This document shows, piece after piece, positions 1 to 64,000 of a stretch of 64,000 nt of DNA. The translations under genes were made by a program, and so were the position numbers. The notes under the pieces are model-generated. The model searched no databases. It saw nothing but the letters and a program-made list of their open reading frames with translations, and had not been told where the DNA came from. This DNA is from Nitrospirota bacterium. GTDB lineage: Bacteria; Nitrospirota; Thermodesulfovibrionia; Thermodesulfovibrionales; UBA1546. The stretch is from positions 62,001 through 126,000 of the forward strand of contig WPIF01000001.1 in assembly GCA_009773185.1 (NCBI GenBank). The letters are read 5' to 3'. Position 1 is the stretch's first letter; the number at the start of each line of letters is the position of its first letter.

Positions 1-1190
1 AGCCAGACAGCTAAAATAGCCGCGCCAGCTCTGCTTCTGAAAATCTGCGAGGCCCATCGCTCCCTGCCCTCTGCGCCCTGCTCTCTGCTCTCTGCCCTCT
101 GCCGACTGCCCCCGGCGCTTTTAAAAATTTCAGAGAGATTTCTTGCCAGAACAGGGCCCGCTATTATGCCGAGCAAAGGCACAAACCTCATTGCAGTGAA
201 TGAAAGAACAATAAAAGGCAATACAAGAAAAAGATGAATAAGGGACGGATATTTTTTAGCTTTTCCGGTCGAGCGTGAATAATAAACCATACCCCAATTT
301 AGAATAAACGATGCAGCAACAGCCAGAGACATAAGGTACGGCCATTTGATAAAACCCCACCTTGGACGCTGAAGCTCGATAATATTTATTCCCTGGCCCG
401 CTCCTGGGTTAAGCATGTTTTTCGCCTGATCCCCGGCTTGCCCCGTTAGAAAAAGCTTTCTAAGCGGGGCAAGCGAGGCCATGATATCATAACCGGCAGT
501 ATATTGGCTTATAAAATAAGGGCTCACAAGCGACATGGCAAAAGAGGCCGCAAAGACAAGAGCAATTGTCTTTATCTTTGCCCTCTGCTCTCTGCTCTCT
601 GCCCTTTTCCCATCCAGATACAGCTGAAGCATCCCGCCGGCGATAAAAGCCAGGAACGGAATAAACATCAGGCTTATGCTTACATGCATATTGGCCCATG
701 CCATGTGGACCAAAGGTAGGAGGTAAATGTATTTTTTGTTCTCATATAAAAAAGCATTAAGCGAAAAAACAGTGAAGGACAGAAAAACCATGAGAAATAT
801 ATCAGGCCTTTCTACAAAGCGGGGGCGGGTCATGATAATAACCACAGTCATCACGCCTATGGCAATTATATAATTTTTGTAAGGCTGGAGGGAATCTCTG
901 GTAAGAAAATAGAATGCAGTTGTTACCGTAACTGCTTTTAAGGCTATAACGCCATAGATATTAAAGAGATGCCAGGCGATATAAAAAACAAAGCCGAAAA
1001 GCCATGAAGCAGAAGCAAAGGGTTTTCCAAGCATGGGGTATGTGAAAGGCTCTGACTCAGGCAATCCCCTCAGATTGAAAATCTCCCTGCCGATGCTCAG
1101 ATGCGTCCACGCATCTGAATTCTCGATTTTTATAAGGGCAAGTACAAAAACAGAGAAAAGAAAAAATATAAAAAGAACCTTATCTCTCAT
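1..1190 (-). CDS. GT-C-type multi-pass membrane protein (3' end outside window)
   Basis: The frame opens at the ATG at 1190 (MRDKVLFIFF...) and stays open to the left edge, so the C-terminus is missing; about 396 residues are visible. The protein is very hydrophobic with many membrane helices. By eye it is a paralogue of the 5194-7320 protein: after the first helix it has an acidic segment 'SDAWTHL' matching 'SDYDLWGHL' there, and the later helices line up. Such proteins are usually lipid-linked-sugar glycosyltransferases of the GT-C fold; the substrate cannot be read. An AGGGAG lies only 2 nt before the ATG. Two tracts of a 7-bp repeat are translated in frame as charged loops at about residues 195-204 and 360-376. 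It is the last gene of a leftward run, 27 nt after the NHL lipoprotein gene. Confidence 0.7.
   Translation of the reverse strand, partial: MRDKVLFIFFLFSVFVLALIKIENSDAWTHLSIGREIFNLRGLPESEPFTYPMLGKPFASASWLFGFVFYIAWHLFNIYGVIALKAVTVTTAFYFLTRDSLQPYKNYIIAIGVMTVVIIMTRPRFVERPDIFLMVFLSFTVFSLNAFLYENKKYIYLLPLVHMAWANMHVSISLMFIPFLAFIAGGMLQLYLDGKRAESREQRAKIKTIALVFAASFAMSLVSPYFISQYTAGYDIMASLAPLRKLFLTGQAGDQAKNMLNPGAGQGINIIELQRPRWGFIKWPYLMSLAVAASFILNWGMVYYSRSTGKAKKYPSLIHLFLVLPFIVLSFTAMRFVPLLGIIAGPVLARNLSEIFKSAGGSRQRAESREQGAEGRERWASQIFRSRAGAAILAVW
61..110. repeat. 7-bp CTCTGCY-type repeat tract inside a coding sequence
   Basis: Degenerate tandem units of the type tctgctc/tctgccc. Because the unit is 7 bp, the coding strand cycles through frames and gives a charged stretch (SRQRAESREQGAEGRER) in the membrane protein at 1-1190. 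Related tracts are at 579-606 and 63863-63896, each also inside a GT-C gene. Confidence 0.8.
579..606. repeat. 7-bp CTCTGCY-type repeat tract inside a coding sequence
   Basis: Same family as 61-110. On the minus strand it reads in frame as RAESREQRA between two membrane helices of the 1-1190 protein. The frame was checked against the ATG at 1190 and is consistent. Confidence 0.8.
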
Positions 1191-1197
1191 TACTCCC

Positions 1198-1220
1198 TAC
1201 CCGCTAATCGCTACACGCTA
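1198..1220. repeat. CTACACGCTA-type short repeat
   Basis: Units of the form ctacacgcta / ctacccgcta / aatcgcta. This tract covers the spacer between the NHL gene and the gene at 1-1190. Related copies lie at 3645-3674, 16915-16943, 59901-59932 and 63827-63854. Confidence 0.75.
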
Positions 1221-2342
1221 TTTAACAGTCTGCCTCTTTTTCCACTTCTCGCTCATGTACTGAAAGACCTGGACTCTCCTGTTAAGCTGGTCTACAACAT
1301 AAATCATATCATTGCCGTCTATCGCAATGCCGGCAGGAACTGAGAACTGGCCAAAGCCCTCGCCGGCGTTGCCGACAAAAGTAAGCAAACGCCCTTCCTT
1401 ATTAAATACCTGGAAATTCTGAAAGGCCGCATCCACTATATATATATTGTCCTCTGAATCAAAGGCTATGCCTTTGGGCCTTACAAAATTGCCCGGCCTG
1501 TCTCCCAGCTCGCCGAACATTTTTATATGCTTCTCTGCAGGGTCAAAGACCTGAATCCTGAAGTTTCCTGTATCAACGACATAGAGATTGCCTGAGCTGT
1601 CAACAGCAATACTTGTAGGAAAATTAAATTCCCCTGCATCCCTTCCCCTCTTGCCGATGGTCCGGAGATGCTTTCCGTCAAGACTGTAGACCAGTACATA
1701 ATGTCTTTTAGCATCAGCAATATAGAGCTTCTGCCTTTTTTCATCAAGCGCCAACCCGCTCGGCGCATCAAATCCGCTTGCATGACTAATATCATAAAGA
1801 TAGTCGCCATTTTTATCATAAACAACCACCTTGTTAAGCGATGTATCCGCCACATAAATCTTTCCATCCCGGGAAATAGCAATTCCGGACGGAAGTCTGA
1901 GTTTCCCTCCTCCTAATGTTTCCTCACCGATAAAACTGAGTTTTTTGTTCTTCCTGTCAAAAACAAAAACTCTTCCCAGGTCAGACACATAAACCCTGGC
2001 TTCACTGTCAACAGCAACACCATAGGGTTTTCCAAGGACAGCCCTTACTTCCTCTCCAAGGAAGGCTGTTATAAAGCCTGTTTCTTCGACGTCCAGATTG
2101 GACTGCAATATCTCGACAAATTTTATTTTTGGCTCATCAGGAGGCGGGGGCCAGACAATGTCAGGGAATTTCCTTTCAGGCGCAGCGCAGCCAATCAAAA
2201 CAAAAAGGGCAAACAGGGAAAATAGTTTAAAAAGTTTCAATAGGGGAAAAAGTTTCATATAAGCAGTGGAAAAAGGGTAAAAAGTTTCAATAGTTTCAAC
2301 TTCTGCAACTTTCGTATTGTAATTTAATTTTAAGAGTTTCAT
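1218..2342 (-). CDS. NHL-repeat beta-propeller lipoprotein
   Basis: An exported lipoprotein: the hydrophobic stretch ends in a lipobox (VLIGC, Cys at about residue 52), followed by six NHL blades recognisable as '(P)xGIAxDxxxxIYVxD' (for example KPYGVAVD, FPTSIAVD, VPAGIAID) up to the C-terminus. NHL propellers are rigid protein-binding scaffolds; no catalytic role is implied. Two starts are possible. The ATG at 2342 has a good Shine-Dalgarno (GGAGGA, 9 nt upstream) but gives a 28-residue extension; the ATG at 2258 gives a standard 24-residue lipoprotein signal but has no Shine-Dalgarno. The signal region (KLFPLLKLFKLF...) is encoded by the local AACTTTT-type repeat. It lies directly downstream of the cytochrome gene and has a paralogue at 14743-15903. 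Confidence 0.88.
   Translation of the reverse strand: MKLLKLNYNTKVAEVETIETFYPFSTAYMKLFPLLKLFKLFSLFALFVLIGCAAPERKFPDIVWPPPPDEPKIKFVEILQSNLDVEETGFITAFLGEEVRAVLGKPYGVAVDSEARVYVSDLGRVFVFDRKNKKLSFIGEETLGGGKLRLPSGIAISRDGKIYVADTSLNKVVVYDKNGDYLYDISHASGFDAPSGLALDEKRQKLYIADAKRHYVLVYSLDGKHLRTIGKRGRDAGEFNFPTSIAVDSSGNLYVVDTGNFRIQVFDPAEKHIKMFGELGDRPGNFVRPKGIAFDSEDNIYIVDAAFQNFQVFNKEGRLLTFVGNAGEGFGQFSVPAGIAIDGNDMIYVVDQLNRRVQVFQYMSEKWKKRQTVK
2207..2341. repeat. AACTTTT-type degenerate repeat encoding a signal peptide
   Basis: Units such as agtttcaa, agtttaaa and agttgcaa, spaced by about 9-12 bp. On the minus strand they read AAACTTTTT... and encode the K-L-F repeats of the NHL lipoprotein signal sequence. 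The same family continues in the spacer at 2385-2475. Confidence 0.8.
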
Positions 2343-2384
2343 CTGAATCTATCCTCCATATTTTTTAAGTCTTTATTCACCTAT

Positions 2385-2475
2385 TGTAACTTTTTAACCT
2401 TATTACCCTATTTACCCTTTTGCAACTTTTGTAACTTTTGCAACTTTTGCACTTTTATAACTATTTAACTTTTTT
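2385..2475. repeat. AACTTTT-type degenerate repeat, intergenic
   Basis: The spacer between the cytochrome and NHL genes consists mostly of units like cttttgcaa, cttttgtaa and ttttaccc. There are no unique spacers between units, so it is a short tandem or microsatellite-like tract and not CRISPR. Confidence 0.8.
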
Positions 2476-2477
2476 TA

Positions 2478-3557
2478 TCACATCTTATGGCAATTAATGC
2501 ACATGTCCATGGCTGTGTTTGCTTTATACCTGAACAGCCTTATGGAATCCGAGCTGTGGGGATTATGGCAGCTTGAACATGAGAACTCCTTATCAGGCCT
2601 TGCAGGGTCTTTTCCGACCTCTATTTTTTCGCCTTTTTTTACCCGCCTGCCTTTAAGAGGATGGCCTGCAGCGGAAAAACCAATTGCAGCATGGGGATTC
2701 TTGGCAACATCGGCATGGCATGTCAGACAAAGGCCATTAATAGTTTTAGGAAAAAGAAATTTTTGCTTGTTTGCATGCGGGTTGTGGCAGGTTGTGCAGC
2801 CCATCATAACTGCTGCATGAACATTCTTCTTTGTGAACTCTGCCTTATCATGGCAGTTATAACACATATCAGGCTGTGAAGCCGTCAGAAGTTTTTCGCT
2901 GTCTCCCTGATGCGCAAAATGACATGAAGTGCACATGCCGCCGCTTACAGGCGCGTGGACTATCTTGTTCTCGAATTTTGATTTATTATGGCAGGTAAAA
3001 CACAATCCGGGCTGCGCAGACAGAAGCAGCTTCTCTCCCTCGGAGCTGTGCGGAGCATGACATGACGGGCACATGCCGCCTGCAACAGGAGCATGGACTA
3101 TTTTCTTTCCCGAAAAATTCTTCTTGTCATGACACATGAAACACAGTTCAGAGCCGCTTGCTAAAAGAAGCTTTGCATTATCTGATGTGTGCGGGTCGTG
3201 ACAGCCCGAACACATGCCGCCTGCAACAGGTGGGTGAATATTTTTCTTGGTAAACTTAGCCTTGTCATGGCAGCCATAACATAAATCAGGAGCAGCCGCT
3301 GACAGCCCTTTCGGAAACTTCGAGTTCTTCTGATGCGGCTCTGTATGGCAGGACTCGCAGCCCATCTGAAGCGCTGCATGAACAAATTTTTTGGTTGCCA
3401 TCTGTTTATGACACTTCTTGCAGTCAAGCTGCGCATAAACCTGTTCAGGCAAAAAATACAATACAAGGGTAAAAATAAACAGGGGAAAAAGTTTAAATAG
3501 GGGAAATAGTTTCAAGTTGTAACTTCTGCAACTTTTGTAACTTTCGAAACTTTTCAT
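2478..3557 (-). CDS. 13-haem c-type cytochrome, doubled-CXXCH family
   Basis: A 359-residue exported multihaem cytochrome. After a signal peptide ending near VYA|QLD it has 13 CXXCH motifs (CKKCH first, CINCH last), many in pairs with a recurring module: LCxxCH, about 20 residues, H(A/P)PVxGGMCxxCHxPH. This is the doubled-CXXCH architecture of periplasmic or outer-surface electron-transfer cytochromes; its redox partner is unknown. The ATG at 3557 follows GGAGG by 11 nt. The signal peptide (LKLFPLFKLFPLF) is encoded by the AACTTTT-type repeat. It lies between a TPR GT-C gene and the NHL lipoprotein gene, transcribed in the same direction. No CcmF/H or CcsBA maturation gene is in the window. 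Confidence 0.93.
   Translation of the reverse strand: MKSFESYKSCRSYNLKLFPLFKLFPLFIFTLVLYFLPEQVYAQLDCKKCHKQMATKKFVHAALQMGCESCHTEPHQKNSKFPKGLSAAAPDLCYGCHDKAKFTKKNIHPPVAGGMCSGCHDPHTSDNAKLLLASGSELCFMCHDKKNFSGKKIVHAPVAGGMCPSCHAPHSSEGEKLLLSAQPGLCFTCHNKSKFENKIVHAPVSGGMCTSCHFAHQGDSEKLLTASQPDMCYNCHDKAEFTKKNVHAAVMMGCTTCHNPHANKQKFLFPKTINGLCLTCHADVAKNPHAAIGFSAAGHPLKGRRVKKGEKIEVGKDPARPDKEFSCSSCHNPHSSDSIRLFRYKANTAMDMCINCHKM
3463..3552. repeat. AACTTTT-type repeat encoding the cytochrome signal peptide
   Basis: The minus strand reads in units like AAACTTTTTCCCCTATTTAAA and encodes the L-K-L-F-P-L-F repeats of the cytochrome signal peptide. The family continues upstream in the spacer at 3585-3640. Confidence 0.78.
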
Positions 3558-3584
3558 TTAAATTTTAGCCTCCATAATGCTACT

Positions 3585-3640
3585 ATTGCAACTATTTCAC
3601 CTTTTGTAACTCCTGCAACTTTTGTAACTGTTGAAACTTG
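3585..3640. repeat. AACTTTT-type repeat, intergenic
   Basis: Units caactatttc, cttttgtaac, tcctgcaac, ttttgtaac upstream of the cytochrome gene. It abuts the CTACACGCTA-type tract at 3645-3674, so two repeat families are stacked in one 150-bp spacer. Confidence 0.75.
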
Positions 3641-3644
3641 TTCA

Positions 3645-3674
3645 CTACACGCTACCCGCTAATCGCTACACGCT
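3645..3674. repeat. CTACACGCTA-type short repeat
   Basis: ctacacgctacccgctaatcgctacacgct; nearly the same unit order as 1198-1220. It sits between the GT-C gene at 3711 and the cytochrome gene. Confidence 0.75.
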
Positions 3675-3710
3675 TCTTAAATTACCAGAATGAATAAAGT
3701 TAAGTCAAAT

Positions 3711-5186
3711 CTACCTCTTATATTTTCTATTCATCCGCACATATTCAAGCAGTTCTGAATTTCCCGAGGCGCTGTATTCAGCTTTATTCCATATTTTTTC
3801 AGCGCCCTTAAAATCTCCCTCCGTTTCCTTCTTGACTGCAAAGTCTACATATTTTTTTGTAACAGACATGTTTATTCTTCCCATCTCCTTATATTCATCG
3901 TTCGCTTTCTGATATTCCCCATCTTCAAGATATATCCGATATAGATTCCACCTTACGACAAGTGAATTTGGCGCAATCTTAACTGCGCTTTCGAAAAGAG
4001 TTCTGTCATTTTTCCACTCAAGTGTTCTCATTAAACTCAGAGACGACAATGCGATTATCAATATGCATACTACAGCCAATATAAGCCTTTTTAATTTGTC
4101 GCCGCCTAAAAAAACCCCGATGAGTATACAAAGGGCAGCCAGCGGCATGTATATATACCTCTCAGACATAACATGCCCAATTATAGGGATAACATTGGCA
4201 ATAGGGAAAAGCGTTATCACAAAAAACATCAGAGGCATTGCCCTGTAATCCTCTTTCCTGATAAAAATGGATGCAAATAACATTAACCCAAACATAAAAA
4301 TAGCCACTGCTGCGACATGCGGATGAAAAGGCGAGGTTATCCATTCAATATCATGCCTGATTGATAATCGCACAGGCCAGAATATAATCTCAAAATACTT
4401 TATGAATGCGGATGCAGTTGTATAAATGGATATCAATGGACTGCCCAATATATATTCTCCACCTTCCTGTCCCGGTGACACATAAAATATCATCAATAAG
4501 TACATAACGGTTATTGCAATAACAGGGGAAACACAATATATAAGCATTCGTCTTGCATTTTGCCTGTATATTACTAATGCTGCAACCGCTATAAGAGGAA
4601 TTACCAATGCAGTTTCTTTGGAAAAAAGGCCCATAATAGTTGAAAGCGATAAGATATAAGAATATCCTGCATGTTGTTTGTCTGATGTGGAAATCATGAA
4701 TATACAATAGAGCGATATGAGAGTAAATAATGTTGCAAGAATCTCCTTTACATTGGATATGCCTGCAACAGATTCAGTTGTAGCGGGATGGACTGCAAAT
4801 ATCAAGGCAACAAGAAGCGGAAACAATTTTTGTTTTGATATTAACGATATCACCTGGAAAATCATAAAAGCTACGCACGCATGAAGGAAGATTGATAATG
4901 CATGAAGATATACTGTGTGCGGCCCGGGCAGGGATGTTACAATTACAAAAAGTATAGTCCTTAGAGGGCGATAATACGACCCGCCGATGCCTGAACTCCC
5001 GGCTTCCCTGTCCATGAAAATATCTGAAATCTTGCCGGAAAATGAAATTTTCTCCGCTTTAGGTATAAGATATCTGTCATCCCATGTGTATCCATTGAAT
5101 ATTCCAACCCCGTGAGCAGCCAGCACAACCGCAAGCACCAAAATAAATGTAATGCCCCTTCTAAAAACAACAGCCTGAACTTTCAT
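3711..5186 (-). CDS. TMTC-like GT-C glycosyltransferase with C-terminal TPR
   Basis: A 491-residue membrane protein. After the first helix the external loop holds the paired acidic residues typical of GT-C enzymes (TWDDRYL, about residues 34-40), and the family signature HPATTESVAGISNVKE follows near residue 135. About ten helices are followed by a soluble C-terminus (about residues 405-491) with TPR-like helices (VRWNLYRIYLEDGEYQKA). Related eukaryotic TMTC and bacterial proteins transfer sugars from polyprenyl-phosphate carriers to exported proteins; the acceptor here is inferred, possibly the adjacent cytochrome. It starts 7 nt after the 5194-7320 gene, with an AGGGA ribosome site. Confidence 0.8.
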   Translation of the reverse strand: MKVQAVVFRRGITFILVLAVVLAAHGVGIFNGYTWDDRYLIPKAEKISFSGKISDIFMDREAGSSGIGGSYYRPLRTILFVIVTSLPGPHTVYLHALSIFLHACVAFMIFQVISLISKQKLFPLLVALIFAVHPATTESVAGISNVKEILATLFTLISLYCIFMISTSDKQHAGYSYILSLSTIMGLFSKETALVIPLIAVAALVIYRQNARRMLIYCVSPVIAITVMYLLMIFYVSPGQEGGEYILGSPLISIYTTASAFIKYFEIIFWPVRLSIRHDIEWITSPFHPHVAAVAIFMFGLMLFASIFIRKEDYRAMPLMFFVITLFPIANVIPIIGHVMSERYIYMPLAALCILIGVFLGGDKLKRLILAVVCILIIALSSLSLMRTLEWKNDRTLFESAVKIAPNSLVVRWNLYRIYLEDGEYQKANDEYKEMGRINMSVTKKYVDFAVKKETEGDFKGAEKIWNKAEYSASGNSELLEYVRMNRKYKR

Positions 5187-5193
5187 CGCATGC

Positions 5194-7320
5194 TTACTTT
5201 TCCCTTAAATGTTTTTTGAAAATAACTTCCGCCTCTTTATTTTTCCCCTGCAACAGATAAACCCTCCTGAGCGCCTGATATGCCTCCGCCACAGGCTCAA
5301 GCTTGATCACTTCTTTAAATGATTCTTCTGCATCAGCAAGCCTCCCGGCTGCCATATATGCCTGTCCGAGATTGAAATATATTGCCGGTGACTGGTCGGG
5401 AGATAGTCTAATAGCATCCTTAAAATTACTGCTAGCTCCCCCCGCATCTCCCAAAGAATACATGATGTTCCCAAGCATGAATCTGGCAGTCCATGAATTC
5501 TCCGCATTTTCGATATTCTTTCTCACTTCTTCAGACGCGGACATAAGGATAGTCCTTTCCAGCCCGTAAGGTCTAAAGCGATATGTATCCGGATTAACAA
5601 TCCGCATCGAATATTCATCATTTATATCCTTGAACCCGGCTTCATTCTTAAGATAGAGCAGGCTGTAGTCATCCCAATATGCCAGCCTCCAATCACTGCT
5701 CCTGAAAAGATGATCTCTGAGATTAACGGCGTCAGAAGGGCTGTAATTTAAAAGAACAATATTAATTTTGTATTTATTCAAAAGCTCCTGCCACTCCATT
5801 TCCCCGGATAATATCTTTTCGTACTCGGCAAAAAATTTCCTGTGAAAGAAACGGTTGTCTATATAAACCTTTACGGATGGATATAACTCCCACACAAGAT
5901 AGCCCCCCCAACCGTGGAGATTGAACATATTGCCCTTTATCTCTTTATCTTTTATAAATTTTACGGCTCCTTCGGGGTAAGGCACGTTATCGAATTTCCT
6001 GAGATACCTTCTGTCGGTTACTATAAAAAAAATTGCTGCTGCAATCAGAGACAAAAGAAGAAGTCTTAATAAATAATTAATTTTGTCATTCCGGCCTGGC
6101 ATACTTCGCCGAAGCGGCTGCGAAGGCTGAATCCGAAATCCTTCTTTGGATTTGATGTCTTGCGCTGTCCGATCCTCGACAAGCGAGGATGACAGCTTGT
6201 GACGTCTTGTTGCCAGGCTGCTGATCCCGCTTAATCCAGCTACGATAACAGGCGCAGATGCGAAAACAAAATGGGGAATTCCCCTGTTTGCAATCCATGC
6301 TATCACAGAGAAAAACAACGCGATAAAAAGAAAATGAATCTTGATCCTTCTGAAAGAAAAAATAACAGCAATTACAAATATGCCGAAATATATCCAGAAA
6401 GGCAGATATCTTAATTCTGTCGGAGCCAGCAGCTCCTCTACGCCCGCAAATTGCTCTGACATAACAAGCAACGGCCAGATAACTGTTTTATATGTGAATG
6501 GATTTATGAGAGATGCTGCAGCTATGAGGATAAAGACAATTGTTAGTTTTTTTAAACCGGCCGTGTCTTCCTTTTTACTAATACGGTCATTAGTAAAGTC
6601 ACATAGATCACCCTCCCCTTCATCCCCTCCCCTCAAGGGCGGGGAAACCTTATAACCCTCTCCCCTGGAGGGAGAGGGTGAGGGGGCTTTACTTATGAAC
6701 TCCTTAGTAAGATAAACCCTGACCGCCTCAATGACAAGAAAGATAAACGGCACGACCAGACCCCAAGTACTTTCAGCATGGATATTCACCCATAAAAGCA
6801 TGACAACAGGCAGGATATATAAATATTGTGTGCGCCCCCTGCTGTACTGATGCAGGCTGAAGAGATTAATTAAAAGAAATACATAAGAAAAATGCTGCGG
6901 CCTTAAAACAAAACGATGCGAAGAAGCCAATACCCCAAGGGCCAGTACAAATACGATAACAGGAATATTGTCAGAATACAATCTGGCTGTCTTATACAGA
7001 ATAAAAAAAGAGAGCATCAGAAGAAGAAGCTGGAGAGAAACAAGAGATATCTCGCCGCCTGAGACATAAAGCCGGTAAGTTATTGCCTGGAATAACCACT
7101 CATGATTAAGATACGGAAATTCAGGCCAGCTGCAGTTAAAATAATGGGTTGTCAGTATCGAGCCTGTTTTGAAGAGATATTCTCCTGCCTTCAGATGGCC
7201 CCATAAATCATAGTCTGACAGCCTTCTGAGGGAAAGCACAAAAACAAGGCAAAAAAATCCTGCAATAAGCAGAATGTCCAGTATCCTGGCAGCCTTTGTC
7301 TTGTATGGCATTGCATCCAT
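5194..7320 (-). CDS. GT-C-type membrane protein with TPR tail, two repeat-derived loops
   Basis: A 708-residue multi-pass protein, paralogous to the protein at 1-1190, with a soluble region after the last helix and TPRs near the C-terminus (ARFMLGNIMYSLGDAGGA, AIYFNLGQAYMAAGRLADA). The soluble part (about 440-560) resembles the C-terminal domain of GT-C mannosyltransferases. Two insertions are plainly repeat-derived: residues about 211-237 (PSPSPSRGEG...PPLRGGDEGEG) and about 370-411 (a translated version of a dispersed intergenic repeat). Both keep the frame and lie at the same loops as the insertions in the 1-1190 protein. A TATAAT lies 6 nt before the ATG, suggesting a leaderless mRNA. Its divergent neighbour is the acyltransferase. 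Confidence 0.8.
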   Translation of the reverse strand: MDAMPYKTKAARILDILLIAGFFCLVFVLSLRRLSDYDLWGHLKAGEYLFKTGSILTTHYFNCSWPEFPYLNHEWLFQAITYRLYVSGGEISLVSLQLLLLMLSFFILYKTARLYSDNIPVIVFVLALGVLASSHRFVLRPQHFSYVFLLINLFSLHQYSRGRTQYLYILPVVMLLWVNIHAESTWGLVVPFIFLVIEAVRVYLTKEFISKAPSPSPSRGEGYKVSPPLRGGDEGEGDLCDFTNDRISKKEDTAGLKKLTIVFILIAAASLINPFTYKTVIWPLLVMSEQFAGVEELLAPTELRYLPFWIYFGIFVIAVIFSFRRIKIHFLFIALFFSVIAWIANRGIPHFVFASAPVIVAGLSGISSLATRRHKLSSSLVEDRTAQDIKSKEGFRIQPSQPLRRSMPGRNDKINYLLRLLLLSLIAAAIFFIVTDRRYLRKFDNVPYPEGAVKFIKDKEIKGNMFNLHGWGGYLVWELYPSVKVYIDNRFFHRKFFAEYEKILSGEMEWQELLNKYKINIVLLNYSPSDAVNLRDHLFRSSDWRLAYWDDYSLLYLKNEAGFKDINDEYSMRIVNPDTYRFRPYGLERTILMSASEEVRKNIENAENSWTARFMLGNIMYSLGDAGGASSNFKDAIRLSPDQSPAIYFNLGQAYMAAGRLADAEESFKEVIKLEPVAEAYQALRRVYLLQGKNKEAEVIFKKHLREK
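6085..6207. repeat. GTCATTCC...GGATGAC dispersed repeat inside a coding sequence
   Basis: Contains the hairpins cttcgccgaag (6104-6114) and atcctcgacaagcgaggat (6172-6190) and begins with gtcattcc, a layout common for dispersed intergenic palindromic repeats. Here it is read in frame within the gene at 5194-7320. Confidence 0.75.
6609..6688. repeat. CCCTCTCCC...GGGAGAGGG palindromic repeat inside a coding sequence
   Basis: A composite of two GC-rich inverted repeats, one around cccctcaagggcgggg and one around ccctctcccctggagggagaggg. It is read in frame as PSPSRGEG/PPLRGGDEGEG in the gene at 5194-7320. Its base composition differs sharply from the flanking AT-rich coding DNA. Confidence 0.8.
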
Positions 7321-7326
7321 TATGCT

Positions 7327-7356
7327 ATTATAATCAATATTATGCTATGTGGTTAA
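7327..7356 (-). promoter_or_regulatory. Predicted promoter, leaderless start of the 7320 gene
   Basis: Minus strand: TTAACC (7351-7356), an 18-nt spacer, TATAAT (7327-7332), then only 6 nt to the ATG at 7320. A start point 6-8 nt after the -10 would coincide with the ATG. The -35 matches the consensus at 4 of 6 positions. Confidence 0.5.
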
Positions 7357-7380
7357 AAAATTGCTATAAAAAAAGACTAA

Positions 7381-8454
7381 ATGACCCTTATTGATAATAA
7401 GCAAAGGATATTCGAAGCTGACATCATCAGGTGTCTTTTTATCTTATATATTATCACCGTGCGTCATCCTATCGATTATATTGCACGTTTTATTGATAAA
7501 GCTTCTCTTGAAGACATACGCATTTATGTTCTTTTAAATAATACATTTGTACTAATTGCTCTTGGGATGTTCATATTCATTTCCGGTCTTCTGATTGCGC
7601 GAAGATATCCTGTGTTAAGAGACAGCAAAGAAAGAGCTTCATTTATAAAAGCAAGAATCTTCAGGATATACCCTTTATACTTACTTGCTCTTATTATCTT
7701 TACCTTTTTTATTGTTCCTGGTCCTTTCGAGCTACTATCATTTGCAGCCCACATTTTTTCACTAAATCTCCTGCTTTCCCCGTTGACCGGAACCCCTATT
7801 TTCACTCTATGGTTTGTAGGATTAATATTTTCCTATTACCTGCTATTTCCGGTAGTTATAAACAGCAGCGACAGGCTGTTTCGGACTGTAATACTTCTGG
7901 GTTTCATATTAAGCTTATTATCACTACTACATAAACACCTTGGCATTGTAGATGAGCGCGTGATTATTTATCTTCCTGTTTTCTTCATTGGCATATACTG
8001 CGGACGCAATGGATTAATGCATGTATTGCGCAGCAAAACAGTGGTGATGTCTTCTACTTTTATATTGATCCCTTCATTTTATTATAATCTCATACGATTA
8101 CAAGACAAAACAGTTTTGCCGAATGACAGCCTGACTATTTTCATTGTGTGTAACCTTGTCATGATATCATCTATAAGCCCTGTATGGAATCTGGCGCGAC
8201 TATTAGCATCAGCATTGGGAACAAACAGAGACTTTATCTCAAAAATAGCATATTACTCTTATTGCATGTACCTTTTTCACAGGATCATATTTTTCGTATT
8301 ACTTAAACTTTATTATCCTCATTCCGCAATCTCGACTCTTTTATATCTCATTATTGCAGGACTTCCTCTGACTTTAATTCTCTCTTCACTGATTCAGTCT
8401 GGATATGACAAATTCCTGACTAATACAATTTATAGCGAAGCATCTGCAAGATAA
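7381..8454 (+). CDS. Acyltransferase 3 (OafA-like) membrane protein
   Basis: A 357-residue protein with about ten predicted helices, opening with the pattern of acyltransferase-3 enzymes: a short N-terminus, FEADIIRCLFILYIITV, then HP in the first loop. The family O-acetylates or otherwise acylates sugars of surface polysaccharides and glycolipids in the inner membrane. It lacks a fused SGNH domain. There is no clear Shine-Dalgarno; TATAAA lies 10 nt upstream of the ATG. It is the first of three plus-strand genes (7381-10912), the only rightward genes supported in the window. Confidence 0.75.
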   Translation: MTLIDNKQRIFEADIIRCLFILYIITVRHPIDYIARFIDKASLEDIRIYVLLNNTFVLIALGMFIFISGLLIARRYPVLRDSKERASFIKARIFRIYPLYLLALIIFTFFIVPGPFELLSFAAHIFSLNLLLSPLTGTPIFTLWFVGLIFSYYLLFPVVINSSDRLFRTVILLGFILSLLSLLHKHLGIVDERVIIYLPVFFIGIYCGRNGLMHVLRSKTVVMSSTFILIPSFYYNLIRLQDKTVLPNDSLTIFIVCNLVMISSISPVWNLARLLASALGTNRDFISKIAYYSYCMYLFHRIIFFVLLKLYYPHSAISTLLYLIIAGLPLTLILSSLIQSGYDKFLTNTIYSEASAR

Positions 8455-8527
8455 ATATATTACAAAGCACTGCAGTTATCTTTTTATAAAATTATCCTTA
8501 AGATGCCTTTTTTGTATATAATATGCG

Positions 8528-9271
8528 ATGATAAGAAACAAGAAAGTAGTAGTCGTCCTTCCGGCATATAATGCTGAGAAGACTCTTGAAGCCACATATT
8601 CTGAGATACCCAAGGACATTGTAGACGAGATTATCCTTGTGGATGATGCAAGCAGTGATAAGACCGCAGATATGGCAAAATCACTGGGGATTAAAACCAT
8701 CGTCCACCCTGAGAATAAAGGCTACGGCGGCAATCAGAAGACCTGTTACAGGGAAGCCCTAAAACTGGGGGCTGATATAGTCATCATGTTACACCCTGAT
8801 TATCAATATACCCCAAAATTAATACCTGCCATGGCCTATCTTATAGAATCCGGAGAATTTGATGCAGTGCTCGGCTCAAGGATACTTTCAGGCGGGGCAT
8901 TGAGAGGAGGCATGCCTTTTTACAAATACCTCTCCAATAGGATACTGACATTCATTCAGAACATACTCCTTGGTCAAAAGCTATCGGAATATCACACAGG
9001 CTACAGAGCATTCAGGCGCGAAATACTCGAAAGACTTCCATTGGAAGAAAATTCAGATGATTTTGTCTTTGACAATCAGATGTTGAGCCAGATAATATTC
9101 TTCGGATATAAGGTCGGCGAGATAAGCTGTCCCGCAAAATATTTCGCGGAGGCGTCTTCTATAAATTTCAGGAGAAGCATTAAATATGGATTAGGCGTTC
9201 TTTTAACTGCGGTTAAATTTGCACTGCAAAAAACAGGGATAATAAATTCACCGTTGTTCCGAAAAAACTGA
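8528..9271 (+). CDS. GT2 glycosyltransferase, DPM1-like
   Basis: A 247-residue soluble GT-A enzyme. The N-terminus has [16 protein letters not shown] and the nucleotide-sugar acidic motif [13 protein letters not shown]; a second motif is [11 protein letters not shown], in which H-P-D-Y replaces the usual DADxQ. The family transfers a sugar from a nucleotide sugar to polyprenyl phosphate at the cytoplasmic face, giving the donor used by GT-C enzymes such as the next gene (9290-10912), which starts just after its stop. No C-terminal membrane helices are evident. Confidence 0.85.
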
Positions 9272-9289
9272 TAATGACCTTTGCATAAA

Positions 9290-10912
9290 ATGCATGACAT
9301 GAAAAAAAAGGCAACAACCTTTGCCCCTGCAATATTAGTTGCAGCGTTTACTATGATTATTTATCTTCCTGCCCTTCAAAATGACTTCGTTAACTGGGAT
9401 GACGAACAATATATTATTTACAACTCTCACATCCAAACAATCAATTTTAATTTTATAAAATGGGCTTTTTTTGATTTTTACGCTGCCAACTGGCATCCTC
9501 TGACCTGGTTTTCGCATGCGCTGGATTATGCGGTATGGGGACTAAATCCTCTGGGGCATCACCTGTCAAGCATAATCCTGCATGGATTAAACACCATGTT
9601 AGTAATCATCCTAATCATAAAACTGCTGAATAGTGCAAAAACCAACCATTCTGAAAAAGACATCCTTGCATTAGCAATAATAACAGGGCTCCTGTTTGGG
9701 CTTCATCCTCTTCATGTAGAATCAGTAGCATGGGTTTCCGAGAAGAAGGACGTCTTGTATTCCTTTTTCTTCCTGCTAAGCCTTCTGTCATACTTAGGAT
9801 ACGCGCTCGACTACCGAAACCGCCAGCGCGATGCAACATCATTTCATTTGATTTATGCCAACCGCAAATATCTTGCGGCAATCGGACTATTCGCCCTTTC
9901 GCTGATGAGCAAGCCTATGGCCCTAACCCTGCCGTTTGTGCTTTTGATACTCGATTACTATCCATTACAAAGACTTGATTCACTGAAAAACATAAAATAT
10001 CTAATCATTGAGAAAATTCCTTTTTTCATCTTAAGCGCCGCATGTTCCGTACTTGTTCTTCTCGCGCAGGCATCATCGCGGGGAAATATTACTGCTTTGC
10101 AAGTGCTTTCATTTCAATCAAGAATAACTATCGCATTTAAATCGCTAATAGCCTACATCGGCAAAATGATATTGCCTGCCGAACTGATCCCTCTTTATAA
10201 ACACCCCGTAAGGGTCTCCCTCTTATCTTTAGAGTATTTATCCGCAATAATTTTATGCACCGCAATCACAACTTTATGTATTCTTTACGCTAAAAAACAG
10301 AGGGTCTTCCTTGCTGTCTGGGCATATTATGTAATATCACTGTCACCTGTGCTTGGCATTGTACAGGTCGGAAGACAGGCCATGGCGGATAGGTACACAT
10401 ATCTTACAAGTCTTGGTCATTTCTTTCTTGCCGCCCTTCTCATAGTCCATATTTATGCTAAGATTACTGAAAAAAACGCACTGCAGTTTTATAAAAAATT
10501 AATTTTCTATACTCTCATGATTGCTTTATTTTCAACTTTTTCATATTTGACTGTAAAACAGATTAGATTCTGGAAAGACGGGATAACCCTTTGGAGCCAT
10601 GAAATCAGAATCGATCCTTTATTCCCTGAGCCCTATCACCGCCGCGGCAATGCCTTCAGGGTAATAGGAGAGTATGACAATGCGCTTGATGATCTCACAA
10701 CCGCTATCAGACTAAACCCAATGACTGAACCGGACTACTATAATGACAGGGGGATTGTATATGCAACGTTAAAAAAATTTCCTATGGCCCTGAACGATTT
10801 CAATACCGCTTTATTATTGGCGCCAGAAAACCCTACTTACCGGAAAAACCTTCTTACTGCAACAAAGGCATTTGAGTACTATGAAAAAATTAAAACTTCG
10901 GGAAAAAGATAG
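9290..10912 (+). CDS. TMTC-like GT-C glycosyltransferase with C-terminal TPR
   Basis: A membrane protein of about 540 residues. The first external loop has NWDDEQY, and HPLHVESVAWVSEKKD follows in the third helix region, both hallmarks of the family. Two TPRs are at the C-terminus (PYHRRGNAFRVIGEYDNALDDL, YYNDRGIVYATLKKFPMALNDF). In-frame starts are TTG at 9281, ATG at 9290 and ATG at 9299; none has a clear ribosome site and 9290 was chosen. It probably uses the polyprenyl-phosphate sugar made by the preceding GT2. It converges on the gene at 10967 with a 54-nt spacer and no clear terminator. Confidence 0.8.
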   Translation: MHDMKKKATTFAPAILVAAFTMIIYLPALQNDFVNWDDEQYIIYNSHIQTINFNFIKWAFFDFYAANWHPLTWFSHALDYAVWGLNPLGHHLSSIILHGLNTMLVIILIIKLLNSAKTNHSEKDILALAIITGLLFGLHPLHVESVAWVSEKKDVLYSFFFLLSLLSYLGYALDYRNRQRDATSFHLIYANRKYLAAIGLFALSLMSKPMALTLPFVLLILDYYPLQRLDSLKNIKYLIIEKIPFFILSAACSVLVLLAQASSRGNITALQVLSFQSRITIAFKSLIAYIGKMILPAELIPLYKHPVRVSLLSLEYLSAIILCTAITTLCILYAKKQRVFLAVWAYYVISLSPVLGIVQVGRQAMADRYTYLTSLGHFFLAALLIVHIYAKITEKNALQFYKKLIFYTLMIALFSTFSYLTVKQIRFWKDGITLWSHEIRIDPLFPEPYHRRGNAFRVIGEYDNALDDLTTAIRLNPMTEPDYYNDRGIVYATLKKFPMALNDFNTALLLAPENPTYRKNLLTATKAFEYYEKIKTSGKR

Positions 10913-10966
10913 TAGCTCTGAAAATGTTTGCCTAACCATTAACAGTATTCAGGATTGTTTTAACCT

Positions 10967-13069
10967 TTAGTTAAGTTCCTTTAAATATTGATTAACCATA
11001 GCCGGCATACCGCTATTTTCACCAGCCAGCGCCCTTGCCGCCAAAAAATACTTCCGCGACATCTCACGATTGCCGGCATTAAAATATACCCTGCCCAGAT
11101 TGAATGAAGCGTAAAAAAAATTGGGGTCCAATGCCAGCGCACGCTCATAACATTTAATCGCCTGAGAATAATTACGCAGCGACATATAACAGGTGCCTGC
11201 GTTATTAAAAGCATCCTTGTTCCCGGGATTCATAAGGAGAGATTTCTCAAAAGACTGTATAGCCTCGGCATGCCTCCGCTGCTTCATCCGGGCAATTCCA
11301 AGATTATACCACACCTCCCAGCTTGTCTGGTTTAGCTTTAAGGCCCTGTCATAGAATTTCTCTGCCTCCTCATATAAACCAAGCCTGTGGAGAGACAACG
11401 CAAGGTTTGCCTGATACTTAAAATTTAAAGGGTCATTCAATGCCTGATTGCGGGCTTCTTCAAGGCCCTGCATCAGCCGGCCCCTCACACGACTAGCTCC
11501 TTCACGGGCTTGCCTGCTATATTTCTCAAGCATATCCAAACTATCTGTTTCAATAGCCTTCAGGTATTCTTCGAGGGCCTGCATATCCATCCCCTCTTTT
11601 TCATATGCCATAGCAATATCCAGATGGACCTCTTTTAATGCGCTTCCGCCTCTGGCCAATGCCTCCTTGTAATGGGCAATAGCCTCGCTGTAGCGGCCCG
11701 ATTTAAAGAGATATCTGCCCTGATATTGGTCATAACGGAATGTGCCGGATATCTCTTTTTCTTTTTTGAGACAGGCCAATGCCTCTTCAAATTGTCCTTC
11801 ATCCCAAAAAGCCAAACCCAGGTTGACCCTGCTCATGTTTGGGTTTGCCGATACAGCAGATTTCCAGAGTGTTACCTCCGAACGCCAATCCATATTCCTG
11901 TTGAAATCTATAAAGCACCATGCCAGTATTATTCCTAATGCAAGATAGGAAAAAACTCTGTTCCTTGACACGATTATTTTCAGTGGATACGCCGATAAAA
12001 GGCTTAATCCTAAAATAGGTAGATAGGCATAACGGTCAGCAACAGCAGTAGCAGTTGAAAAAACATTGAGCACCGGCACTACCGAAATAAAAAACCATGC
12101 TGCCCCAATGGCTGGGATAAGATGTCTTTTCCTCCAGAACCATGCCAGACACAATGCAGCAGTAAGCGCTATCCCTGCTAAAATAGACCTAAAGACAAAC
12201 GCTCCTGACACAAAAGACACTTGATATTCAACACTCAGCGGATAAGGCAAAAGATATGTCTTTACATAAAAAAATGGATTTTGCAATGCCTTTGCAATTC
12301 TTATCCACCAGTTGTCATTCCCATACATAATAAAACCGACATCCATTACGCCTGTTGAAAAAGCATTAAAATAATGTATTGACATGGCAAAAATATCTAT
12401 CCCCAAAAATACAAGCAAAACTAAAGCCTTTTTCCGCCATGAGGCTATTGTTGCGGGAACAAGAAAAAGAATTAATGCCAGAAACAAGGGAAAAAATATT
12501 ACAATTGCCTTGGAAAAAACTGCCATAACAAATATAATTGCCGACAGCAGAACCAGAATATTTTTTTGCTTCTGTATCCCTTCCAGACATAAATTAAACG
12601 ACAGGAATAAAAACAGGGCTGCAAGAAGGGTATTGCGCCCATGAATAAAATTGACGACCTCCGTATGCAAGGGATGCAGGGCAAAAATTACAGTAGCCCA
12701 GAAAGCAATAAACTCCCATTCCTTCTCGCCCGACAAAATTGCTATATTTTTGACCATATTGAACAGAACAAACAGGGTTATTAGATATAAGAGTAAATTA
12801 GTAAGGTGAAAACCAAACGGATTCATGCCCCATATCTGATAATCAATAACATAACTCAGGTCCCGAAACGGGAGATACTCTAACGAATTGACTTTAGTAA
12901 AAAAGATTCGCCCGAAATCCAGTTTTTTATATGCTTCATTGGGAACCAGCAGCACATTATCGTCCCAGACAAAACCGTTGCTCAGCGAATTGATATAGAC
13001 AACAGCAGTACATATTACAATAAAGAGAATACCTTTTCGTGACTTTAAAAGCTCAGTCCAATTTACCAT
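10967..13069 (-). CDS. TMTC-like GT-C glycosyltransferase with long TPR domain
   Basis: A 700-residue protein: GT-C membrane part to about residue 400 (loop motif VWDDNVL at about 34-40, then HPLHTEVVNFIHGRN), then roughly seven or eight TPRs to the C-terminus (for example VWYNLGIARMKQRRHAEAI, AFNNAGTCYMSLRNYSQAI). It has the longest TPR domain among the paralogues, which suggests recognition of a protein or glycan partner on the far side of the membrane. It follows the GT39 gene (13095) in the leftward run. An AGGAG lies 14 nt upstream, rather far. Confidence 0.82.
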   Translation of the reverse strand: MVNWTELLKSRKGILFIVICTAVVYINSLSNGFVWDDNVLLVPNEAYKKLDFGRIFFTKVNSLEYLPFRDLSYVIDYQIWGMNPFGFHLTNLLLYLITLFVLFNMVKNIAILSGEKEWEFIAFWATVIFALHPLHTEVVNFIHGRNTLLAALFLFLSFNLCLEGIQKQKNILVLLSAIIFVMAVFSKAIVIFFPLFLALILFLVPATIASWRKKALVLLVFLGIDIFAMSIHYFNAFSTGVMDVGFIMYGNDNWWIRIAKALQNPFFYVKTYLLPYPLSVEYQVSFVSGAFVFRSILAGIALTAALCLAWFWRKRHLIPAIGAAWFFISVVPVLNVFSTATAVADRYAYLPILGLSLLSAYPLKIIVSRNRVFSYLALGIILAWCFIDFNRNMDWRSEVTLWKSAVSANPNMSRVNLGLAFWDEGQFEEALACLKKEKEISGTFRYDQYQGRYLFKSGRYSEAIAHYKEALARGGSALKEVHLDIAMAYEKEGMDMQALEEYLKAIETDSLDMLEKYSRQAREGASRVRGRLMQGLEEARNQALNDPLNFKYQANLALSLHRLGLYEEAEKFYDRALKLNQTSWEVWYNLGIARMKQRRHAEAIQSFEKSLLMNPGNKDAFNNAGTCYMSLRNYSQAIKCYERALALDPNFFYASFNLGRVYFNAGNREMSRKYFLAARALAGENSGMPAMVNQYLKELN

Positions 13070-13094
13070 AGCTAAAACAAGTGCTCCTTAGAAT

Positions 13095-14738
13095 CTAAGA
13101 CGCTACTCTGAATATCCCAAACCTCTCAACGGGTTTATCGGATATGGCAAACGGCATATATCCCCATAAAGTCGAATAATAGCCGGCCTTGGCATCAACT
13201 CCCATAACTCTGATCGGATACCATGTCTTTATTTCTCTTATGTCAACAATAGCCATACGGCTATAGAGCTTCGGGGAAGGCCCCCATAATTTGGGCACAT
13301 CGGCAACAATTATCAAATCGCCCTGTTTCGGTTCATCAGAATCAGATGTAAGATACTTGAAGCCGTTTTTGTCCATGTAATAATGCATCCCCCATTCGCC
13401 CGTATACCAGACCCTGTTATGCGCTTCGCCGACAGTATTTTTAACCTCCCCGGCAAAATCCCTGTATGAAGAGGCGTATATATAATCTCCATAAGCGACC
13501 GCAAGCCCGAGCAGGGATGTAAGCGCTGCTGATATCATTATCCCCTCGGTTGCGAGTCGTACCGACCTGCTCCGGGCGGCACTTTTCAGAAATATAAATG
13601 ACAGAGGCACAATAACAGGCATAAGATATCTGGCCGCTCCAAAAGGCATCAAAAAAATATTATAGAAAATTACCGCAGCAACCCATGCAACCAGGAATAG
13701 ACTTAATGCCTTATCTTTAATTTCGGTCAATGCCGTCATTGTCATGTATATAATAAAAAAAAGACCTGACGCCGCAAGAAAAATAAGCCACAGACTGCTC
13801 CATACCGGATAATTAAGGCTAATTACGGGAGCTATGACTGCCAGACCTGATGCTGCAGCTAAAAAAATATGCCTCTTTGAGGCTGTTATCTGTTTATATT
13901 TCAGAGGTAAAAGAAAGATGGTCGAAATGCCGGTAATAATAGGTATGCTCAGCGCCTTATTAAAAAGCCTGTCCGGCTGCAGTCCGCGTCTTACTTCCCC
14001 TATAAGCCCTGAGATGGGAGAATTATGATTTAATGCAATAGAGACAAGCGTCAAAGAAATTATTGCAATTGGAAGAAAAAACAATAGAATTGTCCTGCGG
14101 TTAATGTTTCTTCCGATGGCCAGATAAAGAAAAAACGCCGGGAGCAAAAAAAATGTCTGATAGGATATCAGGCCTGCAAACACCAAAGTCATGAAAGAAA
14201 ATGCTGTCCGGCCCGGCAAATTTTTCCCTATTCCGGAAATCAAAAAATATGCCGCAAGTATCCACAAGGAAAGCATTGGGGCGTCAGCCATGAGGTTATG
14301 GCTGACCGGCAGTAAAGCTGCGTTGCCGCATATAATCATTAAAGCCGGGATTGGCTCTACATTTAATTCCTTCGCTAACAGGAAAGTTGAAAGAAGCAGC
14401 AATACAGGAAAAAGCAAAAAACATATGTGCATCAGATAATCCTTATATCCTGTTATGGGACTCGTAATTTTAAGATAAACAGGAATAAGCGGCGGATGAC
14501 TTGAATTAAAGGGATTCCAATTTTCACTTTTGCTTCCAAAAAAATAATATACATATCCGGGTTTAACCGAAAAGGGGAAATCTATAGCTTGCGCCATCTC
14601 TATAAAATTGCCGTCATCAATATGTACAGCCTTGTTTAGAAAAGGAACATAAAATAAAACTAAGGATAAAAAAATAATAAGTAATATTTTTTTCATTTTA
14701 GGGGTTTTTCTTCTTTCTTGCCAACAGTCATTGGACAT
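13095..14738 (-). CDS. PMT/GT39-like GT-C membrane glycosyltransferase
   Basis: A 547-residue protein with the GT39/ArnT-like plan: a first helix, an acidic motif in the first external loop (HIDDGNFIEMAQAI), a loop with NPFNSSHPPLIPVYL, many helices and a soluble C-terminal domain (about residues 430-547). It has no TPR, unlike its neighbours. The start may be 14738 or the ATG at 14696 (MKKILLIIF); neither has a strong ribosome site. The 14738 ATG is 4 nt after the NHL stop, consistent with coupling. Substrate unknown. Confidence 0.75.
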   Translation of the reverse strand: MSNDCWQERRKTPKMKKILLIIFLSLVLFYVPFLNKAVHIDDGNFIEMAQAIDFPFSVKPGYVYYFFGSKSENWNPFNSSHPPLIPVYLKITSPITGYKDYLMHICFLLFPVLLLLSTFLLAKELNVEPIPALMIICGNAALLPVSHNLMADAPMLSLWILAAYFLISGIGKNLPGRTAFSFMTLVFAGLISYQTFFLLPAFFLYLAIGRNINRRTILLFFLPIAIISLTLVSIALNHNSPISGLIGEVRRGLQPDRLFNKALSIPIITGISTIFLLPLKYKQITASKRHIFLAAASGLAVIAPVISLNYPVWSSLWLIFLAASGLFFIIYMTMTALTEIKDKALSLFLVAWVAAVIFYNIFLMPFGAARYLMPVIVPLSFIFLKSAARSRSVRLATEGIMISAALTSLLGLAVAYGDYIYASSYRDFAGEVKNTVGEAHNRVWYTGEWGMHYYMDKNGFKYLTSDSDEPKQGDLIIVADVPKLWGPSPKLYSRMAIVDIREIKTWYPIRVMGVDAKAGYYSTLWGYMPFAISDKPVERFGIFRVAS

Positions 14739-14742
14739 TCAC

Positions 14743-15903
14743 TTATTTCTGCCGCAATTGTAAAGCCTTCCATTTTTCACCAAGATACTGGAAGACCTGA
14801 ACCCTTGCATTAAACTGGTCAACAACATAAATCCTGTCATCAGCGTCTGCAGCAATCCCGGCAGGCATGGAGAATTGGCCCGGCTCCGTTCCTCCTTCAC
14901 CCACTTCAAGAAAAAAATTACCTTCCTTGTCAAATATAAAAATTTTCTGCAACGCTGCATCAACAACATACATATTACCCTCTGAATCAATAGTTATTCC
15001 TTTAGGGCGCACAAATGACTTTGGTTTGCTGCCCGACGAAATAGTCCTAAGAAATTTCCCCTCGCTGTTATAAACCTGCACCCTGAAATTTCCTGTATCC
15101 ACAACATATATATTCCCATGGGAATCGACTGCAATGTTCGTCGGGAAGCTTAACTTGCTCTTATCTGCTACCCGTCCCTCTATCAGAAAAAGGAATCTTC
15201 CGTCGAGTGTATAGGCCCTCACACTATTTGTCTTGGCATCAGCAACATATAACCTGCCCCTATCTGAATCCACTGCCATCCCCGACGGGCTCTTCAGTTC
15301 GCCTGTCCGACCGATCTCCCGTATAAATTCTCCGTTTCTGTTATACACAAATAACTTTCGGGCTGTTACATCGCTCACATATACTCTTCCATCAGAAGAC
15401 ACTGCAATACCTATCGGCATTCTCAACTGGCCTTCCCCAAGTTTGTCTCCCATAAATAAAAGGCTGCCGCCCTTCCTGTCAAAGACAAATACCCTGCCTA
15501 CATCCGTCACATAAATCCTGCCCTCTTTGTCAACCGTAACGCCATATGGCCTTATCAGCCTTCCTTCTATATCTTCTTCACCCCCAATAAAGTTTTTCAG
15601 CCATCCGCTTTTAGCCTCTGGCTGCAGATCGTCTTTCGATTCAATTATTTCACCAAACTTTATCCTCGGCTCAGCAGGCGGAAGCGGCCAGACGGTATTT
15701 ACAGGTTTTTCAGGCATCCGCTCAACCTCTTCAAAGGCACAGCCCGTTATGAAAAACAGGTTAAAAAGGATAAGAAGCTGCAAAAGTTTCAAAAAATTAA
15801 GCAGGGTAAATAGTTGCAATAGTTTCAGAAGCTGCAATAGTTTCAACTTAAAACTTTTTACCCTTTTATAACTTTTTACACTTTTAAAATGCACTTTTTT
15901 CAA
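14743..15903 (-). CDS. NHL-repeat beta-propeller lipoprotein (paralogue of 1218-2342)
   Basis: Six NHL blades in the same order as in the 1218-2342 protein (RPYGVTVD, MPIGIAVS, SPSGMAVD, FPTNIAVD, RPKGITID, MPAGIAAD), ending in the shared VYVVDQ-type motif and RVQVFQYLGEKWK. The lipobox is FFITGC. The signal region is unusually long and almost wholly made of K-L-L-Q-L units encoded by the AACTTTT-type repeat. No ATG exists between the in-frame stop at 15922 and the signal; the start is TTG at 15903 or GTG at 15894. It follows a TPR GT-C gene directly and precedes a GT39 gene. Confidence 0.85.
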   Translation of the reverse strand: MKKVHFKSVKSYKRVKSFKLKLLQLLKLLQLFTLLNFLKLLQLLILFNLFFITGCAFEEVERMPEKPVNTVWPLPPAEPRIKFGEIIESKDDLQPEAKSGWLKNFIGGEEDIEGRLIRPYGVTVDKEGRIYVTDVGRVFVFDRKGGSLLFMGDKLGEGQLRMPIGIAVSSDGRVYVSDVTARKLFVYNRNGEFIREIGRTGELKSPSGMAVDSDRGRLYVADAKTNSVRAYTLDGRFLFLIEGRVADKSKLSFPTNIAVDSHGNIYVVDTGNFRVQVYNSEGKFLRTISSGSKPKSFVRPKGITIDSEGNMYVVDAALQKIFIFDKEGNFFLEVGEGGTEPGQFSMPAGIAADADDRIYVVDQFNARVQVFQYLGEKWKALQLRQK

Positions 15904-15935
15904 CTTTTGTAATTTTTTGACCTATTTAACCTTTT
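15765..15935. repeat. AACTTTT-type repeat spanning a gene end, spacer and signal peptide
   Basis: The tract covers the last codons of the 15922 gene (KKVK-stop), the short spacer, and the start plus signal peptide of the NHL gene. Units such as agctgcaat, agtttcaa and agttgcaat recur about every 9-15 bp. Confidence 0.8.
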
Positions 15936-17493
15936 TGCTATAGAAACTGTCAATACGTTTTCTCGCAGCATCTTTTTGTTTATCATATTGCTGTGGCGCG
16001 ATATTATAAAAAATTTCATAATATTCAACCGCCTGTTTTAAAAGGCCCACATTGTCAAGATTAATCGCAAGGTTGTAGTAGGCCTCTATATTGTTCTTGT
16101 TGAGGGCAATAGCCTTTTTATATTCCTCTATGGCCCTGAAGTGTTTACTTTGCAGCATATAACAGTTTCCAAGATTATTATGCACCCTCGATTTCATCGG
16201 AGATTTTTTTGCGGCGTCTTCCCATAGAGAAAGCTTTGTCTCCCATACCCTGTTCCTCTGAAATGTGGCGGCTGACAGAAGAACAATCAATACAGCTACA
16301 ATACAAATAGCAGTCCTGTTGTATGTTCCTCCTTCTTTCTGCATCGAGGCCCACTTCGATAACACATCCGATATGATTACAAAAATGCCGGCAGATGCAA
16401 GATATACCCTGTGTTCAAAGATAGGGTCTATGATCGGGATTATTGTTGATGTCGGGGCGAGAATTATAAAAAACCAGAGAATAAAAAATGAACCAAGCCT
16501 CCATTTTTTGAAGAGCAAAAGAGCAGAAAACAGAAGCATCAGGAGAAATATAAAAGACAGTGCAGTCTCTGCCTCAAAAAAACTCCTGCTTATCCTGAAA
16601 TCATAATCCAGATTCTGATTGACCGGCAGAAATATTAATCTGATATAAGCAGTAAGCACCCTGAACTGCGTCATAAGATATTCCCATGGGGTAAACGCCT
16701 TTACTGAAAATCCCGCGTCAATGCTCTTGCTGAATCCATAGATGATAAGGATTCCTGTTATTAATGCCAAACCAATAAATATGCCCGGCCCTGCTATCCT
16801 CTCTAAAAAGGGCCTGTCCTCCAGAAAATAAAAATCATACAAAAGTATGACAACAGGCAATGTGATTGCTATCTCTTTGCTGTATATGGCAAGAATACCG
16901 AAGATAATAGAAGCAGCGTATAGCGTATAGCGTGTAGCGTGTACCCCCTGACCCCTAACCCCTAACCCCTGCCTTACAAGTCTTGCCTCAATATAGGCAA
17001 GCAGGGAGCAAAGATAAAAGAGCGATGCCAGAGACTCATATCTCTGCGATATGTAACTGACCGCCTCTGTCTGTATCGGGTGCAGAAGGAATATAGCTGT
17101 GGAAATAAGGGCAACAGATAATGCGCGGTCTGCATAATCGGCAGGAAGTTTTGGCGAGCGCATTGTAAGCAGCACAATGCCAGAGATCAATAAGCCATTA
17201 AAGATGTGAATAAAGAAATTTGTTAAGTGATACCACCTTACATCAAGGCCCCCTAATTTATAGTTCAGTGCAAATGTAATAGTGGTAAAAGGGCGTGATC
17301 CATTTCCTATACTGCCGGCGAGATTACGACATGAATATTTTGAGGCGCCATTGACATAAGGGTTCTCAATTACAGATGTATCATCATCAAATTGGAATTC
17401 ACCGTTGAAGATCCTGCTGTAGGAGAAAATAGAAAGCAGAAAAATAACAGCAAATGCGATTATGATATATTTTTTTTGAAGGTTGACAGGCAT
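15922..17493 (-). CDS. TMTC-like GT-C glycosyltransferase with TPR, repeat-derived loop
   Basis: A 523-residue membrane protein. The first loop has FQFDDDTSV; HPIQTEAVSYISQRYE follows near residue 140. A loop at about residues 174-193 (RQGLGVRGQG...ATRYTLYA) is read from two simple repeats at 16915-16972, and the helix after it resumes with IYSKEIAITLPVV as in the paralogue at 63182. A TPR (VHNNLGNCYMLQSKHFRAI and the next unit) lies at the C-terminus. It is 79 nt from DUF2304 across a repeat-filled spacer and probably belongs to the GT2/DUF2304 run. Confidence 0.82.
   Translation of the reverse strand: MPVNLQKKYIIIAFAVIFLLSIFSYSRIFNGEFQFDDDTSVIENPYVNGASKYSCRNLAGSIGNGSRPFTTITFALNYKLGGLDVRWYHLTNFFIHIFNGLLISGIVLLTMRSPKLPADYADRALSVALISTAIFLLHPIQTEAVSYISQRYESLASLFYLCSLLAYIEARLVRQGLGVRGQGVHATRYTLYAASIIFGILAIYSKEIAITLPVVILLYDFYFLEDRPFLERIAGPGIFIGLALITGILIIYGFSKSIDAGFSVKAFTPWEYLMTQFRVLTAYIRLIFLPVNQNLDYDFRISRSFFEAETALSFIFLLMLLFSALLLFKKWRLGSFFILWFFIILAPTSTIIPIIDPIFEHRVYLASAGIFVIISDVLSKWASMQKEGGTYNRTAICIVAVLIVLLSAATFQRNRVWETKLSLWEDAAKKSPMKSRVHNNLGNCYMLQSKHFRAIEEYKKAIALNKNNIEAYYNLAINLDNVGLLKQAVEYYEIFYNIAPQQYDKQKDAARKRIDSFYSKKVK
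16915..16972. repeat. CTACACGCTA-type plus CCCCTAA-type repeats inside a coding sequence
   Basis: agcgtatagcgtgtagcgt (CTACACGCTA family, reverse orientation) abuts a tract of cccctaa units. Both are in frame within the 15922-17493 gene. The first family is otherwise found in spacers (1198, 3645, 59901). Confidence 0.8.
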
Positions 17494-17496
17494 CTA

Positions 17497-17578
17497 TTTG
17501 AACTTCTTGACCTTTTGAAACTATCTACCCTTTTCTTTTATTACCCTTCTTTCCCTTTTTACCCTTTTGAAACTATTC
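17497..17578. repeat. AACTTTT-type repeat, intergenic
   Basis: Units cttttgaaac, tacccttttc, ttacccttc and ttttgaaac fill the spacer between DUF2304 and the 15922 gene and touch the 3' end of DUF2304. Confidence 0.75.
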
Positions 17579-17914
17579 CCCCTGTTTTTCTTTGTCGTAT
17601 ATCGCCAGCTTTTGGGCAAGGTCTTTTACCTGAGCAGTAAGTTTAGTAATCTTCACAGAATAGTGAAGATTGATAAGTATTAAAAAAATAAACCCGAATA
17701 TAAAAAGTGTTGTTGTTGGATTTACGGCTCCGATAAAACGCGTGAGCCTTTCTAAAATGTCATACCATAAAACAAGCACAACGATTCCAAGGCCTGTTGC
17801 CAGCCACAGAAATGAATACTCTTCAGCAAGCCTTCTTCTTCGCACCATCTCTAAAATTATCAGAAACACACCCGCTCCGATTATTAAGGCAAACAATTTC
17901 TGTTGAATACTCAT
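17573..17914 (-). CDS. DUF2304 membrane protein
   Basis: A 113-residue small membrane protein of DUF2304 type: two or three helices, the RRRRLAEEYSFLWLATG segment, then ILINLHYSVKITKLTAQVKDLAQKLA, which looks like a short coiled coil. DUF2304 genes commonly sit beside DPM-like GT2 genes, as here (5 nt after the GT2 stop), and probably assist the glycosyltransferase at the membrane. The start has a strong Shine-Dalgarno (AAGGAG, 8 nt) formed by the end of the GT2 gene. Confidence 0.88.
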   Translation of the reverse strand: MSIQQKLFALIIGAGVFLIILEMVRRRRLAEEYSFLWLATGLGIVVLVLWYDILERLTRFIGAVNPTTTLFIFGFIFLILINLHYSVKITKLTAQVKDLAQKLAIYDKEKQGE

Positions 17915-17919
17915 AAGCC

Positions 17920-18630
17920 TTACTCCTTTCTTAATAACGTTACAAAAATCGAAAGCAGCATTTTAAAAATATAATACAGCGGATTGATGATTCCGCCATG
18001 CATTGAAGGCTTTGCAGCATTATGCATAACTACAGGGACTTCCTTAAATCTGAAACCTTTCCTGTGAAGCATAATAATCACATCTGCATCGGGATAATCA
18101 ACAGGATATGCCCTGCTCGCGTAAAACTCCATTACTTTCTTGTTTAAGGCCTGAAATCCGGAGGTAGGATCTGTTATTTTTCTTCCGGTTAAAACAGAAG
18201 TGATAAAACCAAAAAAATACATCCCCATCCTTCTTACAAAAGGCGCACTATAACTTTCCTCGCTTAAAAACCTTGAACCTATCACAATATCAACCTCATC
18301 CTTGAGAATGGGTTCGATCAGTGCCTGTATTGATAAAGGGTCATGCTGGCCGTCGGCATCCATCTGGACAGCAAATTCATATTTCTTTTTTAGTGCATAT
18401 TTAAACCCGGTCTGAAGTGCCGCGCCATAACCAAGGTTAAACGGCAACTCAATAACCAGGGCCCCTGCTGCTTTTGCCTCACCGGCTGTGCTATCGGCCG
18501 AACCATCGCTGACAACAATAATATCAGCATCGGTTGATTTTCTGATGCCGGATATGGTTAACGCAATCCTGCCTCCCTCATTGTATGCAGGGATTATGAT
18601 GGCAAAGTGATTTTTCATCTCGTTGCTCAT
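17920..18630 (-). CDS. GT2 glycosyltransferase, polyprenyl-phosphate sugar synthase type
   Basis: A 236-residue GT-A enzyme with FAIIIPAYNEGGRI, DIIVVSDGSAD and the DADGQHDP catalytic motif (near residue 92), then GSRF and DPTSGFQALN, the DPM1-like signature. It loads polyprenyl phosphate with a sugar for the GT-C enzymes. Met-1 (18630) and Met-5 (18618) are both possible starts. It is followed by DUF2304 and preceded by a B12-binding radical SAM gene. Confidence 0.9.
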   Translation of the reverse strand: MSNEMKNHFAIIIPAYNEGGRIALTISGIRKSTDADIIVVSDGSADSTAGEAKAAGALVIELPFNLGYGAALQTGFKYALKKKYEFAVQMDADGQHDPLSIQALIEPILKDEVDIVIGSRFLSEESYSAPFVRRMGMYFFGFITSVLTGRKITDPTSGFQALNKKVMEFYASRAYPVDYPDADVIIMLHRKGFRFKEVPVVMHNAAKPSMHGGIINPLYYIFKMLLSIFVTLLRKE

Positions 18631-18654
18631 AGCTTATAACTCATCGTTTACAGG

Positions 18655-20094
18655 TTATAATCGTTTTGCCGCCTTCTCAGCCCTGATAGCAAAGTACATC
18701 TTAACAAAATCACTGATAATACTAAAGGCGCGCATCCTTGTAAGAAGCTTTAAAAAATACAACGGCCTTTTGAAGAATCTGTTGACAGCAATGTCGCGTA
18801 ATTTCATAAGCTCTTCGGCGCTAAGTGATTCATTTAAAGGGATAGGCGGTGTATTCACACTTCCAAAATCGTTCCAGGCAGGAAGCGGAATATTATTATC
18901 CAGACAATACTGATAAAGCTCAGTTCCCGGCAATGGAATAGCAATTGCAAACGACGCATATTCCTCATCAAGCTCACATGCAAGCCGAATGGTGTCCATT
19001 GCAGTCTCACGCGTCTCGCCTAAATTACCGAGCATAAAATTCCCGGCTATAAAGAGCCCTGCCTCCCTGGATAAAGCATAAGCCTTCTTTATCTGAGCAA
19101 TTGTGATGTGTTTATTCATTCGATCTAATATCTCCTGGCTGCCGCTTTCCACACCGAAACAGATCCACCGAACCGAAGCCTGGCGCATCTTCTTAAGGGT
19201 GGGCAGATGCACAGTATCCGCCCTTGATGAAACCATGATCTCAAGTCTTTTGTCATAGCCCTTTTCAATAATATAGTCGCATATGTCATTCACCATTTTG
19301 CGGTTTGCCGTAAAAGTATCGTCCTGAAAATAGAGCACCCTTACGCCCCACTTGTTCACCAGATAATCAAGCTGGTCCTTTATTTGTTGCATGCTGAAGA
19401 ACCTTATACCTTTACCAAACACATTGTGGGCAGCACAGAAATTACATTTTCCGATACATCCCCTGCCCGTAAAGATAATACCCAGAGGTTTTCTATAGCC
19501 GTTTACCCATTTATTCCATCCATAAGACCTGTATAACGTATAGTTAAGCAAGTGAAAGGCAGGCAGAGGAAGTACGCTTAGATCCTTTATCGGCAGCCTG
19601 GTGCCTGTAATGGTAATTTGGCCGTTATTCCTGTACGCTATGCCTGCTACATTCTTAAGATCGGCATTCCTATCCAGTGCGCCGAGAATGTCAACAATCG
19701 TTTCATCTCCCTCGCCGATAACGCTGATATCTATATTCTGCGAGTCCCTCAACGTCTGTTCAGGCAATGCTGATACATGAGGTCCTCCGACAATAACTGT
19801 GATATTCGGCAATTTAGCTTTTAATTTTTCATAGAATATCTGTGTGATATCCATTGTTGCCGTCATAATGGTTGAACCGACATAATCAGGTTTTTTTTCA
19901 ATAATTTTCTCTATAGTCTGGTCAAGCGTCAGTTGTTCAGCGTCGCCGTCGATAATAGACACCTCATGGCCTGCCTTTTCCGCTGTAGCGGCCACACTTG
20001 CAAGGCCAATAGGAGGATTAATAGCAACAAAGTCCTGAAGACTGTGATAAGCATTCTCCATGGTTGGAATAACAACCAAAACCAATTTTTTCAT
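18655..20094 (-). CDS. B12-binding radical SAM protein
   Basis: A protein of about 479 residues. The N-terminal 150 residues form a cobalamin-binding fold (INPPIGLASVAATAEKAG, VIVGGPHVSALPE), followed by a radical SAM domain with CIGKCNFC (CxxxCxxC). Such enzymes methylate unactivated carbons or rearrange lipids and sugars; the substrate is not evident. The frame extends to 20124, but the ATG at 20094 (MKKLVLVVIPTM) has GGAGGA 7 nt upstream and is preferred. A paralogue is at 61800-63182, beyond the other end of the polysaccharide locus. Confidence 0.88.
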   Translation of the reverse strand: MKKLVLVVIPTMENAYHSLQDFVAINPPIGLASVAATAEKAGHEVSIIDGDAEQLTLDQTIEKIIEKKPDYVGSTIMTATMDITQIFYEKLKAKLPNITVIVGGPHVSALPEQTLRDSQNIDISVIGEGDETIVDILGALDRNADLKNVAGIAYRNNGQITITGTRLPIKDLSVLPLPAFHLLNYTLYRSYGWNKWVNGYRKPLGIIFTGRGCIGKCNFCAAHNVFGKGIRFFSMQQIKDQLDYLVNKWGVRVLYFQDDTFTANRKMVNDICDYIIEKGYDKRLEIMVSSRADTVHLPTLKKMRQASVRWICFGVESGSQEILDRMNKHITIAQIKKAYALSREAGLFIAGNFMLGNLGETRETAMDTIRLACELDEEYASFAIAIPLPGTELYQYCLDNNIPLPAWNDFGSVNTPPIPLNESLSAEELMKLRDIAVNRFFKRPLYFLKLLTRMRAFSIISDFVKMYFAIRAEKAAKRL

Positions 20095-20206
20095 GATATT
20101 TCCTCCAGCAATGTTCTCCCGCAAATAGATATCCTAAAACATCTGCACAATAAGTGTGCCAATGACTAACACAGTAATGTTGACCTTGGCTATTTACGCC
20201 ATATAC

Positions 20207-21376
20207 TCATTTATAAGTATCATTCAAAACATCCCTATAAGTATCATTCAAAATATCCTTCAAAACTTCCAAAGTAAATTTCTTAGATACAAATACATGG
20301 CTTTCTTTTGAAATCCGCATCCACAATTCCTTATCCGTCAAAAGACGGATCACCCCATCGGCAAAGTCTAAAGGGCTGTCGGCTAGAAGTATGTTTAAAT
20401 TATCAGTTGCGCCTATTCCTTCATTGCCAAATCTTGTGGAAACAACTGGTGTTCCAGCCGCCATAGCGTCCAAAATCTTGGTGATAATGCCTCCGCCAAT
20501 TAAAATAGGGGCAACAAAAACAGTAGCTTTTTTATAATAAGATTCTATGTCCTCTATAAAGCCGGTAACAATAACATTTTTATCCTTCTCCGGTATCTCA
20601 AGGATCTCTTTTGTTGGACCATAACCAACAATATAGAGTTTTACATTCGTGATTCTTGATTTTATCAGTGGGAATATTTTGTTATAAAAATAAAGAACTG
20701 ATTTAATATTTAAATCGTGGTCTCTAAACGATCCCAAAAATAAAATAACATTTTCTTCTCTGTCAACTTTTTTATCGACAAAATTAAATCCAGCAGGAGG
20801 GGGGAGGAAACTTACTTTAAGCTTTGGGTCCATTTTAAGCAAATAATCCTTGTCAGAATCGGAACGGGTAAAAACAAAATCGAATTTACGTACACAATAA
20901 ATCTCCAACTTTTTAATTAAAAAATATTCCAAATAGTTTAGGGCCCTTGATAATCCCTTGCTTGCCAACAATCTCCTTTCAGACACTTTTGTTAATACAT
21001 CATTGGCAACAAGTATCATCGGGATTTGTTTCTTTCTTAGCAATATTGCAGATTCAACCCATTCAGCATGCATAATATCGAACTTATTTGCTGCAACAAT
21101 CTTATTTACTCTTAAGCCATATTGCAAAAAAGAAAGAATAATCCTTAATATTGTTAGCAGATTTCTATTTCGAATCCTCTTATAGGGAAAAAGATAGATT
21201 TCCTTGCAGTATTTTCTAATTTCCTCCACATCATCTAATTCTATCTCTTCAGCCCTTGTAACCAGATAAATTTCATGTTCCCTGGATAATTCCTTAATAA
21301 CTTGAGTCACACCCCTGCTACCTGCATGGGTGGCATTTAGTTTAGGCAAATAAAGAGAGGCGATCAATATTTTCAA
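20207..21376 (-). CDS. GT4-family glycosyltransferase
   Basis: A 389-residue GT-B glycosyltransferase. The N-terminus MKILIASLYLPKLNATHAGSRG is an acceptor-domain start; the C-terminal nucleotide-sugar site has VILFLGSF, IVTGFIEDIESYY and GGGIITKILDAMAAGTPVVST, the GT4 E-x7-E region in modified form. It probably adds a sugar to a surface glycan in the cytoplasm. The start is TTG at 21376, directly after the TAG of a 17-codon frame, with AGAGG about 9 nt upstream. It is the last gene of the polysaccharide run. Confidence 0.85.
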   Translation of the reverse strand: MKILIASLYLPKLNATHAGSRGVTQVIKELSREHEIYLVTRAEEIELDDVEEIRKYCKEIYLFPYKRIRNRNLLTILRIILSFLQYGLRVNKIVAANKFDIMHAEWVESAILLRKKQIPMILVANDVLTKVSERRLLASKGLSRALNYLEYFLIKKLEIYCVRKFDFVFTRSDSDKDYLLKMDPKLKVSFLPPPAGFNFVDKKVDREENVILFLGSFRDHDLNIKSVLYFYNKIFPLIKSRITNVKLYIVGYGPTKEILEIPEKDKNVIVTGFIEDIESYYKKATVFVAPILIGGGIITKILDAMAAGTPVVSTRFGNEGIGATDNLNILLADSPLDFADGVIRLLTDKELWMRISKESHVFVSKKFTLEVLKDILNDTYRDVLNDTYK

Positions 21377-21430
21377 CTAAATTATCCTCTGAATTGCAGC
21401 GCCAATATCTTCCGGCCTGACAATATCCAT
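21377..21430 (-). CDS. 17-codon frame, possible remnant of a glycosyltransferase tail
   Basis: An ATG at 21430, one base after the GT9 stop, opens 17 codons (MDIVRPEDIGAAIQRII) ending in TAG that abuts the TTG start of the GT4 gene. The peptide resembles the last helix of heptosyltransferases ('xxI.PEDVxAAI'), so it may be the tail of a deleted gene, or a coupling leader. The evidence is slight. Confidence 0.3.
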   Translation of the reverse strand: MDIVRPEDIGAAIQRII

Positions 21431-22453
21431 TTAGGTATCGCCTTCAAGTTTTTGGATATGACTCATCATAGCATCATACAATCTCTCTGCCGTAATCGTA
21501 GAATTATCTGCATCTGCCCTGAAACTGCAAAAATCTTTTGAGGTAGATAAGACTTTCTCCCCTGTTCCAAAAGTTTCAATTTCCCATGGCGGCCCCTGGG
21601 AGAAAAAACTCAAAGTCGGCCTCATCTGTGCAATTGCCAGATGCAAGGCAAGGCTGTCACTGCTGATCACATAATCAAGGTGTTTTATAATTGCCGCGAA
21701 TTCCAGTAATGAATTATTGCTTCCGGTATCAATAACATTGGGGCTCTTTACAGACCCCTTTATTTTATTGTGTCTGTCGATTTCAGCTTCAGCGCCAAGA
21801 AGAAAGATCCTTGCCGGTTTACCATTAAGACTGAGAGGCAATAACATATGAACAAGTTTAATTGCTTCGTCAACTCTTAACTGTTTGGAAGGCCATCTTC
21901 CTCCAGAGCCGCTATTGATCCCGATATTAAAACAATCCGTCGGAAACATGCCTTTATTTGATTTTTCTATTTCCGGGGAATTAAAAAATATCGGAGAAGG
22001 GATTTTAATATCTAACAACAACTCCATGAGTTCCTTATGTGACCGCCTGTTCTGCTGTTTTAATTTGTCAGCCCGTTCCTTGCCATACCTTGATATCAAA
22101 CCTAAATCAAACCATATTGAAGCGCTATCGGTATAAACTGGCTGTTCACTATTGTCCAAATATGAGCCGATGAGTTTTTTGAACTTAAAATTTTTTAATA
22201 AGTGTAAAACTTCAACCTCATCATCTAACGAAATAAGAAGATCAAAATAAACATCGAACAAATATTTCATATTAAGAGTGGGCGTAAAGAGACCGCATAT
22301 ATATGGATTGAATCTCAACAAGTCAAATGAAGAATTGCTCGTCAGCCACCACACTCTCGGATCGCCGTATTTCTCCATTAAACCAGGTAGAATAAATGAT
22401 GTTCTCACCACGTCGCCCAGCGCGCCGAACTTCATTATCAGAATATTTTTCAT
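21431..22453 (-). CDS. GT9-family (heptosyltransferase-like) glycosyltransferase
   Basis: A 340-residue GT-B protein. The N-terminus MKNILIMKFGALGDVVRTSFILPGL has the GxLGD motif of ADP-heptose:LPS heptosyltransferases; NIGINSGSGGRWPSKQL and the SSDSLALHLAIAQMRPTLSFF segment match the GT9 donor site. It adds a heptose or related sugar to the lipid core or glycan. It follows the HldE-like gene immediately, as expected if that gene feeds its donor. Confidence 0.88.
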   Translation of the reverse strand: MKNILIMKFGALGDVVRTSFILPGLMEKYGDPRVWWLTSNSSFDLLRFNPYICGLFTPTLNMKYLFDVYFDLLISLDDEVEVLHLLKNFKFKKLIGSYLDNSEQPVYTDSASIWFDLGLISRYGKERADKLKQQNRRSHKELMELLLDIKIPSPIFFNSPEIEKSNKGMFPTDCFNIGINSGSGGRWPSKQLRVDEAIKLVHMLLPLSLNGKPARIFLLGAEAEIDRHNKIKGSVKSPNVIDTGSNNSLLEFAAIIKHLDYVISSDSLALHLAIAQMRPTLSFFSQGPPWEIETFGTGEKVLSTSKDFCSFRADADNSTITAERLYDAMMSHIQKLEGDT

Positions 22454-22455
22454 GT

Positions 22456-23823
22456 TCAGCCCTTTGAGATGCGTTCAATCTTTATTTTCGCGGCGCACTC
22501 TTTTTCCAGAACAGCGTCACCGTCCTGTTTTTGCCTCAGGGTCACCACATCAGGCATCATTTCCTTGATCACATTAAGGGGCGGGGCCGTGTCGACCAGC
22601 ACTACATAGTCGATAAGTTCCAGCGCCGTCAGGACCTCCATCCGTTCCTCCAAATTGGATATTGTTCCCCTGCCGCCATGATGTTTCCCGGCGCTCTCGT
22701 CACTGACGATCCCAACGATGAGGACGTCACCCCTGCTTTTTGACTGTTTCAGGAAGGAGATATGCCATTTTTGAATGCTGTCAAAGAAACCGTAGGTGAA
22801 AACGACCTTTTTCCCCTTATACCGCAGATCGTTCATCAGGTTCTTGAGCTGGCCGCTGTGGACCAGCTTCTTGTTTCTGCCTTCCTGCGCCGTCATCAGT
22901 TCGATATATTCGATGGGGGCAGTCCCACTCTTACCCACCACTATGCCTGATGCCTTATTTGCCAGATGGATGGACGTAGCCAGATCAAGACCGCTTCCGA
23001 TGGAAACGGCAAGAGTTGCTATTACTGTGTCGCCTGCGCCTGATACATCAAATACCTCTTTAGCCTCCGAATGAAAATGAAGCACATCATCTCCCGATAT
23101 TAAAGACATTCCTTTTTCCGACCGCGTAACCAATATGTTCTTGAATCCGAACTCCTTCAGTATACGGCGCCCGTACTCCTCAATTTCATTGTCCTCATTA
23201 ACGATGTCAATGCCGCAAGCATGGCTAAGCTCTCTAACATTAGGCTTGACTATCGTAGCTCCTCTAAATTTATTCCAATCCCTGCACTTTGGGTCAACGA
23301 GTACGCTGATGTTTTTCTCACCAGCGGACTTTATAATATAATCACAAAGCTCAGGGGTACATACGCCTTTATCATAGTCTGAAATAATCACCGTATTTAC
23401 GCATTGAAGACTCTCGTTCACATGTTTTATTATTTGTTTTATGTTACTATGCTCAAGCGTTATCGTCTCCTCAAAATCCAGCCGTACGATTTGCTGATGC
23501 TCGCCAATCACTCTTACTTTCGTGATTGTAGGATGATCGGTCTCCACAAGAAATGATTTTACATTTATTTTATCCAATAAATCAGAAAGAATTTTTCTAT
23601 TGAGATCTCTCCCTACAACGCCTATTAAACTCGCATTGCCATGAAGGTGCGCGATATTATTGGCTACATTTCCAGCGCCACCGGGAGTAAAATAGGATTT
23701 ATTAACCTTTACTATAGGTACCGGCGCTTCAGGAGAAATACGGCGGACAACCCCTTTGTGGAATTTATCCAGCATAATGTCGCCGAACACCAGGATTGAT
23801 GCTTTTGAAAAATCATAATCCAT
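22456..23823 (-). CDS. HldE-like sugar kinase fused to a degenerate nucleotidyltransferase domain
   Basis: About 455 residues. Residues 1-310 are a clear PfkB/RfaE kinase: FGDIMLDKF, RISPEAPVPIV, GGAGNVANNIA, and VSGAGDTVIATLA with the catalytic Asp. From about 335 the cytidylyltransferase-fold domain of HldE follows, but its nucleotide-binding motif, normally FDxxHxGH, reads FDSIQKWH, the VKGGDY-type segment is absent, and the C-terminus is short. The kinase half is therefore likely active and the transferase half dead or altered. The C-terminal DNA (22456-22960) looks richer in GC than the kinase part. The start is the ATG at 23823 with AAGGAG 6 nt upstream. Confidence 0.85.
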   Translation of the reverse strand: MDYDFSKASILVFGDIMLDKFHKGVVRRISPEAPVPIVKVNKSYFTPGGAGNVANNIAHLHGNASLIGVVGRDLNRKILSDLLDKINVKSFLVETDHPTITKVRVIGEHQQIVRLDFEETITLEHSNIKQIIKHVNESLQCVNTVIISDYDKGVCTPELCDYIIKSAGEKNISVLVDPKCRDWNKFRGATIVKPNVRELSHACGIDIVNEDNEIEEYGRRILKEFGFKNILVTRSEKGMSLISGDDVLHFHSEAKEVFDVSGAGDTVIATLAVSIGSGLDLATSIHLANKASGIVVGKSGTAPIEYIELMTAQEGRNKKLVHSGQLKNLMNDLRYKGKKVVFTYGFFDSIQKWHISFLKQSKSRGDVLIVGIVSDESAGKHHGGRGTISNLEERMEVLTALELIDYVVLVDTAPPLNVIKEMMPDVVTLRQKQDGDAVLEKECAAKIKIERISKG

Positions 23824-23834
23824 AAATGACTCCT

Positions 23835-24527
23835 TCAATATATTCTTCGCAGTATATCCAATTCCCCGATTCGCATTGTTCTGGCGCCATCAAGCATTTT
23901 GCATATAACATCCGCCATTTCATCCGGATCTATAAATTTATCATGGTCCTTTCGTCCTGCGGACATATCAGTTGACATCGCGCCTGAGTAAATATTTATT
24001 ATTAAAACATTCGCTCGCAAAGCCTCGAATTGAAAAGACCCCATGAAGCCTCTGAGACCGTGTTTACCTGCGCTGTACGCCGCTTCAAGATCGCTGAAAT
24101 TTTTTCCTGCAAGGGAATTAATGTTGACTATCAGTCCGAACTTCCTTTTTTTAAACAACTCAAAAATTTTTTTTGTAAGAATTACCGGAGCTATTAGATT
24201 TACCTCGATTATTTTTCTGAATTCAGATATGCTCATTTCTGAAACGCTTTTTCCGAGATAATCGCCGGCATTATTGATTAAAACATCAACCTCATGCCTG
24301 TTTGCACAATCAGTCAATTTTTGTATGGTCTGTCCTTCCACTATATCACCGCTGACAATCTCACAGGCGACATTATACTTTGCAATCTCACCTTTTAAGG
24401 CATAAAGTCGCTTTTCATCCCTGCCATGTATGACAACATTATGGCCTGCTTTTGCAATTGCTAAAGATAAACTTCTGCCCAGCCCTCTGCTTGCTCCAGT
24501 AATTAGAACGGTTTTCGGTTTTGACAT
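23835..24527 (-). CDS. SDR-family oxidoreductase
   Basis: A 230-residue classical short-chain dehydrogenase: VLITGASRGLGRSLSLAIA (NAD(P) site), NNAGD, INSLAG serine region and YSAGKHG (catalytic Tyr and Lys). It oxidises or reduces a carbinol or ketone, presumably of the sugar made by this cassette. It sits between the MDR dehydrogenase and the HldE-like gene. The GGAG of its ribosome site is formed by the last codons of the dehydrogenase gene. Confidence 0.88.
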   Translation of the reverse strand: MSKPKTVLITGASRGLGRSLSLAIAKAGHNVVIHGRDEKRLYALKGEIAKYNVACEIVSGDIVEGQTIQKLTDCANRHEVDVLINNAGDYLGKSVSEMSISEFRKIIEVNLIAPVILTKKIFELFKKRKFGLIVNINSLAGKNFSDLEAAYSAGKHGLRGFMGSFQFEALRANVLIINIYSGAMSTDMSAGRKDHDKFIDPDEMADVICKMLDGARTMRIGELDILRRIY

Positions 24528-24528
24528 A

Positions 24529-25575
24529 TTACTCCATATTTATTATTACTCTTCCTGTTTCGCCTTCCCTCATTTTATTTAAGGCAGTGTTGGTTTCATC
24601 CAGCGAAAATCTATGGGTAATAAGTTCCGTTAGATTTAGTTTTCCTTCCAAGAATAGTCGTGAATATCTCGGTATGTCTTCCGCCGGATCCGTCAATCCT
24701 CCCAGACTGGCAAAAATCATCTTGCCGCCATAGTGCTTACCAAACGCATCAATCTTGAGAGATTGGTCGAATCGCGGCTGTCCTACCAAAATAGTCCTGC
24801 CTGCTTGAGACGTTAATTCATATGCACATGCAATATTATCCACATTACCGGTACATTCAACAAAGACATCCACCCCACTCTTGCCAACTATTTTTAAAAT
24901 TTCTTCTTTAACATTAACCTTCGTTGAATTAATGGCATGGGATGCGCCAAATTTAGAAGATAATTGCAATTTGGAGTCAAACTTATCAATAGCAATAATA
25001 GGGTATGCAGAAACCATTACAGCGCCTTGAATGACATTCAATCCTACGCCTCCACTCCCAAAAACCGCGATTGACTGCCCGATTTTTAATTTTGCCTCGT
25101 TGTTAATGAGTCCGAATGCAGTTGTTACAGCGCATCCCATCAGAGCGGCGACTTCAAATGGGACCTCTTTCGGAATCGAGGTGACGCGGTTCTCCGACAC
25201 CACCGCATAGTCGTTGAAGGTCGTCACCAGGCCGCCGCCCACGATTGCGTCCCCTCTCTTGTATTTGGGAAAGGACGACTCGATGCCTTTTCCCGTGCGC
25301 CAGTGCATGACCACGTGGTCGCCCTTGCGCACGGTGGTAATGCCCGGCCCGGTTTCAATCACCACGCCTCCGCCTTCGTGTCCCATCAAATGAGGCAAAA
25401 ATCTGTCCTCGCCAAACTTGCCGTCTATCTCACCAATTTGTTTACCGCAAATACTGCTGCACATGACTTTCACTAAAACTTGCCCAACATCCAATTTAGG
25501 AATACTTAGCTGGTCAATAATTAAAGGCAAATTCAACTTCTCAAGAAAAGCTGCTTTCATTTGAAAATCACTCAT
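24529..25575 (-). CDS. Zinc-type medium-chain dehydrogenase
   Basis: A 348-residue alcohol-dehydrogenase-like protein: MCSSICGKQIGEIDGK near residue 40 (first zinc-ligand region), GHEGGGVV, then GSGGVGLNVIQGA (NAD site) and the ECTGN segment. The structural-zinc Cys cluster is absent. It probably oxidises a sugar or polyol hydroxyl. Residues about 66-137 (25165-25385) are encoded by GC-rich DNA with G/C-ending codons, unlike the rest of the gene, which suggests a mosaic allele. The start at 25575 has GAGGA 11 nt upstream. Confidence 0.88.
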   Translation of the reverse strand: MSDFQMKAAFLEKLNLPLIIDQLSIPKLDVGQVLVKVMCSSICGKQIGEIDGKFGEDRFLPHLMGHEGGGVVIETGPGITTVRKGDHVVMHWRTGKGIESSFPKYKRGDAIVGGGLVTTFNDYAVVSENRVTSIPKEVPFEVAALMGCAVTTAFGLINNEAKLKIGQSIAVFGSGGVGLNVIQGAVMVSAYPIIAIDKFDSKLQLSSKFGASHAINSTKVNVKEEILKIVGKSGVDVFVECTGNVDNIACAYELTSQAGRTILVGQPRFDQSLKIDAFGKHYGGKMIFASLGGLTDPAEDIPRYSRLFLEGKLNLTELITHRFSLDETNTALNKMREGETGRVIINME

Positions 25576-25599
25576 AACTATTGTTATCCTCCTCTATTT

Positions 25600-26796
25600 T
25601 TAATAAAGCTCTTTCTTCTCACAAACCATTACAGGTGTTTTCGCAGATTTTGCAAGTTCATAGGCACATAAGACTTCTTCCGCTGTTTTTGGCTCATAAA
25701 CAGGAAATGACACTATTGAACGAAAAACATCTGTCATGTCACGCGTATGCGTCAGCCCAGCATAAAAAGGCTTTACTCCACCTGCAACAGCCTTAATAAT
25801 AACCGGCATGGTAAACTGTCCATCGGAAATGCATTCTATGATATCTAACGTATTGGCTATCGCATCAAAGGCATTCAAAACGAACTCATGCCTCTCGAAA
25901 AACAAAACCGGCCTATAGCCTTCCAAGGACACACCCATCGCCAGCCCAGCCATCAAATTCTCGGCAAGTGGAGTCTCAAGTCGCTGAGATTCAGGGATAT
26001 CCTTCAACGCGCCGTACGCTGAACCGTATTTAACGTTATATCCTATAAAAATTGCACCACAATCTTTTGCAATTGTTTCCATTGATTTCTTTACCGCATC
26101 AAAATATTTCAAGTTCGGGGCTGAGGGCAAATTATGCGGGAGTTCCGAGCTTTGTTTCCTGGGCATCTCGCACAAACAGGCTTCTTTTTTGAATTTTAGC
26201 CATCCTGATGTGCCTGTCCCTCCGTGTGGATATGTCGGCACATAGGAATATCGTCTTACACAGCTTGGCCATGCAAAATCGGAAGCTTCACCTCGTCTTT
26301 CTTTTTTGGAGGAGCTGACCGATCTGTCATTGTCTTCTATAATAAATGTACACGGTAAATTCCATCCATGGACATAGCTTACCGCTTCATAAAAATGTCC
26401 TTCTTCTTCGGCGCCGTCTCCTATAAAACACCAGACCTTTTTCTGGCTGCCTTTTCTTTTCAATGCCCATGCAACTCCAGCCGCAATGGAAGGTGTAGCA
26501 GCAACAATCGATGAACTAAAAAAATTCAGCGCTCTATTAAAAACAAACATGCTCTTACCGTTTAATATTTTGTCCTCCAACTCATCCGGCGGACCGCCAC
26601 ACAGAAGATAATGATAATGGGACCGATGGGTAGAAAAAATATAGTCCCCCTCATTTATATCCTTAAAAATATCGATTAAGTGATCCTCATTTCCCCCGGA
26701 CAAATGCACCAGATAAGGCATCTCGCCGTTATCAAATCGTTCAGCTATTTTCTTTTCAAAGTCAATTAAGTCTTTCCTGGTCATCTTATTCAGCAT
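25600..26796 (-). CDS. Thiamine-diphosphate E1-type enzyme, alpha and partial beta in one chain
   Basis: About 398 residues. The first half is an E1-alpha/transketolase PP domain with the ThDP motif GDGAEEEGHFYEA...IIEDND; the second half is an E1-beta-like Pyr domain with TPLAENLMAGLAMG, whose Glu would activate the thiamine ring. The usual transketolase C-terminal domain is missing. No lipoyl E2 is nearby, so a ketol-transfer or decarboxylating role on a sugar is likelier than an oxidative complex. The frame extends to 26871, but the ATG at 26796 (MLNKMTRKDL) has AAGGAG about 10 nt upstream. Confidence 0.82.
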   Translation of the reverse strand: MLNKMTRKDLIDFEKKIAERFDNGEMPYLVHLSGGNEDHLIDIFKDINEGDYIFSTHRSHYHYLLCGGPPDELEDKILNGKSMFVFNRALNFFSSSIVAATPSIAAGVAWALKRKGSQKKVWCFIGDGAEEEGHFYEAVSYVHGWNLPCTFIIEDNDRSVSSSKKERRGEASDFAWPSCVRRYSYVPTYPHGGTGTSGWLKFKKEACLCEMPRKQSSELPHNLPSAPNLKYFDAVKKSMETIAKDCGAIFIGYNVKYGSAYGALKDIPESQRLETPLAENLMAGLAMGVSLEGYRPVLFFERHEFVLNAFDAIANTLDIIECISDGQFTMPVIIKAVAGGVKPFYAGLTHTRDMTDVFRSIVSFPVYEPKTAEEVLCAYELAKSAKTPVMVCEKKELY

Positions 26797-26892
26797 TAAT
26801 ATATTTCTCCTTTTCCTGTCCCGGCTCCTGTTCAGGGATGCATGACTGTTCTTGTGTATATCTTTCTTCATTTTTATTAAAAATCCTTGTTC

Positions 26893-28050
26893 TCATTTAT
26901 CGGCCCCTTTCTTGAAAACCTCAGGAAATGATCTTGACAACTTCCTGAGCTTAAACCCCAGATCCAGGTTCTTAAAGGTACAAGTCAGAATACGGCAGCT
27001 TTTCCGACACTTTCTGATCATCTGTCTCTGATTACGCGCTTTATCAGAGTTCCATATTTTTTCAGGCAGGTCGTCCCTTAAGTTGCCTATTGGTTCCATG
27101 AGAGAACAAATCCTTACATTTCCAAAAGGGTCTATAGGAAAATTCTTGCTGCCTATCTTGCAAGGCAGCTTTAATATCTCAGGGTCAAGTGGGTTCTTGA
27201 GGTACTTACACATATAACTCAAATGCCGTGCTGAGTTGTTTATAGGATAACCTTCTGTTTTCATGGTGATAAGACGTTCAAAAACTTCGTCAATACCATT
27301 ACTGTTCTTCCCGAGTTCCTTAAAATACTTCCCTTCAGGCAACTGTCTGCTTTCCCCTTTCTCGTCAAAAATAGGCAGGGAAGAAGTCTCCATCAGCGGC
27401 TGAAATGTAATACCGTCAAGCCCCTTGTCTCGGGTAAATTCAGCAAGGTCAACAAGCTCACTGATATTTTCGTTTATTATGGTCGTACCTAAACTGAGCC
27501 ACATGTTCCCCCTGTTTTTTAGAAGCTCTATCACCCTCATTACATCACCGAAATTGCCTTCATCTCCCCTCATTCTGTTATGGACCCCTGGCGTTACACT
27601 ATTAAGGGAAAGAGCGAGCGAATCAAGTCCGGAAGAAACAATTCTTTCTGCAAGTTTCTTGTCGATCAGGGTAGCATTGGAACCAACAGTTGTAGTTATA
27701 TCTTTTGTAGTTGCAAAGTTTATGATATCTATCATGTCTTCTCTTAAAAAAGGTTCGCCTCCGGTAATAGAAAGACTAAAAGTCCCGATCCAGTTCTTTA
27801 ATTTTTCAATGACTGCTGTCCATTCCTTGAAATTAAGTTCTTTCTCATTAGGCTTGGACGTCCACCTGAAACATGTCTGGCATCTGAGATTGCAGGAATA
27901 TGTCCGCTCGATGACAACATCAAGCGGTTTAAGGACAGAATAATCAGGATTAAAAGCTTCAAATATCTCATCCGAAAAATACTTAACAATATACCTGAAA
28001 CCAAGCCTTGCTCTTATAATAACCCTTTTGTTAATTATTTTTTTAATCAA
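26893..28050 (-). CDS. Radical SAM/SPASM-domain protein
   Basis: A 385-residue protein with CNLRCQTC (CxxxCxxC cluster, near residue 53), ITGGEPFLRED and NATLID, then a C-terminal Cys-rich SPASM region (CKIGSKNFPID, CRKSCRILTC) for auxiliary clusters. Members modify peptides, sugars or lipids by radical chemistry. In this operon a sugar or a glycan-linked amine is the most natural substrate, by context only. The start is TTG at 28050 with AAGGA about 9 nt upstream. Confidence 0.87.
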   Translation of the reverse strand: MIKKIINKRVIIRARLGFRYIVKYFSDEIFEAFNPDYSVLKPLDVVIERTYSCNLRCQTCFRWTSKPNEKELNFKEWTAVIEKLKNWIGTFSLSITGGEPFLREDMIDIINFATTKDITTTVGSNATLIDKKLAERIVSSGLDSLALSLNSVTPGVHNRMRGDEGNFGDVMRVIELLKNRGNMWLSLGTTIINENISELVDLAEFTRDKGLDGITFQPLMETSSLPIFDEKGESRQLPEGKYFKELGKNSNGIDEVFERLITMKTEGYPINNSARHLSYMCKYLKNPLDPEILKLPCKIGSKNFPIDPFGNVRICSLMEPIGNLRDDLPEKIWNSDKARNQRQMIRKCRKSCRILTCTFKNLDLGFKLRKLSRSFPEVFKKGADK

Positions 28051-28053
28051 AAT

Positions 28054-28851
28054 TTAATGTTCCTTCGTATCGGCACAAGGTTTTTGAGCAATGATAAGAA
28101 TGCCGGCTGATAGGATATTTATTGAAATCGAATTCATAAGATAGGCTGCAATTTTTCCTAATATATTTAATGTATATAGCTTCTTACTCTGGAGATATGG
28201 GAATTCAGACCATAAGACAAGAGATCTGCTTTTATGGATAAAGTCATTAATGTCCGTTTCAATCACTTGGAACCCAGCTTCTATAATCATGCTGTAAGCC
28301 TCTTTTTTGGAATACCGGTATTCTGAAAAGTACTTATTGCCTTTAAGCGCACAATGGACCAGCAGATACAGTTCGCGCAAAGGATGGGCTACCATGCGGC
28401 GGAAAAGATTGTTAAAAGGCAGCGTGAATATCGCTATGCCGCCAGGCATTAAAACACGTTTTGCTTCACTGAGCGGCTTCTCAGGCCCTTCTTCGAAATG
28501 TTCCAGCACCCCTAAAGATATGTAAGCGCCCAAAGAATTGTCTTTATAAGGGAGATTGCAGATATCACCTTGCCTGGCAGGCAGGTCAGGCCTCATCTCA
28601 TTCAGCTTTGAAATCACATTCCAATCATAATCAATTCCCTCTACATTATATCCATTGTTTCTTAAATAGATTAACCATATTCCAAGGCCACAACCTGCCT
28701 CCAGTATTGGTTTATCTTTAGGCAGATATTTCAGAAAATAATTGAGCGTATTCCATTGAGGACAGTTTTTAATTTCATTTTCCAAAGAAAATCTCTTCCA
28801 CATATTTGCTTGCTGCTGAGACATATTTCTTATTGTGTATACCTTTTTCAT
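28054..28851 (-). CDS. Class I SAM-dependent methyltransferase
   Basis: A 265-residue protein with motif I LEAGCGLGIWLIYL, acidic motif II VEGIDYD, and the LGVLEHFEEG motif typical of this class. The C-terminal third is more hydrophobic and may touch the membrane. One of seven methyltransferases in the polysaccharide run. Confidence 0.87.
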   Translation of the reverse strand: MKKVYTIRNMSQQQANMWKRFSLENEIKNCPQWNTLNYFLKYLPKDKPILEAGCGLGIWLIYLRNNGYNVEGIDYDWNVISKLNEMRPDLPARQGDICNLPYKDNSLGAYISLGVLEHFEEGPEKPLSEAKRVLMPGGIAIFTLPFNNLFRRMVAHPLRELYLLVHCALKGNKYFSEYRYSKKEAYSMIIEAGFQVIETDINDFIHKSRSLVLWSEFPYLQSKKLYTLNILGKIAAYLMNSISINILSAGILIIAQKPCADTKEH

Positions 28852-28852
28852 G

Positions 28853-29656
28853 TTAGTTCATACGACCTTTTGTCTTCCTGTAAAAAAATACAATCCCGCC
28901 CAAGCCAGCCCTTTGCAAAGCAAGGCTAAGCGTAGTCATTATTATGCCATATAATTGATATGTAATGCCCTTCATGAAATTCCATCCGTTGGCCCGATGG
29001 ATCCTGTAATGCTCAAAATGAGCCGAATAGATATTCCTGACACTATACCCCCCCCAACGCATAACAGTGAGGATCTCATCAAGAAAGTATGGCTCAAAGA
29101 TTGCAGTGGCCCTCAAGAAGTATTCATAATCCATAGCAACCTTATAATCAAGAGAAAACGGCCCCATTTTTTCATATACTTTTCTAGTAGCAAATATGGC
29201 CGGATGCGGAACAATTATCTCTTTGCTCATTTTTTTGAAGGAAAACGGCTCTCCATATATCACCAATGTTTGGCCGGTCTTTTGGTCTATACACCTCACA
29301 CGCCCATAAACAATTTCCTTGCGGGGCGGGGCGTTAAACAAATCAACAATACGCTGGACCACATCACAATGAGCATAATAATCGTCCGAGTTAAGTATAG
29401 CAATAATATCACCCGTAGCCAGTTTCAGCCCCTTATTGAAGGCGTCCGATATGCCTCTGTCAGGCTCGGATATGACCACTGCGCCAGGGTCCAGATCCAT
29501 AATGATGTTCAGGGTATTGTCGCTGGAACCGCCGTCTATAATAATGTGCTCTATACAGGGATACGTCTGAGAGTGTATGCTCCTGATATTGTCCGCGATA
29601 AAACGCCCGCTGTTGAGAGTAGGCGTAATAATGGAAACAACCGGATTATCGTTCAT
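28853..29656 (-). CDS. GT2-family glycosyltransferase
   Basis: A protein of about 267 residues: VSIITPTLNSGRFI, IIDGGSSDNT, then ILNSDDYY (DxD-like) and MRWGGYS. A GT-A enzyme adding one residue to a surface glycan. The frame opens with TTG at 29689; the ATG at 29656 (MNDNPVVSII) fits family alignments better, although its ribosome site is weak. Part of its 5' end (29546-29626) is nearly identical to a broken copy at 31210-31290. Confidence 0.88.
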   Translation of the reverse strand: MNDNPVVSIITPTLNSGRFIADNIRSIHSQTYPCIEHIIIDGGSSDNTLNIIMDLDPGAVVISEPDRGISDAFNKGLKLATGDIIAILNSDDYYAHCDVVQRIVDLFNAPPRKEIVYGRVRCIDQKTGQTLVIYGEPFSFKKMSKEIIVPHPAIFATRKVYEKMGPFSLDYKVAMDYEYFLRATAIFEPYFLDEILTVMRWGGYSVRNIYSAHFEHYRIHRANGWNFMKGITYQLYGIIMTTLSLALQRAGLGGIVFFYRKTKGRMN

Positions 29657-29798
29657 CTGCTGTCTGATAATATTTCCTCTTAAGAACAAGCATCAACAGA
29701 TTGCCTCAAAAAACTCTCCTTCATACTCAAACAATAAATTCGAGATAATTATCCCTGCTTATTACTTCGCAAGACGCATTAGATGCCGATTAAAATAT

Positions 29799-29837
29799 GC
29801 CTTATCCGCTCCTTTTATTACTATGAAAGGATAAGGC
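29799..29837 (-). terminator. Hairpin at the 3' end of the AAA+ gene
   Basis: Perfect 9-bp arms gccttatcc (29799-29807) and ggataaggc (29829-29837) flank a 21-nt loop and overlap the stop codon of the AAA+ gene. Downstream on the minus strand is ATATTTTA, only a weak T-run, so termination is possible but not certain. Confidence 0.35.
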
Positions 29838-31035
29838 TTATAGGTATAGCCCAAAGCTTGTCTCCCATGTGGACGGCAGCAGTTCCGTTGTACGCCAGAA
29901 TCCCGGCTGCGCAGTGCGGTGTTGCGGCAACAAAGGATTTCAGTCCGGACAGCTCGTCTTTTTCCCACCGGGCAGCCGCCTTAACTTCAATCGCGATGCA
30001 TTTATTTCCCGCTTCGATGATAAAATCCACTTCGTGACGGCCCTGAATATTCCAGAAATACAGGCTCGCCTGCGGCCAGGTTGAATCGATAAGCCCGACA
30101 ATGTTTTGTGCTGCATATGTTTCTATCATCGCACCTCTAAGCGGATCATCCGAAAGGTCATCCTTCCCTGCCAGGTAACAGGCGAGTCCGGAATCTCCCA
30201 TATAGAATTTCGGAGATTTTATAAGTCTGCTGGCCGGGTTTTTGAGATAAGGAGCAAGCCGGTAGAAGATGCAGGATACTTCCATGATGGAAAGATAGCT
30301 GGAAACCGTTGCCGAGGTAAGACGGGCGTCTCTTCCCAGTTCGCTGATGCTCAAAACACTGCCTGTTCTCAGCGCAGCGAGGCGCAGCAAACCCCGAAAT
30401 GAAATAATGTTGCCGATGCGGCTCAGGTCGCGGATATCGCGGTCCAGATAGGTATGTTCGTATCCCTTGAACCAGTTGATTGTATTCTTCAGGCTTCCAA
30501 GGCAGACTGAAGGCATGCCTCCTTTGATAATCTCAGCCAGCGGTACCGGCGGTACTTCCGGCAGGCCGGTTATTGTCTGTTTTTCAAAGAACCTCCTTAT
30601 AAAAGGCCTTTCTGATAGTTGCTCCTTCAGTTCACGGCGTGTAAATGGATGCAGGTTGAAATATGCGGCCCTGCCGGCAAGGCTTTCGGAGATGTTTTTC
30701 ATCAGGAGGAAGTTTGCAGAACCGGAAAGAATAAATTTACCGGAGACCCTGTTGCGATCCACTGCACGTTTGATTGCAACGAACAGCTCAGGGCATCGTT
30801 GCGCTTCATCAATAGTTATGGGCTCATTAGTTTCAATAAAGCCATCAGGGTTTTCACGCGCTGCCGCCAACTGGGCAAAATCATCCAAGGTCACATATTT
30901 TCTACCCTGAAGTTCCGCCTGCTGTTGCAAGAAAGTGCTTTTCCCTGCCTGTCTCATGCCGGTGATGGCTACAACCGGCATGTCAGCGAGGGCGCTGACT
31001 ATGGAATTTGTAATTTCTCTCGGCAAATATGTCAT
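29821..31035 (-). CDS. AAA+ ATPase with DUF4143-type C-terminal domain
   Basis: About 404 residues. N-terminal P-loop GMRQAGKSTFLQQ, Walker B-like ITIDEAQRCPELF and a sensor-type SGSANFLL form an AAA+ core; a winged-helix-like stretch (ISELGRDARLTSATVSSYL) follows at about 230-255, and the C-terminal DUF4143 domain has EVDFIIEAG and IAIEVKAA, resembling a nuclease-fold core. Such proteins are common as isolated accessory genes; their role is not established. The frame could extend to 31074, but that overlaps the -35 box; the ATG at 31035 (MTYLPREITN) is preferred and implies a leaderless mRNA. It is out of place in a sugar operon. Confidence 0.87.
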   Translation of the reverse strand: MTYLPREITNSIVSALADMPVVAITGMRQAGKSTFLQQQAELQGRKYVTLDDFAQLAAARENPDGFIETNEPITIDEAQRCPELFVAIKRAVDRNRVSGKFILSGSANFLLMKNISESLAGRAAYFNLHPFTRRELKEQLSERPFIRRFFEKQTITGLPEVPPVPLAEIIKGGMPSVCLGSLKNTINWFKGYEHTYLDRDIRDLSRIGNIISFRGLLRLAALRTGSVLSISELGRDARLTSATVSSYLSIMEVSCIFYRLAPYLKNPASRLIKSPKFYMGDSGLACYLAGKDDLSDDPLRGAMIETYAAQNIVGLIDSTWPQASLYFWNIQGRHEVDFIIEAGNKCIAIEVKAAARWEKDELSGLKSFVAATPHCAAGILAYNGTAAVHMGDKLWAIPISLILS

Positions 31036-31045
31036 ATTTATATAT

Positions 31046-31074
31046 ATTATATTGTCATAATGACAATATGTCAA
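31046..31074 (-). promoter_or_regulatory. Consensus promoter of the AAA+ gene
   Basis: Minus strand TTGACA (31069-31074), a 17-nt spacer and TATAAT (31046-31051): an exact sigma-70-type consensus. The ATG at 31035 is 10 nt after the -10 box, so the expected transcript has almost no leader. Confidence 0.8.
31049..31069. promoter_or_regulatory. 21-bp palindromic operator between -35 and -10
   Basis: Perfect 10-bp arms atattgtcat / atgacaatat around one central base. It fills the promoter spacer, so a bound dimer would block RNA polymerase. Autoregulation by the winged-helix-containing AAA+ protein is possible but unproven. Confidence 0.65.
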
Positions 31075-31100
31075 GACTCAAAACGACTTTCAGCGAAGTC

Positions 31101-31128
31101 GTAGCGACCCTTCGCGAAGACCCGCTAC
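31101..31128. repeat. 28-bp imperfect palindrome
   Basis: Arms gtagcgacccttcg and cgaagacccgctac pair at the outer 6 and inner 5 positions with three mismatches between. It lies in the 31075-31209 segment, which carries no recognisable gene and separates the AAA+ promoter from the broken GT2 copy. Confidence 0.55.
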
Positions 31129-31209
31129 GGGACTCGCACCGAGCTGCTGCGAGAAATCATTCGGAGTAAAAAACTCGATGCGACCTTGCTGAAATCCGAC
31201 TATATTGAC

Positions 31210-31323
31210 GTGCTCTATACAGGGATACGTCTGAGAGTGTATGCTCCTGATATCGTCCGCGATAAAACGCCCGCTGTTGAGAGTAGGCGTGATGACGGAG
31301 ACTTTCGGCTCAGATTTATTCAT
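31210..31323 (-). pseudogene. 5' fragment of a GT2 glycosyltransferase
   Basis: An ATG at 31323 opens VSVITPTLNSGRFIADDIRSI..., the first 38 or so residues of a GT2 enzyme like that at 28853-29656. Homology stops abruptly at 31210; the frame then runs through unrelated sequence to 31090. From 31210 to 31290 only one base differs from 29546-29626, while the first 33 bases diverge. It is a broken second GT2 gene, downstream of the GT8-like gene. Confidence 0.8.
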
Positions 31324-31374
31324 GTGTTAAAACGCACTGATAATGGATATAGAGGACGATTTTCAGCCACTTTA

Positions 31375-32373
31375 TTATACAAGGATGCCACCTTTTACAA
31401 AGAGAAAGCGGCCCATCAATATATCACAAATTATGGATAGCTTGTATTTATTAATCATGAACATATTTATCGGATATCTGGTAGTGGCAACTTTTTCCCG
31501 TGAGATATCCGCGATGTCTGATACGCCCCGCTGTACAGCGTACAGTTCTTCTATATATGGCGCATAAATATTGCGCATGGCGATCCGACTGAGCCTGGAC
31601 TGATTGTTTCTAATACTTGAGTCATACAGCAGCCCTGCCACTTTTGTCAGCCCCTGAAAGTGATAAACCAGAAGGGGTTGATCATCAATGAAAACCTGCT
31701 CGTTCTGAAGGCTCAACCTGTAATTCATAATATTCCACGGCGCCACATTTGCCCCTTTGTGACGGAGGTCGCAGACCCGCTCAAAACGGATCGGCCAATC
31801 GTCGAGAAATTTCTGGTCTGCATAATGGCCCTCTTCCTGACGGTCATAGCACCATCTGATACACTGGTCCCGCCACCATCTGAGACAGGCAAGACCCTGT
31901 TCATCGCGCACAAAAGAAAGAAGGCCCACATTGTATATGCCGTTTGCATCGAGATGCTTTAAGTAATCGGGGAACTTGTGGCCGATAATCAATATTGAAT
32001 TGCCTTTGAACTCTTCAAATATGGGGCCTGCATCAGAGAAAAAGAAGAGATCTGCATCAAGATAGGTTATGAGGCCGACTTCAGGATTTTTCCTGAAAAC
32101 AAACAAAGGCAATGACGGAGTGCAGGTAAAATAGTATTCAACAGTGGTCCGGTCACGTTTTACGGCGACCAGTTCCGTATCATCTTTTTCAAACTCTTCC
32201 AGAGAGATAGGGACTATCTCCGGAAAAGCAAGCTTGCAAAGGATGTTATACGTCTGGTTGTCGAAGCAGAGGACCCACAGCCGAAACTGTCTTTCGTGAC
32301 GAAGGAGTGACCGATACAGCGCAAGTCCTTTCAGAAGATACCTGGAATCAAAATAGGTACAGTAAAAGCGCAT
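31375..32373 (-). CDS. GT-A glycosyltransferase (GT8-like)
   Basis: A 332-residue protein starting MRFYCTYFDSRYLLKGLALYRSL, the usual opening of GT8-like enzymes, with ITYLDADLFFFSD as DxD metal site near residue 108, and NVGLLSF and WRDQC further on. It probably transfers a hexose in glycan assembly. It begins just after the aminotransferase gene (stop at 32377); AGGAG lies about 12 nt upstream. Confidence 0.8.
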   Translation of the reverse strand: MRFYCTYFDSRYLLKGLALYRSLLRHERQFRLWVLCFDNQTYNILCKLAFPEIVPISLEEFEKDDTELVAVKRDRTTVEYYFTCTPSLPLFVFRKNPEVGLITYLDADLFFFSDAGPIFEEFKGNSILIIGHKFPDYLKHLDANGIYNVGLLSFVRDEQGLACLRWWRDQCIRWCYDRQEEGHYADQKFLDDWPIRFERVCDLRHKGANVAPWNIMNYRLSLQNEQVFIDDQPLLVYHFQGLTKVAGLLYDSSIRNNQSRLSRIAMRNIYAPYIEELYAVQRGVSDIADISREKVATTRYPINMFMINKYKLSIICDILMGRFLFVKGGILV

Positions 32374-32376
32374 AAC

Positions 32377-33504
32377 TTAAGACCCGCTCCTGCGTGACCA
32401 CTCCAATACTGCGTCTGCCACCTTCTGAACCGAGGCCGAGGACAGTCCCGGATACATCGGCAGACTTACAATCTCGCCAGCCGCCTTCTCAGTATTTCGC
32501 ATATCACCAGAACATTTAATACGGCCCCGATATGCAGGCTGATCATGCACAGGGACCGGATAATGTATGAGAGTGCCAATGCCCTGTTTTCTCAGAAAAT
32601 CACGGAGTCCGTCCCTGCCTGAAATACGTATGACGTAAAGGTGATAAGCATGTTCCGAATCAGATGCGGCCTTGGGACAAACCACTCCTGAACCGGCAAA
32701 TGCCTTATCATATATTCCGGCCAATACCCTTCGGCGTTGAATCGCCTCATCAAGATACCTGAGTTTCACCCGAAGTACCGCTGCCTGGATTTCATCCAGC
32801 CTCGAGTTTATTCCCTGTATTTCGCTGATATATCGCTGCCTCCATCCGTATTGACGCAACAGTCTTACTTTTTCAGCCAAGGCAGGATCGCCAGTCACAA
32901 CCATGCCTCCGTCGCCAAGTGCACCCAAATTTTTTGTTGGATAGAAACTGAATGCCGCTATGTCACCGAGAGAGCCGGTCATATGTCCTCTATAGGACGC
33001 GCCATGTGACTGGGCACAATCTTCAATAACCCTGAGCCCATGACGTTTTGCTATATCCGTCACACTGGCCATATCCGCTGGATGGCCGTATAAATGGACA
33101 GGAACTATCGCCCTGGTTTTTTTTGAAACAGCCATTTCGATATGCTCCGGATCGATCGTATATGAATTCTGATCAATATCGACAAAAACAGGTACGGCAT
33201 TGCACATTTCGATCGCCGCCACGGTAGCCACTGCAGTATGTGATACAGTGATCACTTCGTCTCCATCTCCCATCCCGCAAGCCATCAGGGCCACGTGAAG
33301 CGCTTCCGTGCCGCTGCCGACTCCTATACCAAAGCCGGCCCCGATATAACCGGAAAATTCACTTTCGAACAAGCCCACTTCCTCGCCCAGGATGTACTGG
33401 CCTCTTTCCATGACCCGCCTCACTGCCGCGTCAATCTCCTCCTTATGGGCAAGGTAATCTGCTTTTGGGTCAACCGGGGGTATTGTCATCTGAACATCAG
33501 CCAT
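32377..33504 (-). CDS. DegT/DnrJ/EryC1/StrS sugar aminotransferase
   Basis: A 375-residue PLP enzyme: GSGTEALHVALMACG, HLYGHPADM, EDCAQSHGA and SFYPTKNLGALGDGG with the PLP lysine. It aminates a keto-nucleotide sugar. It shares one base with the upstream epimerase gene (TAATG), so the pair probably makes one amino sugar. Confidence 0.92.
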   Translation of the reverse strand: MADVQMTIPPVDPKADYLAHKEEIDAAVRRVMERGQYILGEEVGLFESEFSGYIGAGFGIGVGSGTEALHVALMACGMGDGDEVITVSHTAVATVAAIEMCNAVPVFVDIDQNSYTIDPEHIEMAVSKKTRAIVPVHLYGHPADMASVTDIAKRHGLRVIEDCAQSHGASYRGHMTGSLGDIAAFSFYPTKNLGALGDGGMVVTGDPALAEKVRLLRQYGWRQRYISEIQGINSRLDEIQAAVLRVKLRYLDEAIQRRRVLAGIYDKAFAGSGVVCPKAASDSEHAYHLYVIRISGRDGLRDFLRKQGIGTLIHYPVPVHDQPAYRGRIKCSGDMRNTEKAAGEIVSLPMYPGLSSASVQKVADAVLEWSRRSGS

Positions 33505-34496
33505 TATATATATTTATCGATATATCGTCTGTAATATTCAAGAGTGTCTTTTAAGGCGTTTCTTAGTGTGGTCTTCGGAGCCCACCCAAGCATGGTCCGA
33601 ATGAGACTGTAATCCGAATAAAAATCACCTATATCTATCTTTTTCCGGTCTTTTTCAAATTCACGGATGGCGTACTCACCGGAACCATTTACTTCCAATA
33701 GAAGATCAGCCAACTGTTTAAGACTGATGGCACAATCACCGCCCAGATTAAAAACCTTACCTATTGCGTCATTATTTGATGCAGCCATTAAAAAAGCATC
33801 TACAGCATCATCAACATAAGTAAAGTCTCTTAGTTGATCACCACCCCAAACTTCGAACGGTTTACCTTCTATCAAAAGTTTTATCCATATACCCAAAAAC
33901 GTCTGTCTGGCATCTTTAACCCGCATTCTTGGCCCAATTGTATTAGTCAACCGTAAAACTGAAGTTCGGATTCCGTATACCTGATTATATAAAAGATGAT
34001 ACCATTCACCTGCCAGTTTATTTACCCCATTGATATCCACAGGGCTTAAACGGTGTTTCTCATCCACTGGAAGATAATCAGGTTTACCGTAAATTTGACG
34101 CGTACTGGCAAAGACGATCTTTATTGCAGGGTTAAATTTCCTGCAGGCCTCCAGTATGAAAAGTTGCGCCTTGGCGTTGATCTCCAGATCTGTCAGGGGA
34201 TCATGCATGGAATCCATATGGCTAGTCTGACCCGCTAAATTAAACAGATAATCCTGTCCCTGTACAAGATATCTCATGCTATGCTCATCACGCACATCAG
34301 CAATATTTACATGCAATTTATCTTCAATCCCGTCTATATTGAATAAATTGCCTCCATACTCAGGGATAAGGCTGTCCACTAACGTAACATGCGCACCCAG
34401 CTCAACCAGTTTACGGGCGAGATTAGAGCCGATAAACCCCACTCCGCCTGTTATAAGAATGCTCTTCTTAAAATATAGATTACCGAAATCACTCAT
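33504..34496 (-). CDS. NAD-dependent epimerase/dehydratase (extended SDR) with altered Tyr
   Basis: A 330-residue extended SDR with ITGGVGFIGSNLARKL and DFTYVDDAVDAFL. The catalytic YxxxK reads NGVNK (INGVNKLAGEW), with Asn in place of Tyr; this may be natural to a subfamily with the neighbouring LRLTNTIGPRMRVKD motif, or indicates changed chemistry. It overlaps the methyltransferase gene upstream by 4 nt and the aminotransferase downstream by 1 nt. Confidence 0.88.
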   Translation of the reverse strand: MSDFGNLYFKKSILITGGVGFIGSNLARKLVELGAHVTLVDSLIPEYGGNLFNIDGIEDKLHVNIADVRDEHSMRYLVQGQDYLFNLAGQTSHMDSMHDPLTDLEINAKAQLFILEACRKFNPAIKIVFASTRQIYGKPDYLPVDEKHRLSPVDINGVNKLAGEWYHLLYNQVYGIRTSVLRLTNTIGPRMRVKDARQTFLGIWIKLLIEGKPFEVWGGDQLRDFTYVDDAVDAFLMAASNNDAIGKVFNLGGDCAISLKQLADLLLEVNGSGEYAIREFEKDRKKIDIGDFYSDYSLIRTMLGWAPKTTLRNALKDTLEYYRRYIDKYI

Positions 34497-35233
34497 ATTG
34501 AACCCTCTACCTTTCTTGCAAGTACGATATTGTCGAGATATAAGTCATCATTCTTTGGGAGCACTTTTGATAATAACTCACCTATAAGATTAAAGGGCGA
34601 CATAAGAAGCACGGTCAGGAACAAATTCACATAGACATTTGCCGTAACTGTTTTTTTGTAAATATAAGCATTCAATATCTGGAATGCCACTCTGATGTCA
34701 TTCATGCTTTTCTTCTGCTCTGTTATTTCAAAACCATAGTCCTGCAAAATGGCCTTCAGACCAAACGAGGAATATCGCGCATAGTCATAGGGTTGCTCAT
34801 GCTCGTCCCAACAAAAGGGGACAGTCATAAGCAGCATACCCTGCGGTTTTAATACCCTGTTTATTTCGTGCAGGAAATCTGAGGGTTTGAACACATGCTC
34901 AAAGACTTCGTTAATAACAATGCTGTCGAATTCATGGTCCTGAAAAGGAAATCTTATGCCGTCGTAAAAAAAGTCGGCTTTTTTGTTCTGTCTGTTTTCC
35001 GGTGAATCTATTTCCAGCCCGATGTACTGAGAGGACCTGAATAAATGCTCATAAGGCTTTTGTCCGCAGCCGACATCAAGTGTCCTGCCGGCTATTTTAT
35101 CTGCAAGGGCAAATATATTTTCATAAAGCCCCTTTCTCGCAAAATAAAAGGGATTGACAAATAGGCCCAGCAAATGAGGCTGGAATTGTTCTCTTTGTAT
35201 AAATTCCCCTATTAAGCTTTTAAGCGAATTCAC
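34493..35233 (-). CDS. Class I SAM-dependent methyltransferase
   Basis: A 246-residue protein with TLDVGCGQKPYEHLF (motif I), GLEIDSPE and NEVFEHVFKPSDFLHE. A GTG start at 35233 is used. Its gene overlaps the next (ATGA), so translation is coupled. Confidence 0.87.
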   Translation of the reverse strand: MNSLKSLIGEFIQREQFQPHLLGLFVNPFYFARKGLYENIFALADKIAGRTLDVGCGQKPYEHLFRSSQYIGLEIDSPENRQNKKADFFYDGIRFPFQDHEFDSIVINEVFEHVFKPSDFLHEINRVLKPQGMLLMTVPFCWDEHEQPYDYARYSSFGLKAILQDYGFEITEQKKSMNDIRVAFQILNAYIYKKTVTANVYVNLFLTVLLMSPFNLIGELLSKVLPKNDDLYLDNIVLARKVEGSI

Positions 35234-35246
35234 GGTTTTATTCTTT

Positions 35247-36224
35247 CTAACGCAGCAGCCTCTGTATTTTGCTTTTTAACAACAGGAAATATTGATACAG
35301 GCTCCTCTTGTAAAATGTTGGCTCCGACAGAGAGTTGTTTATATAATATGCCAGACCTGATCGACTGCAATTCTCACACACATGCATCTTATTTTTTCTC
35401 TTCAATACGTCATCTATTCCTTCACTGAGAATGTTCCCGCAGGAAAAATCAGCACCATGTTTAGGCAGCTGGCAGCAGACAAGGACATCAGCATCTTCAG
35501 TAATAATCAGATAGTCATGCTGCGGGCATTGATAAGAAGCAGGGCTTTTTCGCATAGTTTCAGTTATTTCGCCGAGACCAAACAGGTCCTCAGAAATCTC
35601 CTTAATGCGGTCTGGAGATAGCTCTCCGTTTATAAATTTCAACAGTTTCCACCAGTGATTTAATATCGCATAGTAAGGACGAAATACGATGCCATGCCTG
35701 CTCGCAAAATTTTCGCATGCTTTTATTTCATCAGTATTGAACCGGTAAACATGGTAGGAGATGAAAAAATCACCACGGAAGCCATTGAATCGGCAGTCAT
35801 CCACGAGCTTAATGATATTATTCTTGATCTTTTCAAAATCAAACCCGTGAATGCGACGGTAAGACGCTTGGGAAAAGCCGCACATGGAGAATATGACGTG
35901 GTCAAGATTTCTGGTAAATTCACCATTAATAGCCGGTATCTTTGCGGCATTGGTGCTTATAGCATATTTTATATTCAACTTATTTATGATGCTGATTATT
36001 TCATGAAGCCTCGGATGTAAAAAAGGCTCGCCCCAGTTATAGAGACTGACTACGGACTTGGAATCTATCACTTGCGACCTCAGCAGCTTCGTTAACGTAT
36101 TTTCAAATACATCGGGTAAAATCATTCCGCCAGATTTTTCTTTACCGCCGCCTGTCAGGCAATAGGGGCATCGGGCATTGCAAAAGCCGACAATATCGAA
36201 ATAGACTGTTCTATAAGGTTTCAC
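35247..36224 (-). CDS. Radical SAM/SPASM-domain protein
   Basis: A 325-residue protein: CNARCPYC (radical SAM cluster, residues about 14-21), SLYNWGEPFLHP, and a C-terminal SPASM region (CPQHDYLIITEDADVLVCC, then CENCSRSG). The GTG start at 36224 lies inside the end of the upstream gene (14-nt overlap). It is related to 26893-28050 in architecture but not closely similar. Confidence 0.85.
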   Translation of the reverse strand: MKPYRTVYFDIVGFCNARCPYCLTGGGKEKSGGMILPDVFENTLTKLLRSQVIDSKSVVSLYNWGEPFLHPRLHEIISIINKLNIKYAISTNAAKIPAINGEFTRNLDHVIFSMCGFSQASYRRIHGFDFEKIKNNIIKLVDDCRFNGFRGDFFISYHVYRFNTDEIKACENFASRHGIVFRPYYAILNHWWKLLKFINGELSPDRIKEISEDLFGLGEITETMRKSPASYQCPQHDYLIITEDADVLVCCQLPKHGADFSCGNILSEGIDDVLKRKNKMHVCENCSRSGLAYYINNSLSEPTFYKRSLYQYFLLLKSKIQRLLR

Positions 36225-37032
36225 TGTTATTCTGCCTCTTTCTCAAGATAAAGCCTTTGAAAATCAAATTTTCATCATCCACGTTATCCAATCCGACAAA
36301 CTCCACGATCAGTTCATAGGTGCGCGATATATACCTTTTAAAATTGTCCAGATTAAGCAACCAGCAGGGAATGCTCGCATCATAAATCGAAGGAGGGACT
36401 TTTTGGACGGCAATTTTGTCCTTCCCTCGTAAAATAAATGGCGTACGGTCGATAATAATATACTCGAATCCGAGGGAACCTATTTTATCAATAAAGTCAT
36501 ATGGTCGTTCCAGGTACTGGATGACACTGGAACAGAGAATGACCTGAGGATGTTCCGATTTGTAACACTCGTCCAGGTCGGAATAAAATCTAAGGTGCTC
36601 ATTTTTGAAATCTTTCCTCCCCAGTTCGACGAACCCGGCTTGTTCAACGATATTCCAGCGAAGCTCTTGCAGATGAGCAAGAAAATATCTGTTCTGGTAA
36701 TACGAACTGCCGAATGACCCGCCGAAATCCACGATATTTAATCTATTGCCGTTTTGTGAAGCTATCCACAATAGTGAAGACAAGACTGGCCATGAGTATT
36801 CAATTTTATCAAATACGACAGAATCCCTTTCATAAATTGCCAAGCCATTTTTCACCTTCAGGGAAGCATCAAATACTTTTTCCAATATTACCTGTGAATT
36901 ATATCCTGTAGATGACCTAGATGCTTCTTCCCATGTTCCGTAATCGCCTGAGAAAGTCGGCGCAGTGATGAATTTGTTTGCCGCTTTAAGAAATTTTTTC
37001 GTGCGACAGGCAAGGTAACCCGCCATCGTCAT
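36211..37032 (-). CDS. TIGR04325-type methyltransferase
   Basis: A 273-residue protein matching the TIGR04325 pattern by eye: FSGDYGTWEEASRSSTGY, NIVDFGGSFGSSYYQNR (SAM-site equivalent) and ILCSSVIQYLERPYDFI. This family is found in surface-polysaccharide loci and is assumed to methylate sugars. It starts at 37032 with an ATGA overlap to the preceding methyltransferase gene. Confidence 0.83.
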   Translation of the reverse strand: MTMAGYLACRTKKFLKAANKFITAPTFSGDYGTWEEASRSSTGYNSQVILEKVFDASLKVKNGLAIYERDSVVFDKIEYSWPVLSSLLWIASQNGNRLNIVDFGGSFGSSYYQNRYFLAHLQELRWNIVEQAGFVELGRKDFKNEHLRFYSDLDECYKSEHPQVILCSSVIQYLERPYDFIDKIGSLGFEYIIIDRTPFILRGKDKIAVQKVPPSIYDASIPCWLLNLDNFKRYISRTYELIVEFVGLDNVDDENLIFKGFILRKRQNNSETL

Positions 37033-37772
37033 GCAACACCCGTCTTATTCTCTTCCTTGATATCTTCTTCTTTGATGCAAATAAACCATCTGCCATCTGA
37101 GATATCATCGTGCCATACGGAGTCAAGCACATAAACTACCGGATAGATTGTTTTAAATTTATTTAACCACCAGTCTGTTGAATTGTTGAAATAGCTCTGA
37201 AAAGTCTTGATCCAACCTTCATTCCTCCCGCTTTTCGAAACCGGAATAAAATGATAGGCCGCTTTTTGGGTCGTTCTGAAGTTTTCCTTGATGAATTTAT
37301 GTATGCCGTCTTCTGTAAAATGTTCTAAAGAACCGATCGAATAGGAATAATCAAAGTAAAGATCAGGATAGTTCGTCTTGGATGCGTCGCAAATCTTGAG
37401 GTACTCGACTTTGATTCCGCGTTGGACCGCTTTTTCAATTAAAAAATCCGATATGTCGCAGCCATGCACGGAAATAAACGGGAACTTCGACAACACGTCA
37501 ATCGCCTTACCGGTACCGCATGCAATATCCAATACACGACCTCTGCAATTTGCCATGAGAAATTGGATCTCGTTCCAGACGTTTTTTTCCCCCCATGTCT
37601 CAAGCACGATTGCCATATTTGGGTCCCAATAAACATCCAGGTCCTGCTGCTTTGAAGATATATTTCTTGCCTTACTTGTTATCAGTATTAATTTGTGAGA
37701 AATATATTTTTTTACAGTTACCAGCGCCCTTAATAAAATAGGCGGCAGCAATTCACGGACAAGATTTTTCAT
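37029..37772 (-). CDS. Class I SAM-dependent methyltransferase
   Basis: About 247 residues with VLDIACGTGKAIDVL (motif I) and YSIGSLEHFTEDG. The frame can start at GTG 37784, but the ATG at 37772 has GGAG 6 nt upstream and is preferred. It is followed by the TIGR04325 gene. Confidence 0.87.
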   Translation of the reverse strand: MKNLVRELLPPILLRALVTVKKYISHKLILITSKARNISSKQQDLDVYWDPNMAIVLETWGEKNVWNEIQFLMANCRGRVLDIACGTGKAIDVLSKFPFISVHGCDISDFLIEKAVQRGIKVEYLKICDASKTNYPDLYFDYSYSIGSLEHFTEDGIHKFIKENFRTTQKAAYHFIPVSKSGRNEGWIKTFQSYFNNSTDWWLNKFKTIYPVVYVLDSVWHDDISDGRWFICIKEEDIKEENKTGVA

Positions 37773-37869
37773 GCTAAGCTCCACTCATAGATTTTGAAGA
37801 CGTTTTCGGCATCGATTCAAAAATGATATTTGATCAGCTATGTGCAATTAAAATGCTGGATGATTCTAT

Positions 37870-38760
37870 TCATTTTCCACAATATCTCTTCAATGCTCTA
37901 GTAATGAATGATTGTTTTGAGGATTTCATATATTTCTCTATTGCCCTTACGGCGAGAGCGCTTTCTTCAAGAGGAATTTTCTTTACTGAAACACGCTCAA
38001 GAGTAAGTTTGCTATCGAATATCTTAGAAGCGCCCCCATGAGTGCCACTGTTATCATTCCCGATGTTATGAATCAATGACCTGCCGGCTTGGAGATACAA
38101 CTTATTATGTATAAAGGCGGACGCCCTCCATCGAATAGCCCAAGAATCATTTTCCCCATTGATCTGATCTTTGAGCATTTTTGTATAATCATATGCGCCA
38201 TGCAGATCAAAATTCGTCTCGAGTTTATTTTCCTTAAGCTCTGCCAATAGTTTTTGACCATTTGCTTCAAATAAATCCCAGCCCCTTTTCCATGTCGCCC
38301 AGCCCCAGCAGTCGGCGCCTCTCAAAAAAAAGGTGTCGGGAAGTTTAGTCTTTACAGGGTATATATATCCGTGAATGCTTATAACTTTTTCTTCATCCTT
38401 ATAATAGTCCAGCGCTTCATTCATATAGCGGAGAAAGTACGGAGACGTAACCATATCGTCTTCCAGTACGATTATCCGTCCGTACCTCCCGACGGTTTCG
38501 GTCACCCCTGCAATAATAGAACCGGCAAGCCCGAGGTTCCTGTCTCTTTCAATAACAGTTACCTTCTTAAACCCGGAGGCTGAGTTAAGATACTCCCGCA
38601 CCGACCGCACTTTTTCCCTGTCAGCCTCAGACCTGGGGCCATCCGAAAACACATAAAGCTCGCTCTCAGCAGCCAGTTCGTTCTTTTGCAGTGCTTCCAT
38701 TGTCTGTCTGGTATGCCAGAGACGATTATAGGTAAACAATGCTATAGGAGCCAGTTGCAT
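37870..38760 (-). CDS. GT-A glycosyltransferase (GNT-I/GT2-like)
   Basis: A 296-residue protein with LAPIALFTYNRLWHTRQTM at the N-terminus, ELYVFSDGPR, NLGLAGSIIAGV and IIVLEDDMVTSPYFL (DxD metal site near residue 98). It shares one base with the upstream methyltransferase gene. It probably acts on the same oligosaccharide as the surrounding methyltransferases. Confidence 0.85.
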   Translation of the reverse strand: MQLAPIALFTYNRLWHTRQTMEALQKNELAAESELYVFSDGPRSEADREKVRSVREYLNSASGFKKVTVIERDRNLGLAGSIIAGVTETVGRYGRIIVLEDDMVTSPYFLRYMNEALDYYKDEEKVISIHGYIYPVKTKLPDTFFLRGADCWGWATWKRGWDLFEANGQKLLAELKENKLETNFDLHGAYDYTKMLKDQINGENDSWAIRWRASAFIHNKLYLQAGRSLIHNIGNDNSGTHGGASKIFDSKLTLERVSVKKIPLEESALAVRAIEKYMKSSKQSFITRALKRYCGK

Positions 38761-39479
38761 TAATTAAAAACCCCTGTGTTGTTATCAAGACTTTTTTTGT
38801 ATAATCCCATCCAGCCGTCGCATCTGCCGACAATATGAAAAGTAATTCTAAATAAAATGCCACAAATTATATTGAACATCTGAATATGATATTGACCGCC
38901 GAGAAAGCGGCCCTTGAAATTAACAATTTTAAAAGGTGACCTTCTAAACCAAATATCTACCAGTTCAATCTTATTTTTACCATAATATTTGACTTGGGCA
39001 TTCTTGTCACCAAAAACCATATCGATGCCGACCGGCGAGTAAGGTTTAACGTGATCAAAGTCATCGTAGAAATACGGAGAGTTCAGCGGTGTTACAATAA
39101 TAAGAAAACCTCCAGGCTTGAGGCGTGCCAAATAGTGCTCCATGAATTTCAATAGCTCGTCAGGATAAATATGCTCAATTACATGAGACATTAATATAAC
39201 GTCATATAGCTCAGAGGTTTTATCGAACTCCTCCACTGTTAAACATTTGATATTTGACTCATTGTTGGATTTTACAATCGCCTCATTTACTTCGACACCA
39301 AGAACATTATAACCGTGTTCACCTAACAATTTAATATTTCTGCCATAACCGCAGCCTACTTCGAGAATACGCATATCAGCATGCCGGGGTATTTTTAAAA
39401 AAAAGCGGACTAAGTTTTTTTCTTCATTTTGAATATCTTCGATTTTAAAAATAATATCTTTAAGAAATTTCTTTATCAT
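38760..39479 (-). CDS. Class I SAM-dependent methyltransferase
   Basis: About 239 residues: ILEVGCGYGRNIKLL, VEVNEAI, LMSHVIEHIYPDELL. The frame opens at 39503; the ATG at 39479 (MIKKFLKDI) is likelier because it shortens the overlap with the flippase gene and has AAGG at a usual distance. The order flippase, methyltransferase, glycosyltransferase is tightly packed. Confidence 0.84.
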   Translation of the reverse strand: MIKKFLKDIIFKIEDIQNEEKNLVRFFLKIPRHADMRILEVGCGYGRNIKLLGEHGYNVLGVEVNEAIVKSNNESNIKCLTVEEFDKTSELYDVILMSHVIEHIYPDELLKFMEHYLARLKPGGFLIIVTPLNSPYFYDDFDHVKPYSPVGIDMVFGDKNAQVKYYGKNKIELVDIWFRRSPFKIVNFKGRFLGGQYHIQMFNIICGILFRITFHIVGRCDGWMGLYKKSLDNNTGVFN

Positions 39480-41271
39480 GTTCCATGCCTTGCTGACTTG
39501 CATAAAGTTTTTTGTATGTTTCTGATGTCAATAAAAGCTCTGAATGCGTCCCGCTGCTTTCAATCTTTCCATCAGAAAGAACATAGATACGATCACAGGC
39601 AATAACAGTAGACAAACGATGGGCAACAATTACAACGCTCGTCTGACTTCGCAGCTTTTCAATTTCAAGGGTCAGTTCTGCCTCGGTAAGTGTATCAAGA
39701 GAACTCGTTGCTTCGTCAAATACCAATATCTTGGGGTTGCGATAAAGCGCCCGTGCAATGCCGATACGCTGCCGCTGACCGCCGGATAATTTTATCCCGT
39801 TTTCGCCTACCTGAGTCTCTATGCCATCTGGAAGTGATGCAATAAAATTTTCAAGATTAGCAATCTTCAATACCCGCATGACCCGCTCGTAATCAGGGGT
39901 CTCTTCGAATGAAACATTAAAGGCTATTGTATCGTCAAGCAGTGTAATCGTCTGCGGCACATATCCAATGAATTTTTGCATTGAACGACTGGTAAAAGGA
40001 TCAAAAATAACACCGTCGCAAAGAAACCGGCCTTCTGTGGTCTGCTGTAGCCCTGTAAACAAATCCAGAAGGGTTGTCTTACCGGCGCCTGACGAACCCA
40101 CAATTCCGATAGACTCACCTCGCTTCAATTCGATGCACACATTGTTTAGAATTTGTGTGTCGCCGTAGCGAAATCCGACATTCTTCAGTTCTATGGAATG
40201 ATTGAAGCTCAGGTTATCGTCCTGTCGGCTTACAGCGGCATTGGCGAGGCTTGTCCGCAGGTCAATAAGGCGGTTAACAAAGGGGCGTGAAAACTTAAAG
40301 GTATTTACTGCGCTGAAAATTCTCCCAAGCGCCGGAGCTACGCGGAGAGCCGCCACAGCAGCAACTCCAAGCAAGGGGCCGGCCTTATCGAAAGAACTAG
40401 CAAAAAAGACAATTGCCAAAGAAGCAGCCACAATAGCTAATAAGGCAAAGAGTTCTGTCAAAAGCCTGGGCAGAGCATTGTTTAAGTTGTAGCGCCATGC
40501 CAGTTCAGCGTAGTCATGTGACACACGATTATTGCGGGCGCTAAACAAACCATCCAACCCCATTATTTTTATGTCCCGTATGGCGTATGCTATCGAAAAC
40601 AAGAGGCGATAGCGAATGTTCTCAATATGGTTTTGCGCAGTCCCGAGCTTCGACGAGCGGCGGATCACTGTTACATAGAGAAAGTAGCCGGTCAATAGGG
40701 AAAGCACCAGTGCGCCGAGTGCAAGAAATGGCTGGAAAATGAAAAATCCAAAAAGCAGGAAAATCAAAAGCAGGCTCTCATTTCCTATCTGCATCAAAGC
40801 ATTCAAAACCAAAGAAGCATGCACCGTATTGGAGTTCGCGGTACCAGCTATCTGGGAGACCGGTGTTTCCTGGAATGTTGAATAACGCGCATTCAACACA
40901 TGTGAAACGATATCGTTCGTCAGGTCCGCCGTAAAACGCGCGAGAAGGCGGGACTGGGTTTTCGTGAGAGCTGTCTGAAAAAAAGTTTTGACCATATAGA
41001 ACAAGGCAAGACCGACGCCTAATGCCACACTTAACTGCCTATGCGTTAACTCCAATAGTGCCGTACTGGTAACACCAATTACTGCCAATATTTTTTCAGC
41101 AGCATCAGGCTGCGTAACAACCTGGAGAGACGGGAAAATGATGGCAATCCCCGCTAAATCAAGCAGTGACATGACAAAAACGGTGGCAAATAAGAGAAAT
41201 ACGTTTCGATGCCCGATCTTTTGCAGCAAGAAGCGTGTTGTTTCGTTATTAAATCGTTTCTGTGAATTCAT
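39460..41271 (-). CDS. ABC exporter, MsbA-like half-transporter
   Basis: A 603-residue protein: an N-terminal membrane domain of about six helices to roughly residue 330, then an ATPase domain with Walker A GSSGAGKTTLLD, the signature LSGGQRQRIGIARAL, Walker B ILVFDEATSSLD and the switch His (VIVAHRLS). It is a homodimeric lipid-linked-oligosaccharide or lipid flippase, presumably moving the glycan built here across the inner membrane. No Wzx/Wzy pair or Wzm/Wzt was found in the window. Confidence 0.92.
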   Translation of the reverse strand: MNSQKRFNNETTRFLLQKIGHRNVFLLFATVFVMSLLDLAGIAIIFPSLQVVTQPDAAEKILAVIGVTSTALLELTHRQLSVALGVGLALFYMVKTFFQTALTKTQSRLLARFTADLTNDIVSHVLNARYSTFQETPVSQIAGTANSNTVHASLVLNALMQIGNESLLLIFLLFGFFIFQPFLALGALVLSLLTGYFLYVTVIRRSSKLGTAQNHIENIRYRLLFSIAYAIRDIKIMGLDGLFSARNNRVSHDYAELAWRYNLNNALPRLLTELFALLAIVAASLAIVFFASSFDKAGPLLGVAAVAALRVAPALGRIFSAVNTFKFSRPFVNRLIDLRTSLANAAVSRQDDNLSFNHSIELKNVGFRYGDTQILNNVCIELKRGESIGIVGSSGAGKTTLLDLFTGLQQTTEGRFLCDGVIFDPFTSRSMQKFIGYVPQTITLLDDTIAFNVSFEETPDYERVMRVLKIANLENFIASLPDGIETQVGENGIKLSGGQRQRIGIARALYRNPKILVFDEATSSLDTLTEAELTLEIEKLRSQTSVVIVAHRLSTVIACDRIYVLSDGKIESSGTHSELLLTSETYKKLYASQQGMEHDKEIS

Positions 41272-41278
41272 TTTTATC

Positions 41279-42922
41279 TCAATTGTGTATTAGGAAATTA
41301 CGAATGTATTTTTGCAAAGTGTTAGGTGGCGGATTTTCTGATTTTTTGTACAGTGCGTCGTAAATATACTGAAAATACTGCTTTAGAATCTCATCATCTC
41401 CAAGGCAATTTTCGTTGGCAATAGTTTCCCTGTATTTGTTATTAATTTTAAAGTAGTGCAATATATCCTCAAATTGCTCAGATTTCATCTGTCTTATCAT
41501 ACGCTTTGCTAAAAGTCGGTCTTTGAATGGTAAGCGTGAACCCATATTCCCCAAGTATTCGTGAGAAAGAGTTATCTCGCATTGTAATGTAGAAAAAACG
41601 CGCCATTTCAAAAAACGCAATGCTCGTTGAGCAGACCAACCGGCATTAATCTCTTTCTGTATTAAATTTAAGTATTCTAATCTGTCGGCATAAGAAGGTT
41701 CAAGATTACCTGGATAATTGCAATAATCCTGAAAAGCGGACACCACAGGAATGCCGAGCAACCCCGCTTCTTCGCCAGCGCTCGACCAACCATTCAAAAC
41801 AAGAGCAGCTTCTTCAAACAAGTCGTAAAGAGATATATTGTCTTGAGGCAGATTAATATGTATTGAATCTGAGTTTTTATATTTTTCATACAGGGAATAG
41901 TAAAATACAGAATATTCCGAATGTTTGTTTTCACGTTGATTTGGGAAATCCCGAGGATGCACACGTAAAACAATAAAATAATCTTTTGATTCAGAAAATC
42001 TATCTAAAATAAATTGAACCCATTCGGTCTGTTCTTGAAAAATATTATTGCACAGAACCTTTGCGCCAACTGCCTTTGCTGAAAGCAATTCGTCCTGGCT
42101 GCTTGTGGGCATTACAATTAGTTTTCGCTTGCCTATTTTCTTTGATTGCCTGTAATGAAGATTCTGTTTTGGTTTAGAGTAGGTAAAAATTGTTTTAGCG
42201 AAAATAATGTTTGCAATAAGTGCAGCCATAATTCTTGCGTCACTTGCCTTCGTTCTTATATTAGGCTCGGCTTTTGTCCAGTTTTCTTTTTGTTCTGCGT
42301 TATATGCGTACCAATTCTTTGTCCCAAACATTATTGTTTGAAACTCAAAACCTCGGTTGCCGCCTGCGTTTATCCAATAAGCAGGAACATTCTTCTTTTC
42401 TGCTGCAAGCATCCACGTTCTATCAAATGAATACAACCCATTCCAAACCAAAGTCAAATCCGGCTTGTTATTTTTAAAATAGCTCTCGGCAGCGGCATAA
42501 ATAATCCTGTTTCCGTTATGATATGCATTTTTCATTTCAATCATTTCAGGGGTAAAGTTGCCGTATGTTTTATAAGTAAGTATTGTCTCGTAGAAGGCAT
42601 ACGCACCAATTTTATCTTCCACATCTTTTTCAAAAATATTCAGCTTGTCGGATTTTGCCAATGTTTCTATTGTTATGTGATTGAAATTAAAACTCGATGC
42701 AAGCCATCGTGCGTTTCTTTTGCAGAATTTGCAGACATTAGCCTTCTTTCGAGAATTTGATGCCGGACTTAATCCGATCATCGCTGTGCAATATTCAACA
42801 TCTCCATTACAAGAAATAAAGTCAATCTCATATCCACAGCTTTTGAAAGCCCTTCCAAAATACGACAGAAAAAGGCCCCATACCCATATCGAATTATGAG
42901 GCGCGAAAATAGCTATCTTCAT
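41279..42922 (-). CDS. Putative GT-B glycosyltransferase or polysaccharide-synthesis protein
   Basis: A 547-residue protein starting MKIAIFAPHNSIWVWG. It has a CKFCKRN Cys cluster near residue 63 and, in the C-terminal half, features of capsule or teichoic-acid-like GT-B enzymes: IVLRVHPRDFP, then LNGWSSAGEEAGLLGIPVVSAF. It is not assigned to a family with certainty. AAGGAAG lies about 5 nt before the ATG. It precedes the flippase gene. Confidence 0.65.
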   Translation of the reverse strand: MKIAIFAPHNSIWVWGLFLSYFGRAFKSCGYEIDFISCNGDVEYCTAMIGLSPASNSRKKANVCKFCKRNARWLASSFNFNHITIETLAKSDKLNIFEKDVEDKIGAYAFYETILTYKTYGNFTPEMIEMKNAYHNGNRIIYAAAESYFKNNKPDLTLVWNGLYSFDRTWMLAAEKKNVPAYWINAGGNRGFEFQTIMFGTKNWYAYNAEQKENWTKAEPNIRTKASDARIMAALIANIIFAKTIFTYSKPKQNLHYRQSKKIGKRKLIVMPTSSQDELLSAKAVGAKVLCNNIFQEQTEWVQFILDRFSESKDYFIVLRVHPRDFPNQRENKHSEYSVFYYSLYEKYKNSDSIHINLPQDNISLYDLFEEAALVLNGWSSAGEEAGLLGIPVVSAFQDYCNYPGNLEPSYADRLEYLNLIQKEINAGWSAQRALRFLKWRVFSTLQCEITLSHEYLGNMGSRLPFKDRLLAKRMIRQMKSEQFEDILHYFKINNKYRETIANENCLGDDEILKQYFQYIYDALYKKSENPPPNTLQKYIRNFLIHN

Positions 42923-43062
42923 TCCACTTCCTTTATTATTGTTATTTTTTTCAGAGAATGTTATTTAGCAGGGAGAAGCGTAACATGCTCATCGAGCCAA
43001 CAGATTTTTCGACTTCCACTGCATTCAGAAATATTTTTCTTTATTGGCAACAAATACATCAA

Positions 43063-43968
43063 TCAGGAATAACGAAGAGCAAAAATCCGCATCATACTCC
43101 CATAGAATGGCGGCGAAATACGCACTTTCTTTTGACGAACCATATGCAATGCCCAAAAATCTGTAATAATTTTAATAGTGTGTCTAACTGGATCGGCAAA
43201 TTCCGTTCCAAAGTATGGATATTCAATCTTCAATACATGAAATCCGGCTCGAGTCAAATACCTTTGAATGAGCGTCGGTGTAAAGTAATACAGATGGTTT
43301 GGGCCGAGCAAGCGAAATCCTTCTCTGTATATCTTTGAAGCAATACTGTTAAAATTAACAAGTGAAAGCATAATCAATCCATTTATCCTAAGTAAGTCTC
43401 GCACAGCATATAGAGCCCCCATAGGATCAGGTAAGTGATCAAGAACACTATGAAGGGTCACAATATCAAATTCGCCCTTCCCGAAAGGATTATGAGGAAA
43501 ACGGTCTTCAAATACTCGTAGTGGTGAATTTTTCAGCATCTCAGTGACAGGATGGGACCACTCTATCCCCATTGCATCATAATCATCTCCAAGAGCCTCC
43601 AAAAAAAAACCCAAACCACAGCCCACATCCAGTAATCGACCCTTCTTGCGTATTCTATGCAAAGCACTTACCTCATGTTGAAATCTGGATACGCGTAGAG
43701 AACGCTCATTGGCAATGCTTCGACTGTTTCCTTCAGGATCAATTGTACCCTTGAACATTTGCGGATCTTGATAGAGCGCAGTCAGTCTTTCATCGTCATA
43801 CCTGGGGTTGAGAAAAACCAGTCCGCAATGGTTACACCTTACAACAGGTATCGCTGAGCTTCCACGCCATGCAGGGGGCTGGCGCTCATCCGGTGACTCG
43901 AAAATTTCGAATAGCACTGTATGATCTTCAGCATTGCAGAAATTGCATAAGACGTGTTCAAACCCCAT
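43063..43968 (-). CDS. SAM-dependent methyltransferase with N-terminal zinc ribbon
   Basis: A 301-residue protein. The N-terminal 60 residues carry CNFC and CNHCGLVFLNPRY (zinc-ribbon-like), followed by RLLDVGCGLGFFLEALG and LHSVLDHLPDP. This layout is typical of C- or O-methyltransferases in deoxysugar loci. It starts 2 nt after the SGNH gene. A 140-nt spacer without a recognisable gene follows. Confidence 0.85.
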   Translation of the reverse strand: MGFEHVLCNFCNAEDHTVLFEIFESPDERQPPAWRGSSAIPVVRCNHCGLVFLNPRYDDERLTALYQDPQMFKGTIDPEGNSRSIANERSLRVSRFQHEVSALHRIRKKGRLLDVGCGLGFFLEALGDDYDAMGIEWSHPVTEMLKNSPLRVFEDRFPHNPFGKGEFDIVTLHSVLDHLPDPMGALYAVRDLLRINGLIMLSLVNFNSIASKIYREGFRLLGPNHLYYFTPTLIQRYLTRAGFHVLKIEYPYFGTEFADPVRHTIKIITDFWALHMVRQKKVRISPPFYGSMMRIFALRYS

Positions 43969-43970
43969 TT

Positions 43971-45092
43971 TCAGTTGAACTCAATGATAAAATCTGCCAG
44001 GAGTTTGGCGACCAGTTCATGCCCGGCAAAGTTGAAGTGATGCTCTGCCGGTTTGAAGCTAATGGGTTCACTGGCAGCATGCAATGGCTCGATAAGGCTT
44101 AATATGGCATATTTACTAGAAAGGCGGCGGTTCATCTCATGATAGTGCTTTAAATCAATCTGATACTCCCAATATGCTCTACTCTTAGGATCATCAATGG
44201 TCAATGGGTAGAATAATGGAAAATTCGGTATCAACACAACTCCGAAAGCGGCTCCAGCCTGTCTTGATTCTTTAGCTAAGGCATCAATCTGTGCCTCCGT
44301 CTGGTCATAGAAAAATTTATAACCTTTGGTTCGCTCCATATACATGTTATACGAGACGCCTTTTTTTCTGAGCAAGTTGCTTCCGTTTTTTCTTTTTTCC
44401 ATGAAACGATTAAAATGCTGGTAAAGTTTTCTAAATGAACAGCTATGCACATAAAGTTCTTCCGAAAAGATTCGAGCCATTACGTTTCGCCAAGCAGGAT
44501 AGTTCCGCCTCACCAAGGAACCATTTTCCAATCCAAAGGCGGGCTTATCATATCGACGGCAATCCCACGCATAGGCGAATAGATATCGGAAAGTCTCATA
44601 ATCCCCCTCAACTAGATCATTGCCCATAAAAAGACCGAAGATTACGATATCAGGGCGCAAAGGCCGTCCAGCCTGCTGAAAGTAGTTGAGTGCGGAGTCA
44701 GCACTCCAACCAGCAACGCCAACATTAAGAACCTCATACCCATTCGGTGACAAGGCGTTCAATTTGGCCTCAGCTAATGAGACAAAATTGGAAGAACGGT
44801 CCACTTGTCGTGATTCAATGATTGAATCACCCATTACCATTACTCGTTTCTGCGCTCCTTTATCATGTGGCCAGTCACGATCGTTAAATCCATAAGAGTT
44901 AATTACTATATGGTTTTCCCAGACTTTTTGCCCTTCATGAGCAAGTTCTATTCTCCGGGCAGCCCCGGGAGTAAGGGTCCATCCAAGGGTAGGACTTGCC
45001 CGATAAAGCCTGGGAGGCAATCTCCTTTGCCTAGTCCAAATCTGATCAATAATCAGAAACAATAGAAAAAAGCTAATAAGAATCCAGAGCAA
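43971..45092 (-). CDS. SGNH/GDSL-type hydrolase, membrane-anchored
   Basis: A 373-residue protein with one N-terminal helix (LWILISFFLLFLIID) and then an SGNH fold: VMVMGDSIIES (block I Ser), VGVAGWSADS, GLFMGND (block III) and AEHHFNFAGHE with the likely catalytic His. Such proteins remove or transfer acyl groups on surface glycans. The start is TTG at 45092 with GGAG 9 nt upstream, provided by the end of the amidotransferase gene. Confidence 0.82.
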   Translation of the reverse strand: MLWILISFFLLFLIIDQIWTRQRRLPPRLYRASPTLGWTLTPGAARRIELAHEGQKVWENHIVINSYGFNDRDWPHDKGAQKRVMVMGDSIIESRQVDRSSNFVSLAEAKLNALSPNGYEVLNVGVAGWSADSALNYFQQAGRPLRPDIVIFGLFMGNDLVEGDYETFRYLFAYAWDCRRYDKPAFGLENGSLVRRNYPAWRNVMARIFSEELYVHSCSFRKLYQHFNRFMEKRKNGSNLLRKKGVSYNMYMERTKGYKFFYDQTEAQIDALAKESRQAGAAFGVVLIPNFPLFYPLTIDDPKSRAYWEYQIDLKHYHEMNRRLSSKYAILSLIEPLHAASEPISFKPAEHHFNFAGHELVAKLLADFIIEFN

Positions 45093-45095
45093 ATC

Positions 45096-46214
45096 TTACC
45101 ACTCCCAATCAGGTACAATAAAGCCAGGAATAATCCATTTCCCATTTTTCAAAGACCATACGGCAGGGTTTCTAAATCGTTCCGCAATCTCCCAAAAATG
45201 GGATTCTTGAATGCCCACGAAGGAGCAGAGTTTGGAAATATCTCCATATGGGGTCTGTTCCTTCATCCTTGCAATAATATCTATTGCTTCTGCTCTGGTC
45301 ATCCTGTCATTACGGATTTCAATCGATAGGTTATCAAATAGACGTGTAAAACCAAACTTAAGCCATTTAAAATAATGGTGAATAGCGATTATATCACAAT
45401 CAATATCGACATAATTGTAATAACCCACTTTTGGCCCTTCTTCTCTAACCTGAAAACCATGAGCAAGGGAAACGCGGAGACTTTCTTCCACATCCCAGGG
45501 GAAATAATAACCCAAGAATATCGAGCTGATCTGCCGTTCTTGAAAGATCTGTTCATCGGGCAAATGGAAGGCTATCATGTCTTTTTTTGGTAGGTCACCG
45601 TCAATCCAGTCCGTAATTGACGTACCCTGCAGTATTTGGTGCCGTTTCAGCCAATCATGGTTCAACTGATTAAGCTTTCTGTCTTCAGCTGTTCCACCAT
45701 ATTCCATATGAGGGCTTTCTCCCCAGACAACCAAAGGAACATCGAAGGCCGCAGCTACTCTGAGAGGTATGGCGTAAATAGCCATATGCATCGGAAGGCC
45801 TGGGTCTCCCACTCGAGTCAATGCTTTGTATATAAATCGCTTTTCAACCTCAGGATTGATTGTATAATCGATGTGATCGACCCCAAGGCTGATCAGGTTG
45901 TTTAAATTTTCCTGCCCCACTTTCGACCGTAAAGGCGTTTTCCATGTAACAGCCAATACGTGCAAGTCATATTCCAGACACTTCACTACTTGCCATGTAC
46001 TGTCTTTTCCGCCACTGACAGGAATAATACAGTCATAACTCTTACCTAATTTTTTTGCTTCTTTGACGATCTCCTCAAAATCTTTTCGTCTTTTGTTCCA
46101 ATCAATATCCCTTTTCTTTTCTTCATGGCCTTTACAGGCCGAACAAATACCATCCGAACCGATAGCAATGCCTGGACGTGTATCAGGAATGACACATTTT
46201 TTGCAATATTTCAA
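45096..46214 (-). CDS. N-acetyl sugar amidotransferase (WbuX/PseA type)
   Basis: A 372-residue PP-loop ATPase: an N-terminal zinc-type site (CKKCVIPDTRPGI, CSAC) and PVSGGKDSTWQVVKCL. This family converts an N-acetyl to an acetamidino group, with ammonia normally supplied by a HisH/HisF-like pair. No such pair is in the window, but an asparagine synthase gene directly precedes it. The start is TTG overlapping the stop of that gene (TTGA), with AGGAG 8 nt upstream. Confidence 0.88.
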   Translation of the reverse strand: MKYCKKCVIPDTRPGIAIGSDGICSACKGHEEKKRDIDWNKRRKDFEEIVKEAKKLGKSYDCIIPVSGGKDSTWQVVKCLEYDLHVLAVTWKTPLRSKVGQENLNNLISLGVDHIDYTINPEVEKRFIYKALTRVGDPGLPMHMAIYAIPLRVAAAFDVPLVVWGESPHMEYGGTAEDRKLNQLNHDWLKRHQILQGTSITDWIDGDLPKKDMIAFHLPDEQIFQERQISSIFLGYYFPWDVEESLRVSLAHGFQVREEGPKVGYYNYVDIDCDIIAIHHYFKWLKFGFTRLFDNLSIEIRNDRMTRAEAIDIIARMKEQTPYGDISKLCSFVGIQESHFWEIAERFRNPAVWSLKNGKWIIPGFIVPDWEW

Positions 46215-48034
46215 ATTCTCGACTCCTCTAAAAAGATTTTACTATTTATGAAGTTAAAAAGAAATTTACTATGGCTGTTGGGTAATGGGTAACGTTGGAT
46301 TAATTTTTCAATCTTGGATTTGTCTACTATATCAAAAATCATGCTATTGTCCAGCAAATATTCCATTTCTTTCTTTTTGTTGAAATCTATAATAGAATTA
46401 ATAGAGACATTGAACCCCTTTTTCTGCCTATCAAGCCGTACTTGATCATTCAACAAACCCTTGACAGCTTCGCGCAGAATATACTTTCCGTATCCTTTGC
46501 TTATTAAGTATTCAGAAGGAATAGAATAGGCAAAATTAAACAACCGGGAATCTAAAAAAGGGCTCCTGTTTTCCACTGAATACTTCATTGAGTTCAAATC
46601 ATCTTCATGGAGGATCGTTCGTGTCCCCTCATAAAACATCTCGTTCATCATACGGTTCCTTAGCAGTGAATCACAAAAGTGCGTTTCAGAAAACTCTTCT
46701 GCAAACTCTACTTTTAAATACGAGGCAAATTCGTCGTTATTGAGATAGATATGCGCACGTATTTCAGGATTGCTAAAATATAATTCAGGATTTTGCAGGT
46801 ATGGATTACGAACAACACCTTCGATATATTCTTTCCAATCATTGAGATACGTTAGATAATCAGGGTGTTTTCGCATCTCATATAAATGGAGATTGAAATG
46901 GTCGTAGTATCCTGTAAATAACTCATCGGCACCGGTCCCTGAAATAGCCACTTTATAACCACCCTCAGATATTGCATGAGAAAGAAAAGAATGGACGTAG
47001 TATGAGATGGTATAAACCGGGGCATCATGATAACGGATCAGTTCTCTTAATCTTTCAATCGGCTTCTTGTTGTGAATTTCGATGATTGTATGTTTGCAGT
47101 GCAAGTCATCAATGGTTGCTTTTATATTGTTATATTCGTTGTACCGCTCGTCCTGATCTACAATAGAAAATGTTGCAACATCGTATCCAAAATGCTTTGC
47201 AGCTATAGATGCAAGAGAGGCTGAATCTACACCGCCGCTCAAACAGAATGCCAGAGGGACGTCGGATCTTAGCCTAAGTCTCATGCTTTCAAGTAAATGG
47301 TGGCGCGTGCCTTCGATTGCTTCCTTAACAGTCATAGGTTTTGAAATATGCCCTGGTTTCCAATATTGATTTCTTTTTATGCTAATATCCTTATCAATAA
47401 CAATATTTGTAGCATAGTCGACCTCCTGAACATCCTCAAAAAACGTTTCTCTTTCTTTATAAAGTGATCTGTAACCATTTACAAGATAGCGAAATATCTG
47501 TCTTTCATTGATCCGCAGCAAATCGCCAGAAAGTGACTTTAAGAACTTTATCTCCGATGCAAAATAGATACCATGAGGTTTTGCAAGATAGTATAATGGT
47601 TTTTCAGCAAAACGGTCGCGAGAGAGGAAAAGCCTTCTTTCCCGACGATCATAGATCGCAAATGCCCACATGCCTTCGAAATGATCCACGCATGTTTCTC
47701 CATATACCAGATAGCTTTGGAGGAGCACTTCCGTATCTGACATGGTCTGAAAGGTCACGCCCTTTTTCTCCAACTCAGTCCGTATTTCCAGATAATTGTA
47801 GATTTCGCCATTGAAGATCAAGGTCGTATCTCCAATAGTTAACGGCTGGTGCGCCCTGGGACCGAGATCGATAATGCTCAGTCGGGAATGAAGGAGATAG
47901 ACATTCCAGTCATCTTCCTGGAATACACGGACAGCCTGGTGATCGGGGCCGCGATTGATCATCCTTTTCATGGTCGCAGCGAGCCGTCCCTCGTCAATCC
48001 TGCCTTTGCCAATGTAACCGGCAATGCCGCACAT
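46211..48034 (-). CDS. asnB: Asparagine synthase-like glutamine amidotransferase
   Basis: A 607-residue protein of normal AsnB length: MCGIAGYIGKG (N-terminal nucleophile Cys-2), the class II glutaminase domain to about residue 200, then CLSGGVDSASLASIA and an ATP-binding synthase domain. In polysaccharide loci, AsnB homologues amidate sugar carboxylates or supply nitrogen to partners. It is translationally coupled to the amidotransferase gene. The symbol marks the family and not a proven asparagine role. Confidence 0.88.
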   Translation of the reverse strand: MCGIAGYIGKGRIDEGRLAATMKRMINRGPDHQAVRVFQEDDWNVYLLHSRLSIIDLGPRAHQPLTIGDTTLIFNGEIYNYLEIRTELEKKGVTFQTMSDTEVLLQSYLVYGETCVDHFEGMWAFAIYDRRERRLFLSRDRFAEKPLYYLAKPHGIYFASEIKFLKSLSGDLLRINERQIFRYLVNGYRSLYKERETFFEDVQEVDYATNIVIDKDISIKRNQYWKPGHISKPMTVKEAIEGTRHHLLESMRLRLRSDVPLAFCLSGGVDSASLASIAAKHFGYDVATFSIVDQDERYNEYNNIKATIDDLHCKHTIIEIHNKKPIERLRELIRYHDAPVYTISYYVHSFLSHAISEGGYKVAISGTGADELFTGYYDHFNLHLYEMRKHPDYLTYLNDWKEYIEGVVRNPYLQNPELYFSNPEIRAHIYLNNDEFASYLKVEFAEEFSETHFCDSLLRNRMMNEMFYEGTRTILHEDDLNSMKYSVENRSPFLDSRLFNFAYSIPSEYLISKGYGKYILREAVKGLLNDQVRLDRQKKGFNVSINSIIDFNKKKEMEYLLDNSMIFDIVDKSKIEKLIQRYPLPNSHSKFLFNFINSKIFLEESRI

Positions 48035-48037
48035 AAT

Positions 48038-49057
48038 TTATTCCGCCACCTCAAGATTTTCAGGGAGAATCGCATCTCCCTCATCAATGGCAGCCCGGAC
48101 CCTCCTGCCGATCAATGATCCCTCACAACCCGGCGCCAATCCATGACCCAGGCGGACCCAATTCAGGTCCTCCCAGGCAATGATGTCTCCCTCTGTTAAA
48201 CGCCGACCCGCCACAATTGTGCGGCGAACTCTGGGGAGGCTCTCCCGCTCGCAACCCATGACCCGCTTTTCACCGTCCCCCATCAGGACCTGTGCAGCTT
48301 TTATCCTCGCCACCATTTCTTTTAATTCAGCGGGATCGGCAGATAATTGGTGGTCCCGAAAGGTGGAATAGGTCTTATCGATTGTAAAGTGTTTTTCGAT
48401 AATCCGCGCCCCAAGGGCGCAGGCCAGCACTGCTGCTTCGATTCCGAGCGTATGGTCAGAATATCCCACCGTCATTCCCAAGTTTTGCAGGGTCCGGATA
48501 GCGCTGAGATTGGCCTCGGCAGGCGGCGTTGGATAACTGACAACACAATGCAGGACAGCCAGAGACGCAGGGGGAATGCCATAATCATTCCAGGTTCTTT
48601 GGAGGAATGCTATGGTCTCCTTGATTTTCGCAAAATCCGCCATTCCTGTCGAGAGCAGAACCGGCTTACCGGTCTTTGCGACCGCAGCCAGAAGAGGGTA
48701 AAAGTTATTATCACCGGATGCAACCTTGAAGGCCGGCACAAGATTATTCAGAAAAATCACGCTTTCAAGAGAGAAAGGGGTTGACAGAAAAAGCACCCCC
48801 TCCCTATCAGCTATACATTTGAGCTTTTCCATCTGCTCAGGGCTTAATTGAAACCTCCGGAGCTGCGCAATACGATCCACGTCTCGGGAAGACGCCAGTT
48901 TCTCCGGAATAATGCTCTGAAACTTGACGGCATCGGTCCCGGCTTCAGCAGCGCGCCCTATCAATTCCTCTGCGAGAGTGTAGCTGCCCTCATGATTGTT
49001 GCCAATCTCAGCAATAACAAATACCTGTTTGTCCGTATCGAAGTTGCCAATCTTCAT
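48038..49057 (-). CDS. NeuB-family nonulosonate synthase
   Basis: A 339-residue protein. The N-terminal TIM barrel has FVIAEIGNNHEGS, AVKFQ, HCVVSYPTP and GYSDHTLG; the C-terminal SAF/antifreeze-like domain runs from about residue 275 (RRTIVAGRRLTEGD) to the end. The family condenses phosphoenolpyruvate with a hexosamine to give sialic, legionaminic or pseudaminic acid. The exact product cannot be read. The pseB remnant and SpsF-like gene upstream in the same run fit a nonulosonate-type branch. Confidence 0.9.
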   Translation of the reverse strand: MKIGNFDTDKQVFVIAEIGNNHEGSYTLAEELIGRAAEAGTDAVKFQSIIPEKLASSRDVDRIAQLRRFQLSPEQMEKLKCIADREGVLFLSTPFSLESVIFLNNLVPAFKVASGDNNFYPLLAAVAKTGKPVLLSTGMADFAKIKETIAFLQRTWNDYGIPPASLAVLHCVVSYPTPPAEANLSAIRTLQNLGMTVGYSDHTLGIEAAVLACALGARIIEKHFTIDKTYSTFRDHQLSADPAELKEMVARIKAAQVLMGDGEKRVMGCERESLPRVRRTIVAGRRLTEGDIIAWEDLNWVRLGHGLAPGCEGSLIGRRVRAAIDEGDAILPENLEVAE

Positions 49058-49096
49058 ATTGAAATCCCTTTTATTACAAAATTATCAGAATCCGTC

Positions 49097-50002
49097 TTAC
49101 CTGTTTATGAGTCTTCCAACTACCAAACAAGTACGGCCAATGCCTTGGGCACCTAAAGATTGATAAATACGGCGCCTCAGCTCACCAGATACGGACATTT
49201 CGAATGAGATGCGTTCTTGGTGGCACGTATGACCTACTTCTGGGTTATTAATATAATCTTTACCCATCAATAAAAATATTTCCATAGGAAAATCACCCTG
49301 AGAATAGACAATCTCGAATCCAACTCTTTTTAAAAAAGCAAACAAAGAATCAAAATTAAAATAAAAAATGTGGTCAGGAACAGTTACCCACCAAGGGCTT
49401 ATATTCAACCGCTTCTGGGCCGCCAGCTGCAGCTCACTAAAATCATTCGGTACCCTGATAAAAACAAGCCCGCCGGGCACCAGTAATGCCTTAATTTGAT
49501 CAATTAGTTCAGATGGCTTCCGTAGATGCTCCAACACATTCATCAAAAGCACTACATCAAAAAAATCATCTCCTTTAGGCTGACGACTTGATACAAACTC
49601 TTCTAACGGCATGTCGTGCACCTCAAGACCTCGGGAGCGTGCAATTTTCACCGCATTTGCCGAAGGTTCAATACCACTGGCCTTGAACCCATTTTCTGAC
49701 AGATAATGGATAAGTTCACCTGTGCCACATCCCACGTCAAATATTTTTTTCCCACATTGCTCATCATTCAGTATAGCCAATATGTCGGCATACAGGGTAG
49801 CATGTAACCATTCCAATTCTCGATCCGCAACTTGACCACCACCCATCAAACGACGAGATTCAGGGAACCGCCCTCCTTTTTGAATAAGATCGTAATACTC
49901 TTTCTGGTAAAAGTCTCTAATTTCATCCTCCGATGGGATAGGATCCAGTTTTTTATACCCACAAACAGGGTCCTGAACTATTTTGTACTCCTTTTTAATC
50001 AT
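49097..50002 (-). CDS. Class I SAM-dependent methyltransferase
   Basis: A 301-residue protein with CGYKKLDPIPSEDEIRDFY at the N-terminus (resembling the sugar C-methyltransferase group without the full zinc ribbon), KIFDVGCGTGELIHYL and LMNVLEHLRKPSEL. It begins just after the epimerase gene. Confidence 0.86.
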   Translation of the reverse strand: MIKKEYKIVQDPVCGYKKLDPIPSEDEIRDFYQKEYYDLIQKGGRFPESRRLMGGGQVADRELEWLHATLYADILAILNDEQCGKKIFDVGCGTGELIHYLSENGFKASGIEPSANAVKIARSRGLEVHDMPLEEFVSSRQPKGDDFFDVVLLMNVLEHLRKPSELIDQIKALLVPGGLVFIRVPNDFSELQLAAQKRLNISPWWVTVPDHIFYFNFDSLFAFLKRVGFEIVYSQGDFPMEIFLLMGKDYINNPEVGHTCHQERISFEMSVSGELRRRIYQSLGAQGIGRTCLVVGRLINR

Positions 50003-50005
50003 ATT

Positions 50006-50962
50006 TCAGGTAGTACTGATATCATACAGCGGTTGCGGTTTATTAAGAATATGCTTAACCATATCTTCTATACCTGCAGAAATGTCAAAAAGAGGTTCGT
50101 AGCTAAAGGCATCTTTTGCCGCTTCGATGGAAAGCCGTCTTCGTAATCCTTCATTGGGGTCCTGCTTTCCATTAAATACTGTTTTTGATCCAGTATTTTG
50201 AATAACTTTCAGAATATTATTGGCCAAAACAATCATAGAGACAGGGCCTGGCCCGGTTATATTAAAGGTCCCGTTAATCTCTTTTTCAATAACCATCTCG
50301 CAAGCCCGCGAAATGTCCCGTACATATGTAAAAACCTGCTCTCTTAAGCCGGAACCCCATAATTCAAGATCTTCACCTTTTAAAGCCCGCTCCACGAGAA
50401 TAGGGATAACAGCTTTAATTTTATATCCAGGTCCATATGGTGCACTGATGCGCAAATTGCAAAATTTAGTTGATCCTTGTCGCGAAAAATAGTTAGCTAT
50501 CTCTTCACCTAACCACTTTGACAACAAATAATGATTTGCTGGTTTGGGAACAAAGGTTTCTTTCACTTCATGGTTCACTTGTTCGTATATGTTGGCACTA
50601 CTAATATAAACAAATTGCTTTACTTTACACTTTACTGATTGCTCAATAAGTTTGAAGGTACCAGCTATATTATCAAGAAACACTTGACTATCGTCATAAT
50701 GTTCCAATTTATTACCCCTGGGAATTATAGCTGCTGCATGAATTACTGCATTGAGTTGAGTTATTTTATCAATAGAAAATAGATTTGCTGGAATATTCGC
50801 CAAATCAAAAGGGACAATATTAATACGTTTATCCATAGATACAATATTTTTTGTTGAAGTTGCCATAATAACATTCCAGTTATTGGAGTGAAAATATCTA
50901 AGGATATCACCACCTACTAAACCAGTTGCCCCTGTAATAAGAACTGTTTTCAATTTAGGCAT
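50006..50962 (-). CDS. NAD-dependent epimerase/dehydratase
   Basis: A 318-residue extended SDR with VLITGATGLVGGDIL, the catalytic YLLSK (YxxxK) and VFTYVRDISRACEMV. It probably acts on a nucleotide sugar with the aminotransferase upstream, whose stop overlaps its start by one base. Confidence 0.88.
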   Translation of the reverse strand: MPKLKTVLITGATGLVGGDILRYFHSNNWNVIMATSTKNIVSMDKRINIVPFDLANIPANLFSIDKITQLNAVIHAAAIIPRGNKLEHYDDSQVFLDNIAGTFKLIEQSVKCKVKQFVYISSANIYEQVNHEVKETFVPKPANHYLLSKWLGEEIANYFSRQGSTKFCNLRISAPYGPGYKIKAVIPILVERALKGEDLELWGSGLREQVFTYVRDISRACEMVIEKEINGTFNITGPGPVSMIVLANNILKVIQNTGSKTVFNGKQDPNEGLRRRLSIEAAKDAFSYEPLFDISAGIEDMVKHILNKPQPLYDISTT

Positions 50963-52098
50963 TATGAGTTATTATGGCACCTTACAAGCTTGAGGAGCCC
51001 TTCGGCTATTGATCTTGCGCCATCTTTACCAATGCTCATATGTGTTGGCAAGTTGATGAGCCTTGATATAACATCTATAGCAACAGGAAATTTGCTAGGA
51101 CTGTTATGTTTTGCAGCATAATAGGGCTGTTGATGGCAAAGCGGCTCATACATCCATGTAATACGTGTGTAGAATTCCTGTGCCATTTTTTTCTGTATGT
51201 CATTACGATTGATTCGTTTATCGAGCAAAATGGGATAACGCCAGTACGAATTACACTCATGTGGTTCCGGGTCTATGGCGGTCAGTAATTCACATGTCTT
51301 TAGCGTCTCGTGATAGATAGAAGCAATCTCTCTGGCATGACGAACTATTTCTTCCAATCTTTTGTGTTGATGAACTCCTAATATCGCCGGAATTTCTGCC
51401 AAGCGGAAGTTGTTGCCTGCCCGGTCAAATTCCGTGCCCGATACAGCCCTCCCATGGTCACGCAAAGACTTTACTGCCACGGCCAAATCATTATTGTCAG
51501 TTGTGATGGCGCCGCCTTCTCCTGTAGTGAGAACTTTTGTTGCATAATAACTGAAACACCCTGCAATCCCCAAACTCCCCGCGGGTTTACCCAAGTAAGT
51601 GGCTCCATGTGCATGCGCAGCATCTTCCATGAGAAATAGGTTATTCTTTTTGCAGAGTTCCTGAATGTCCTTTATTTGAGTTGCCATTAAGCCAAACATA
51701 TGGACCAAGATCACACCTCGTGTATTCCGGGTAATACACGACTCAAGGCTTTCAACTGAAATCGCAAGGTTTTTTTCAGAGATATCCGCAAATACCGGCA
51801 CACCGCCTGCACGTACTACACTATTTGGCGTTGCAACAAAGGTATCCGTTGGCACTATTACCTCACCACCGTCTATTTTTAGCGCTGTTAGCACTAACTC
51901 CAAAGCAGTTCCACCGGAATTTACACCAAAGGCATATTTTATCCCTGTCATTCTGGCACATAATTGCTCAAATTCTTTCAGATGTACACCCTGCGTTAAT
52001 TGACCAGAAGTTAACACCTTTTCTATCTCTTTTAGAATTATTACTCTGTCCTCAGCAGGGAAATAAGGCATTGCACCCTGATACTTAATGTTGTCCAT
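50962..52098 (-). CDS. DegT/DnrJ/EryC1/StrS sugar aminotransferase
   Basis: A 378-residue PLP enzyme: GVNSGGTALELVLTAL, HMFGLMA, MEDAAHAHGATY and SYYATKVLTTGEGG with the PLP lysine. The ATG follows AGGTGA at a short distance and overlaps the end of the WbqC gene by 14 nt. Confidence 0.92.
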   Translation of the reverse strand: MDNIKYQGAMPYFPAEDRVIILKEIEKVLTSGQLTQGVHLKEFEQLCARMTGIKYAFGVNSGGTALELVLTALKIDGGEVIVPTDTFVATPNSVVRAGGVPVFADISEKNLAISVESLESCITRNTRGVILVHMFGLMATQIKDIQELCKKNNLFLMEDAAHAHGATYLGKPAGSLGIAGCFSYYATKVLTTGEGGAITTDNNDLAVAVKSLRDHGRAVSGTEFDRAGNNFRLAEIPAILGVHQHKRLEEIVRHAREIASIYHETLKTCELLTAIDPEPHECNSYWRYPILLDKRINRNDIQKKMAQEFYTRITWMYEPLCHQQPYYAAKHNSPSKFPVAIDVISRLINLPTHMSIGKDGARSIAEGLLKLVRCHNNS

Positions 52099-52810
52099 AT
52101 TTCACCTGCTCCTTCCTGTGATGTTCAAAAACCGATTTTAAATCACAGGGCCCGCAATTCAAAACATAATCTAACGCACTCAGGTAGGGTTCAAAGGGAC
52201 CATGCCGTTGAGAATATTCAAAAATTGTATAACTAAGAAAATAAAAATTAATCCCGTGAGGAATGAACTCATCCGGTGGATGGTAAGTTTCGGTTCCCGG
52301 TTTTACAATAAAATGTGTTCCCCCAAAATATTTGCAGAGATTTACAAGTTTTTCATTCTTGCTTCCTTGAATAGAGATCTCACTTGAAAGGTAACAAGGC
52401 GTTTCTATCCTAAATTCTCGCTTCAAAAAATTTATTAAAGGGATTAAGACTTCAATGAGTTTTTCGCTTTGGTTTTGATATAAACACTCAATTTCGTCCT
52501 GATAAAGCTTAAAATAAGGTGCTTTTGCATAATATTGTTTTAGTGTTTTAAAATGCTTAATATTCCAGTTGACCTTCCAGTTAACCAGAATTTCGTTAAT
52601 CAATGCGGTAGACTGACCCCTATATAAAACAGGTACTGTCAATAAAATACGGCCGTCAAATCCTTTTAGTGCATTCCTGTTAAAAAAGCTGTTTTTCGAG
52701 TATTGAACATCGTCGAGTATAATAAAAACATCCGAATAAACCATTCTTTCGAAAAATGGTAGCCATGGGATGTAGGAAGGCTGCACAATCCCGATAGTCT
52801 TACGTTCCAT
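52085..52810 (-). CDS. WbqC-family protein
   Basis: About 241 residues: IGIVQPSYIPWLPFFERMVYSDVFIILDDVQYSKNSF opens the protein, the unmistakable WbqC signature. The family is tied to O-antigen or glycolipid synthesis, with a suggested acyl or amino-sugar modifying role. The frame opens at GTG 52822, but the ATG at 52810 with AGGAG about 11 nt upstream is more likely. Confidence 0.88.
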   Translation of the reverse strand: MERKTIGIVQPSYIPWLPFFERMVYSDVFIILDDVQYSKNSFFNRNALKGFDGRILLTVPVLYRGQSTALINEILVNWKVNWNIKHFKTLKQYYAKAPYFKLYQDEIECLYQNQSEKLIEVLIPLINFLKREFRIETPCYLSSEISIQGSKNEKLVNLCKYFGGTHFIVKPGTETYHPPDEFIPHGINFYFLSYTIFEYSQRHGPFEPYLSALDYVLNCGPCDLKSVFEHHRKEQVKYGQH

Positions 52811-52909
52811 AGGCGGAAACACTCCTATTTATATATACCGATTACGCAGTATTTCATAAAAATCTATAGAGTGGCTTCTTGATTTTTTATAGAAAGAACA
52901 CGAAAGCTG

Positions 52910-53929
52910 CTAAGCATATTCAATTATTTCTGCAACACCTGTCTGGAGTGATTTTTCGCACGCAATACTCACACTTATCCCATCAAATATGGCCTCAGTC
53001 TCAGATGTAATATCCTTATTGTTTATAATAGCATTAATAAAATCTGGCAGTAAAGCACCCTTGGTTTGCGGTAAGGAGGCCAGTTCGACCATGCTGGCCA
53101 TTACTACTGGGTCACGTGTAAGATGTAATCTTGGACCTGCGTCATCGTATATGAATGTGCCTTCTGTACCAAATAACCTGACTACATGCTGGTGCCGATG
53201 AACACAACCAAGATTCACAGTAATCCTACTTACCATATCATTTTCACCAAATAATAAAGCGGATACAAAATCTTTCTTCTTAAAAGTTGTACCTTCTGTA
53301 CTGATTTGATTTCCTTTTGAAAATGCCATAAATGGCTTCTTTCCTGTAATCCAGAGCATCAGATCAATTAGATGAATGCCTCCACCCTGTAAGGCTGAAT
53401 ATGTATCTATCTGTCCACGCCAACCATGCAAAATTTTATGCAAACGCCCATACAGGTAATCACCATCAAAAGAATATATTTCCCCAAACATGCCTTCACC
53501 ACAGTTCTTTTTCAACCATTTATAGAGCGGCACTGACCTGAGGACTAAATTACTGCCCAGTTTCAGCATTCCCCTATGCTCTGACCATACTTTTTTAACA
53601 GCCTTTAGCTGTTCAAGCGTCTGGCACAAGGGTTTTTCTACAAAAACATGTTTCCCCGCATTGAGCGCCTTAACAACTTGTTCGAAATGGGTGTCATCAT
53701 ATGATGCAATGGAGACCAGTTGAACATCATTGCTTTGTAGTAATGTATCGAAATCTGGAGCCACCTTTCCAACGCCAAATTCTTTAACTGCCCTCTCCGA
53801 TTTAGTAAAATCAATATCATAAAACCATGAAATTTTGCAATTACGGTTGGCAGAATATGTTCGAGAATGTTCCATCCCTACGCCTAACCCTACGATAGCC
53901 ACCCCAAGAATATCAGTTTTATCGTTCAT
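52910..53929 (-). CDS. Gfo/Idh/MocA-family oxidoreductase
   Basis: A 339-residue NAD(P)-dependent sugar dehydrogenase: GVAIVGLGVGMEHSRTY (Rossmann), the VFVEKPLCQ motif at about residues 96-104 and GGGIHLIDLMLWITG. It probably oxidises or reduces a nucleotide-sugar hydroxyl. It is an intact paralogue of the decapitated gene at 56174-56953. Confidence 0.9.
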   Translation of the reverse strand: MNDKTDILGVAIVGLGVGMEHSRTYSANRNCKISWFYDIDFTKSERAVKEFGVGKVAPDFDTLLQSNDVQLVSIASYDDTHFEQVVKALNAGKHVFVEKPLCQTLEQLKAVKKVWSEHRGMLKLGSNLVLRSVPLYKWLKKNCGEGMFGEIYSFDGDYLYGRLHKILHGWRGQIDTYSALQGGGIHLIDLMLWITGKKPFMAFSKGNQISTEGTTFKKKDFVSALLFGENDMVSRITVNLGCVHRHQHVVRLFGTEGTFIYDDAGPRLHLTRDPVVMASMVELASLPQTKGALLPDFINAIINNKDITSETEAIFDGISVSIACEKSLQTGVAEIIEYA

Positions 53930-53983
53930 ACTATCTTCTCATACCTAATCGTACCGATAACGTCGAACGATACAAGTCAATTT

Positions 53984-55030
53984 TTAACATGATGAACCCT
54001 TGCACAGAGATGGATTCCGCTCAAATAGATCTTTATACCACTCGATGTATTTCGGATAACCTCTATCCAGCGACCAACCCGGTACATAACCAATCAGGGA
54101 TCGCGCCTTTTCCACCGAAAGTGTACCTCGATCTGGCATAAGCGCGTCTTTAGGAATGCTGCGTACCGTAATATTTGGGAAATAGATCCGTAAAATCTTA
54201 ATCATATCGCCGATCGTGCGCGCAGACCCGTAGGTGAGATTGAAAATTTGATTGATCGCGTTGTCGTTCTCAATAGCCTTCGTAATACCATCCACGAGAT
54301 CCTGGATGTAAGTAAAGTCCAGCCCATCGGACCCATCGCCATTGATCGTGATCTCTTTGCCAAAGAGGGCGTTTTCAATAAAGATCTGTCCGACGCGACG
54401 GCTGATACAGCGCTCACCATAGAGTGCGGAAGGCCGGATGATGGTGTAGGGCAACCCGAAAACCTGATTATAGGCAATGACGAGTTTCTCTCCACCAAAT
54501 TTCAAGGCACCGTATATACCCAAGGGTTCGCAGTGGGTGCTCTCGTCTACCTGACTTTCCTTGAAGTGCCCATAGACCATGCTGGAGGAAAAATAGATAA
54601 ATTGCTCCACTCGTCCTTTTGCATTGTCGAGGGCGTTTTCGAGTGTTCTGAAACTATGGTCAAAGGTTGAATAAGGGTCTTTATTTGAGCGATTGGCATG
54701 AGAGACCGCTGCAAGATGTACAATCACCTGTGGATTAGTTTTCGCCAATAAATGGGAGAGGGCATGGTAGTCACGCGCATCCTGGACTAACAACGGAATA
54801 TCCGCCTGGCGCAGAAGCTGCAGGCGTTCATTAATTACGGCAAGTGAAAGCTCGGGATGGGGCAAGTTGTCAGTATTACCGATGACCGAAGTAAGATTGT
54901 TAACTTCCAACCCATCGATCAAAGACACTTCAGCGCCCAGACTTTTTAGATGGAGGGCCATATTGTGGCCAATAAAACCAGCTCCTCCAATAATTGTGAT
55001 GCGGCGACCTTTTATAGGTTTTATACTCAT
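53984..55030 (-). CDS. NAD-dependent epimerase/dehydratase
   Basis: A 348-residue extended SDR: ITIIGGAGFIGHNMALHL, FSSSMVYGH, the catalytic YGALK (YxxxK) and DFTYIQDLVDGI. It lies 2 nt from the aminotransferase gene and probably works with it. Confidence 0.89.
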   Translation of the reverse strand: MSIKPIKGRRITIIGGAGFIGHNMALHLKSLGAEVSLIDGLEVNNLTSVIGNTDNLPHPELSLAVINERLQLLRQADIPLLVQDARDYHALSHLLAKTNPQVIVHLAAVSHANRSNKDPYSTFDHSFRTLENALDNAKGRVEQFIYFSSSMVYGHFKESQVDESTHCEPLGIYGALKFGGEKLVIAYNQVFGLPYTIIRPSALYGERCISRRVGQIFIENALFGKEITINGDGSDGLDFTYIQDLVDGITKAIENDNAINQIFNLTYGSARTIGDMIKILRIYFPNITVRSIPKDALMPDRGTLSVEKARSLIGYVPGWSLDRGYPKYIEWYKDLFERNPSLCKGSSC

Positions 55031-55031
55031 A

Positions 55032-56177
55032 TTAATATTCTCCTTTGATAATGTCTTTCAGGTTCGAAGCAATCTCGACCATATCGTTAGTATTCAGATG
55101 GGGCCCGACAGGAAGGGCAATAGATGCGTCACTGATGCGCGCCGCATGGGGAAAGCGGCTTGCCTCATACCCATACTTCTCCCTGTAATATGTCATCCGC
55201 GGTACTGGTTGAGGGTAATAGACACTGGCGCCGATGCCGCGCTCAGCAAGCGCAGTAAGAATTTCAGGCCGCAACGGCGCTAAATCATCACCAAGCACAA
55301 CTGATAGGCAATAATGGCTGCTTAGTAAACGATTCATTGGAGCGGGCAGAACGCGAAGCCGCGGTACATCTGTCAGAGCTTCGGATAAGGCCTGGTGATT
55401 TTTGGCTCTTTGCGCCAGAAAACCCGGCAGTTTCTTGACTTGTTCTATTCCTATTGCTGCATGAATTTCACTCATTCTGTAATTGAAGCCAAGGGTTACG
55501 GTATCATAGACACCGGGAACCTTGCGTTCTCCATGTGTGCGGTCCACTCCGAACGCTTTTTTAAGCTTCAGCTTGGCGGCTAATTCACCGTCGCGAAGAA
55601 TAATCATCCCTCCTTCAGCCGTAGTGATATGCTTTACCGGATAAAAGGAAAATACACCAACATCGCCATGCAAACCAGTGTGTATGCCGTCAACTTTTGC
55701 GCCCAGGGACAAGGCACAATCCTCAAGTAGAAAAAGATTGTGACGACGAGCTATCTCAACAACCGCTGGCATATCAACAGGCACACCCAGATAGTGTACC
55801 ACTGCAATGGCACGTGTGCGCGACGTAATCATTGCTTCGATCTGATCAATATCAATGTTGCCTGATTCGGGCTCGGCATCCACAAAAACAGGGCGCGCTC
55901 CGGTCAGTTCTACAGCGTGAGCGGTAGCAATATGAGTTTGCGCCGGGACTATAACTTCATCACCCGGCCCATAACCTAGCGAAAAGTAGACAAGGTGCAT
56001 GCCAGCCGTACAGGAAGATACGCTGACAGCATACGGCGCAGCAGTAAATTGTGCAAAGGCTTGTTCAAATTCAGTGGCCTTAGGTCCATGAACAAGAGTA
56101 GCCCCTTGCAAAACATCAAGAACAGCGTTGCGCTCATTTTCTCCGATCATAGGATATCCAAAAGGTATTCTTATCAT
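55032..56177 (-). CDS. DegT/DnrJ/EryC1/StrS sugar aminotransferase
   Basis: About 381 residues: SSCTAGMHLVYFSLG, HYLGVPVDM, LEDCALSLGA and SFYPVKHITTAEGG with the PLP lysine. The frame begins at GTG 56189, but the ATG at 56177 has GGGAGGA 3-4 nt upstream and gives an ATGA overlap with the preceding fragment. Confidence 0.91.
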   Translation of the reverse strand: MIRIPFGYPMIGENERNAVLDVLQGATLVHGPKATEFEQAFAQFTAAPYAVSVSSCTAGMHLVYFSLGYGPGDEVIVPAQTHIATAHAVELTGARPVFVDAEPESGNIDIDQIEAMITSRTRAIAVVHYLGVPVDMPAVVEIARRHNLFLLEDCALSLGAKVDGIHTGLHGDVGVFSFYPVKHITTAEGGMIILRDGELAAKLKLKKAFGVDRTHGERKVPGVYDTVTLGFNYRMSEIHAAIGIEQVKKLPGFLAQRAKNHQALSEALTDVPRLRVLPAPMNRLLSSHYCLSVVLGDDLAPLRPEILTALAERGIGASVYYPQPVPRMTYYREKYGYEASRFPHAARISDASIALPVGPHLNTNDMVEIASNLKDIIKGEY

Positions 56178-56953
56178 TGCTCCTCCCACAGGTTTTTTAC
56201 TTTAATCACTTCATTTCTCTGAACTGCTTTTTCAATAGCAAAACAGACAGACATAGCAGCAAATATCTCCCGGGCCGTAACCTCTGGTTGGCTATTTTTA
56301 AGGATCGCCTCAATAAAGCTAAAAAGGAAGTCTCCCTTGTTAACCCCTGGATAAGCTGCAACCACTGCCTCAGGTTCGACCTTCGGGTCCCGGGAACGAT
56401 ATAGTTCTCCGGTTTTTCGACCATTGATAAATGTCGCCTTTGTTCCATACACAGCCAGCGGATGAAAATGGGGAAATACACAGCCAAAGTTCGCCGTCAT
56501 CTTGCCAACGGTACCGCTCTTGAATTTCAGAAGAGCCGCTACCAGATCATTATAGCGGAACTGGCTATTCTTCGTACAGATGCCGTTGCCATAAGCGCTG
56601 ACTTCTACTATCTCGTCCTGGGTCAGCCACAGCATAAGATCAATCATATGAACGCCGCCACCGTAAACTACTGAATAAAATTCAATCTTACCCCTCCACC
56701 CCTCCGTAATCTTTTCAATCCGCCCGTAATTGTAATCCCCTTCGAGATAGTAAATGTCACCCATATCACCTGACATAATCATCTTTTTTAATGTCTGGAA
56801 ACGTGGCGACCTCCGAAGAATTAGGTTGGAGGATAATTTCAAATGGGGCTTTTCTCGCAAGCGATCCCGGATATCAATAGCCTCTGTTTCGTAAAGACAC
56901 AATGGTTTCTCGACAAAAACATGCTTATTGTGATCAAGTGGAGGCCTGTGCAT
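56174..56953 (-). pseudogene. Gfo/Idh/MocA oxidoreductase lacking its Rossmann half
   Basis: The 259-residue frame begins only at NKHVFVEKPLC, which lies at residues about 93-104 in the intact paralogue (52910-53929). About 83 residues, including the GxGxxG nucleotide site, are missing; the rest (GGGVHMIDLMLWL and onward) is complete. The start codon lies inside the cytidylyltransferase gene. A deletion has probably joined the two genes, so the protein is unlikely to bind NAD(P) by itself. Confidence 0.8.
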
Positions 56954-57620
56954 GAAGGGCCAGGAGCGCTTTCAAGTCGTATTCCCAGTGGGGCTTATCC
57001 ATAAGGTGTATCATTTTTTCCACAACAAGGAAATCTTCTGGTGTATCAACAGACAATTGCACGGACCCCATATCCAGACCCGATTCTATATTGAAAATGC
57101 TGAAGCGTTCCTTATGCCGATAAAAATAAGGGGTCACATGCTCCCGATCATATTCATCAGTAAATAGCGGATAATGGCTACGGTAAACATCGCTCTTAAT
57201 CACCTCTACAGACTGGCCTTTCGGAAAGGTTCTTTTTTGCGCATTGGTGACAATATCGTAGGAGGACTTGCAAAAAACATCCACAACCTGAGACACGAGG
57301 CGCTGATCCATGAGGGGGCTGTCTCCATTGATGCGTACAAAAGCATCGACAGTAAAGACCGAGAGGAGATCATAAAAGCGCTTCGCAACATTCTTTAGAG
57401 AACCCCTGAAATAGGGGATTCCTTGCACGATACAAAAATCAACAATCGGACCATCGCTCTTGTCATCGGAAGTCGCAATCACAATTACATTTAGAACGGA
57501 ACTTTTTTTCAATCGCTCAACAAGATAAAGTAGAAGCGGCTTGCCGTTTATTTCCTTAAGCACCTTACCGGAAAATCTTTGCGATCCCATTCTTGCCTGT
57601 ATAACAGCACCAATTTTCAT
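56934..57620 (-). CDS. SpsF/NeuA-like cytidylyltransferase
   Basis: A 228-residue nucleotidyltransferase: IGAVIQARMGSQRFSGKVLKEI (NTP site with lysine) and AFVRINGDSPLMD (metal site). The family activates nonulosonic or related acids with CTP. The ATG overlaps the stop of the pseB remnant (ATGA). The C-terminal HAQAST is at the junction with the truncated Gfo/Idh gene and may not be original. Confidence 0.88.
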   Translation of the reverse strand: MKIGAVIQARMGSQRFSGKVLKEINGKPLLLYLVERLKKSSVLNVIVIATSDDKSDGPIVDFCIVQGIPYFRGSLKNVAKRFYDLLSVFTVDAFVRINGDSPLMDQRLVSQVVDVFCKSSYDIVTNAQKRTFPKGQSVEVIKSDVYRSHYPLFTDEYDREHVTPYFYRHKERFSIFNIESGLDMGSVQLSVDTPEDFLVVEKMIHLMDKPHWEYDLKALLALHAQAST

Positions 57621-57748
57621 GACTGCTTTGTTAGATTTGCTCTTAAAAAGATGTTTGTTTTGATAGCCTCAATTAGTATTACTTCAGTGCATTTCTTTCC
57701 GAAAGAGCCTGTGCCTCCTGTAATTAAAATCGCTTTATTATTTAACAT
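57617..57748 (-). pseudogene. pseB: Remnant of UDP-GlcNAc 4,6-dehydratase (PseB type)
   Basis: A 43-codon frame not covered by any annotated gene. It starts [19 protein letters not shown], the N-terminus of PseB-like dehydratases, then jumps to EAIKTNI, which matches the internal 'ECIKTNI' segment found about 70 residues later in that family, then ends after 10 unrelated residues. The start has AAGGAG upstream within the end of fcl and overlaps fcl by 11 nt; the TGA overlaps the cytidylyltransferase start. It looks like an internally deleted pseB. Confidence 0.75.
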
Positions 57749-58688
57749 ATAATTTTTCTCCTTTTATTCGGTTTTTATACCATTCATACGTCTTCTTCGC
57801 GCCTTCTCTCAACGGTGTTTTTGCCTTCCAGCCAAGGGAATTTATGCGGCTTACATCAAGAACCTTATGCGGCATGCCGTCCGGCTTGCTGCTGTCAAAT
57901 CTTAATTCTCCTTTATACTCGGTGATATCTTTGACCATCTCCGCCAATTCTCTGATGGTTATACACTCGCCTGTGCCAATATTGATAATCTCGCTTTTAT
58001 CGTAATTTCCCATCAAAAATAAACACGCATCGGCAAGGTCATCAATAAAAAGAAATTCCCTTTTCGGATTGCCGCTTCCCCACACCTCCACATACGGCTT
58101 ATCATTCACTTTCGCCTCGTGAAACTTTCTTATCAGCGCAGGCAGAACATGGGAATTCATTAGGTCGAAGTTGTCATTTGGCCCATAGAGATTTGTAGGC
58201 ATAACAGATATGAAGTTTGTCCCATACTGTTTGTTATAGGATTGGCACATCCTGATGCCTGCGATCTTAGCAATTGCGTAGGGTTCATTTGTAGGCTCAA
58301 GATATCCGCTTAAAAGGTATTCCTCTTTCATTGGCTGGGGACAGTCTCTCGGATATATACAAGAACTGCCTAAAAACAACAGTTTTTTTACTCTATAAAT
58401 ATGGGCTGCGTTTGTTATATTTGCCTGCACCATAAGATTACTGTATATGAATTCAGCAGGATATGTGCTGTTGGCATGTATTCCGCCCACCTTAGCAGCG
58501 GCAAGAAAAACATACTCGGGTTTTTCTTTTTCAAAAAAGGCCTCAACAGCAGACTGCCGGCTAAGGTCCAGCTCTTTTCTGGCTCTATGGATGATATTTT
58601 TATACCCCTCGGATTCAAGCCTTCTCAGGATTGCAGAACCAACAAGGCCCCGATGTCCGGCAATGAATATTCTTGAATTATATTCCAT
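57738..58688 (-). CDS. fcl: GDP-L-fucose synthase
   Basis: A 316-residue [40 protein letters not shown] and PYAIAKIAG (Tyr and Lys of YxxxK), the epimerase/reductase layout of GDP-4-keto-6-deoxymannose conversion to GDP-L-fucose. It directly follows gmd, so GDP-fucose (or a derivative) is a precursor of the glycan. Confidence 0.94.
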
Positions 58689-58690
58689 TC

Positions 58691-58744
58691 TTCAACCTTT
58701 ACCTTGACACTCTTTAACCTTTTTGCCCCTCTTAACCTTTTTTT
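58691..58744. repeat. AACTTTT-type repeat, intergenic
   Basis: Units caacctttac, cttgacactc and ttaacctttttg fill the fcl-gmd spacer; the fcl ribosome site (AAAGG) is part of a repeat unit. Confidence 0.65.
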
Positions 58745-58747
58745 TAT

Positions 58748-59812
58748 TCACAGTCCGTTTCTCTTGCAGAGGAGTTCTCTTTCCGCTTCTTTAAGGTCTG
58801 ATATGAGCATCGTTTTTACAAGCTCTCTGAATGTCACTTTCGGCTGCCAGCCCAGTTTTTCTTTGGCCTTTGAAGCATCTCCTTCCAGGACGTCAACCTC
58901 TGTTGGCCGGAAATAATTCTTGTCAACTTCTATGAGAACCTCATTTGTTTCTTCGTTCACACCCTTTTCATCTGCTCCCTTTCCAACCCACTTTATATTG
59001 ATACCTACTTCCTTAAAAGCCAATACCGCAAACTCACGCACTGAGTGTGTTTCTCCTGTTGCTATAACAAAGTCATCCGGCCGGGGCTGCTGAAGCATAA
59101 GCCACATGGCTTCCACATAGTCCTTTGCATGGCCCCAGTCCCTCTTTGCATCAAGATTCCCGATGTAAAGTTTCTTCTGAAGGCCAAGTTTAATCCTTGA
59201 TGCAGCCATTGTTATCTTCCTTGTAACAAAGGTTTCCCCTCTTACCGGCGATTCATGATTAAAGAGAATGCCATTGCAGGCGAACATATTGTATGCCTCC
59301 CGGTAATTAACAGTTATCCAGTAAGCATAAAGTTTTGCAACACCGTAGGGGCTCCTTGGATAAAAAGGAGTCTTTTCTGTCTGGGGTATTTCCTGTGCAA
59401 GGCCGTAAAGTTCGCTTGTTGACGCCTGATAGAACTTTGTCTTATCCGTCATTCCTAAAAGTCTTATCGCTTCCAAAACCCTTAAAGTCCCAAGGGCATC
59501 GGCATTTGCCGTGTATTCCGGTGTTTCAAAGGATACTTTGACATGGCTCTGGGCAGCAAGATTATATATCTCGTTAGGCTGCGTTTCCTGAATCAATCTT
59601 ATTATATTAGTTGAATCAGTCAGATCACCGTAATGGAGAAACATCTTAACATCTTTTTCATGGGGGTCCTTATAAAACCGGTCAATTCTGCCGGTGTTAT
59701 ATGATGAAGAACGCCTCTTTACGCCATGAACTGTGTATCCCTTGCCCAGAAGCAATTCCGCAAGATATGCGCCGTCCTGTCCCGTAATGCCTGTAATTAA
59801 TGCAGTCTTCAT
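58748..59812 (-). CDS. gmd: GDP-mannose 4,6-dehydratase
   Basis: A 354-residue extended [49 protein letters not shown] and [12 protein letters not shown] (catalytic Tyr and Lys), all characteristic of Gmd. It makes GDP-4-keto-6-deoxymannose. It is the first sugar gene after the RfaH-like antiterminator, with an ops-like element in between. Confidence 0.95.
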
Positions 59813-59834
59813 AAATAAATCCCCTTATTTTTGC

Positions 59835-59845
59835 AGGCTACCGCC
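59835..59845 (-). promoter_or_regulatory. ops-like element
   Basis: The minus strand reads GGCGGTAGCCT, an exact match to the GGCGGTAGYNT ops consensus where RfaH engages RNA polymerase. It can form GGC-GGTA-GCC, a small hairpin like that of the non-template strand in RfaH-ops complexes. It sits between the RfaH-like gene and gmd in the correct orientation. Confidence 0.65.
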
Positions 59846-59900
59846 ATTCAGGGTTTTAACCTGCTCGCCGATGGAATGTCTAGTTTCCATTCCCATTTTT

Positions 59901-59932
59901 CTACACGCTATACGCTAAAAACTACACGCTAT
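59901..59932. repeat. CTACACGCTA-type short repeat
   Basis: ctacacgctatacgct and ctacacgctat flank a short A-rich stretch just after the end of the RfaH-like gene. Same family as 1198, 3645, 16915 and 63827. Confidence 0.75.
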
Positions 59933-59939
59933 CTTAACG

Positions 59940-60431
59940 TCACGCCGTCTTCATTAAAAAGGCCTTGTCTACAACAATCCTTGCCTGATATTCAATTGCA
60001 GTCAGAAGTAAAATTACCCGCTCCTGCCCGCTTATCTCCTTCTCAAAGATTCCACTCAATCCCTGCAACGGGCCGTCCTTTATGGTTACCCTGTCGCCGC
60101 TCCTGAGTTCAGGCGGCTTTATAGAAATAAGCCCGTTTTCCTCCTGCGATTTTATTAAATCAATAACCTCATCTGATACAGGCCATGGCGAATCACCGCC
60201 GACAATCTTTCTGACCCCCCTCGTATATTTAATCATCCAGGAGAAATTAACCGGTTCAAACCTGACAAATATATAACAGGGGAAAAGCGGACCGATTATA
60301 TCCGTATAAACACCATGGACATATTTCCTCTGCTTTAGTTTTGGATTAAAGACCTCAAGCCCTGCACCCTTAAGAGAATCAGCCACAATGTTTTCCTGTT
60401 TGGGTTTTGTATATATTGCATGCCACTGCAT
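59940..60431 (-). CDS. RfaH-like NusG paralogue (transcription antiterminator)
   Basis: A 163-residue protein with an N-terminal NGN domain (QWHAIYTKPKQE, PLFPCYIFVRFE, IKYTRGVRKIVG) and a C-terminal KOW domain (RSGDRVTIKDGPLQGLSGIF). The length equals RfaH, and the TRGV segment that holds an ops-contact Arg in RfaH is present. It binds RNA polymerase and lets it read long distal operons, here about 39 kb of downstream genes. The ribosome site (GGAGGAG) is formed by the end of the upstream regulator gene. Confidence 0.9.
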   Translation of the reverse strand: MQWHAIYTKPKQENIVADSLKGAGLEVFNPKLKQRKYVHGVYTDIIGPLFPCYIFVRFEPVNFSWMIKYTRGVRKIVGGDSPWPVSDEVIDLIKSQEENGLISIKPPELRSGDRVTIKDGPLQGLSGIFEKEISGQERVILLLTAIEYQARIVVDKAFLMKTA

Positions 60432-60433
60432 AT

Positions 60434-61096
60434 TTATTTCTCTCCTCCCGCAGGATTAACTTCATATAAATTCTTATAAATAGGGAATATGCTTTTTATC
60501 CTGTCAGGTGAAATTCCTTCCTCTATGAGCCGCTTATAGATTTCATCTTTTTTTAGAAATGAACTTACAATCACAAAATCCGCATTAATCTCTTTGACCC
60601 TTTCAAAAGGCATTATCCTGTATCTGAAGAAATCCCTGCCGGCAGGTTCATTGTCTACAATACCCTCAAACTCTATATCAAACTCCTGAAGGGAAAGATA
60701 GGCAATCTCCGCAGACTCATCGGCGCCTGCAAAAATAACACTCCTTACCCCTTCCTTATGAAGCCTGCTGAAAAGCTCTTTGAAATCCCTTCTCGCCTCT
60801 TTGTAAAGGTTTGTGAAGTTTTGAAGATGGTGGTAAGTTAATCGCGTCTTTTCTGCAAAACCCGTTGGTGTAAGATAATACACATATCTTTTGGATGGTA
60901 TTGCCCTTATAGTAATGTAGCCCTTTGAGACAAGATTTTTTATATATGAATTAACAAGGCCGAGGGCTATATTGAGTTTTTTGCTTAAATCACGCTGGGA
61001 TTGTGGTGTCCCTTTTGATATCTCATCAAGGAGCAGTAAAGACTTGTAAGTGTCCTGATTGCCTTGCTTTTCTCCGTTCAAACCATGAACGTTCAT
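60434..61096 (-). CDS. Winged-helix regulator with C-terminal Rossmann-like domain
   Basis: A 220-residue protein. Residues about 20-75 form a winged helix (SQRDLSKKLNIALGLVNSYIKNLVSKGYI), and about 115-205 a Rossmann-like domain (SVIFAGADESAEIAYLSL, GIVDNEPAG, DFVIVSS) of the type that senses nucleotide sugars or CoA. Such regulators often precede surface-polysaccharide operons. No Shine-Dalgarno is present; the ATG at 61096 lies inside a 28-bp palindrome and 6 nt after a -10 box, suggesting autoregulation and a leaderless mRNA. Confidence 0.85.
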   Translation of the reverse strand: MNVHGLNGEKQGNQDTYKSLLLLDEISKGTPQSQRDLSKKLNIALGLVNSYIKNLVSKGYITIRAIPSKRYVYYLTPTGFAEKTRLTYHHLQNFTNLYKEARRDFKELFSRLHKEGVRSVIFAGADESAEIAYLSLQEFDIEFEGIVDNEPAGRDFFRYRIMPFERVKEINADFVIVSSFLKKDEIYKRLIEEGISPDRIKSIFPIYKNLYEVNPAGGEK

Positions 61097-61104
61097 GATT
61101 TGAA
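61077..61104. promoter_or_regulatory. 28-bp palindromic operator over the start codon
   Basis: A perfect 14-bp core catgaacgttcatg, extended to 28 bp with one mismatched pair. It covers the start codon of the regulator and the edge of the -10 box. A winged-helix dimer is an obvious ligand, by inference. Confidence 0.65.
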
Positions 61105-61132
61105 CATATCATAGACAGGGAAGCTCTGTCAA
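61103..61132 (-). promoter_or_regulatory. Promoter of the polysaccharide operon
   Basis: Minus strand TTGACA (61127-61132), an 18-nt spacer and TATGTT (61103-61108). The -10 box is 6 nt from the ATG at 61096. A small inverted repeat (GACAG...CTGTC) also lies in the spacer. Confidence 0.65.
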
Positions 61133-61150
61133 GTGAAATTATTTGCTGAA

Positions 61151-61780
61151 TTATGTTTTATTTAATGGGGCTTTCAAATCATCTTTACTGTCAAACATTA
61201 ACAACCATATAAACTTGGAATATTCATCCAAAACTCTTGCCCTGTCTCTTTTTCTCTTCCACCATTCATCAAATTTAAACCAGCTTTCTTCTGAAGGCGC
61301 GCTGATTATTTTAATTTCATCTCCCATAATTTTTGCGAAAATTCTGAGGGCTCTTCTGCTGTGATAAGGAGATGTGACAAGTATGCATGATTTATATCCA
61401 TGCCTGTTCATGATCTCTTTTGTAACCCTTGCGTCTTCTTCAGTAGTCCTTGATTTGTCTTCAAGCAAAATCGCATTTTTCGGAATCCCAAGGGATACTG
61501 CGTGTTCCTGCATCAAGGAAGCCCATGAGTATTTCCATACCAGTGGGCCTCCGGCCATAATCACCTTGTCTTTTCTTGCCCATCCCTCTTTGAAAAGTTT
61601 AGCGCCGTATTCAACACGCTCCGTTTCTTCTCCGGCAAGTACTACTATTACATCAGCCGGCTTCAGTTCATCTTTGTAGTATAAATACCCAACTGCCTTT
61701 TCCAGAATAAAGCCGTGGCCGGCATACAACAGCGCGACAAAAATTATAAAAGCTATTAATACCTTAAAACATCTGAACAT
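61151..61780 (-). CDS. YdcF/DUF218 family membrane-anchored protein
   Basis: A 209-residue protein: an N-terminal helix (LIAFIIFVALLYAGHG), then VIVVLAGEETERVEYGAKLFKEG, KVIMAGG, SRTTEEDA and LVTSPYHSRRALRIF, the DUF218 (ElyC/SanA) signature. Members act in envelope or polyprenyl-carrier homeostasis. The start has GGGAGGA 4 nt upstream. A 54-nt spacer separates it from the operon promoter. Confidence 0.88.
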   Translation of the reverse strand: MFRCFKVLIAFIIFVALLYAGHGFILEKAVGYLYYKDELKPADVIVVLAGEETERVEYGAKLFKEGWARKDKVIMAGGPLVWKYSWASLMQEHAVSLGIPKNAILLEDKSRTTEEDARVTKEIMNRHGYKSCILVTSPYHSRRALRIFAKIMGDEIKIISAPSEESWFKFDEWWKRKRDRARVLDEYSKFIWLLMFDSKDDLKAPLNKT

Positions 61781-61799
61781 AATTCCTCCCGCTTCATCT

Positions 61800-63182
61800 C
61801 TAACCGTTCCCCCTGCTCATATACCATTTCATTACTTTAAGCCCTGCCCTTGCCTTGTCAAGCAACTCTTTCAGGCTCCTGACCTCCCTGAATCTTTCCC
61901 ATATATACCATAGACTAAGATAAAATCTTCTGTGCGCCTCTTTTAAAATCCTGTTCAATTTTTCTTCATCCCAGTTCTCGTTTATTATAGCCGGCCTTCT
62001 GATGTCCTTGTCCATTGGATTCTGTGCATCTACTTCTCTGTACCATCCCATCTTAATCGCATCATCATAAAGTTTTGTTCCAGGTGTGGGTGACAGGACA
62101 CTGAACTGTGCATAGGCTGGTTTTATCTCTTTGGCAAACCCTATTGTCACAAGCTCATCCTCGTATGTCTCAACCGGTATGCCCAGAACAAAATAGGCCA
62201 TTGGTTTTATGCCCGCTTTTCTTGTAAGCTCAAAAGCCCTTCTTATCTGCTCGACTTTTGTACCTTTATTCAGATAATCAAGGCCTTTCTGATTTCCGCT
62301 TTCAACCCCATAGGCTATCATTGAACAGCCGGCTTTTTTCATCCACCTAAGGGTTTCTTCCTCAACAATGTTCACCCTGCCTTCGCATTTCCATTCTATC
62401 TTTAACCCTCTCTCAAGGATGCCCCGGCATATCTCCATAACCCGGTCTTTCTTAACTGTGAAGAGGTCATCGTAAATAATTATGGAATTAATCCTGAATT
62501 CCTTATTAACAAATTCCATCTCATCAAGGACATTTAAAGCGCTCCTCGATCTCCATCTGGAGCCGAAAACAGCCTTGTCGCAGAATATGCAGTGGTATGG
62601 ACAGCCCCTTGATGTAAACATGGTCGTCACCTTTCCTGGTGACAATATGTACCTGTATCTGTCATTCGGCAACAGGTGCCTTGCAGGAAAAGGAAGATTA
62701 TCAAGATTATCTACAAATGGCGCAGGCGGATTACTGAAATCCTTTGTAATCAGGCCCGGGACCTTACTGATATCATTGCCTGATTCCAATGCACCCAGAA
62801 GCAGCGGCAGGCTCACCTCTCCTTCGCCTTGTACCGCATAGTCTATGTCAGAACACTGTTCGAATATCTTCCTGCCCGCAACAGAGACATGCGGCCCGCC
62901 CATAATTATATGTTTTGCATATTTCCTTGCTGCCTTTACGACCCTGAATGCATTGTCTATCACCGGAGTCATCCCTGTAATGCCAATAACATCGGAGGCT
63001 GTTGCCTTAAGCCTCTCTTCAAGTGAGTGCATATCCAGACGTTCTGCAAAGGCGTCTATAATAGAAACCTTGTGCCCTTTAGCCTCCATAACAGCAGCAA
63101 GGTAAGCTATTCCCAATGGCGGCACAATAATGTCCTCCCTGACAATCTGCCTTGGCGGCGGCTGTATAAAAAGAACTTTCAT
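61800..63182 (-). CDS. B12-binding radical SAM protein
   Basis: A 460-residue protein: a cobalamin-binding N-terminus (VPPLGIAYLAAVMEAKGHKVSIIDA, IIMGGPHVSVAGRKI) and a radical SAM domain with FTSRGCPYHCIFC. It is related to 18655-20094. The start shares one base with the stop of the GT-C gene upstream (TGATG), so the two are probably co-translated. Substrate unknown. Confidence 0.9.
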   Translation of the reverse strand: MKVLFIQPPPRQIVREDIIVPPLGIAYLAAVMEAKGHKVSIIDAFAERLDMHSLEERLKATASDVIGITGMTPVIDNAFRVVKAARKYAKHIIMGGPHVSVAGRKIFEQCSDIDYAVQGEGEVSLPLLLGALESGNDISKVPGLITKDFSNPPAPFVDNLDNLPFPARHLLPNDRYRYILSPGKVTTMFTSRGCPYHCIFCDKAVFGSRWRSRSALNVLDEMEFVNKEFRINSIIIYDDLFTVKKDRVMEICRGILERGLKIEWKCEGRVNIVEEETLRWMKKAGCSMIAYGVESGNQKGLDYLNKGTKVEQIRRAFELTRKAGIKPMAYFVLGIPVETYEDELVTIGFAKEIKPAYAQFSVLSPTPGTKLYDDAIKMGWYREVDAQNPMDKDIRRPAIINENWDEEKLNRILKEAHRRFYLSLWYIWERFREVRSLKELLDKARAGLKVMKWYMSRGNG

Positions 63183-64000
63183 CAGCCACTTCTTTCTGTG
63201 CCGGATATAATTTCTGAAACCTTAAATGCGCCCAAGGCAAAAATTACAAAGTATCCCAATGAAGGAAGATACATCCTGTGCTCAAAGATAACATCAGGCA
63301 GAATCGCTATTGAAGATGTAGGCGCAAGAATAAGGAAAAACCACAGGATGAAAAAAGATATAACCTTCTGCCTCTTAAACAAAAACACTGCGAGTCCTAA
63401 AAATGTAATAATGCCGATACCTCCAAATAACGTTGCAAGAGGGGTTAAAAGGCCTCTGGAAATCCCATAGTTATAATCTAAATTCTGATTTATGGGAAGT
63501 ATCAGGAGCTTGATATATGTCCATATCACCCTGAACTGCGTAAGAAAATATTCATGTCTTGATATTGAGCTTGTTTCACCCTCTATGCTTGAGGTAGGAG
63601 GAAGACTAACAGCATCTGTTGCTACAAATGATTTGATCAGCCCCCCCATAAAATACATCAAAGAAATAAGTGTCATAAAAAACAAAAGATGTACAGCCCA
63701 TCTTCGGGAAAGGGTTTTAATATCGCCGTCAGACAGAAAAAAGAAGTCATATAGAAGGATAACAACAGGCAGTGTTACAGCTATCTCTTTTGAACCCATG
63801 GCAAACACAGCTGAAATAAGCGAAACAGCGTATAGCGTGTAGCGTGCAGCGTATGACTTTAACTGCTCTCTGCTATCTGCTCTTTGCTCTCTGCTTAAGC
63901 GGCTTGCCTTTATAAACATGACCAGCGACAGCAGATAAAAAAACGACGAAAGTATTTCAGCCCTCTGGACTATATATGTGACTGCCTGTGTCTGAATCGG
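63182..64000 (-). CDS. TMTC-like GT-C membrane protein (5' end outside window)
   Basis: The frame is open to the right edge: reading begins PIQTQAVTYIVQRAEILSS, which matches HPIQTEAVSYISQRYESLAS of the 15922 protein, so the N-terminus lies beyond 64000 and the Met at 63919 is internal. It continues GSKEIAVTLPVV and ends after the last helix (EIISGTERSG) without the TPR of its paralogues. A repeat-derived loop (SREQRADSREQ...AARYTLYA) occupies the same loop as in the 15922 protein. Confidence 0.8.
   Translation of the reverse strand, partial: PIQTQAVTYIVQRAEILSSFFYLLSLVMFIKASRLSREQRADSREQLKSYAARYTLYAVSLISAVFAMGSKEIAVTLPVVILLYDFFFLSDGDIKTLSRRWAVHLLFFMTLISLMYFMGGLIKSFVATDAVSLPPTSSIEGETSSISRHEYFLTQFRVIWTYIKLLILPINQNLDYNYGISRGLLTPLATLFGGIGIITFLGLAVFLFKRQKVISFFILWFFLILAPTSSIAILPDVIFEHRMYLPSLGYFVIFALGAFKVSEIISGTERSG
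63827..63854. repeat. CTACACGCTA-type repeat inside a coding sequence
   Basis: agcgtatagcgtgtagcgtgcagcgtat; reads in frame as YAARYTLYA in the GT-C gene at 63182. It encodes the same peptide motif (A-x-RYTLYA) as 16915-16943. Confidence 0.8.
63863..63896. repeat. 7-bp CTCTGCY-type repeat inside a coding sequence
   Basis: Units tgctctc, tgctatc, tgctctt. Reads in frame as SREQRADSREQ. It abuts the tract at 63827, so two families are stacked within one loop. Confidence 0.8.

Follow-up and report, generated by a model that had tools for sequence, protein, structure and literature searches.

A window of 64,000 nucleotides from the genome of a Nitrospirota bacterium (the window being this whole stretch) carries on its reverse strand a gene (1218..2342) for a 374-residue lipoprotein with an NHL beta-propeller (Pfam NHL, 3.8e-33). 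The first-pass annotation of this gene raised the question of whether the signal peptide of an exported protein can be made from the same dispersed repeat that fills the adjoining spacer. The start accompanied by a Shine-Dalgarno sequence (GGAGGAT) is codon 1 at position 2342, giving a signal of 52 residues from Met1, or of 24 residues if it is read from the internal Met29. The segment from Met29 to Cys52, MKLFPLLKLFKLFSLFALFVLIGC, has the features of a lipoprotein signal, including a Lys/Arg n-region, a hydrophobic core, and a lipobox (LIGC) of the form [LVI][ASTVI][GAS]C, with the NHL domain next.

The DNA of this signal region (codons 1-52; 2187..2342, reverse strand) has a period of 9 bp, equal to three codons: AAACTTTTT CCCCTATTG AAACTTTTT AAACTATTT TCCCTGTTT GCCCTTTTT. 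Matches to this 9-bp family lie on the reverse strand at 2212, 2221, 2239, 2271 and 2280. The array is degenerate, with unit matches of about 70-90%, and its self-similarity at a lag of 9 exceeds that of codon-order shuffles both for codons 1-52 (p = 0.0015) and for codons 29-52 (p = 0.0035). Another 9-bp array (unit TAACTTTT/CTTTTGCAA) was detected by TRF in the spacer at 2387..2474, where the family sense is on the forward strand (matches at 2424 and 2433). Read on the gene strand, the spacer copies are AAAAGTTGC, so that they run opposite to the gene and to the copies in its signal. The proposal that signal and spacer share an AACTTTT-type repeat is borne out by the 9-bp period and the TRF array, with the correction that the two sets of copies are inverted to each other.

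This family is concentrated near the locus. We sampled 1.61 Mb of the 2.79-Mb genome of the window (58%; G000 below) in 20-kb stretches. A degenerate pattern for two units of the family matches this sample 38 times versus about 1 expected; three Markov simulations gave 0, 4 and 0 matches. Most of the matches (28/38) reside in the window or in the 40-60 kb interval of its contig (C15) just before the window, and three other genomes exhibit the pattern at background density only.

Signals of the same look are found in a neighbouring gene and in two NHL paralogues. The adjacent gene (2478..3557, reverse strand) encodes a multihaem c-type cytochrome (Paired_CXXCH_1, 3.1e-70) whose signal, LKLFPLFKLFPLFIFTLVLYFLPEQVYA, is written in the 9-bp family (codon-shuffle p = 0.0005 for codons 1-43), although the h-region taken alone is not significant (p = 0.18). 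TRF places two arrays in this signal region (3476..3554), one in the h-region (3476-3512) and one of opposite orientation in the n-region (3517-3554), as well as a forward-strand 9-bp array upstream of the gene (3578..3639). A second NHL lipoprotein (14743..15903, reverse strand), which shares 52% identity with the first, has the signal LKLLQLLKLLQLFTLLNFLKLLQLLILFNLFFITGC, which is overlapped by TRF arrays and has an inverted pair of 9-bp arrays in its start region (15764..15889). In a third, located about 8 kb outside the window (L049 13264-14328), an array likewise overlaps the signal. By itself, neither paralogue reaches significance when its codons are shuffled (p = 0.09 at a lag of 9 for the second and p = 0.11 for the third). 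Next to the cytochrome gene there is also a dispersed 7-bp array, CTACACGCTACCCGCTAATCGCTACACGCT (3645..3674, forward strand), whose exact reverse complement is present in the orthologous spacer of a genome of the same genus (G003), and a 23-base part of which recurs, as reverse complement, at window positions 1197-1219.

The pattern extends well beyond this locus. When an array is counted as overlapping a signal at 20 bp or more, TRF arrays overlap 26 of the 204 predicted signals in G000 (12.7%), versus 12/916 internal transmembrane segments (1.3%) and 9/703 N-termini without a hydrophobic segment (1.3%), which corresponds to an odds ratio of 11 (p = 5e-12 against transmembrane segments and 4e-11 against non-signal N-termini). 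About one in eight predicted signal peptides of this Nitrospirota bacterium is thus written in dispersed short-repeat DNA. Signals were called by a home-made hydrophobicity rule combined with a cleavage or lipobox motif, on home-made gene calls, and a few of the resulting calls are doubtful or false (L157 1422). The excess persists when the contig of the window is taken out (19/180 signals versus 10/792, p = 1.9e-8). It recurs in G026, a genome from another family, where arrays overlap 7/55 signals versus 4/238 internal transmembrane segments (p = 0.001), with a weaker excess over other N-termini (p = 0.013).

Multi-copy short-unit arrays are mainly intergenic in G000, where TRF coverage is 2.7% of intergenic DNA versus 0.4% of gene bodies. 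The units found in its signals are numerous and unrelated, of 6, 7 or 9 bp and mostly 7 bp (TTCACTG, CTCTGCT, ATTCTGG, CTACACG, ATCTTGC, AAGCCTT), and so the AACTTTT unit has no unique role. The owners of these signals are conserved exported families, among them TolB, LptE, an OEP/TolC-type protein, a peptidase M23 (Peptidase_M23), a secretin, a D-Ala-D-Ala carboxypeptidase-like protein, a MauG-like enzyme and multihaem cytochromes.

CTCTGCC-type 7-bp arrays lie at window positions 62-113 and 575-602, within a long open reading frame (1-1190, reverse strand) or at its end, and the same family makes signals at L049 15949 and L144 4996. At the other end of the window, a membrane-like protein (63182-63919; array 63863-63895) has an N-terminus, REQRADSREQLKSYAARYTLYAV, composed of two adjoining 7-bp families, AGAGAGC then TACACGC. 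Two consecutive exported genes at L139 5941-7769 have mosaic signals; in that of the secretin, a single peptide combines units of AAATTCA, CTATGCG and TTCACTA. The alignment of the secretin with its 96% identical orthologue in G001 begins only at residue 27. Long near-perfect arrays with 25- and 14-bp units (AATAGGGCAATT and TTTAATAGGGAAGT; L066 17974-18119 and 18698-18783) belong to another type than the short degenerate ones.

Arrays are also kept in frame within protein genes other than at signals. A 7-bp array encoding NCQKSQLSAISHQPSDCC lies inside a DNA polymerase III delta' gene (L045 8360-8389, in ORF 7534-8553), and another, TPLSALGSQLSALSYP, lies inside an ATP-grasp gene (L073 6274-6307, in ORF 5764-6432). 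Both resemble tolerated loop insertions, and the delta' match spans 167 residues for a 160-position stretch of the profile.

The arrays are arranged in a distinctive manner. Among 53 adjacent pairs, same-family arrays within 250 bp of each other are inverted in 16 cases and direct in 3, compared to 1.3% inverted and 0.9% direct for random array pairs. The inverted pairs of G000 have a median loop of 13 bp, and a purine-rich arm precedes a pyrimidine-rich arm in 17/19 of them (p = 7e-4) and in 6/6 in G026. In several genes the inverted pair is itself the signal. At L051 5988, for example, a AGAATTCAGAATTCAG arm encodes RIQNSGVRSQNKK and a ATTCTGGATTCTGG arm encodes YSGFWILISVF, and the same layout is seen at L057 3936, L153 8321, L139 5941 and L148 16541. 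For arrays in signals, the pyrimidine content of the sense strand averages 43% on the n-side and 73% on the h-side, a difference that the amino acids themselves dictate in part. NHL orthologues at L014 and L017 likewise have purine-arm n-regions (GKGIGKGK and KIKVEVKVKVKKK) followed by pyrimidine-arm h-regions. No full-length element is common to the arrays, which vary in unit, order and length. No mobility enzyme could be linked to the arrays. We considered RAYT transposases as possible movers; PF01797 is found in 30 of 41 genomes, including the repeat-poor G038 and G036; its presence shows no correlation with repeat-rich genomes and is equal in repeat-poor ones.

Inverted pairs invite a regulatory reading, wherein hairpins act as terminators, stabilize mRNAs or sequester ribosome-binding sites, and the coding of signals is a side effect. 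Some predicted stems are indeed strong. At the focal gene, the spacer array, the Shine-Dalgarno sequence with the start, and the signal array (2195..2474, reverse strand) are predicted by ViennaRNA to form an RNA stem-loop around the start (-60.8 kcal/mol, z = -3.15), other stems reach z = -4.4, and the arms enclose the NHL start region in both G000 and G003. However, the stems are not significant at the cytochrome gene (z = -0.44) or at the second NHL gene (z = -0.93), so that a uniform RNA structure over the start can be rejected, and several array signals are unpaired. Bidirectional or intrinsic terminators are likewise disfavoured, given that the nine inverted pairs located between genes in G000 and G026, admittedly a small number, all lie outside convergent spacers; such spacers make up 89/628 of those of at least 60 bp in G000. 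Moreover, a regulatory role leaves the excess in signals over other N-termini unexplained. Because strong stems are predicted at some genes and are absent at others, we regard regulation as a possible addition, and consider it improbable as the main explanation.

If dispersed repeats have supplied signal peptides, then orthologous proteins should be informative. We compared the locus with relatives whose genomes are nearly all MAGs (G001 being 9% contaminated). In G003 the cytochrome-NHL gene pair is conserved at the same locus, and the NHL signal, MMHLINLFKKLHAIRYTLLAVLFLASCAAPERKFPD, is written in a 7-bp repeat, CTACACGCTATACGCTATACGCT (7-lag p = 0.0005). The spacer of G003 holds this 7-mer reversed, just as the spacer of the window holds the 9-mer reversed. 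At the junction of signal and mature sequence, MMHLINLFKKLHAIRYTLLAVLFLASC in G003 and LLKLFKLFSLFALFVLIGC in the window are each followed by AAPERKFPD. The orthologous cytochrome is 84% identical, and its signal, MVSGKRGLVKSKKFIALYIIIVVLSAFSFYGTAHA, lacks the 9-bp repeat (9-lag p = 0.82) and exhibits a weak 7-lag periodicity (p = 0.004). One short-read contig of G003 (C341; L006/L191) ends in the NHL gene just past the signal, as if the assembly broke at the repeat, and a second contig (C92) has the same NHL start.

Of 60 lipobox-bearing NHL orthologues that come from named genomes, 8 have signals that are repetitive at p <= 0.01 (0.6 expected), with the units TACCTT, AAGGTT/AACCTT, ACGCTAC, TTACTGC and ATTTGTC. 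The comparison suggested by the first-pass annotation thus came out as it had anticipated, in that mature domains align and signals do not, and orthologues without the focal repeat family carry different signals rather than the same one. The NHL signal of G036 is a 7-bp repeat even though the G036 sample is repeat-poor.

The clearest exchange is seen in a TolC-type gene. In the congeners G000 and G001 the proteins share the start MWMHTK and the mature DNA is 96.5% identical, whereas the signals are only 35% identical (shuffled mean 28, maximum 39) and hence non-homologous, being different 7-mer inverted pairs: ATTCTGG in G000 and GCTGTCA in G001. We place this exchange on the G001 side because the gene of G003, although more distant (74% mature identity), retains 80% signal identity to G000. 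Upstream of the gene, the DNA of G000 and G001 shows no more than 79% identity, and therefore a recombination event close to the signal and a replacement in situ are equally likely. Similarly, within the genus of G026, mature sequences are 89-92% identical and signals differ. These signals are not hypervariable, however. The second NHL signal of the window is unchanged in the congener G002 (92.7% identical DNA, gap-free), so signal exchange is episodic rather than constant.

Tandem repeats in signal peptides bring to mind contingency loci, in which slippage switches a protein on and off. The signals of Neisseria opa (CTCTT; PMC3960869) and Helicobacter pylori oipA (CT; PMC10564699) are partly encoded by phase-switching repeats in the leader, as part of the signal is here, and the repeats in our genomes are located exactly in the signals of surface proteins. 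A change in copy number of a 7-bp unit would also shift the frame, for instance in the LptE signal, which contains four near-perfect CTCTGCT units. Nevertheless, phase variation seems quite unlikely to account for these arrays. The opa and oipA units are perfect repeats of 5 or 2 bp that act as on/off switches for surface proteins, whereas the focal unit of 9 bp preserves the frame and is not near-perfect, and the proteins concerned here include exported housekeeping proteins such as LptE and TolB, which are improbable switch targets. Most arrays are poor slippage substrates because they are degenerate and have 2-5 units, and the replacement of one family by another between species is not slippage.

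A slightly less probable alternative is low complexity, by which signals rich in Lys, Leu and Phe in an AT-rich genome merely look repetitive and have no relation to dispersed repeats. Hydrophobic codons do share a T at the second position, and the cytochrome h-region and the second NHL signal are weak cases. Yet a separate codon-shuffle test in G000 is positive for 11.3% of signals versus 1.4% of internal transmembrane segments, which are equally hydrophobic, and 1.4% of other N-termini. The units in signals also match intergenic arrays, and those of 7 bp ignore the codon frame. Finally, samples from the repeat-poor G038 and G036 exhibit no excess of arrays in signals, and of 18 orthologous signal pairs, 7 are repeat-coded in G000 and 0 in G038.

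Mis-called starts, such that arrays are open 5' untranslated DNA and the real signals lie downstream, are the least probable explanation: some reading frames are clearly over-extended (in L052 14610-15749 an array lies ahead of MRVIIAGGGTGGH), but the focal, TolC-type, TolB, LptE and cytochrome genes have no other signal between array and mature domain, lipobox or AxA sites directly follow the arrays, and the TolC-type start MWM is common to three species although the array differs.

Taken together, the codon shuffles, the genome-wide excess and the orthologues with other repeats support the original idea that repeats build export signals, with the function of those signals predicted from sequence. 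Parts of that idea have to be revised. The AACTTTT unit had been proposed to encode Lys-Leu-Phe when in frame and thereby to be pre-adapted as a hydrophobic segment, but the 9-bp family is also read in other frames (as NFC or TFV; L049 12264-13151). Furthermore, six-frame translation of intergenic 7- and 9-bp arrays gave open and hydrophobic sequence in 5.9% of frames, compared to 6.3% for random spacer. The repeat class has no special pre-adaptation, and any AT-rich spacer would serve. We also saw no growth of signals by added units, and so replacement or recombination fits better than the expansion that had been suggested.

We put the probability at roughly three in four that dispersed arrays are tolerated as working Sec or lipoprotein signals and are exchanged over time while the mature protein is conserved. 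Short degenerate arrays with units of 6, 7 or 9 bp from many families are dispersed through this Thermodesulfovibrionales-type genome. They often form inverted pairs around a short loop, in which the purine-rich arm usually precedes the pyrimidine-rich one. Under this model, arrays that lie or land at the 5' end of an exported-protein gene could supply, from the purine-rich arm, an n-region that is polar and in many cases basic and, from the pyrimidine-rich arm, an h-region rich in Leu, Phe, Ser and Cys. All that constrains a signal peptide is its charge, hydrophobicity and cleavage site, and signals would therefore be the one coding region that tolerates such DNA, provided that the frame and the polar-then-hydrophobic order are maintained. 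One array might later be swapped for another by replacement, by drift of the unit, or by a recombination event that breaks close to the signal. The lipoprotein h-region of the focal gene would come from the 9-bp family, with inverted copies in the 5' spacer. We infer that copying is how the arrays spread, and that their excess in signals reflects tolerance and not positive selection. The repeat-coded signals presumably work in export, judging from their sequence features.

A bolder version of this model is that the dispersal of short inverted arrays of the purine-to-pyrimidine kind keeps providing exported proteins with new signal peptides. On either strand such a palindrome runs from a purine arm to a pyrimidine arm, and hence from a polar or basic n-region to a hydrophobic h-region, so that it might serve as an orientation-free signal-peptide cassette. 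We consider this a tentative possibility, and one that is rather doubtful at present.

The Rickettsia palindromic element, a long conserved element of about 100-150 bp that is inserted in diverse proteins, differs from the short arrays described here, which are enriched in export signals. As far as the citing article relates, palindromic repeats in that genus lie in frame in protein-coding genes, as here (Ogata et al. 2000, cited in PMC2759123). The closest precedent for the idea itself concerns a single gene, Yersinia YPO1552, whose predicted signal peptide includes the enterobacterial RU-2 element, the signals of its relatives being unrelated (Delihas 2007, PMC2759123). RU-2 is one long, defined MITE-like element, whereas here many short degenerate families of 6, 7 or 9 bp write about one-eighth of predicted signals and are swapped between congeners. 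The TAACTGA heptamer arrays of Beggiatoaceae (MacGregor 2015, PMC4679880) are likewise dispersed 7-bp arrays that are mostly intergenic and lie in part inside reading frames, some of them in frame at the protein periphery. They differ in forming one family of direct repeats, and of 7 bp rather than the 9 bp of the focal family; the term 'signal peptide' is absent from that article. In Enterobacterales, whole signals are gained and lost while the mature protein is kept, and the authors of that survey found no transposable elements near these events (PMC5952966), whereas the exchanged sequence here is recognisable repeat DNA. What is new relative to these precedents is the scale, the many short families, the inverted-pair layout and the exchanges between congeners.

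Signal peptides change quickly in evolution and have little sequence in common, and the source of new ones is rarely visible. In this bacterium and its relatives, dispersed repeats appear to have been used repeatedly as material for export signals, as judged from predicted signals and their orthologues. This would account for the odd repeated-peptide signals of uncultured Nitrospirota, and gene-calling and orthology pipelines should treat the N-termini in such genomes with caution, as these may be repeat DNA. If our main reading is correct, the origin and turnover of export signals would become directly testable, because their source is recognisable DNA.

Follow-up and report, generated by a model that had tools for sequence, protein, structure and literature searches.

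A terminal-inverted-repeat element and a second dispersed repeat lie in frame in two loops of a GT-C-fold membrane protein from Nitrospirota

Results and discussion

Within a window of 64,000 nucleotides taken from a 2.79-Mb draft Nitrospirota genome (G000), we found that a membrane protein, here called B, carries two in-frame repeats of different families in two of its inter-helix loops. Our account of them, which we hold to be very probably correct, is that a non-autonomous transposable element (MITE) entered loop 1 as DNA with the reading frame kept, that the copies that survive are those in flexible loops, and that the inserts are likely passive linkers. The loop-1 element added 132 nt and is read in one of its two usually open frames, so that the host ORF stayed intact. 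Coordinates of B, its paralogue A and the repeats in both are collected in Table 1.

Table 1. Features of the two GT-C paralogues and their loop repeats (window coordinates).
Feature	Position	Strand	Basis
Host gene B, 708-aa GT-C-fold membrane protein with C-terminal TPRs (predicted fold)	5194..7320	-	ORF, Pfam, AlphaFold, Foldseek
Paralogue A, first 396 aa; the full 767-aa ORF runs beyond the window	1..1190	-	alignment to B over 600+ columns
Complete MITE-like element with F1 core, B loop 1, TA at both ends	6576..6709	-	alignment with G001 copies; open frame TKEFISKAPSPSPSRGEGYKVSPPLRGGDEGEGDLCDFTNDRIS
Terminal inverted repeat, coding-strand 5' end, TACTAAGGAGTTCATAAGTAAAG	6687..6709	-	0 mismatches to TIR pattern
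Terminal inverted repeat, opposite end, TACTAATACGGTCATTAGTAAAG	6576..6598	+	1 mismatch to TIR pattern
F1 core, two G/C-rich hairpins CCCTCTCCCTCCAGGGGAGAGGG and CCCCGCCCTTGAGGGGAGGGG	6599..6686	-	alignment with G001 copies; fold z -2.95
F2-type repeat, B loop 2, 111 bp = 37 codons, residues about 376-412	6084..6194	-	missing in orthologues; dispersed; similar to F2 cores
Heptamer tract, A loop 1, GKRAESREQRAKIK	576..610	-	alignment, pattern search
Heptamer tract, A loop 2, SRQRAESREQGAEGRE	62..111	-	alignment, pattern search

The host protein and its two loops

While a Pfam search of B returned matches to TPR only, its AlphaFold model (pLDDT 81.7) allowed a Foldseek comparison in which the membrane part matched Stt3/AglB oligosaccharyltransferases (prob 1.00, TM about 0.46), and the GT-C label given in the first-pass annotation was thus right. 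With a multi-TM domain, an acidic motif in the first periplasmic loop, a soluble C-terminal domain, and D38 and H42 invariant in the first loop, B is, as modelled, a GT-C-fold protein, for which glycosyl transfer from a polyprenyl-linked donor is only predicted; it shares its fold with Stt3/AglB, but identity is about 10% and B has TPRs at its C-terminus. The closest named relatives of B come from Nitrospirae MAGs (orthologues L044, 58% identity, and L045, 46%). Paralogue A has a small insert of its own in the C-terminal domain (GRMLDSQPS), the DNA of which (ACTCGGTTGCGAGTC) occurs again, inverted, just 3' of the gene (L043, about 7618-7655 and 6790-6812).

We placed the loops by an alignment of 19 proteins and by AlphaFold models of both paralogues. 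In B, the inserts lie between helices 182-211 and 249-272 and between helices 345-390 and 410-435, while the tracts of A are found at helices 171-193 and 197-221 and at helices 334-370 and 378-395. Residues 205-248 of B and about 194-205 of A therefore fall between the same two helices (loop 1), and residues 376-412 of B and about 360-377 of A both come before the final helix that leads into the soluble C-terminal domain (loop 2). The earlier proposal that the repeat-bearing loops of B correspond to the tract-bearing loops of A is borne out by the alignment and the two models, and structure prediction of both paralogues, which had been suggested as a check, set inserts and tracts in equivalent inter-helix loops. 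Both B inserts are mostly below about 60 in pLDDT, as expected for disorder. Judged by TM counts, by where the C-terminal domain lies and by the match to the GT-C fold, both loops would be on the side opposite to that domain, that is, in the cytoplasm. With about ten inter-helix loops, two proteins would share the same two by chance about once in 45 cases, or about once in 10 if only cytoplasmic loops are counted; the loop match by itself is modest evidence, and the case is carried by the wider survey of the family.

The tracts of A differ in kind from an inserted element. Genome-wide, the pattern CTCTGCN gave 110 overlapping matches versus 2 in the control, and among the loci read all but one lay within ORFs of at least 190 aa. 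As these heptamers are tandem repeats, they probably grew by slippage, and "element insertion" is the wrong description for them. Another CTCTGCN tract is located at window positions 63863-63895.

The repeats in loops 1 and 2 of B

The loop-1 element begins and ends as TACTAAGG...TATTAGTA, has terminal inverted repeats (TIRs) of 23 bp ending in TA, and contributes a stop-free addition whose length is 0 mod 3, corresponding to 44 residues. Its borders were read from an alignment of the segment with copies from G001, a genome of the same family, in which the ends are sharp and common (TACTAAGGAGTTCATAAGTAAAG...CTTTACTAATGAACTCCTTAGTA). The first-pass annotation had put a repeat at residues 211-237; a repeat is indeed present, with the aligned copies widening its borders to 205-248. 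Folding of the coding strand is stronger than in dinucleotide shuffles, with a z of -2.95 for this element and of -7.2 for an intact copy. The insert is rich in Pro, Ser, Gly and Glu and mostly has pLDDT <50. A reading of this repeat as single-copy (pattern CTCCCTCCAGGGGAGAGGG has 2 matches in the genome) was overturned by copies in relatives, where hundreds of related copies occur in other genomes.

Searched with the TIR pattern, six of six family genomes contained the same terminal repeats, and matches numbered 4 in G000, 14 in the same-genus G006 and 97 in G001, against 0-1 for reversed-pattern controls, and 53 in G112; these genome counts come from pattern searches and selected stretches, and the compared genomes are apparently all drafts, with contigs of some breaking at element repeats. 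The terminal repeats are common to at least three different cores, namely F1 (as in B), F2 (TGTCATTCC...GGAATGACA) and F3 (CTCCCTTTGGCAAAGGGAGG). Paired elements are mostly about 110-250 bp, and their coding frame amounts to only a 44-46 aa linker peptide. Being TIR-bounded, short (about 70-400 bp), devoid of a transposase gene and dispersed in multiple copies, the loop-1 element is, judged by its sequence, a MITE. Across the order, the F1 peptide is present in 22 of 176 genomes, with a patchy distribution.

The repeat in loop 2 starts with TGTCATTCC and ends with GGATGACA on the + strand (TGTCATCC...GGAATGACA on the coding strand), and is a copy of a dispersed family of the form TGTCAT...ATGACA, for which a genome-wide pattern search gave 9 matches versus 0 for the reversed control; elsewhere in the genome, a copy on contig C27 is 85% alike over 62 nt. 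It is of F2 type in sequence and has no 23-bp terminal repeats, and it is cleanly absent from both orthologues found (L044 and L045). The earlier claim of two palindromic repeats of families other than the 7-bp tracts thus stands as to their presence, their families (an F1-core MITE-like element and an F2-type repeat) and the location of the second (predicted at about residues 370-411), but the second is palindromic only weakly as a whole (fold z -0.5 against dinucleotide shuffles). Other F2 repeats lie in or at the end of ORFs of the same genome (C34:23189, L313/L318; C27:26295, L316; C44:116767, L312), and one of them is apparently read in frame within an ORF of about 646 aa that resembles a beta-propeller.

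Recurrent use of the same loops

Read across the GT-C family, the same two loops gather several unrelated repeat families. In loop 1, B has the F1 element, L044 an F2 core together with what is probably a remnant of the terminal repeat, A and L017 heptamers, and L045 a short tandem tract of 9-bp units. In loop 2, F2 copies are found in B and in the distant homologue L147, a heptamer tract in A, heptamers alongside a further palindrome in L027 and a hairpin resembling F1 in L015; this loop is empty in L017, L044 and L045. L147 has an additional F1 in a third loop, mapped to the cytoplasmic face. Outside this family, radical-SAM orthologues from G001 and G144, which belong to different families of the order, each have an F1 copy directly behind the cysteine motif, in one and the same loop, and since the two copies are opposite in orientation and at slightly different sites, they represent independent events and recurrent insertion.

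These patterns might alternatively arise from a single ancestral insertion per loop, followed by swapping of cores through recombination between the shared terminal repeats, without independent insertions. What speaks for such swapping is that at least three cores occur within the same ends across genomes, and that loop 1 of L044 pairs its F2 core with the remnant just mentioned (3 mismatches in 18, a shuffle chance of about 1.6%). Yet the left junctions of B and L044 differ by about 1 residue and the right ones by about 6, L045 has only its 9-bp tract in loop 1, loop 2 is empty in both orthologues, and the radical-SAM pair differs in orientation and site, and we regard core swapping as unlikely. 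Independent insertion of different elements, as first proposed for the two paralogues, is supported by the empty loop 2 of the orthologues and by the varied families in relatives; it probably does not extend to the heptamers of A, which are more likely a product of slippage.

Target sites and mobilization

For 60 mixed elements and 69 oriented F1 elements, flanks are symmetric around TA, the terminal TA being preceded by AnT at one end and followed by AnT at the other, and from these AnT-TA/TA-AnT flanks we infer a 2-bp TA target duplication; a longer target-site duplication was not found in element flanks. Under the MITE account, a DDE-type transposase acting in trans would insert the element at a TA in an AT-rich site (AnT-TA-AnT) and duplicate the TA. 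Among the matches listed from the TIR-pattern search of 6 genomes, there was neither an autonomous element with matching ends nor a pair of TIRs spaced by about 1 kb. As a partner, an IS630/DDE_3 transposase was considered and rejected, the only such gene in three genomes searched (in G001) having unrelated ends. The CobB genes of two genomes were likewise rejected as mutual empty sites, being distant paralogues.

The inserts could instead be hairpins of REP/IS200 type, transposed in single-stranded form by a Y1 (RAYT-like) enzyme rather than as TA-targeting DDE MITEs, and here each terminal repeat is an imperfect palindrome, cores form strong hairpins, and intragenic REPs are known (PMC3733652). 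Oriented elements nonetheless show a symmetric flank bias (T before, A after), which a palindromic TA target would be expected to give and one-sided cleavage without duplication would not, and the ends are long inverted repeats; on balance, we consider this route decidedly improbable.

Reading frame and host genes of the element family

A first census, covering G000, G001 and other genomes of the family, yielded 61 paired elements (16 F1 and 45 others), among which 6 F1 copies were gene-internal with in-frame read-through and other cores contributed 0. The same picture emerged from a second, independent set of eight further genomes, whose elements were ranked by DNA similarity with frame disregarded. 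Pooling these, lengths mod 3 were 42/2/10 for F1 (n=54) and 15/14/17 for other cores (n=46; Fisher p 7e-6), with many of the 138-bp copies being young and identical by descent so that the length statistics are not fully independent. Taking a gene as a stop-to-stop ORF, 23/54 F1 copies were inside ORFs and 19/23 of these read through in frame (p 2e-6 against an expectation of 1/3 if two frames in six are open), as compared to 2/46 and 0/2 for other cores. In F1 two of six frames are usually open, and frame (+,1) is the one used in 17/20 in-frame cases. F1 is thus the sole core tolerated inside genes in the pooled census, and for the in-frame bias it would suffice that harmless copies survive, without targeting.

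The in-frame F1 cases of the pooled census number 20 in unrelated protein-coding genes across 8 genomes; a further 20 loci (L292-L311), partly selected by peptide, were excluded from the statistics. Hosts named by family searches are many unrelated, conserved enzymes across the order (Ddl, CheA, GH13 amylase, WaaA, HypF, an O-antigen ligase with TPRs, an ABC-F protein, TrmJ, HrpB and radical-SAM proteins), and the partly peptide-selected loci add CobB, RlmN, Fmt and a TorD-like protein. The likeness to in-frame palindromic elements of Rickettsia genes, suggested in the first-pass annotation, is upheld by these in-frame copies. One 1206-aa protein (L267, G144 contig C117) has two in-frame F1 elements at separate places, and the CheA of G001 (L145, C54) has, beyond F1, two more repeat-derived-looking segments (NPSYSPLEKGDSGG... 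and IPSPQGRGNK).

Applied to B, insertion of a MITE would be followed by selection that purges copies shifting the frame or hitting structured parts, such that remaining copies would sit in flexible surface loops, here the putatively cytoplasmic loops of a polytopic membrane protein, and the element peptide would be translated. The second, independent repeat in loop 2, of F2 type, would be tolerated on the same grounds, and most likely neither insert has a function of its own in B. That the inserts are instead functional, regulated linkers under selection (e.g., docking or phase-variable loops) is very improbable, for orthologues manage without inserts, F1 sits at unrelated places in many unrelated enzymes, and the segments are predicted disordered and variable in sequence, against which stand the repeated use of the same two loops by the GT-C family and the 7-nt heptamer unit, which could switch reading frames. 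Hardly credible is an assembly or sequencing artefact that misjoined a repeat into the gene, because, although elements lie near contig ends in G001 and G112, both inserts keep the reading frame, the site lies in the interior of a 179-kb contig, and other assemblies have comparable inserts in these two loops.

Relation to known systems

RPEs (Ogata et al. 2000/2002) are palindromic repeats of 100-150 bp that lie in frame in many unrelated conserved genes and encode a characteristic peptide, and at almost one and the same locus the repeats of orthologues may belong to different groups (PMC10969869, PMC3767692). The F1 family resembles them in palindromic size, in-frame entry into unrelated genes, a characteristic peptide and varied repeats at one locus, but it resides in Nitrospirota rather than Rickettsiales, has 23-bp TIRs ending in TA, and combines shared ends with different cores. 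We therefore liken the F1 family to RPEs by behaviour, in a different host, and do not file it as an RPE.

Bacterial MITEs with coding fusions include ERIC/RU elements (PMC2759123), QMITE1/2 (PMC5896051) and Correia elements (PMC10969869), most bacterial MITEs have TA at their termini, and QMITE insertions in functional genes are at 3' ends (PMC5896051). Such elements are, like ours, short, TIR-bounded, transposase-free and dispersed, sometimes adding codons; unlike those of QMITE, in-frame F1 copies lie mid-enzyme, and only one core type commonly gives such copies. Proteins are also decorated by intragenic GTAG/CGTC REPs, with different REPs at about the same recB site in two Xanthomonas species (PMC3733652); both kinds are palindromic and protein-decorating, but REPs are 20-40 bp without TIRs, versus 130-140 bp with TIRs for the F1 element. 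By description, the loop-2 repeat resembles CGTC-tagged REPs ((T/C)GTCATTCC...GGAATGACA). Our literature search for the element in Nitrospirae found no paper describing it, and by analogy it is a new TIR-bounded family in Nitrospirota with RPE-like behaviour. More tentatively, it is possible that the order carries a modular element in which one TIR pair bounds swappable palindromic cores, with F1 shaped for translation (stop-free in two frames, 3n) and spreading as a disordered linker into enzyme surface loops.

To our knowledge, protein-coding palindromes have so far been known almost only as an oddity of Rickettsia, whose reductive evolution makes it hard to see why insertions are tolerated. 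In the Nitrospirota family, the ends are well defined, copies are numerous and found in both orientations, frame-breaking siblings serve as internal controls and the same loops are hit repeatedly, so that it becomes testable whether such inserts are tolerated junk or a source of new protein segments. For annotation, peptides of the form PSPSP..GEG..PPLRGGDEGEG in this order should be read as transposon footprints, not domains.

Two further kinds of repeat occur in the window. Arrays of 9-bp units (TTTTGCAAC / GTTTCAATA) are found at 2191-2460, 3466-3640 and 15764-15889, where they flank and enter the start of a multihaem cytochrome gene (2478-3557) and may supply N-terminal codons, and an intergenic repeat (CCCGCTAATCGCTACACGC) is present in two copies, 87% alike, at 1187-1225 and 3642-3680.

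Follow-up and report, generated by a model that had tools for sequence, protein, structure and literature searches.

At positions 21,431 to 28,851 of a 64,000-nucleotide stretch from a Nitrospirota genome, hereafter the window, a kinase, two dehydrogenases and an E1-type ThDP enzyme are encoded side by side in a surface-glycan locus, and the question is which sugar such a set of enzymes could build. Our answer, in which our confidence is evenly balanced, is that this bacterial surface-glycan locus harbours a mobile sugar module, of a kind carried mainly by phages, which makes a C2-extended heptose-type sugar. Three enzymes form its core: the zinc MDR, the ThDP carboligase, and the HldE-domain-I-like kinase. 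An NADP-type SDR usually accompanies them, and in the branch of the window a GT9 does as well.

Gene content and conserved residues

The first-pass annotation had described a tight run of seven genes with these enzymes, and coordinates, strand, spacing, and Pfam families all agree with it (Table 1). All ORFs of the set 21431-28851 are on the - strand with an intergenic spacing of -4 to +24 nt, and the uninterrupted gene order is GT2, methyltransferase, radical SAM/SPASM, E1-like, MDR, SDR, HldE-like, GT9, and GT4. Among the NCBIfam heptosyltransferase equivalogs none was passed by the GT9, the best being heptsyl_trn_I (45.8 versus 185.3 bits).

Table 1. Features of the operon, in positions of the window.
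Feature	Position	Strand	Basis
GT9 (heptosyltransferase-like) glycosyltransferase, 340 aa	21431..22453	-	PF01075 29.6 bits, cut-off 22 (Pfam)
Degenerate HldE domain-II-like nucleotidyltransferase, residues 335-460	22459..22836	-	TIGR02199 below cut-off
HldE domain-I-like PfkB kinase domain, residues 9-317 of ORF 22456-23838	22888..23814	-	TIGR02198
SDR, FabG-like, 230 aa	23835..24527	-	PF00106; adh_short 144.6 bits
Zinc MDR dehydrogenase, ADH-like, 348 aa	24529..25575	-	Pfam ADH_N + ADH_zinc_N
Single-chain ThDP enzyme (PP+PYR), 423 aa	25600..26871	-	Pfam E1_dh 67.4 bits + Transket_pyr 27.4 bits
Radical SAM/SPASM protein	26893..28050	-	Pfam Radical_SAM + SPASM; in operon, outside conserved core
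Class I methyltransferase	28054..28851	-	Pfam Methyltransf_11; in operon, outside conserved core

Over residues 9-432 the kinase ORF resembles HldE (NF008454, 433.9 bits, cut-off 521). Its kinase domain was detected by Pfam (PfkB, 129.9 bits) and is above the curated cut-off of HldE domain I (TIGR02198, 365.1 versus 345 bits), with an intact GAGD motif which is kept in 48/48 relatives. The nucleotidyltransferase domain is far under its cut-off (TIGR02199, 83.4 versus 181.5 bits) and has IQKWH where HxGH is expected, the latter being retained in 22/22 phage nucleotidyltransferase relatives; judging from these residues, the domain looks dead. The remnant of the HldE nucleotidyltransferase on the kinase had been overlooked in the first-pass annotation. 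Another HldE domain I, 42% identical to the window kinase, is encoded on contig 27 of the same genome, and a separate intact-looking HldE domain II lies outside the window on contig 15. The window kinase is thus an additional copy; considering that its own nucleotidyltransferase domain looks dead, the separate HldE domain II would have to serve. A GmhA-like gene is located on contig 20, while the window cassette has none.

In the MDR, which is devoid of the structural-zinc lobe, the catalytic zinc ligands are conserved (C43 in 52/53, H66 in 52/53, and C148 in 53/53 sequences). Position 197 is acidic in all 53 (D in 50 and E in 3), a feature that goes with NAD in this superfamily. The Ser-Tyr-Lys residues of the SDR (S138/Y151/K155) are conserved in 20/20 sequences, and R36, which suggests NADP, is present in 13/20.

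The sequence of the ThDP enzyme is nearest to the E1 subunits of 2-oxo-acid dehydrogenases, with homology to both E1 alpha and E1 beta. It had been described as an E1-type enzyme without E2 or C-terminal domain, and we can confirm both points: no E2 or lipoyl family was matched by the ten proteins scanned at the locus (Pfam, NCBIfam), no Transketolase_C match was obtained, and the AlphaFold model, built from 45 aligned sequences with a mean pLDDT of 90.3, stops where the PYR domain of transketolases stops. On E1 beta the PYR half was superimposed with a Z of 23.5 (170 residues). Superposition of the whole chain on transketolases covered ~350-360 residues with Z ~20-21.5 (best Z 21.5, 363 residues, rmsd 4.5), the alignment ending at the end of their PYR domain. 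The enzyme shares with transketolase/DXS the PP+PYR fold (Z ~21), and a transketolase-like pair can fill its slot in the cassette; it differs from them in that the three-domain architecture is absent (no C-terminal domain by Pfam and structural alignment), the sequence is nearer to E1, and it has an ER(H)(D/E)F motif of its own. Nor does it consist of two full-size E1 subunits with Transketolase_C, as it is one 423-aa chain. The first ~25-29 residues of the ORF are probably untranslated or disordered. A search of the viral structure library gave nothing at E <= 0.001.

E304 and H375 are invariant in 45/45 aligned sequences, and E304 sits at the position of the cofactor-activating glutamate. 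In the family motif E326-R327-(H)-(D/E)-F330 the residues E, R, and F are each found in 45/45. Three reference rows from the same genome were usable in the E1 alignment (L139, L140, and L141); the E and R of the motif are absent from the transketolase and E1 beta rows (L140, L141).

Conservation of the core and its occurrence in phages

Two anchors were used. With E1, 93 loci were reduced to 63 nonredundant ones by removing E1 identities >= 95%, and 56 of them have a single-chain E1; with MDR, 154 of 233 stretches were relatives, and the best 80 of these 154 gave 56 nonredundant loci (MDR identity >= 95% removed). The counts below apply to close relatives, since the viral E1 loci are the best 80 of 559 relatives and the MDR set is the best 80 of 154. 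Among the 56 single-chain-E1 loci (window counted; viral loci from the best 80 of 559) an MDR was found in 53, an HldE-I-like kinase in 48, and an SDR in 20. One contig (L091) begins 80 nt before its E1, its upstream side being outside the contig. A GT9-like gene lies at most 5 kb from E1 in 10/56 loci (viral loci from the best 80 of 559); three of these ten supplied the GT9 search model and seven belong to the ten-member E1 clade of the window, where 5/10 members are without kinase on the available contigs, some of them short. In L055 the MDR, SDR, kinase, E1, and a methyltransferase-GT9 fusion form a single run. Of the 50,697 records of the phage collection, 8 have the MDR (E <= 1e-25), and 4 of these 8 are among the 6 that encode a full-length E1, where ~0.001 would be expected by chance.

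The neighbourhood search for kinase, E1-like enzyme, SDR, and MDR that had been suggested with the first-pass annotation thus found a strong association from both E1 and MDR. The idea that the genes are co-conserved stood for MDR, ThDP enzyme, and kinase, often for SDR, and for GT9 in the clade of the window; it failed for the radical SAM protein and the methyltransferase. That the seven genes form one conserved pathway was rejected, because these last two are not conserved with the core.

The MDR anchor (56 groups from the best 80 of 154 relatives) allowed us to see which ThDP enzyme accompanies the cassette. One is present in 54/54 viral loci with room for it; L162 and L184, left out of the 54 and without a ThDP gene, have contigs that end 247 and 959 nt past the MDR. 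Within the same 56 groups from the best 80 of 154, the enzyme is a single-chain E1 in 39, a two-gene E1 alpha/beta pair in 7, and a two-gene transketolase-like pair, PP and PYR, in 7, while in L152, one of the 54, only the PP (transketolase-N) part was seen; the kinds are mutually exclusive, no locus having two. Transketolase_C was found on 6/6 E1 beta chains scanned from the pair loci (L183 being outside the scan), and 4/4 PYR proteins scanned from the transketolase-like pairs lack it. The kinase is present in 37/39 single-chain-E1 loci and in 5/7 loci of the transketolase type, and 31/56 groups are outside the E1-anchored set, 29 of these 31 with a ThDP enzyme (all from the best 80 of 154). 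Three distant kinds of ThDP enzyme exchange for each other in this cassette.

The cassette is nearly absent from the genomes searched yet common in tailed phages. Within 245 genomes of the phylum the full-length E1 type was found in the window's own genome only, twelve others giving partial or split matches, and within the order of the window the cassette E1 was found in 1/149 genomes, the three other genus members being negative. A genome scan with a single E1 sequence as query gave no relative, and a scan of one genome per species gave at least 9 (596 stretches), several on short MAG contigs. In IMG/VR, 559 of 600 candidate stretches encode an E1 relative; the window HldE and the window radical SAM protein, used as queries for viral scans that detect close relatives only, gave none. 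Named phages with full-length E1 are the cyanophages S-SM2 and P-TIM68 (~50% identical), and in a 735-kb uncultured phage (two records) E1 is present as two genes. In the maximum-likelihood tree the window E1 groups with nine viral contigs (support of the clade 100/97), its sister sequences having 70 and 68% identity. Head, terminase, connector, or tail genes are found beside the cassette in L050, L054, L055, and L058, and a tail gene in L051; since virion genes adjoin the cassette, these contigs are phages and not mislabelled bacterial DNA. The phage-borne character of the module is a further point that had been overlooked before.

Heptose-type partners and the proposed pathway

HldD-, HldE-II-, and phosphatase-like genes are additional members of many loci. 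A large cyanophage-like subset has the composition [SDR]-MDR-E1-kinase-epimerase-nucleotidyltransferase-cupin-HAD in varying order; an epimerase was counted in 25 loci, a nucleotidyltransferase in 21, and a cupin and a HAD in 18 each (viral loci from the best 80 of 559). Among the scanned proteins, the epimerase had HldD as its best NCBIfam match and the nucleotidyltransferase HldE-II. L043 has GmhB above one curated cut-off (TIGR00213) together with a bifunctional HldE. Eight genomes of the phylum (f27) have a sister lineage in which E1 is split into alpha and beta and the C-terminal domain is lacking. In 8/8 of these loci E1 is surrounded by genes for a GHMP kinase, a nucleotidyltransferase, and a DegT aminotransferase and by two genes of the epimerase family. 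The best matches in the locus scanned (L027) were HddA, HddC, an RfbH-like enzyme, and GDP-fucose synthase, all below the equivalog cut-offs; HddA/HddC-type kinase and nucleotidyltransferase relatives are also found in L049, and the kinase only in L048. Considering that there are HldE-I loci and HddA-like GHMP loci, E1-like enzymes adjoin two unrelated kinds of heptose-type kinase. The names HddA, HddC, and HldD are best hits under equivalog cut-offs and not a proof of substrate.

For the C2-extending module we infer the following order of steps and redox directions. The MDR would turn one hydroxyl of its substrate, a heptose-type sugar in the form of a phosphate or a nucleotide sugar, into a carbonyl; the oxidised sugar would then receive from the ThDP enzyme a two-carbon unit, the donor of which may be pyruvate or a ketose; the SDR would reduce the newly formed ketone; kinase and nucleotidyltransferase would activate the sugar; and GT9 would transfer the activated product. 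The heptose scaffold is likewise putative, and the cassette could act on another phosphorylated aldose. Against the proposal stand the dead-looking nucleotidyltransferase domain of the window, the variable gene content of the loci, the kinase-free members of the window's clade, the SDR in 20/56 loci only, and a GT9 that is frequent in that clade alone. A pathway to a branched or higher-carbon sugar by ketol transfer, oxidation, and kinase steps before transfer by GT9 had already been suggested; a C2 transfer fits the heptose-type partners and the exchange of ThDP enzymes, and what has to be removed from that scheme is the radical SAM protein and the methyltransferase.

An NAD-type oxidation, ThDP carboligation, and NADP-type reduction would resemble the order described for C2-branched sugars. 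AviB1/AviB2, Pau11/Pau12, and KbDH are E1-like enzymes by which a keto sugar receives, or has been proposed to receive, its C2 branch as an acetyl unit from pyruvate (PMC4753412, PMC4425429, PMC12247030), after which a ketoreductase acts (PMC4753412, PMC4425429, PMC10338323, PMC12247030); Pau11 has 325 aa and Pau12 345 aa (PMC4425429). The C2-branching enzymes (AviB1/AviB2, Pau11/Pau12, EvdU5/EvdS3, and KbDH) are like that of the window in being of E1 type without E2 in a sugar locus and in having a dehydrogenase or ketoreductase partner. The window enzyme differs from them in its one chain without C-terminal domain and its phage setting, and its partners are a heptose-type kinase, MDR, and GT9 whereas theirs are TDP-sugar 4,6-dehydratases. 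Full alpha/beta pairs like theirs are those of 7 sister cassettes (from the best 80 of 154 MDR relatives), whose full-size E1 matches the C2-branching architecture, while the transketolase-like pairs speak for ketol transfer. YerE (yersiniose) also uses ThDP chemistry to branch a keto sugar by two carbons, in O-antigen, but is a flavoprotein of the acetolactate-synthase kind and of a different ThDP superfamily (PMC4753412).

The ADP-heptose pathway (GmhA, HldE, GmhB, HldD) with GT9 shares with the cassette the HldE-type kinase and GT9, to which the phage loci add relatives of HldE-II, HldD, and the phosphatase; in contrast, the cassette adds MDR, ThDP enzyme, and SDR, GmhA is rare, and the nucleotidyltransferase of the window is degenerate. 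The first-pass annotation had recognised no described pathway of this composition, and our full-text literature search, with most subscription journals outside its scope, likewise found no description of the module; nor is it mentioned in the passages on S-SM2 of PMC10452541 and PMC4053976. While each part is a member of a known family, the module, its phage distribution, and the ThDP exchange appear to be new.

A possible, somewhat doubtful extension is that tailed phages carry a self-contained, exchangeable pathway for an undescribed C2-extended heptose (nonose-type or C2-branched) which decorates virion proteins or the host surface, that the three distant ThDP enzymes take turns in one slot of this pathway, and that the bacterium acquired the module into its glycan locus. 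If the C2-extending module is as proposed above, ThDP carbon-carbon chemistry would be joined to heptose-type sugar activation, and phages would move a whole sugar pathway, in some contigs beside virion structural genes; it would also become testable whether three distant ThDP enzymes catalyse one reaction. Unusual sugars that phages or host surfaces display are relevant to adsorption, superinfection, and defence.

Alternative explanations

The cassette could instead be another supply of heptose 7-phosphate, in which ketol transfer by the ThDP enzyme gives a C7 ketose phosphate and MDR and SDR convert the ketose into the aldose via the alditol, replacing GmhA. The ability of a transketolase-like pair to occupy the ThDP slot agrees with this, as does the near absence of GmhA-like genes from the cassettes: they are beside E1 in 1/63 loci (viral loci from the best 80 of 559) and in 0/12 of a further set, and occur in 3/39 E1-bearing MDR loci (from the best 80 of 154). 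We consider it unlikely, as GmhA-like genes are found elsewhere in 9/9 bacterial genomes tested, that of the window included, which also has transketolase genes. For the same 9/9 genomes, a replacement of GmhA by E1 in bacteria was rejected for now.

A 2-oxo-acid route, where the ThDP enzyme decarboxylates its substrate to an aldehyde that the MDR reduces to an alcohol, to be phosphorylated and attached, would suit the kinship of the enzyme with 2-oxo-acid dehydrogenase E1 subunits and the alcohol-dehydrogenase-like MDR; the transketolase-like exchange and the partners, a heptose-type kinase and nucleotidyltransferase, point however to sugar substrates, and we regard this route as quite improbable. 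Equally improbable in our opinion is that the window cassette is a functionless acquisition in decay. The degenerate nucleotidyltransferase domain, GC patches of 0.50-0.58 within a stretch otherwise mostly of 0.36-0.46, and the lack of the cassette in any other genome of the order sample would be expected of such a remnant, but the core ORFs are all open, E1, MDR, SDR, and kinase have kept their catalytic motifs, and the nucleotidyltransferase is missing from many phage loci too. A chance neighbourhood of unrelated glycan genes, as could be imagined since surface-glycan loci are mosaics and the radical SAM protein and methyltransferase are not conserved with the remainder, is highly improbable in view of the co-occurrence from two anchors and the overlapping gene ends, and is refuted for MDR, ThDP enzyme, and kinase.

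Within the C2-extending module, a radical SAM protein was also considered as a stand-in for MDR. With models from L041 alone, radical SAM proteins of the RS1/RS2 type were found in 6/10 E1 loci without MDR and, at >= 30 bits, in 0/53 loci with MDR, that of the window reaching 27 bits.

Radical SAM genes in loci without the dehydrogenase

SPASM radical SAM genes of the RS1/RS2 type, as defined by search models built from L041 alone, adjoin the E1-like gene in 6 of the 10 loci that do not carry the zinc dehydrogenase (MDR) gene, namely, L040, L041, L042, L044, L047, and L083, whereas none of the 53 MDR-bearing loci contained such a gene at 30 bits or more. Perhaps the radical SAM enzyme replaces the dehydrogenase in MDR-less loci.

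Accessory genes and a second glycan locus

A cupin gene lies within many cassettes (18/63 loci), and its family corresponds to cysteine dioxygenase by PHROGs annotation. In L055, a viral contig of the window's E1 clade, a phage S-adenosylmethionine decarboxylase gene adjoins the cassette.

In the window's own genome, the glycan locus L144 holds genes for a full-size E1 alpha/beta pair of canonical type; adjoining them are a GmhA-like gene, an HldE-like nucleotidyltransferase-kinase fusion, two DegT-like ORFs, one radical SAM-like ORF, and one NeuB-like gene. Judged by sequence, this is a further pairing of a predicted ThDP enzyme with heptose-type enzymes.

Features and their positions
Feature	Location	Positions
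Glycan locus L144	contig 25, own genome	92-15219
Cupin gene, example	phage locus L038	18025-18501
S-adenosylmethionine decarboxylase gene	L055	3970-4407
GC-rich patch, MDR gene	window	25100-25400
GC-rich patch, degenerate nucleotidyltransferase domain	window	22400-23000
Putative AAA-type ATPase ORF	window glycan locus	29821-31074

Base composition and minor observations

Two patches lie in AT-richer surroundings, with GC of 0.58 inside the MDR gene and about 0.50-0.52 over the nucleotidyltransferase domain, as if intragenic recombination had produced them. The ATPase ORF was assigned by eye. In the fold search, Campylobacter virus IBB35, which belongs to another phage group, gave a weak match (E 7.8e-3): H6SUI2, a transketolase-like PYR-domain protein of 171 aa.
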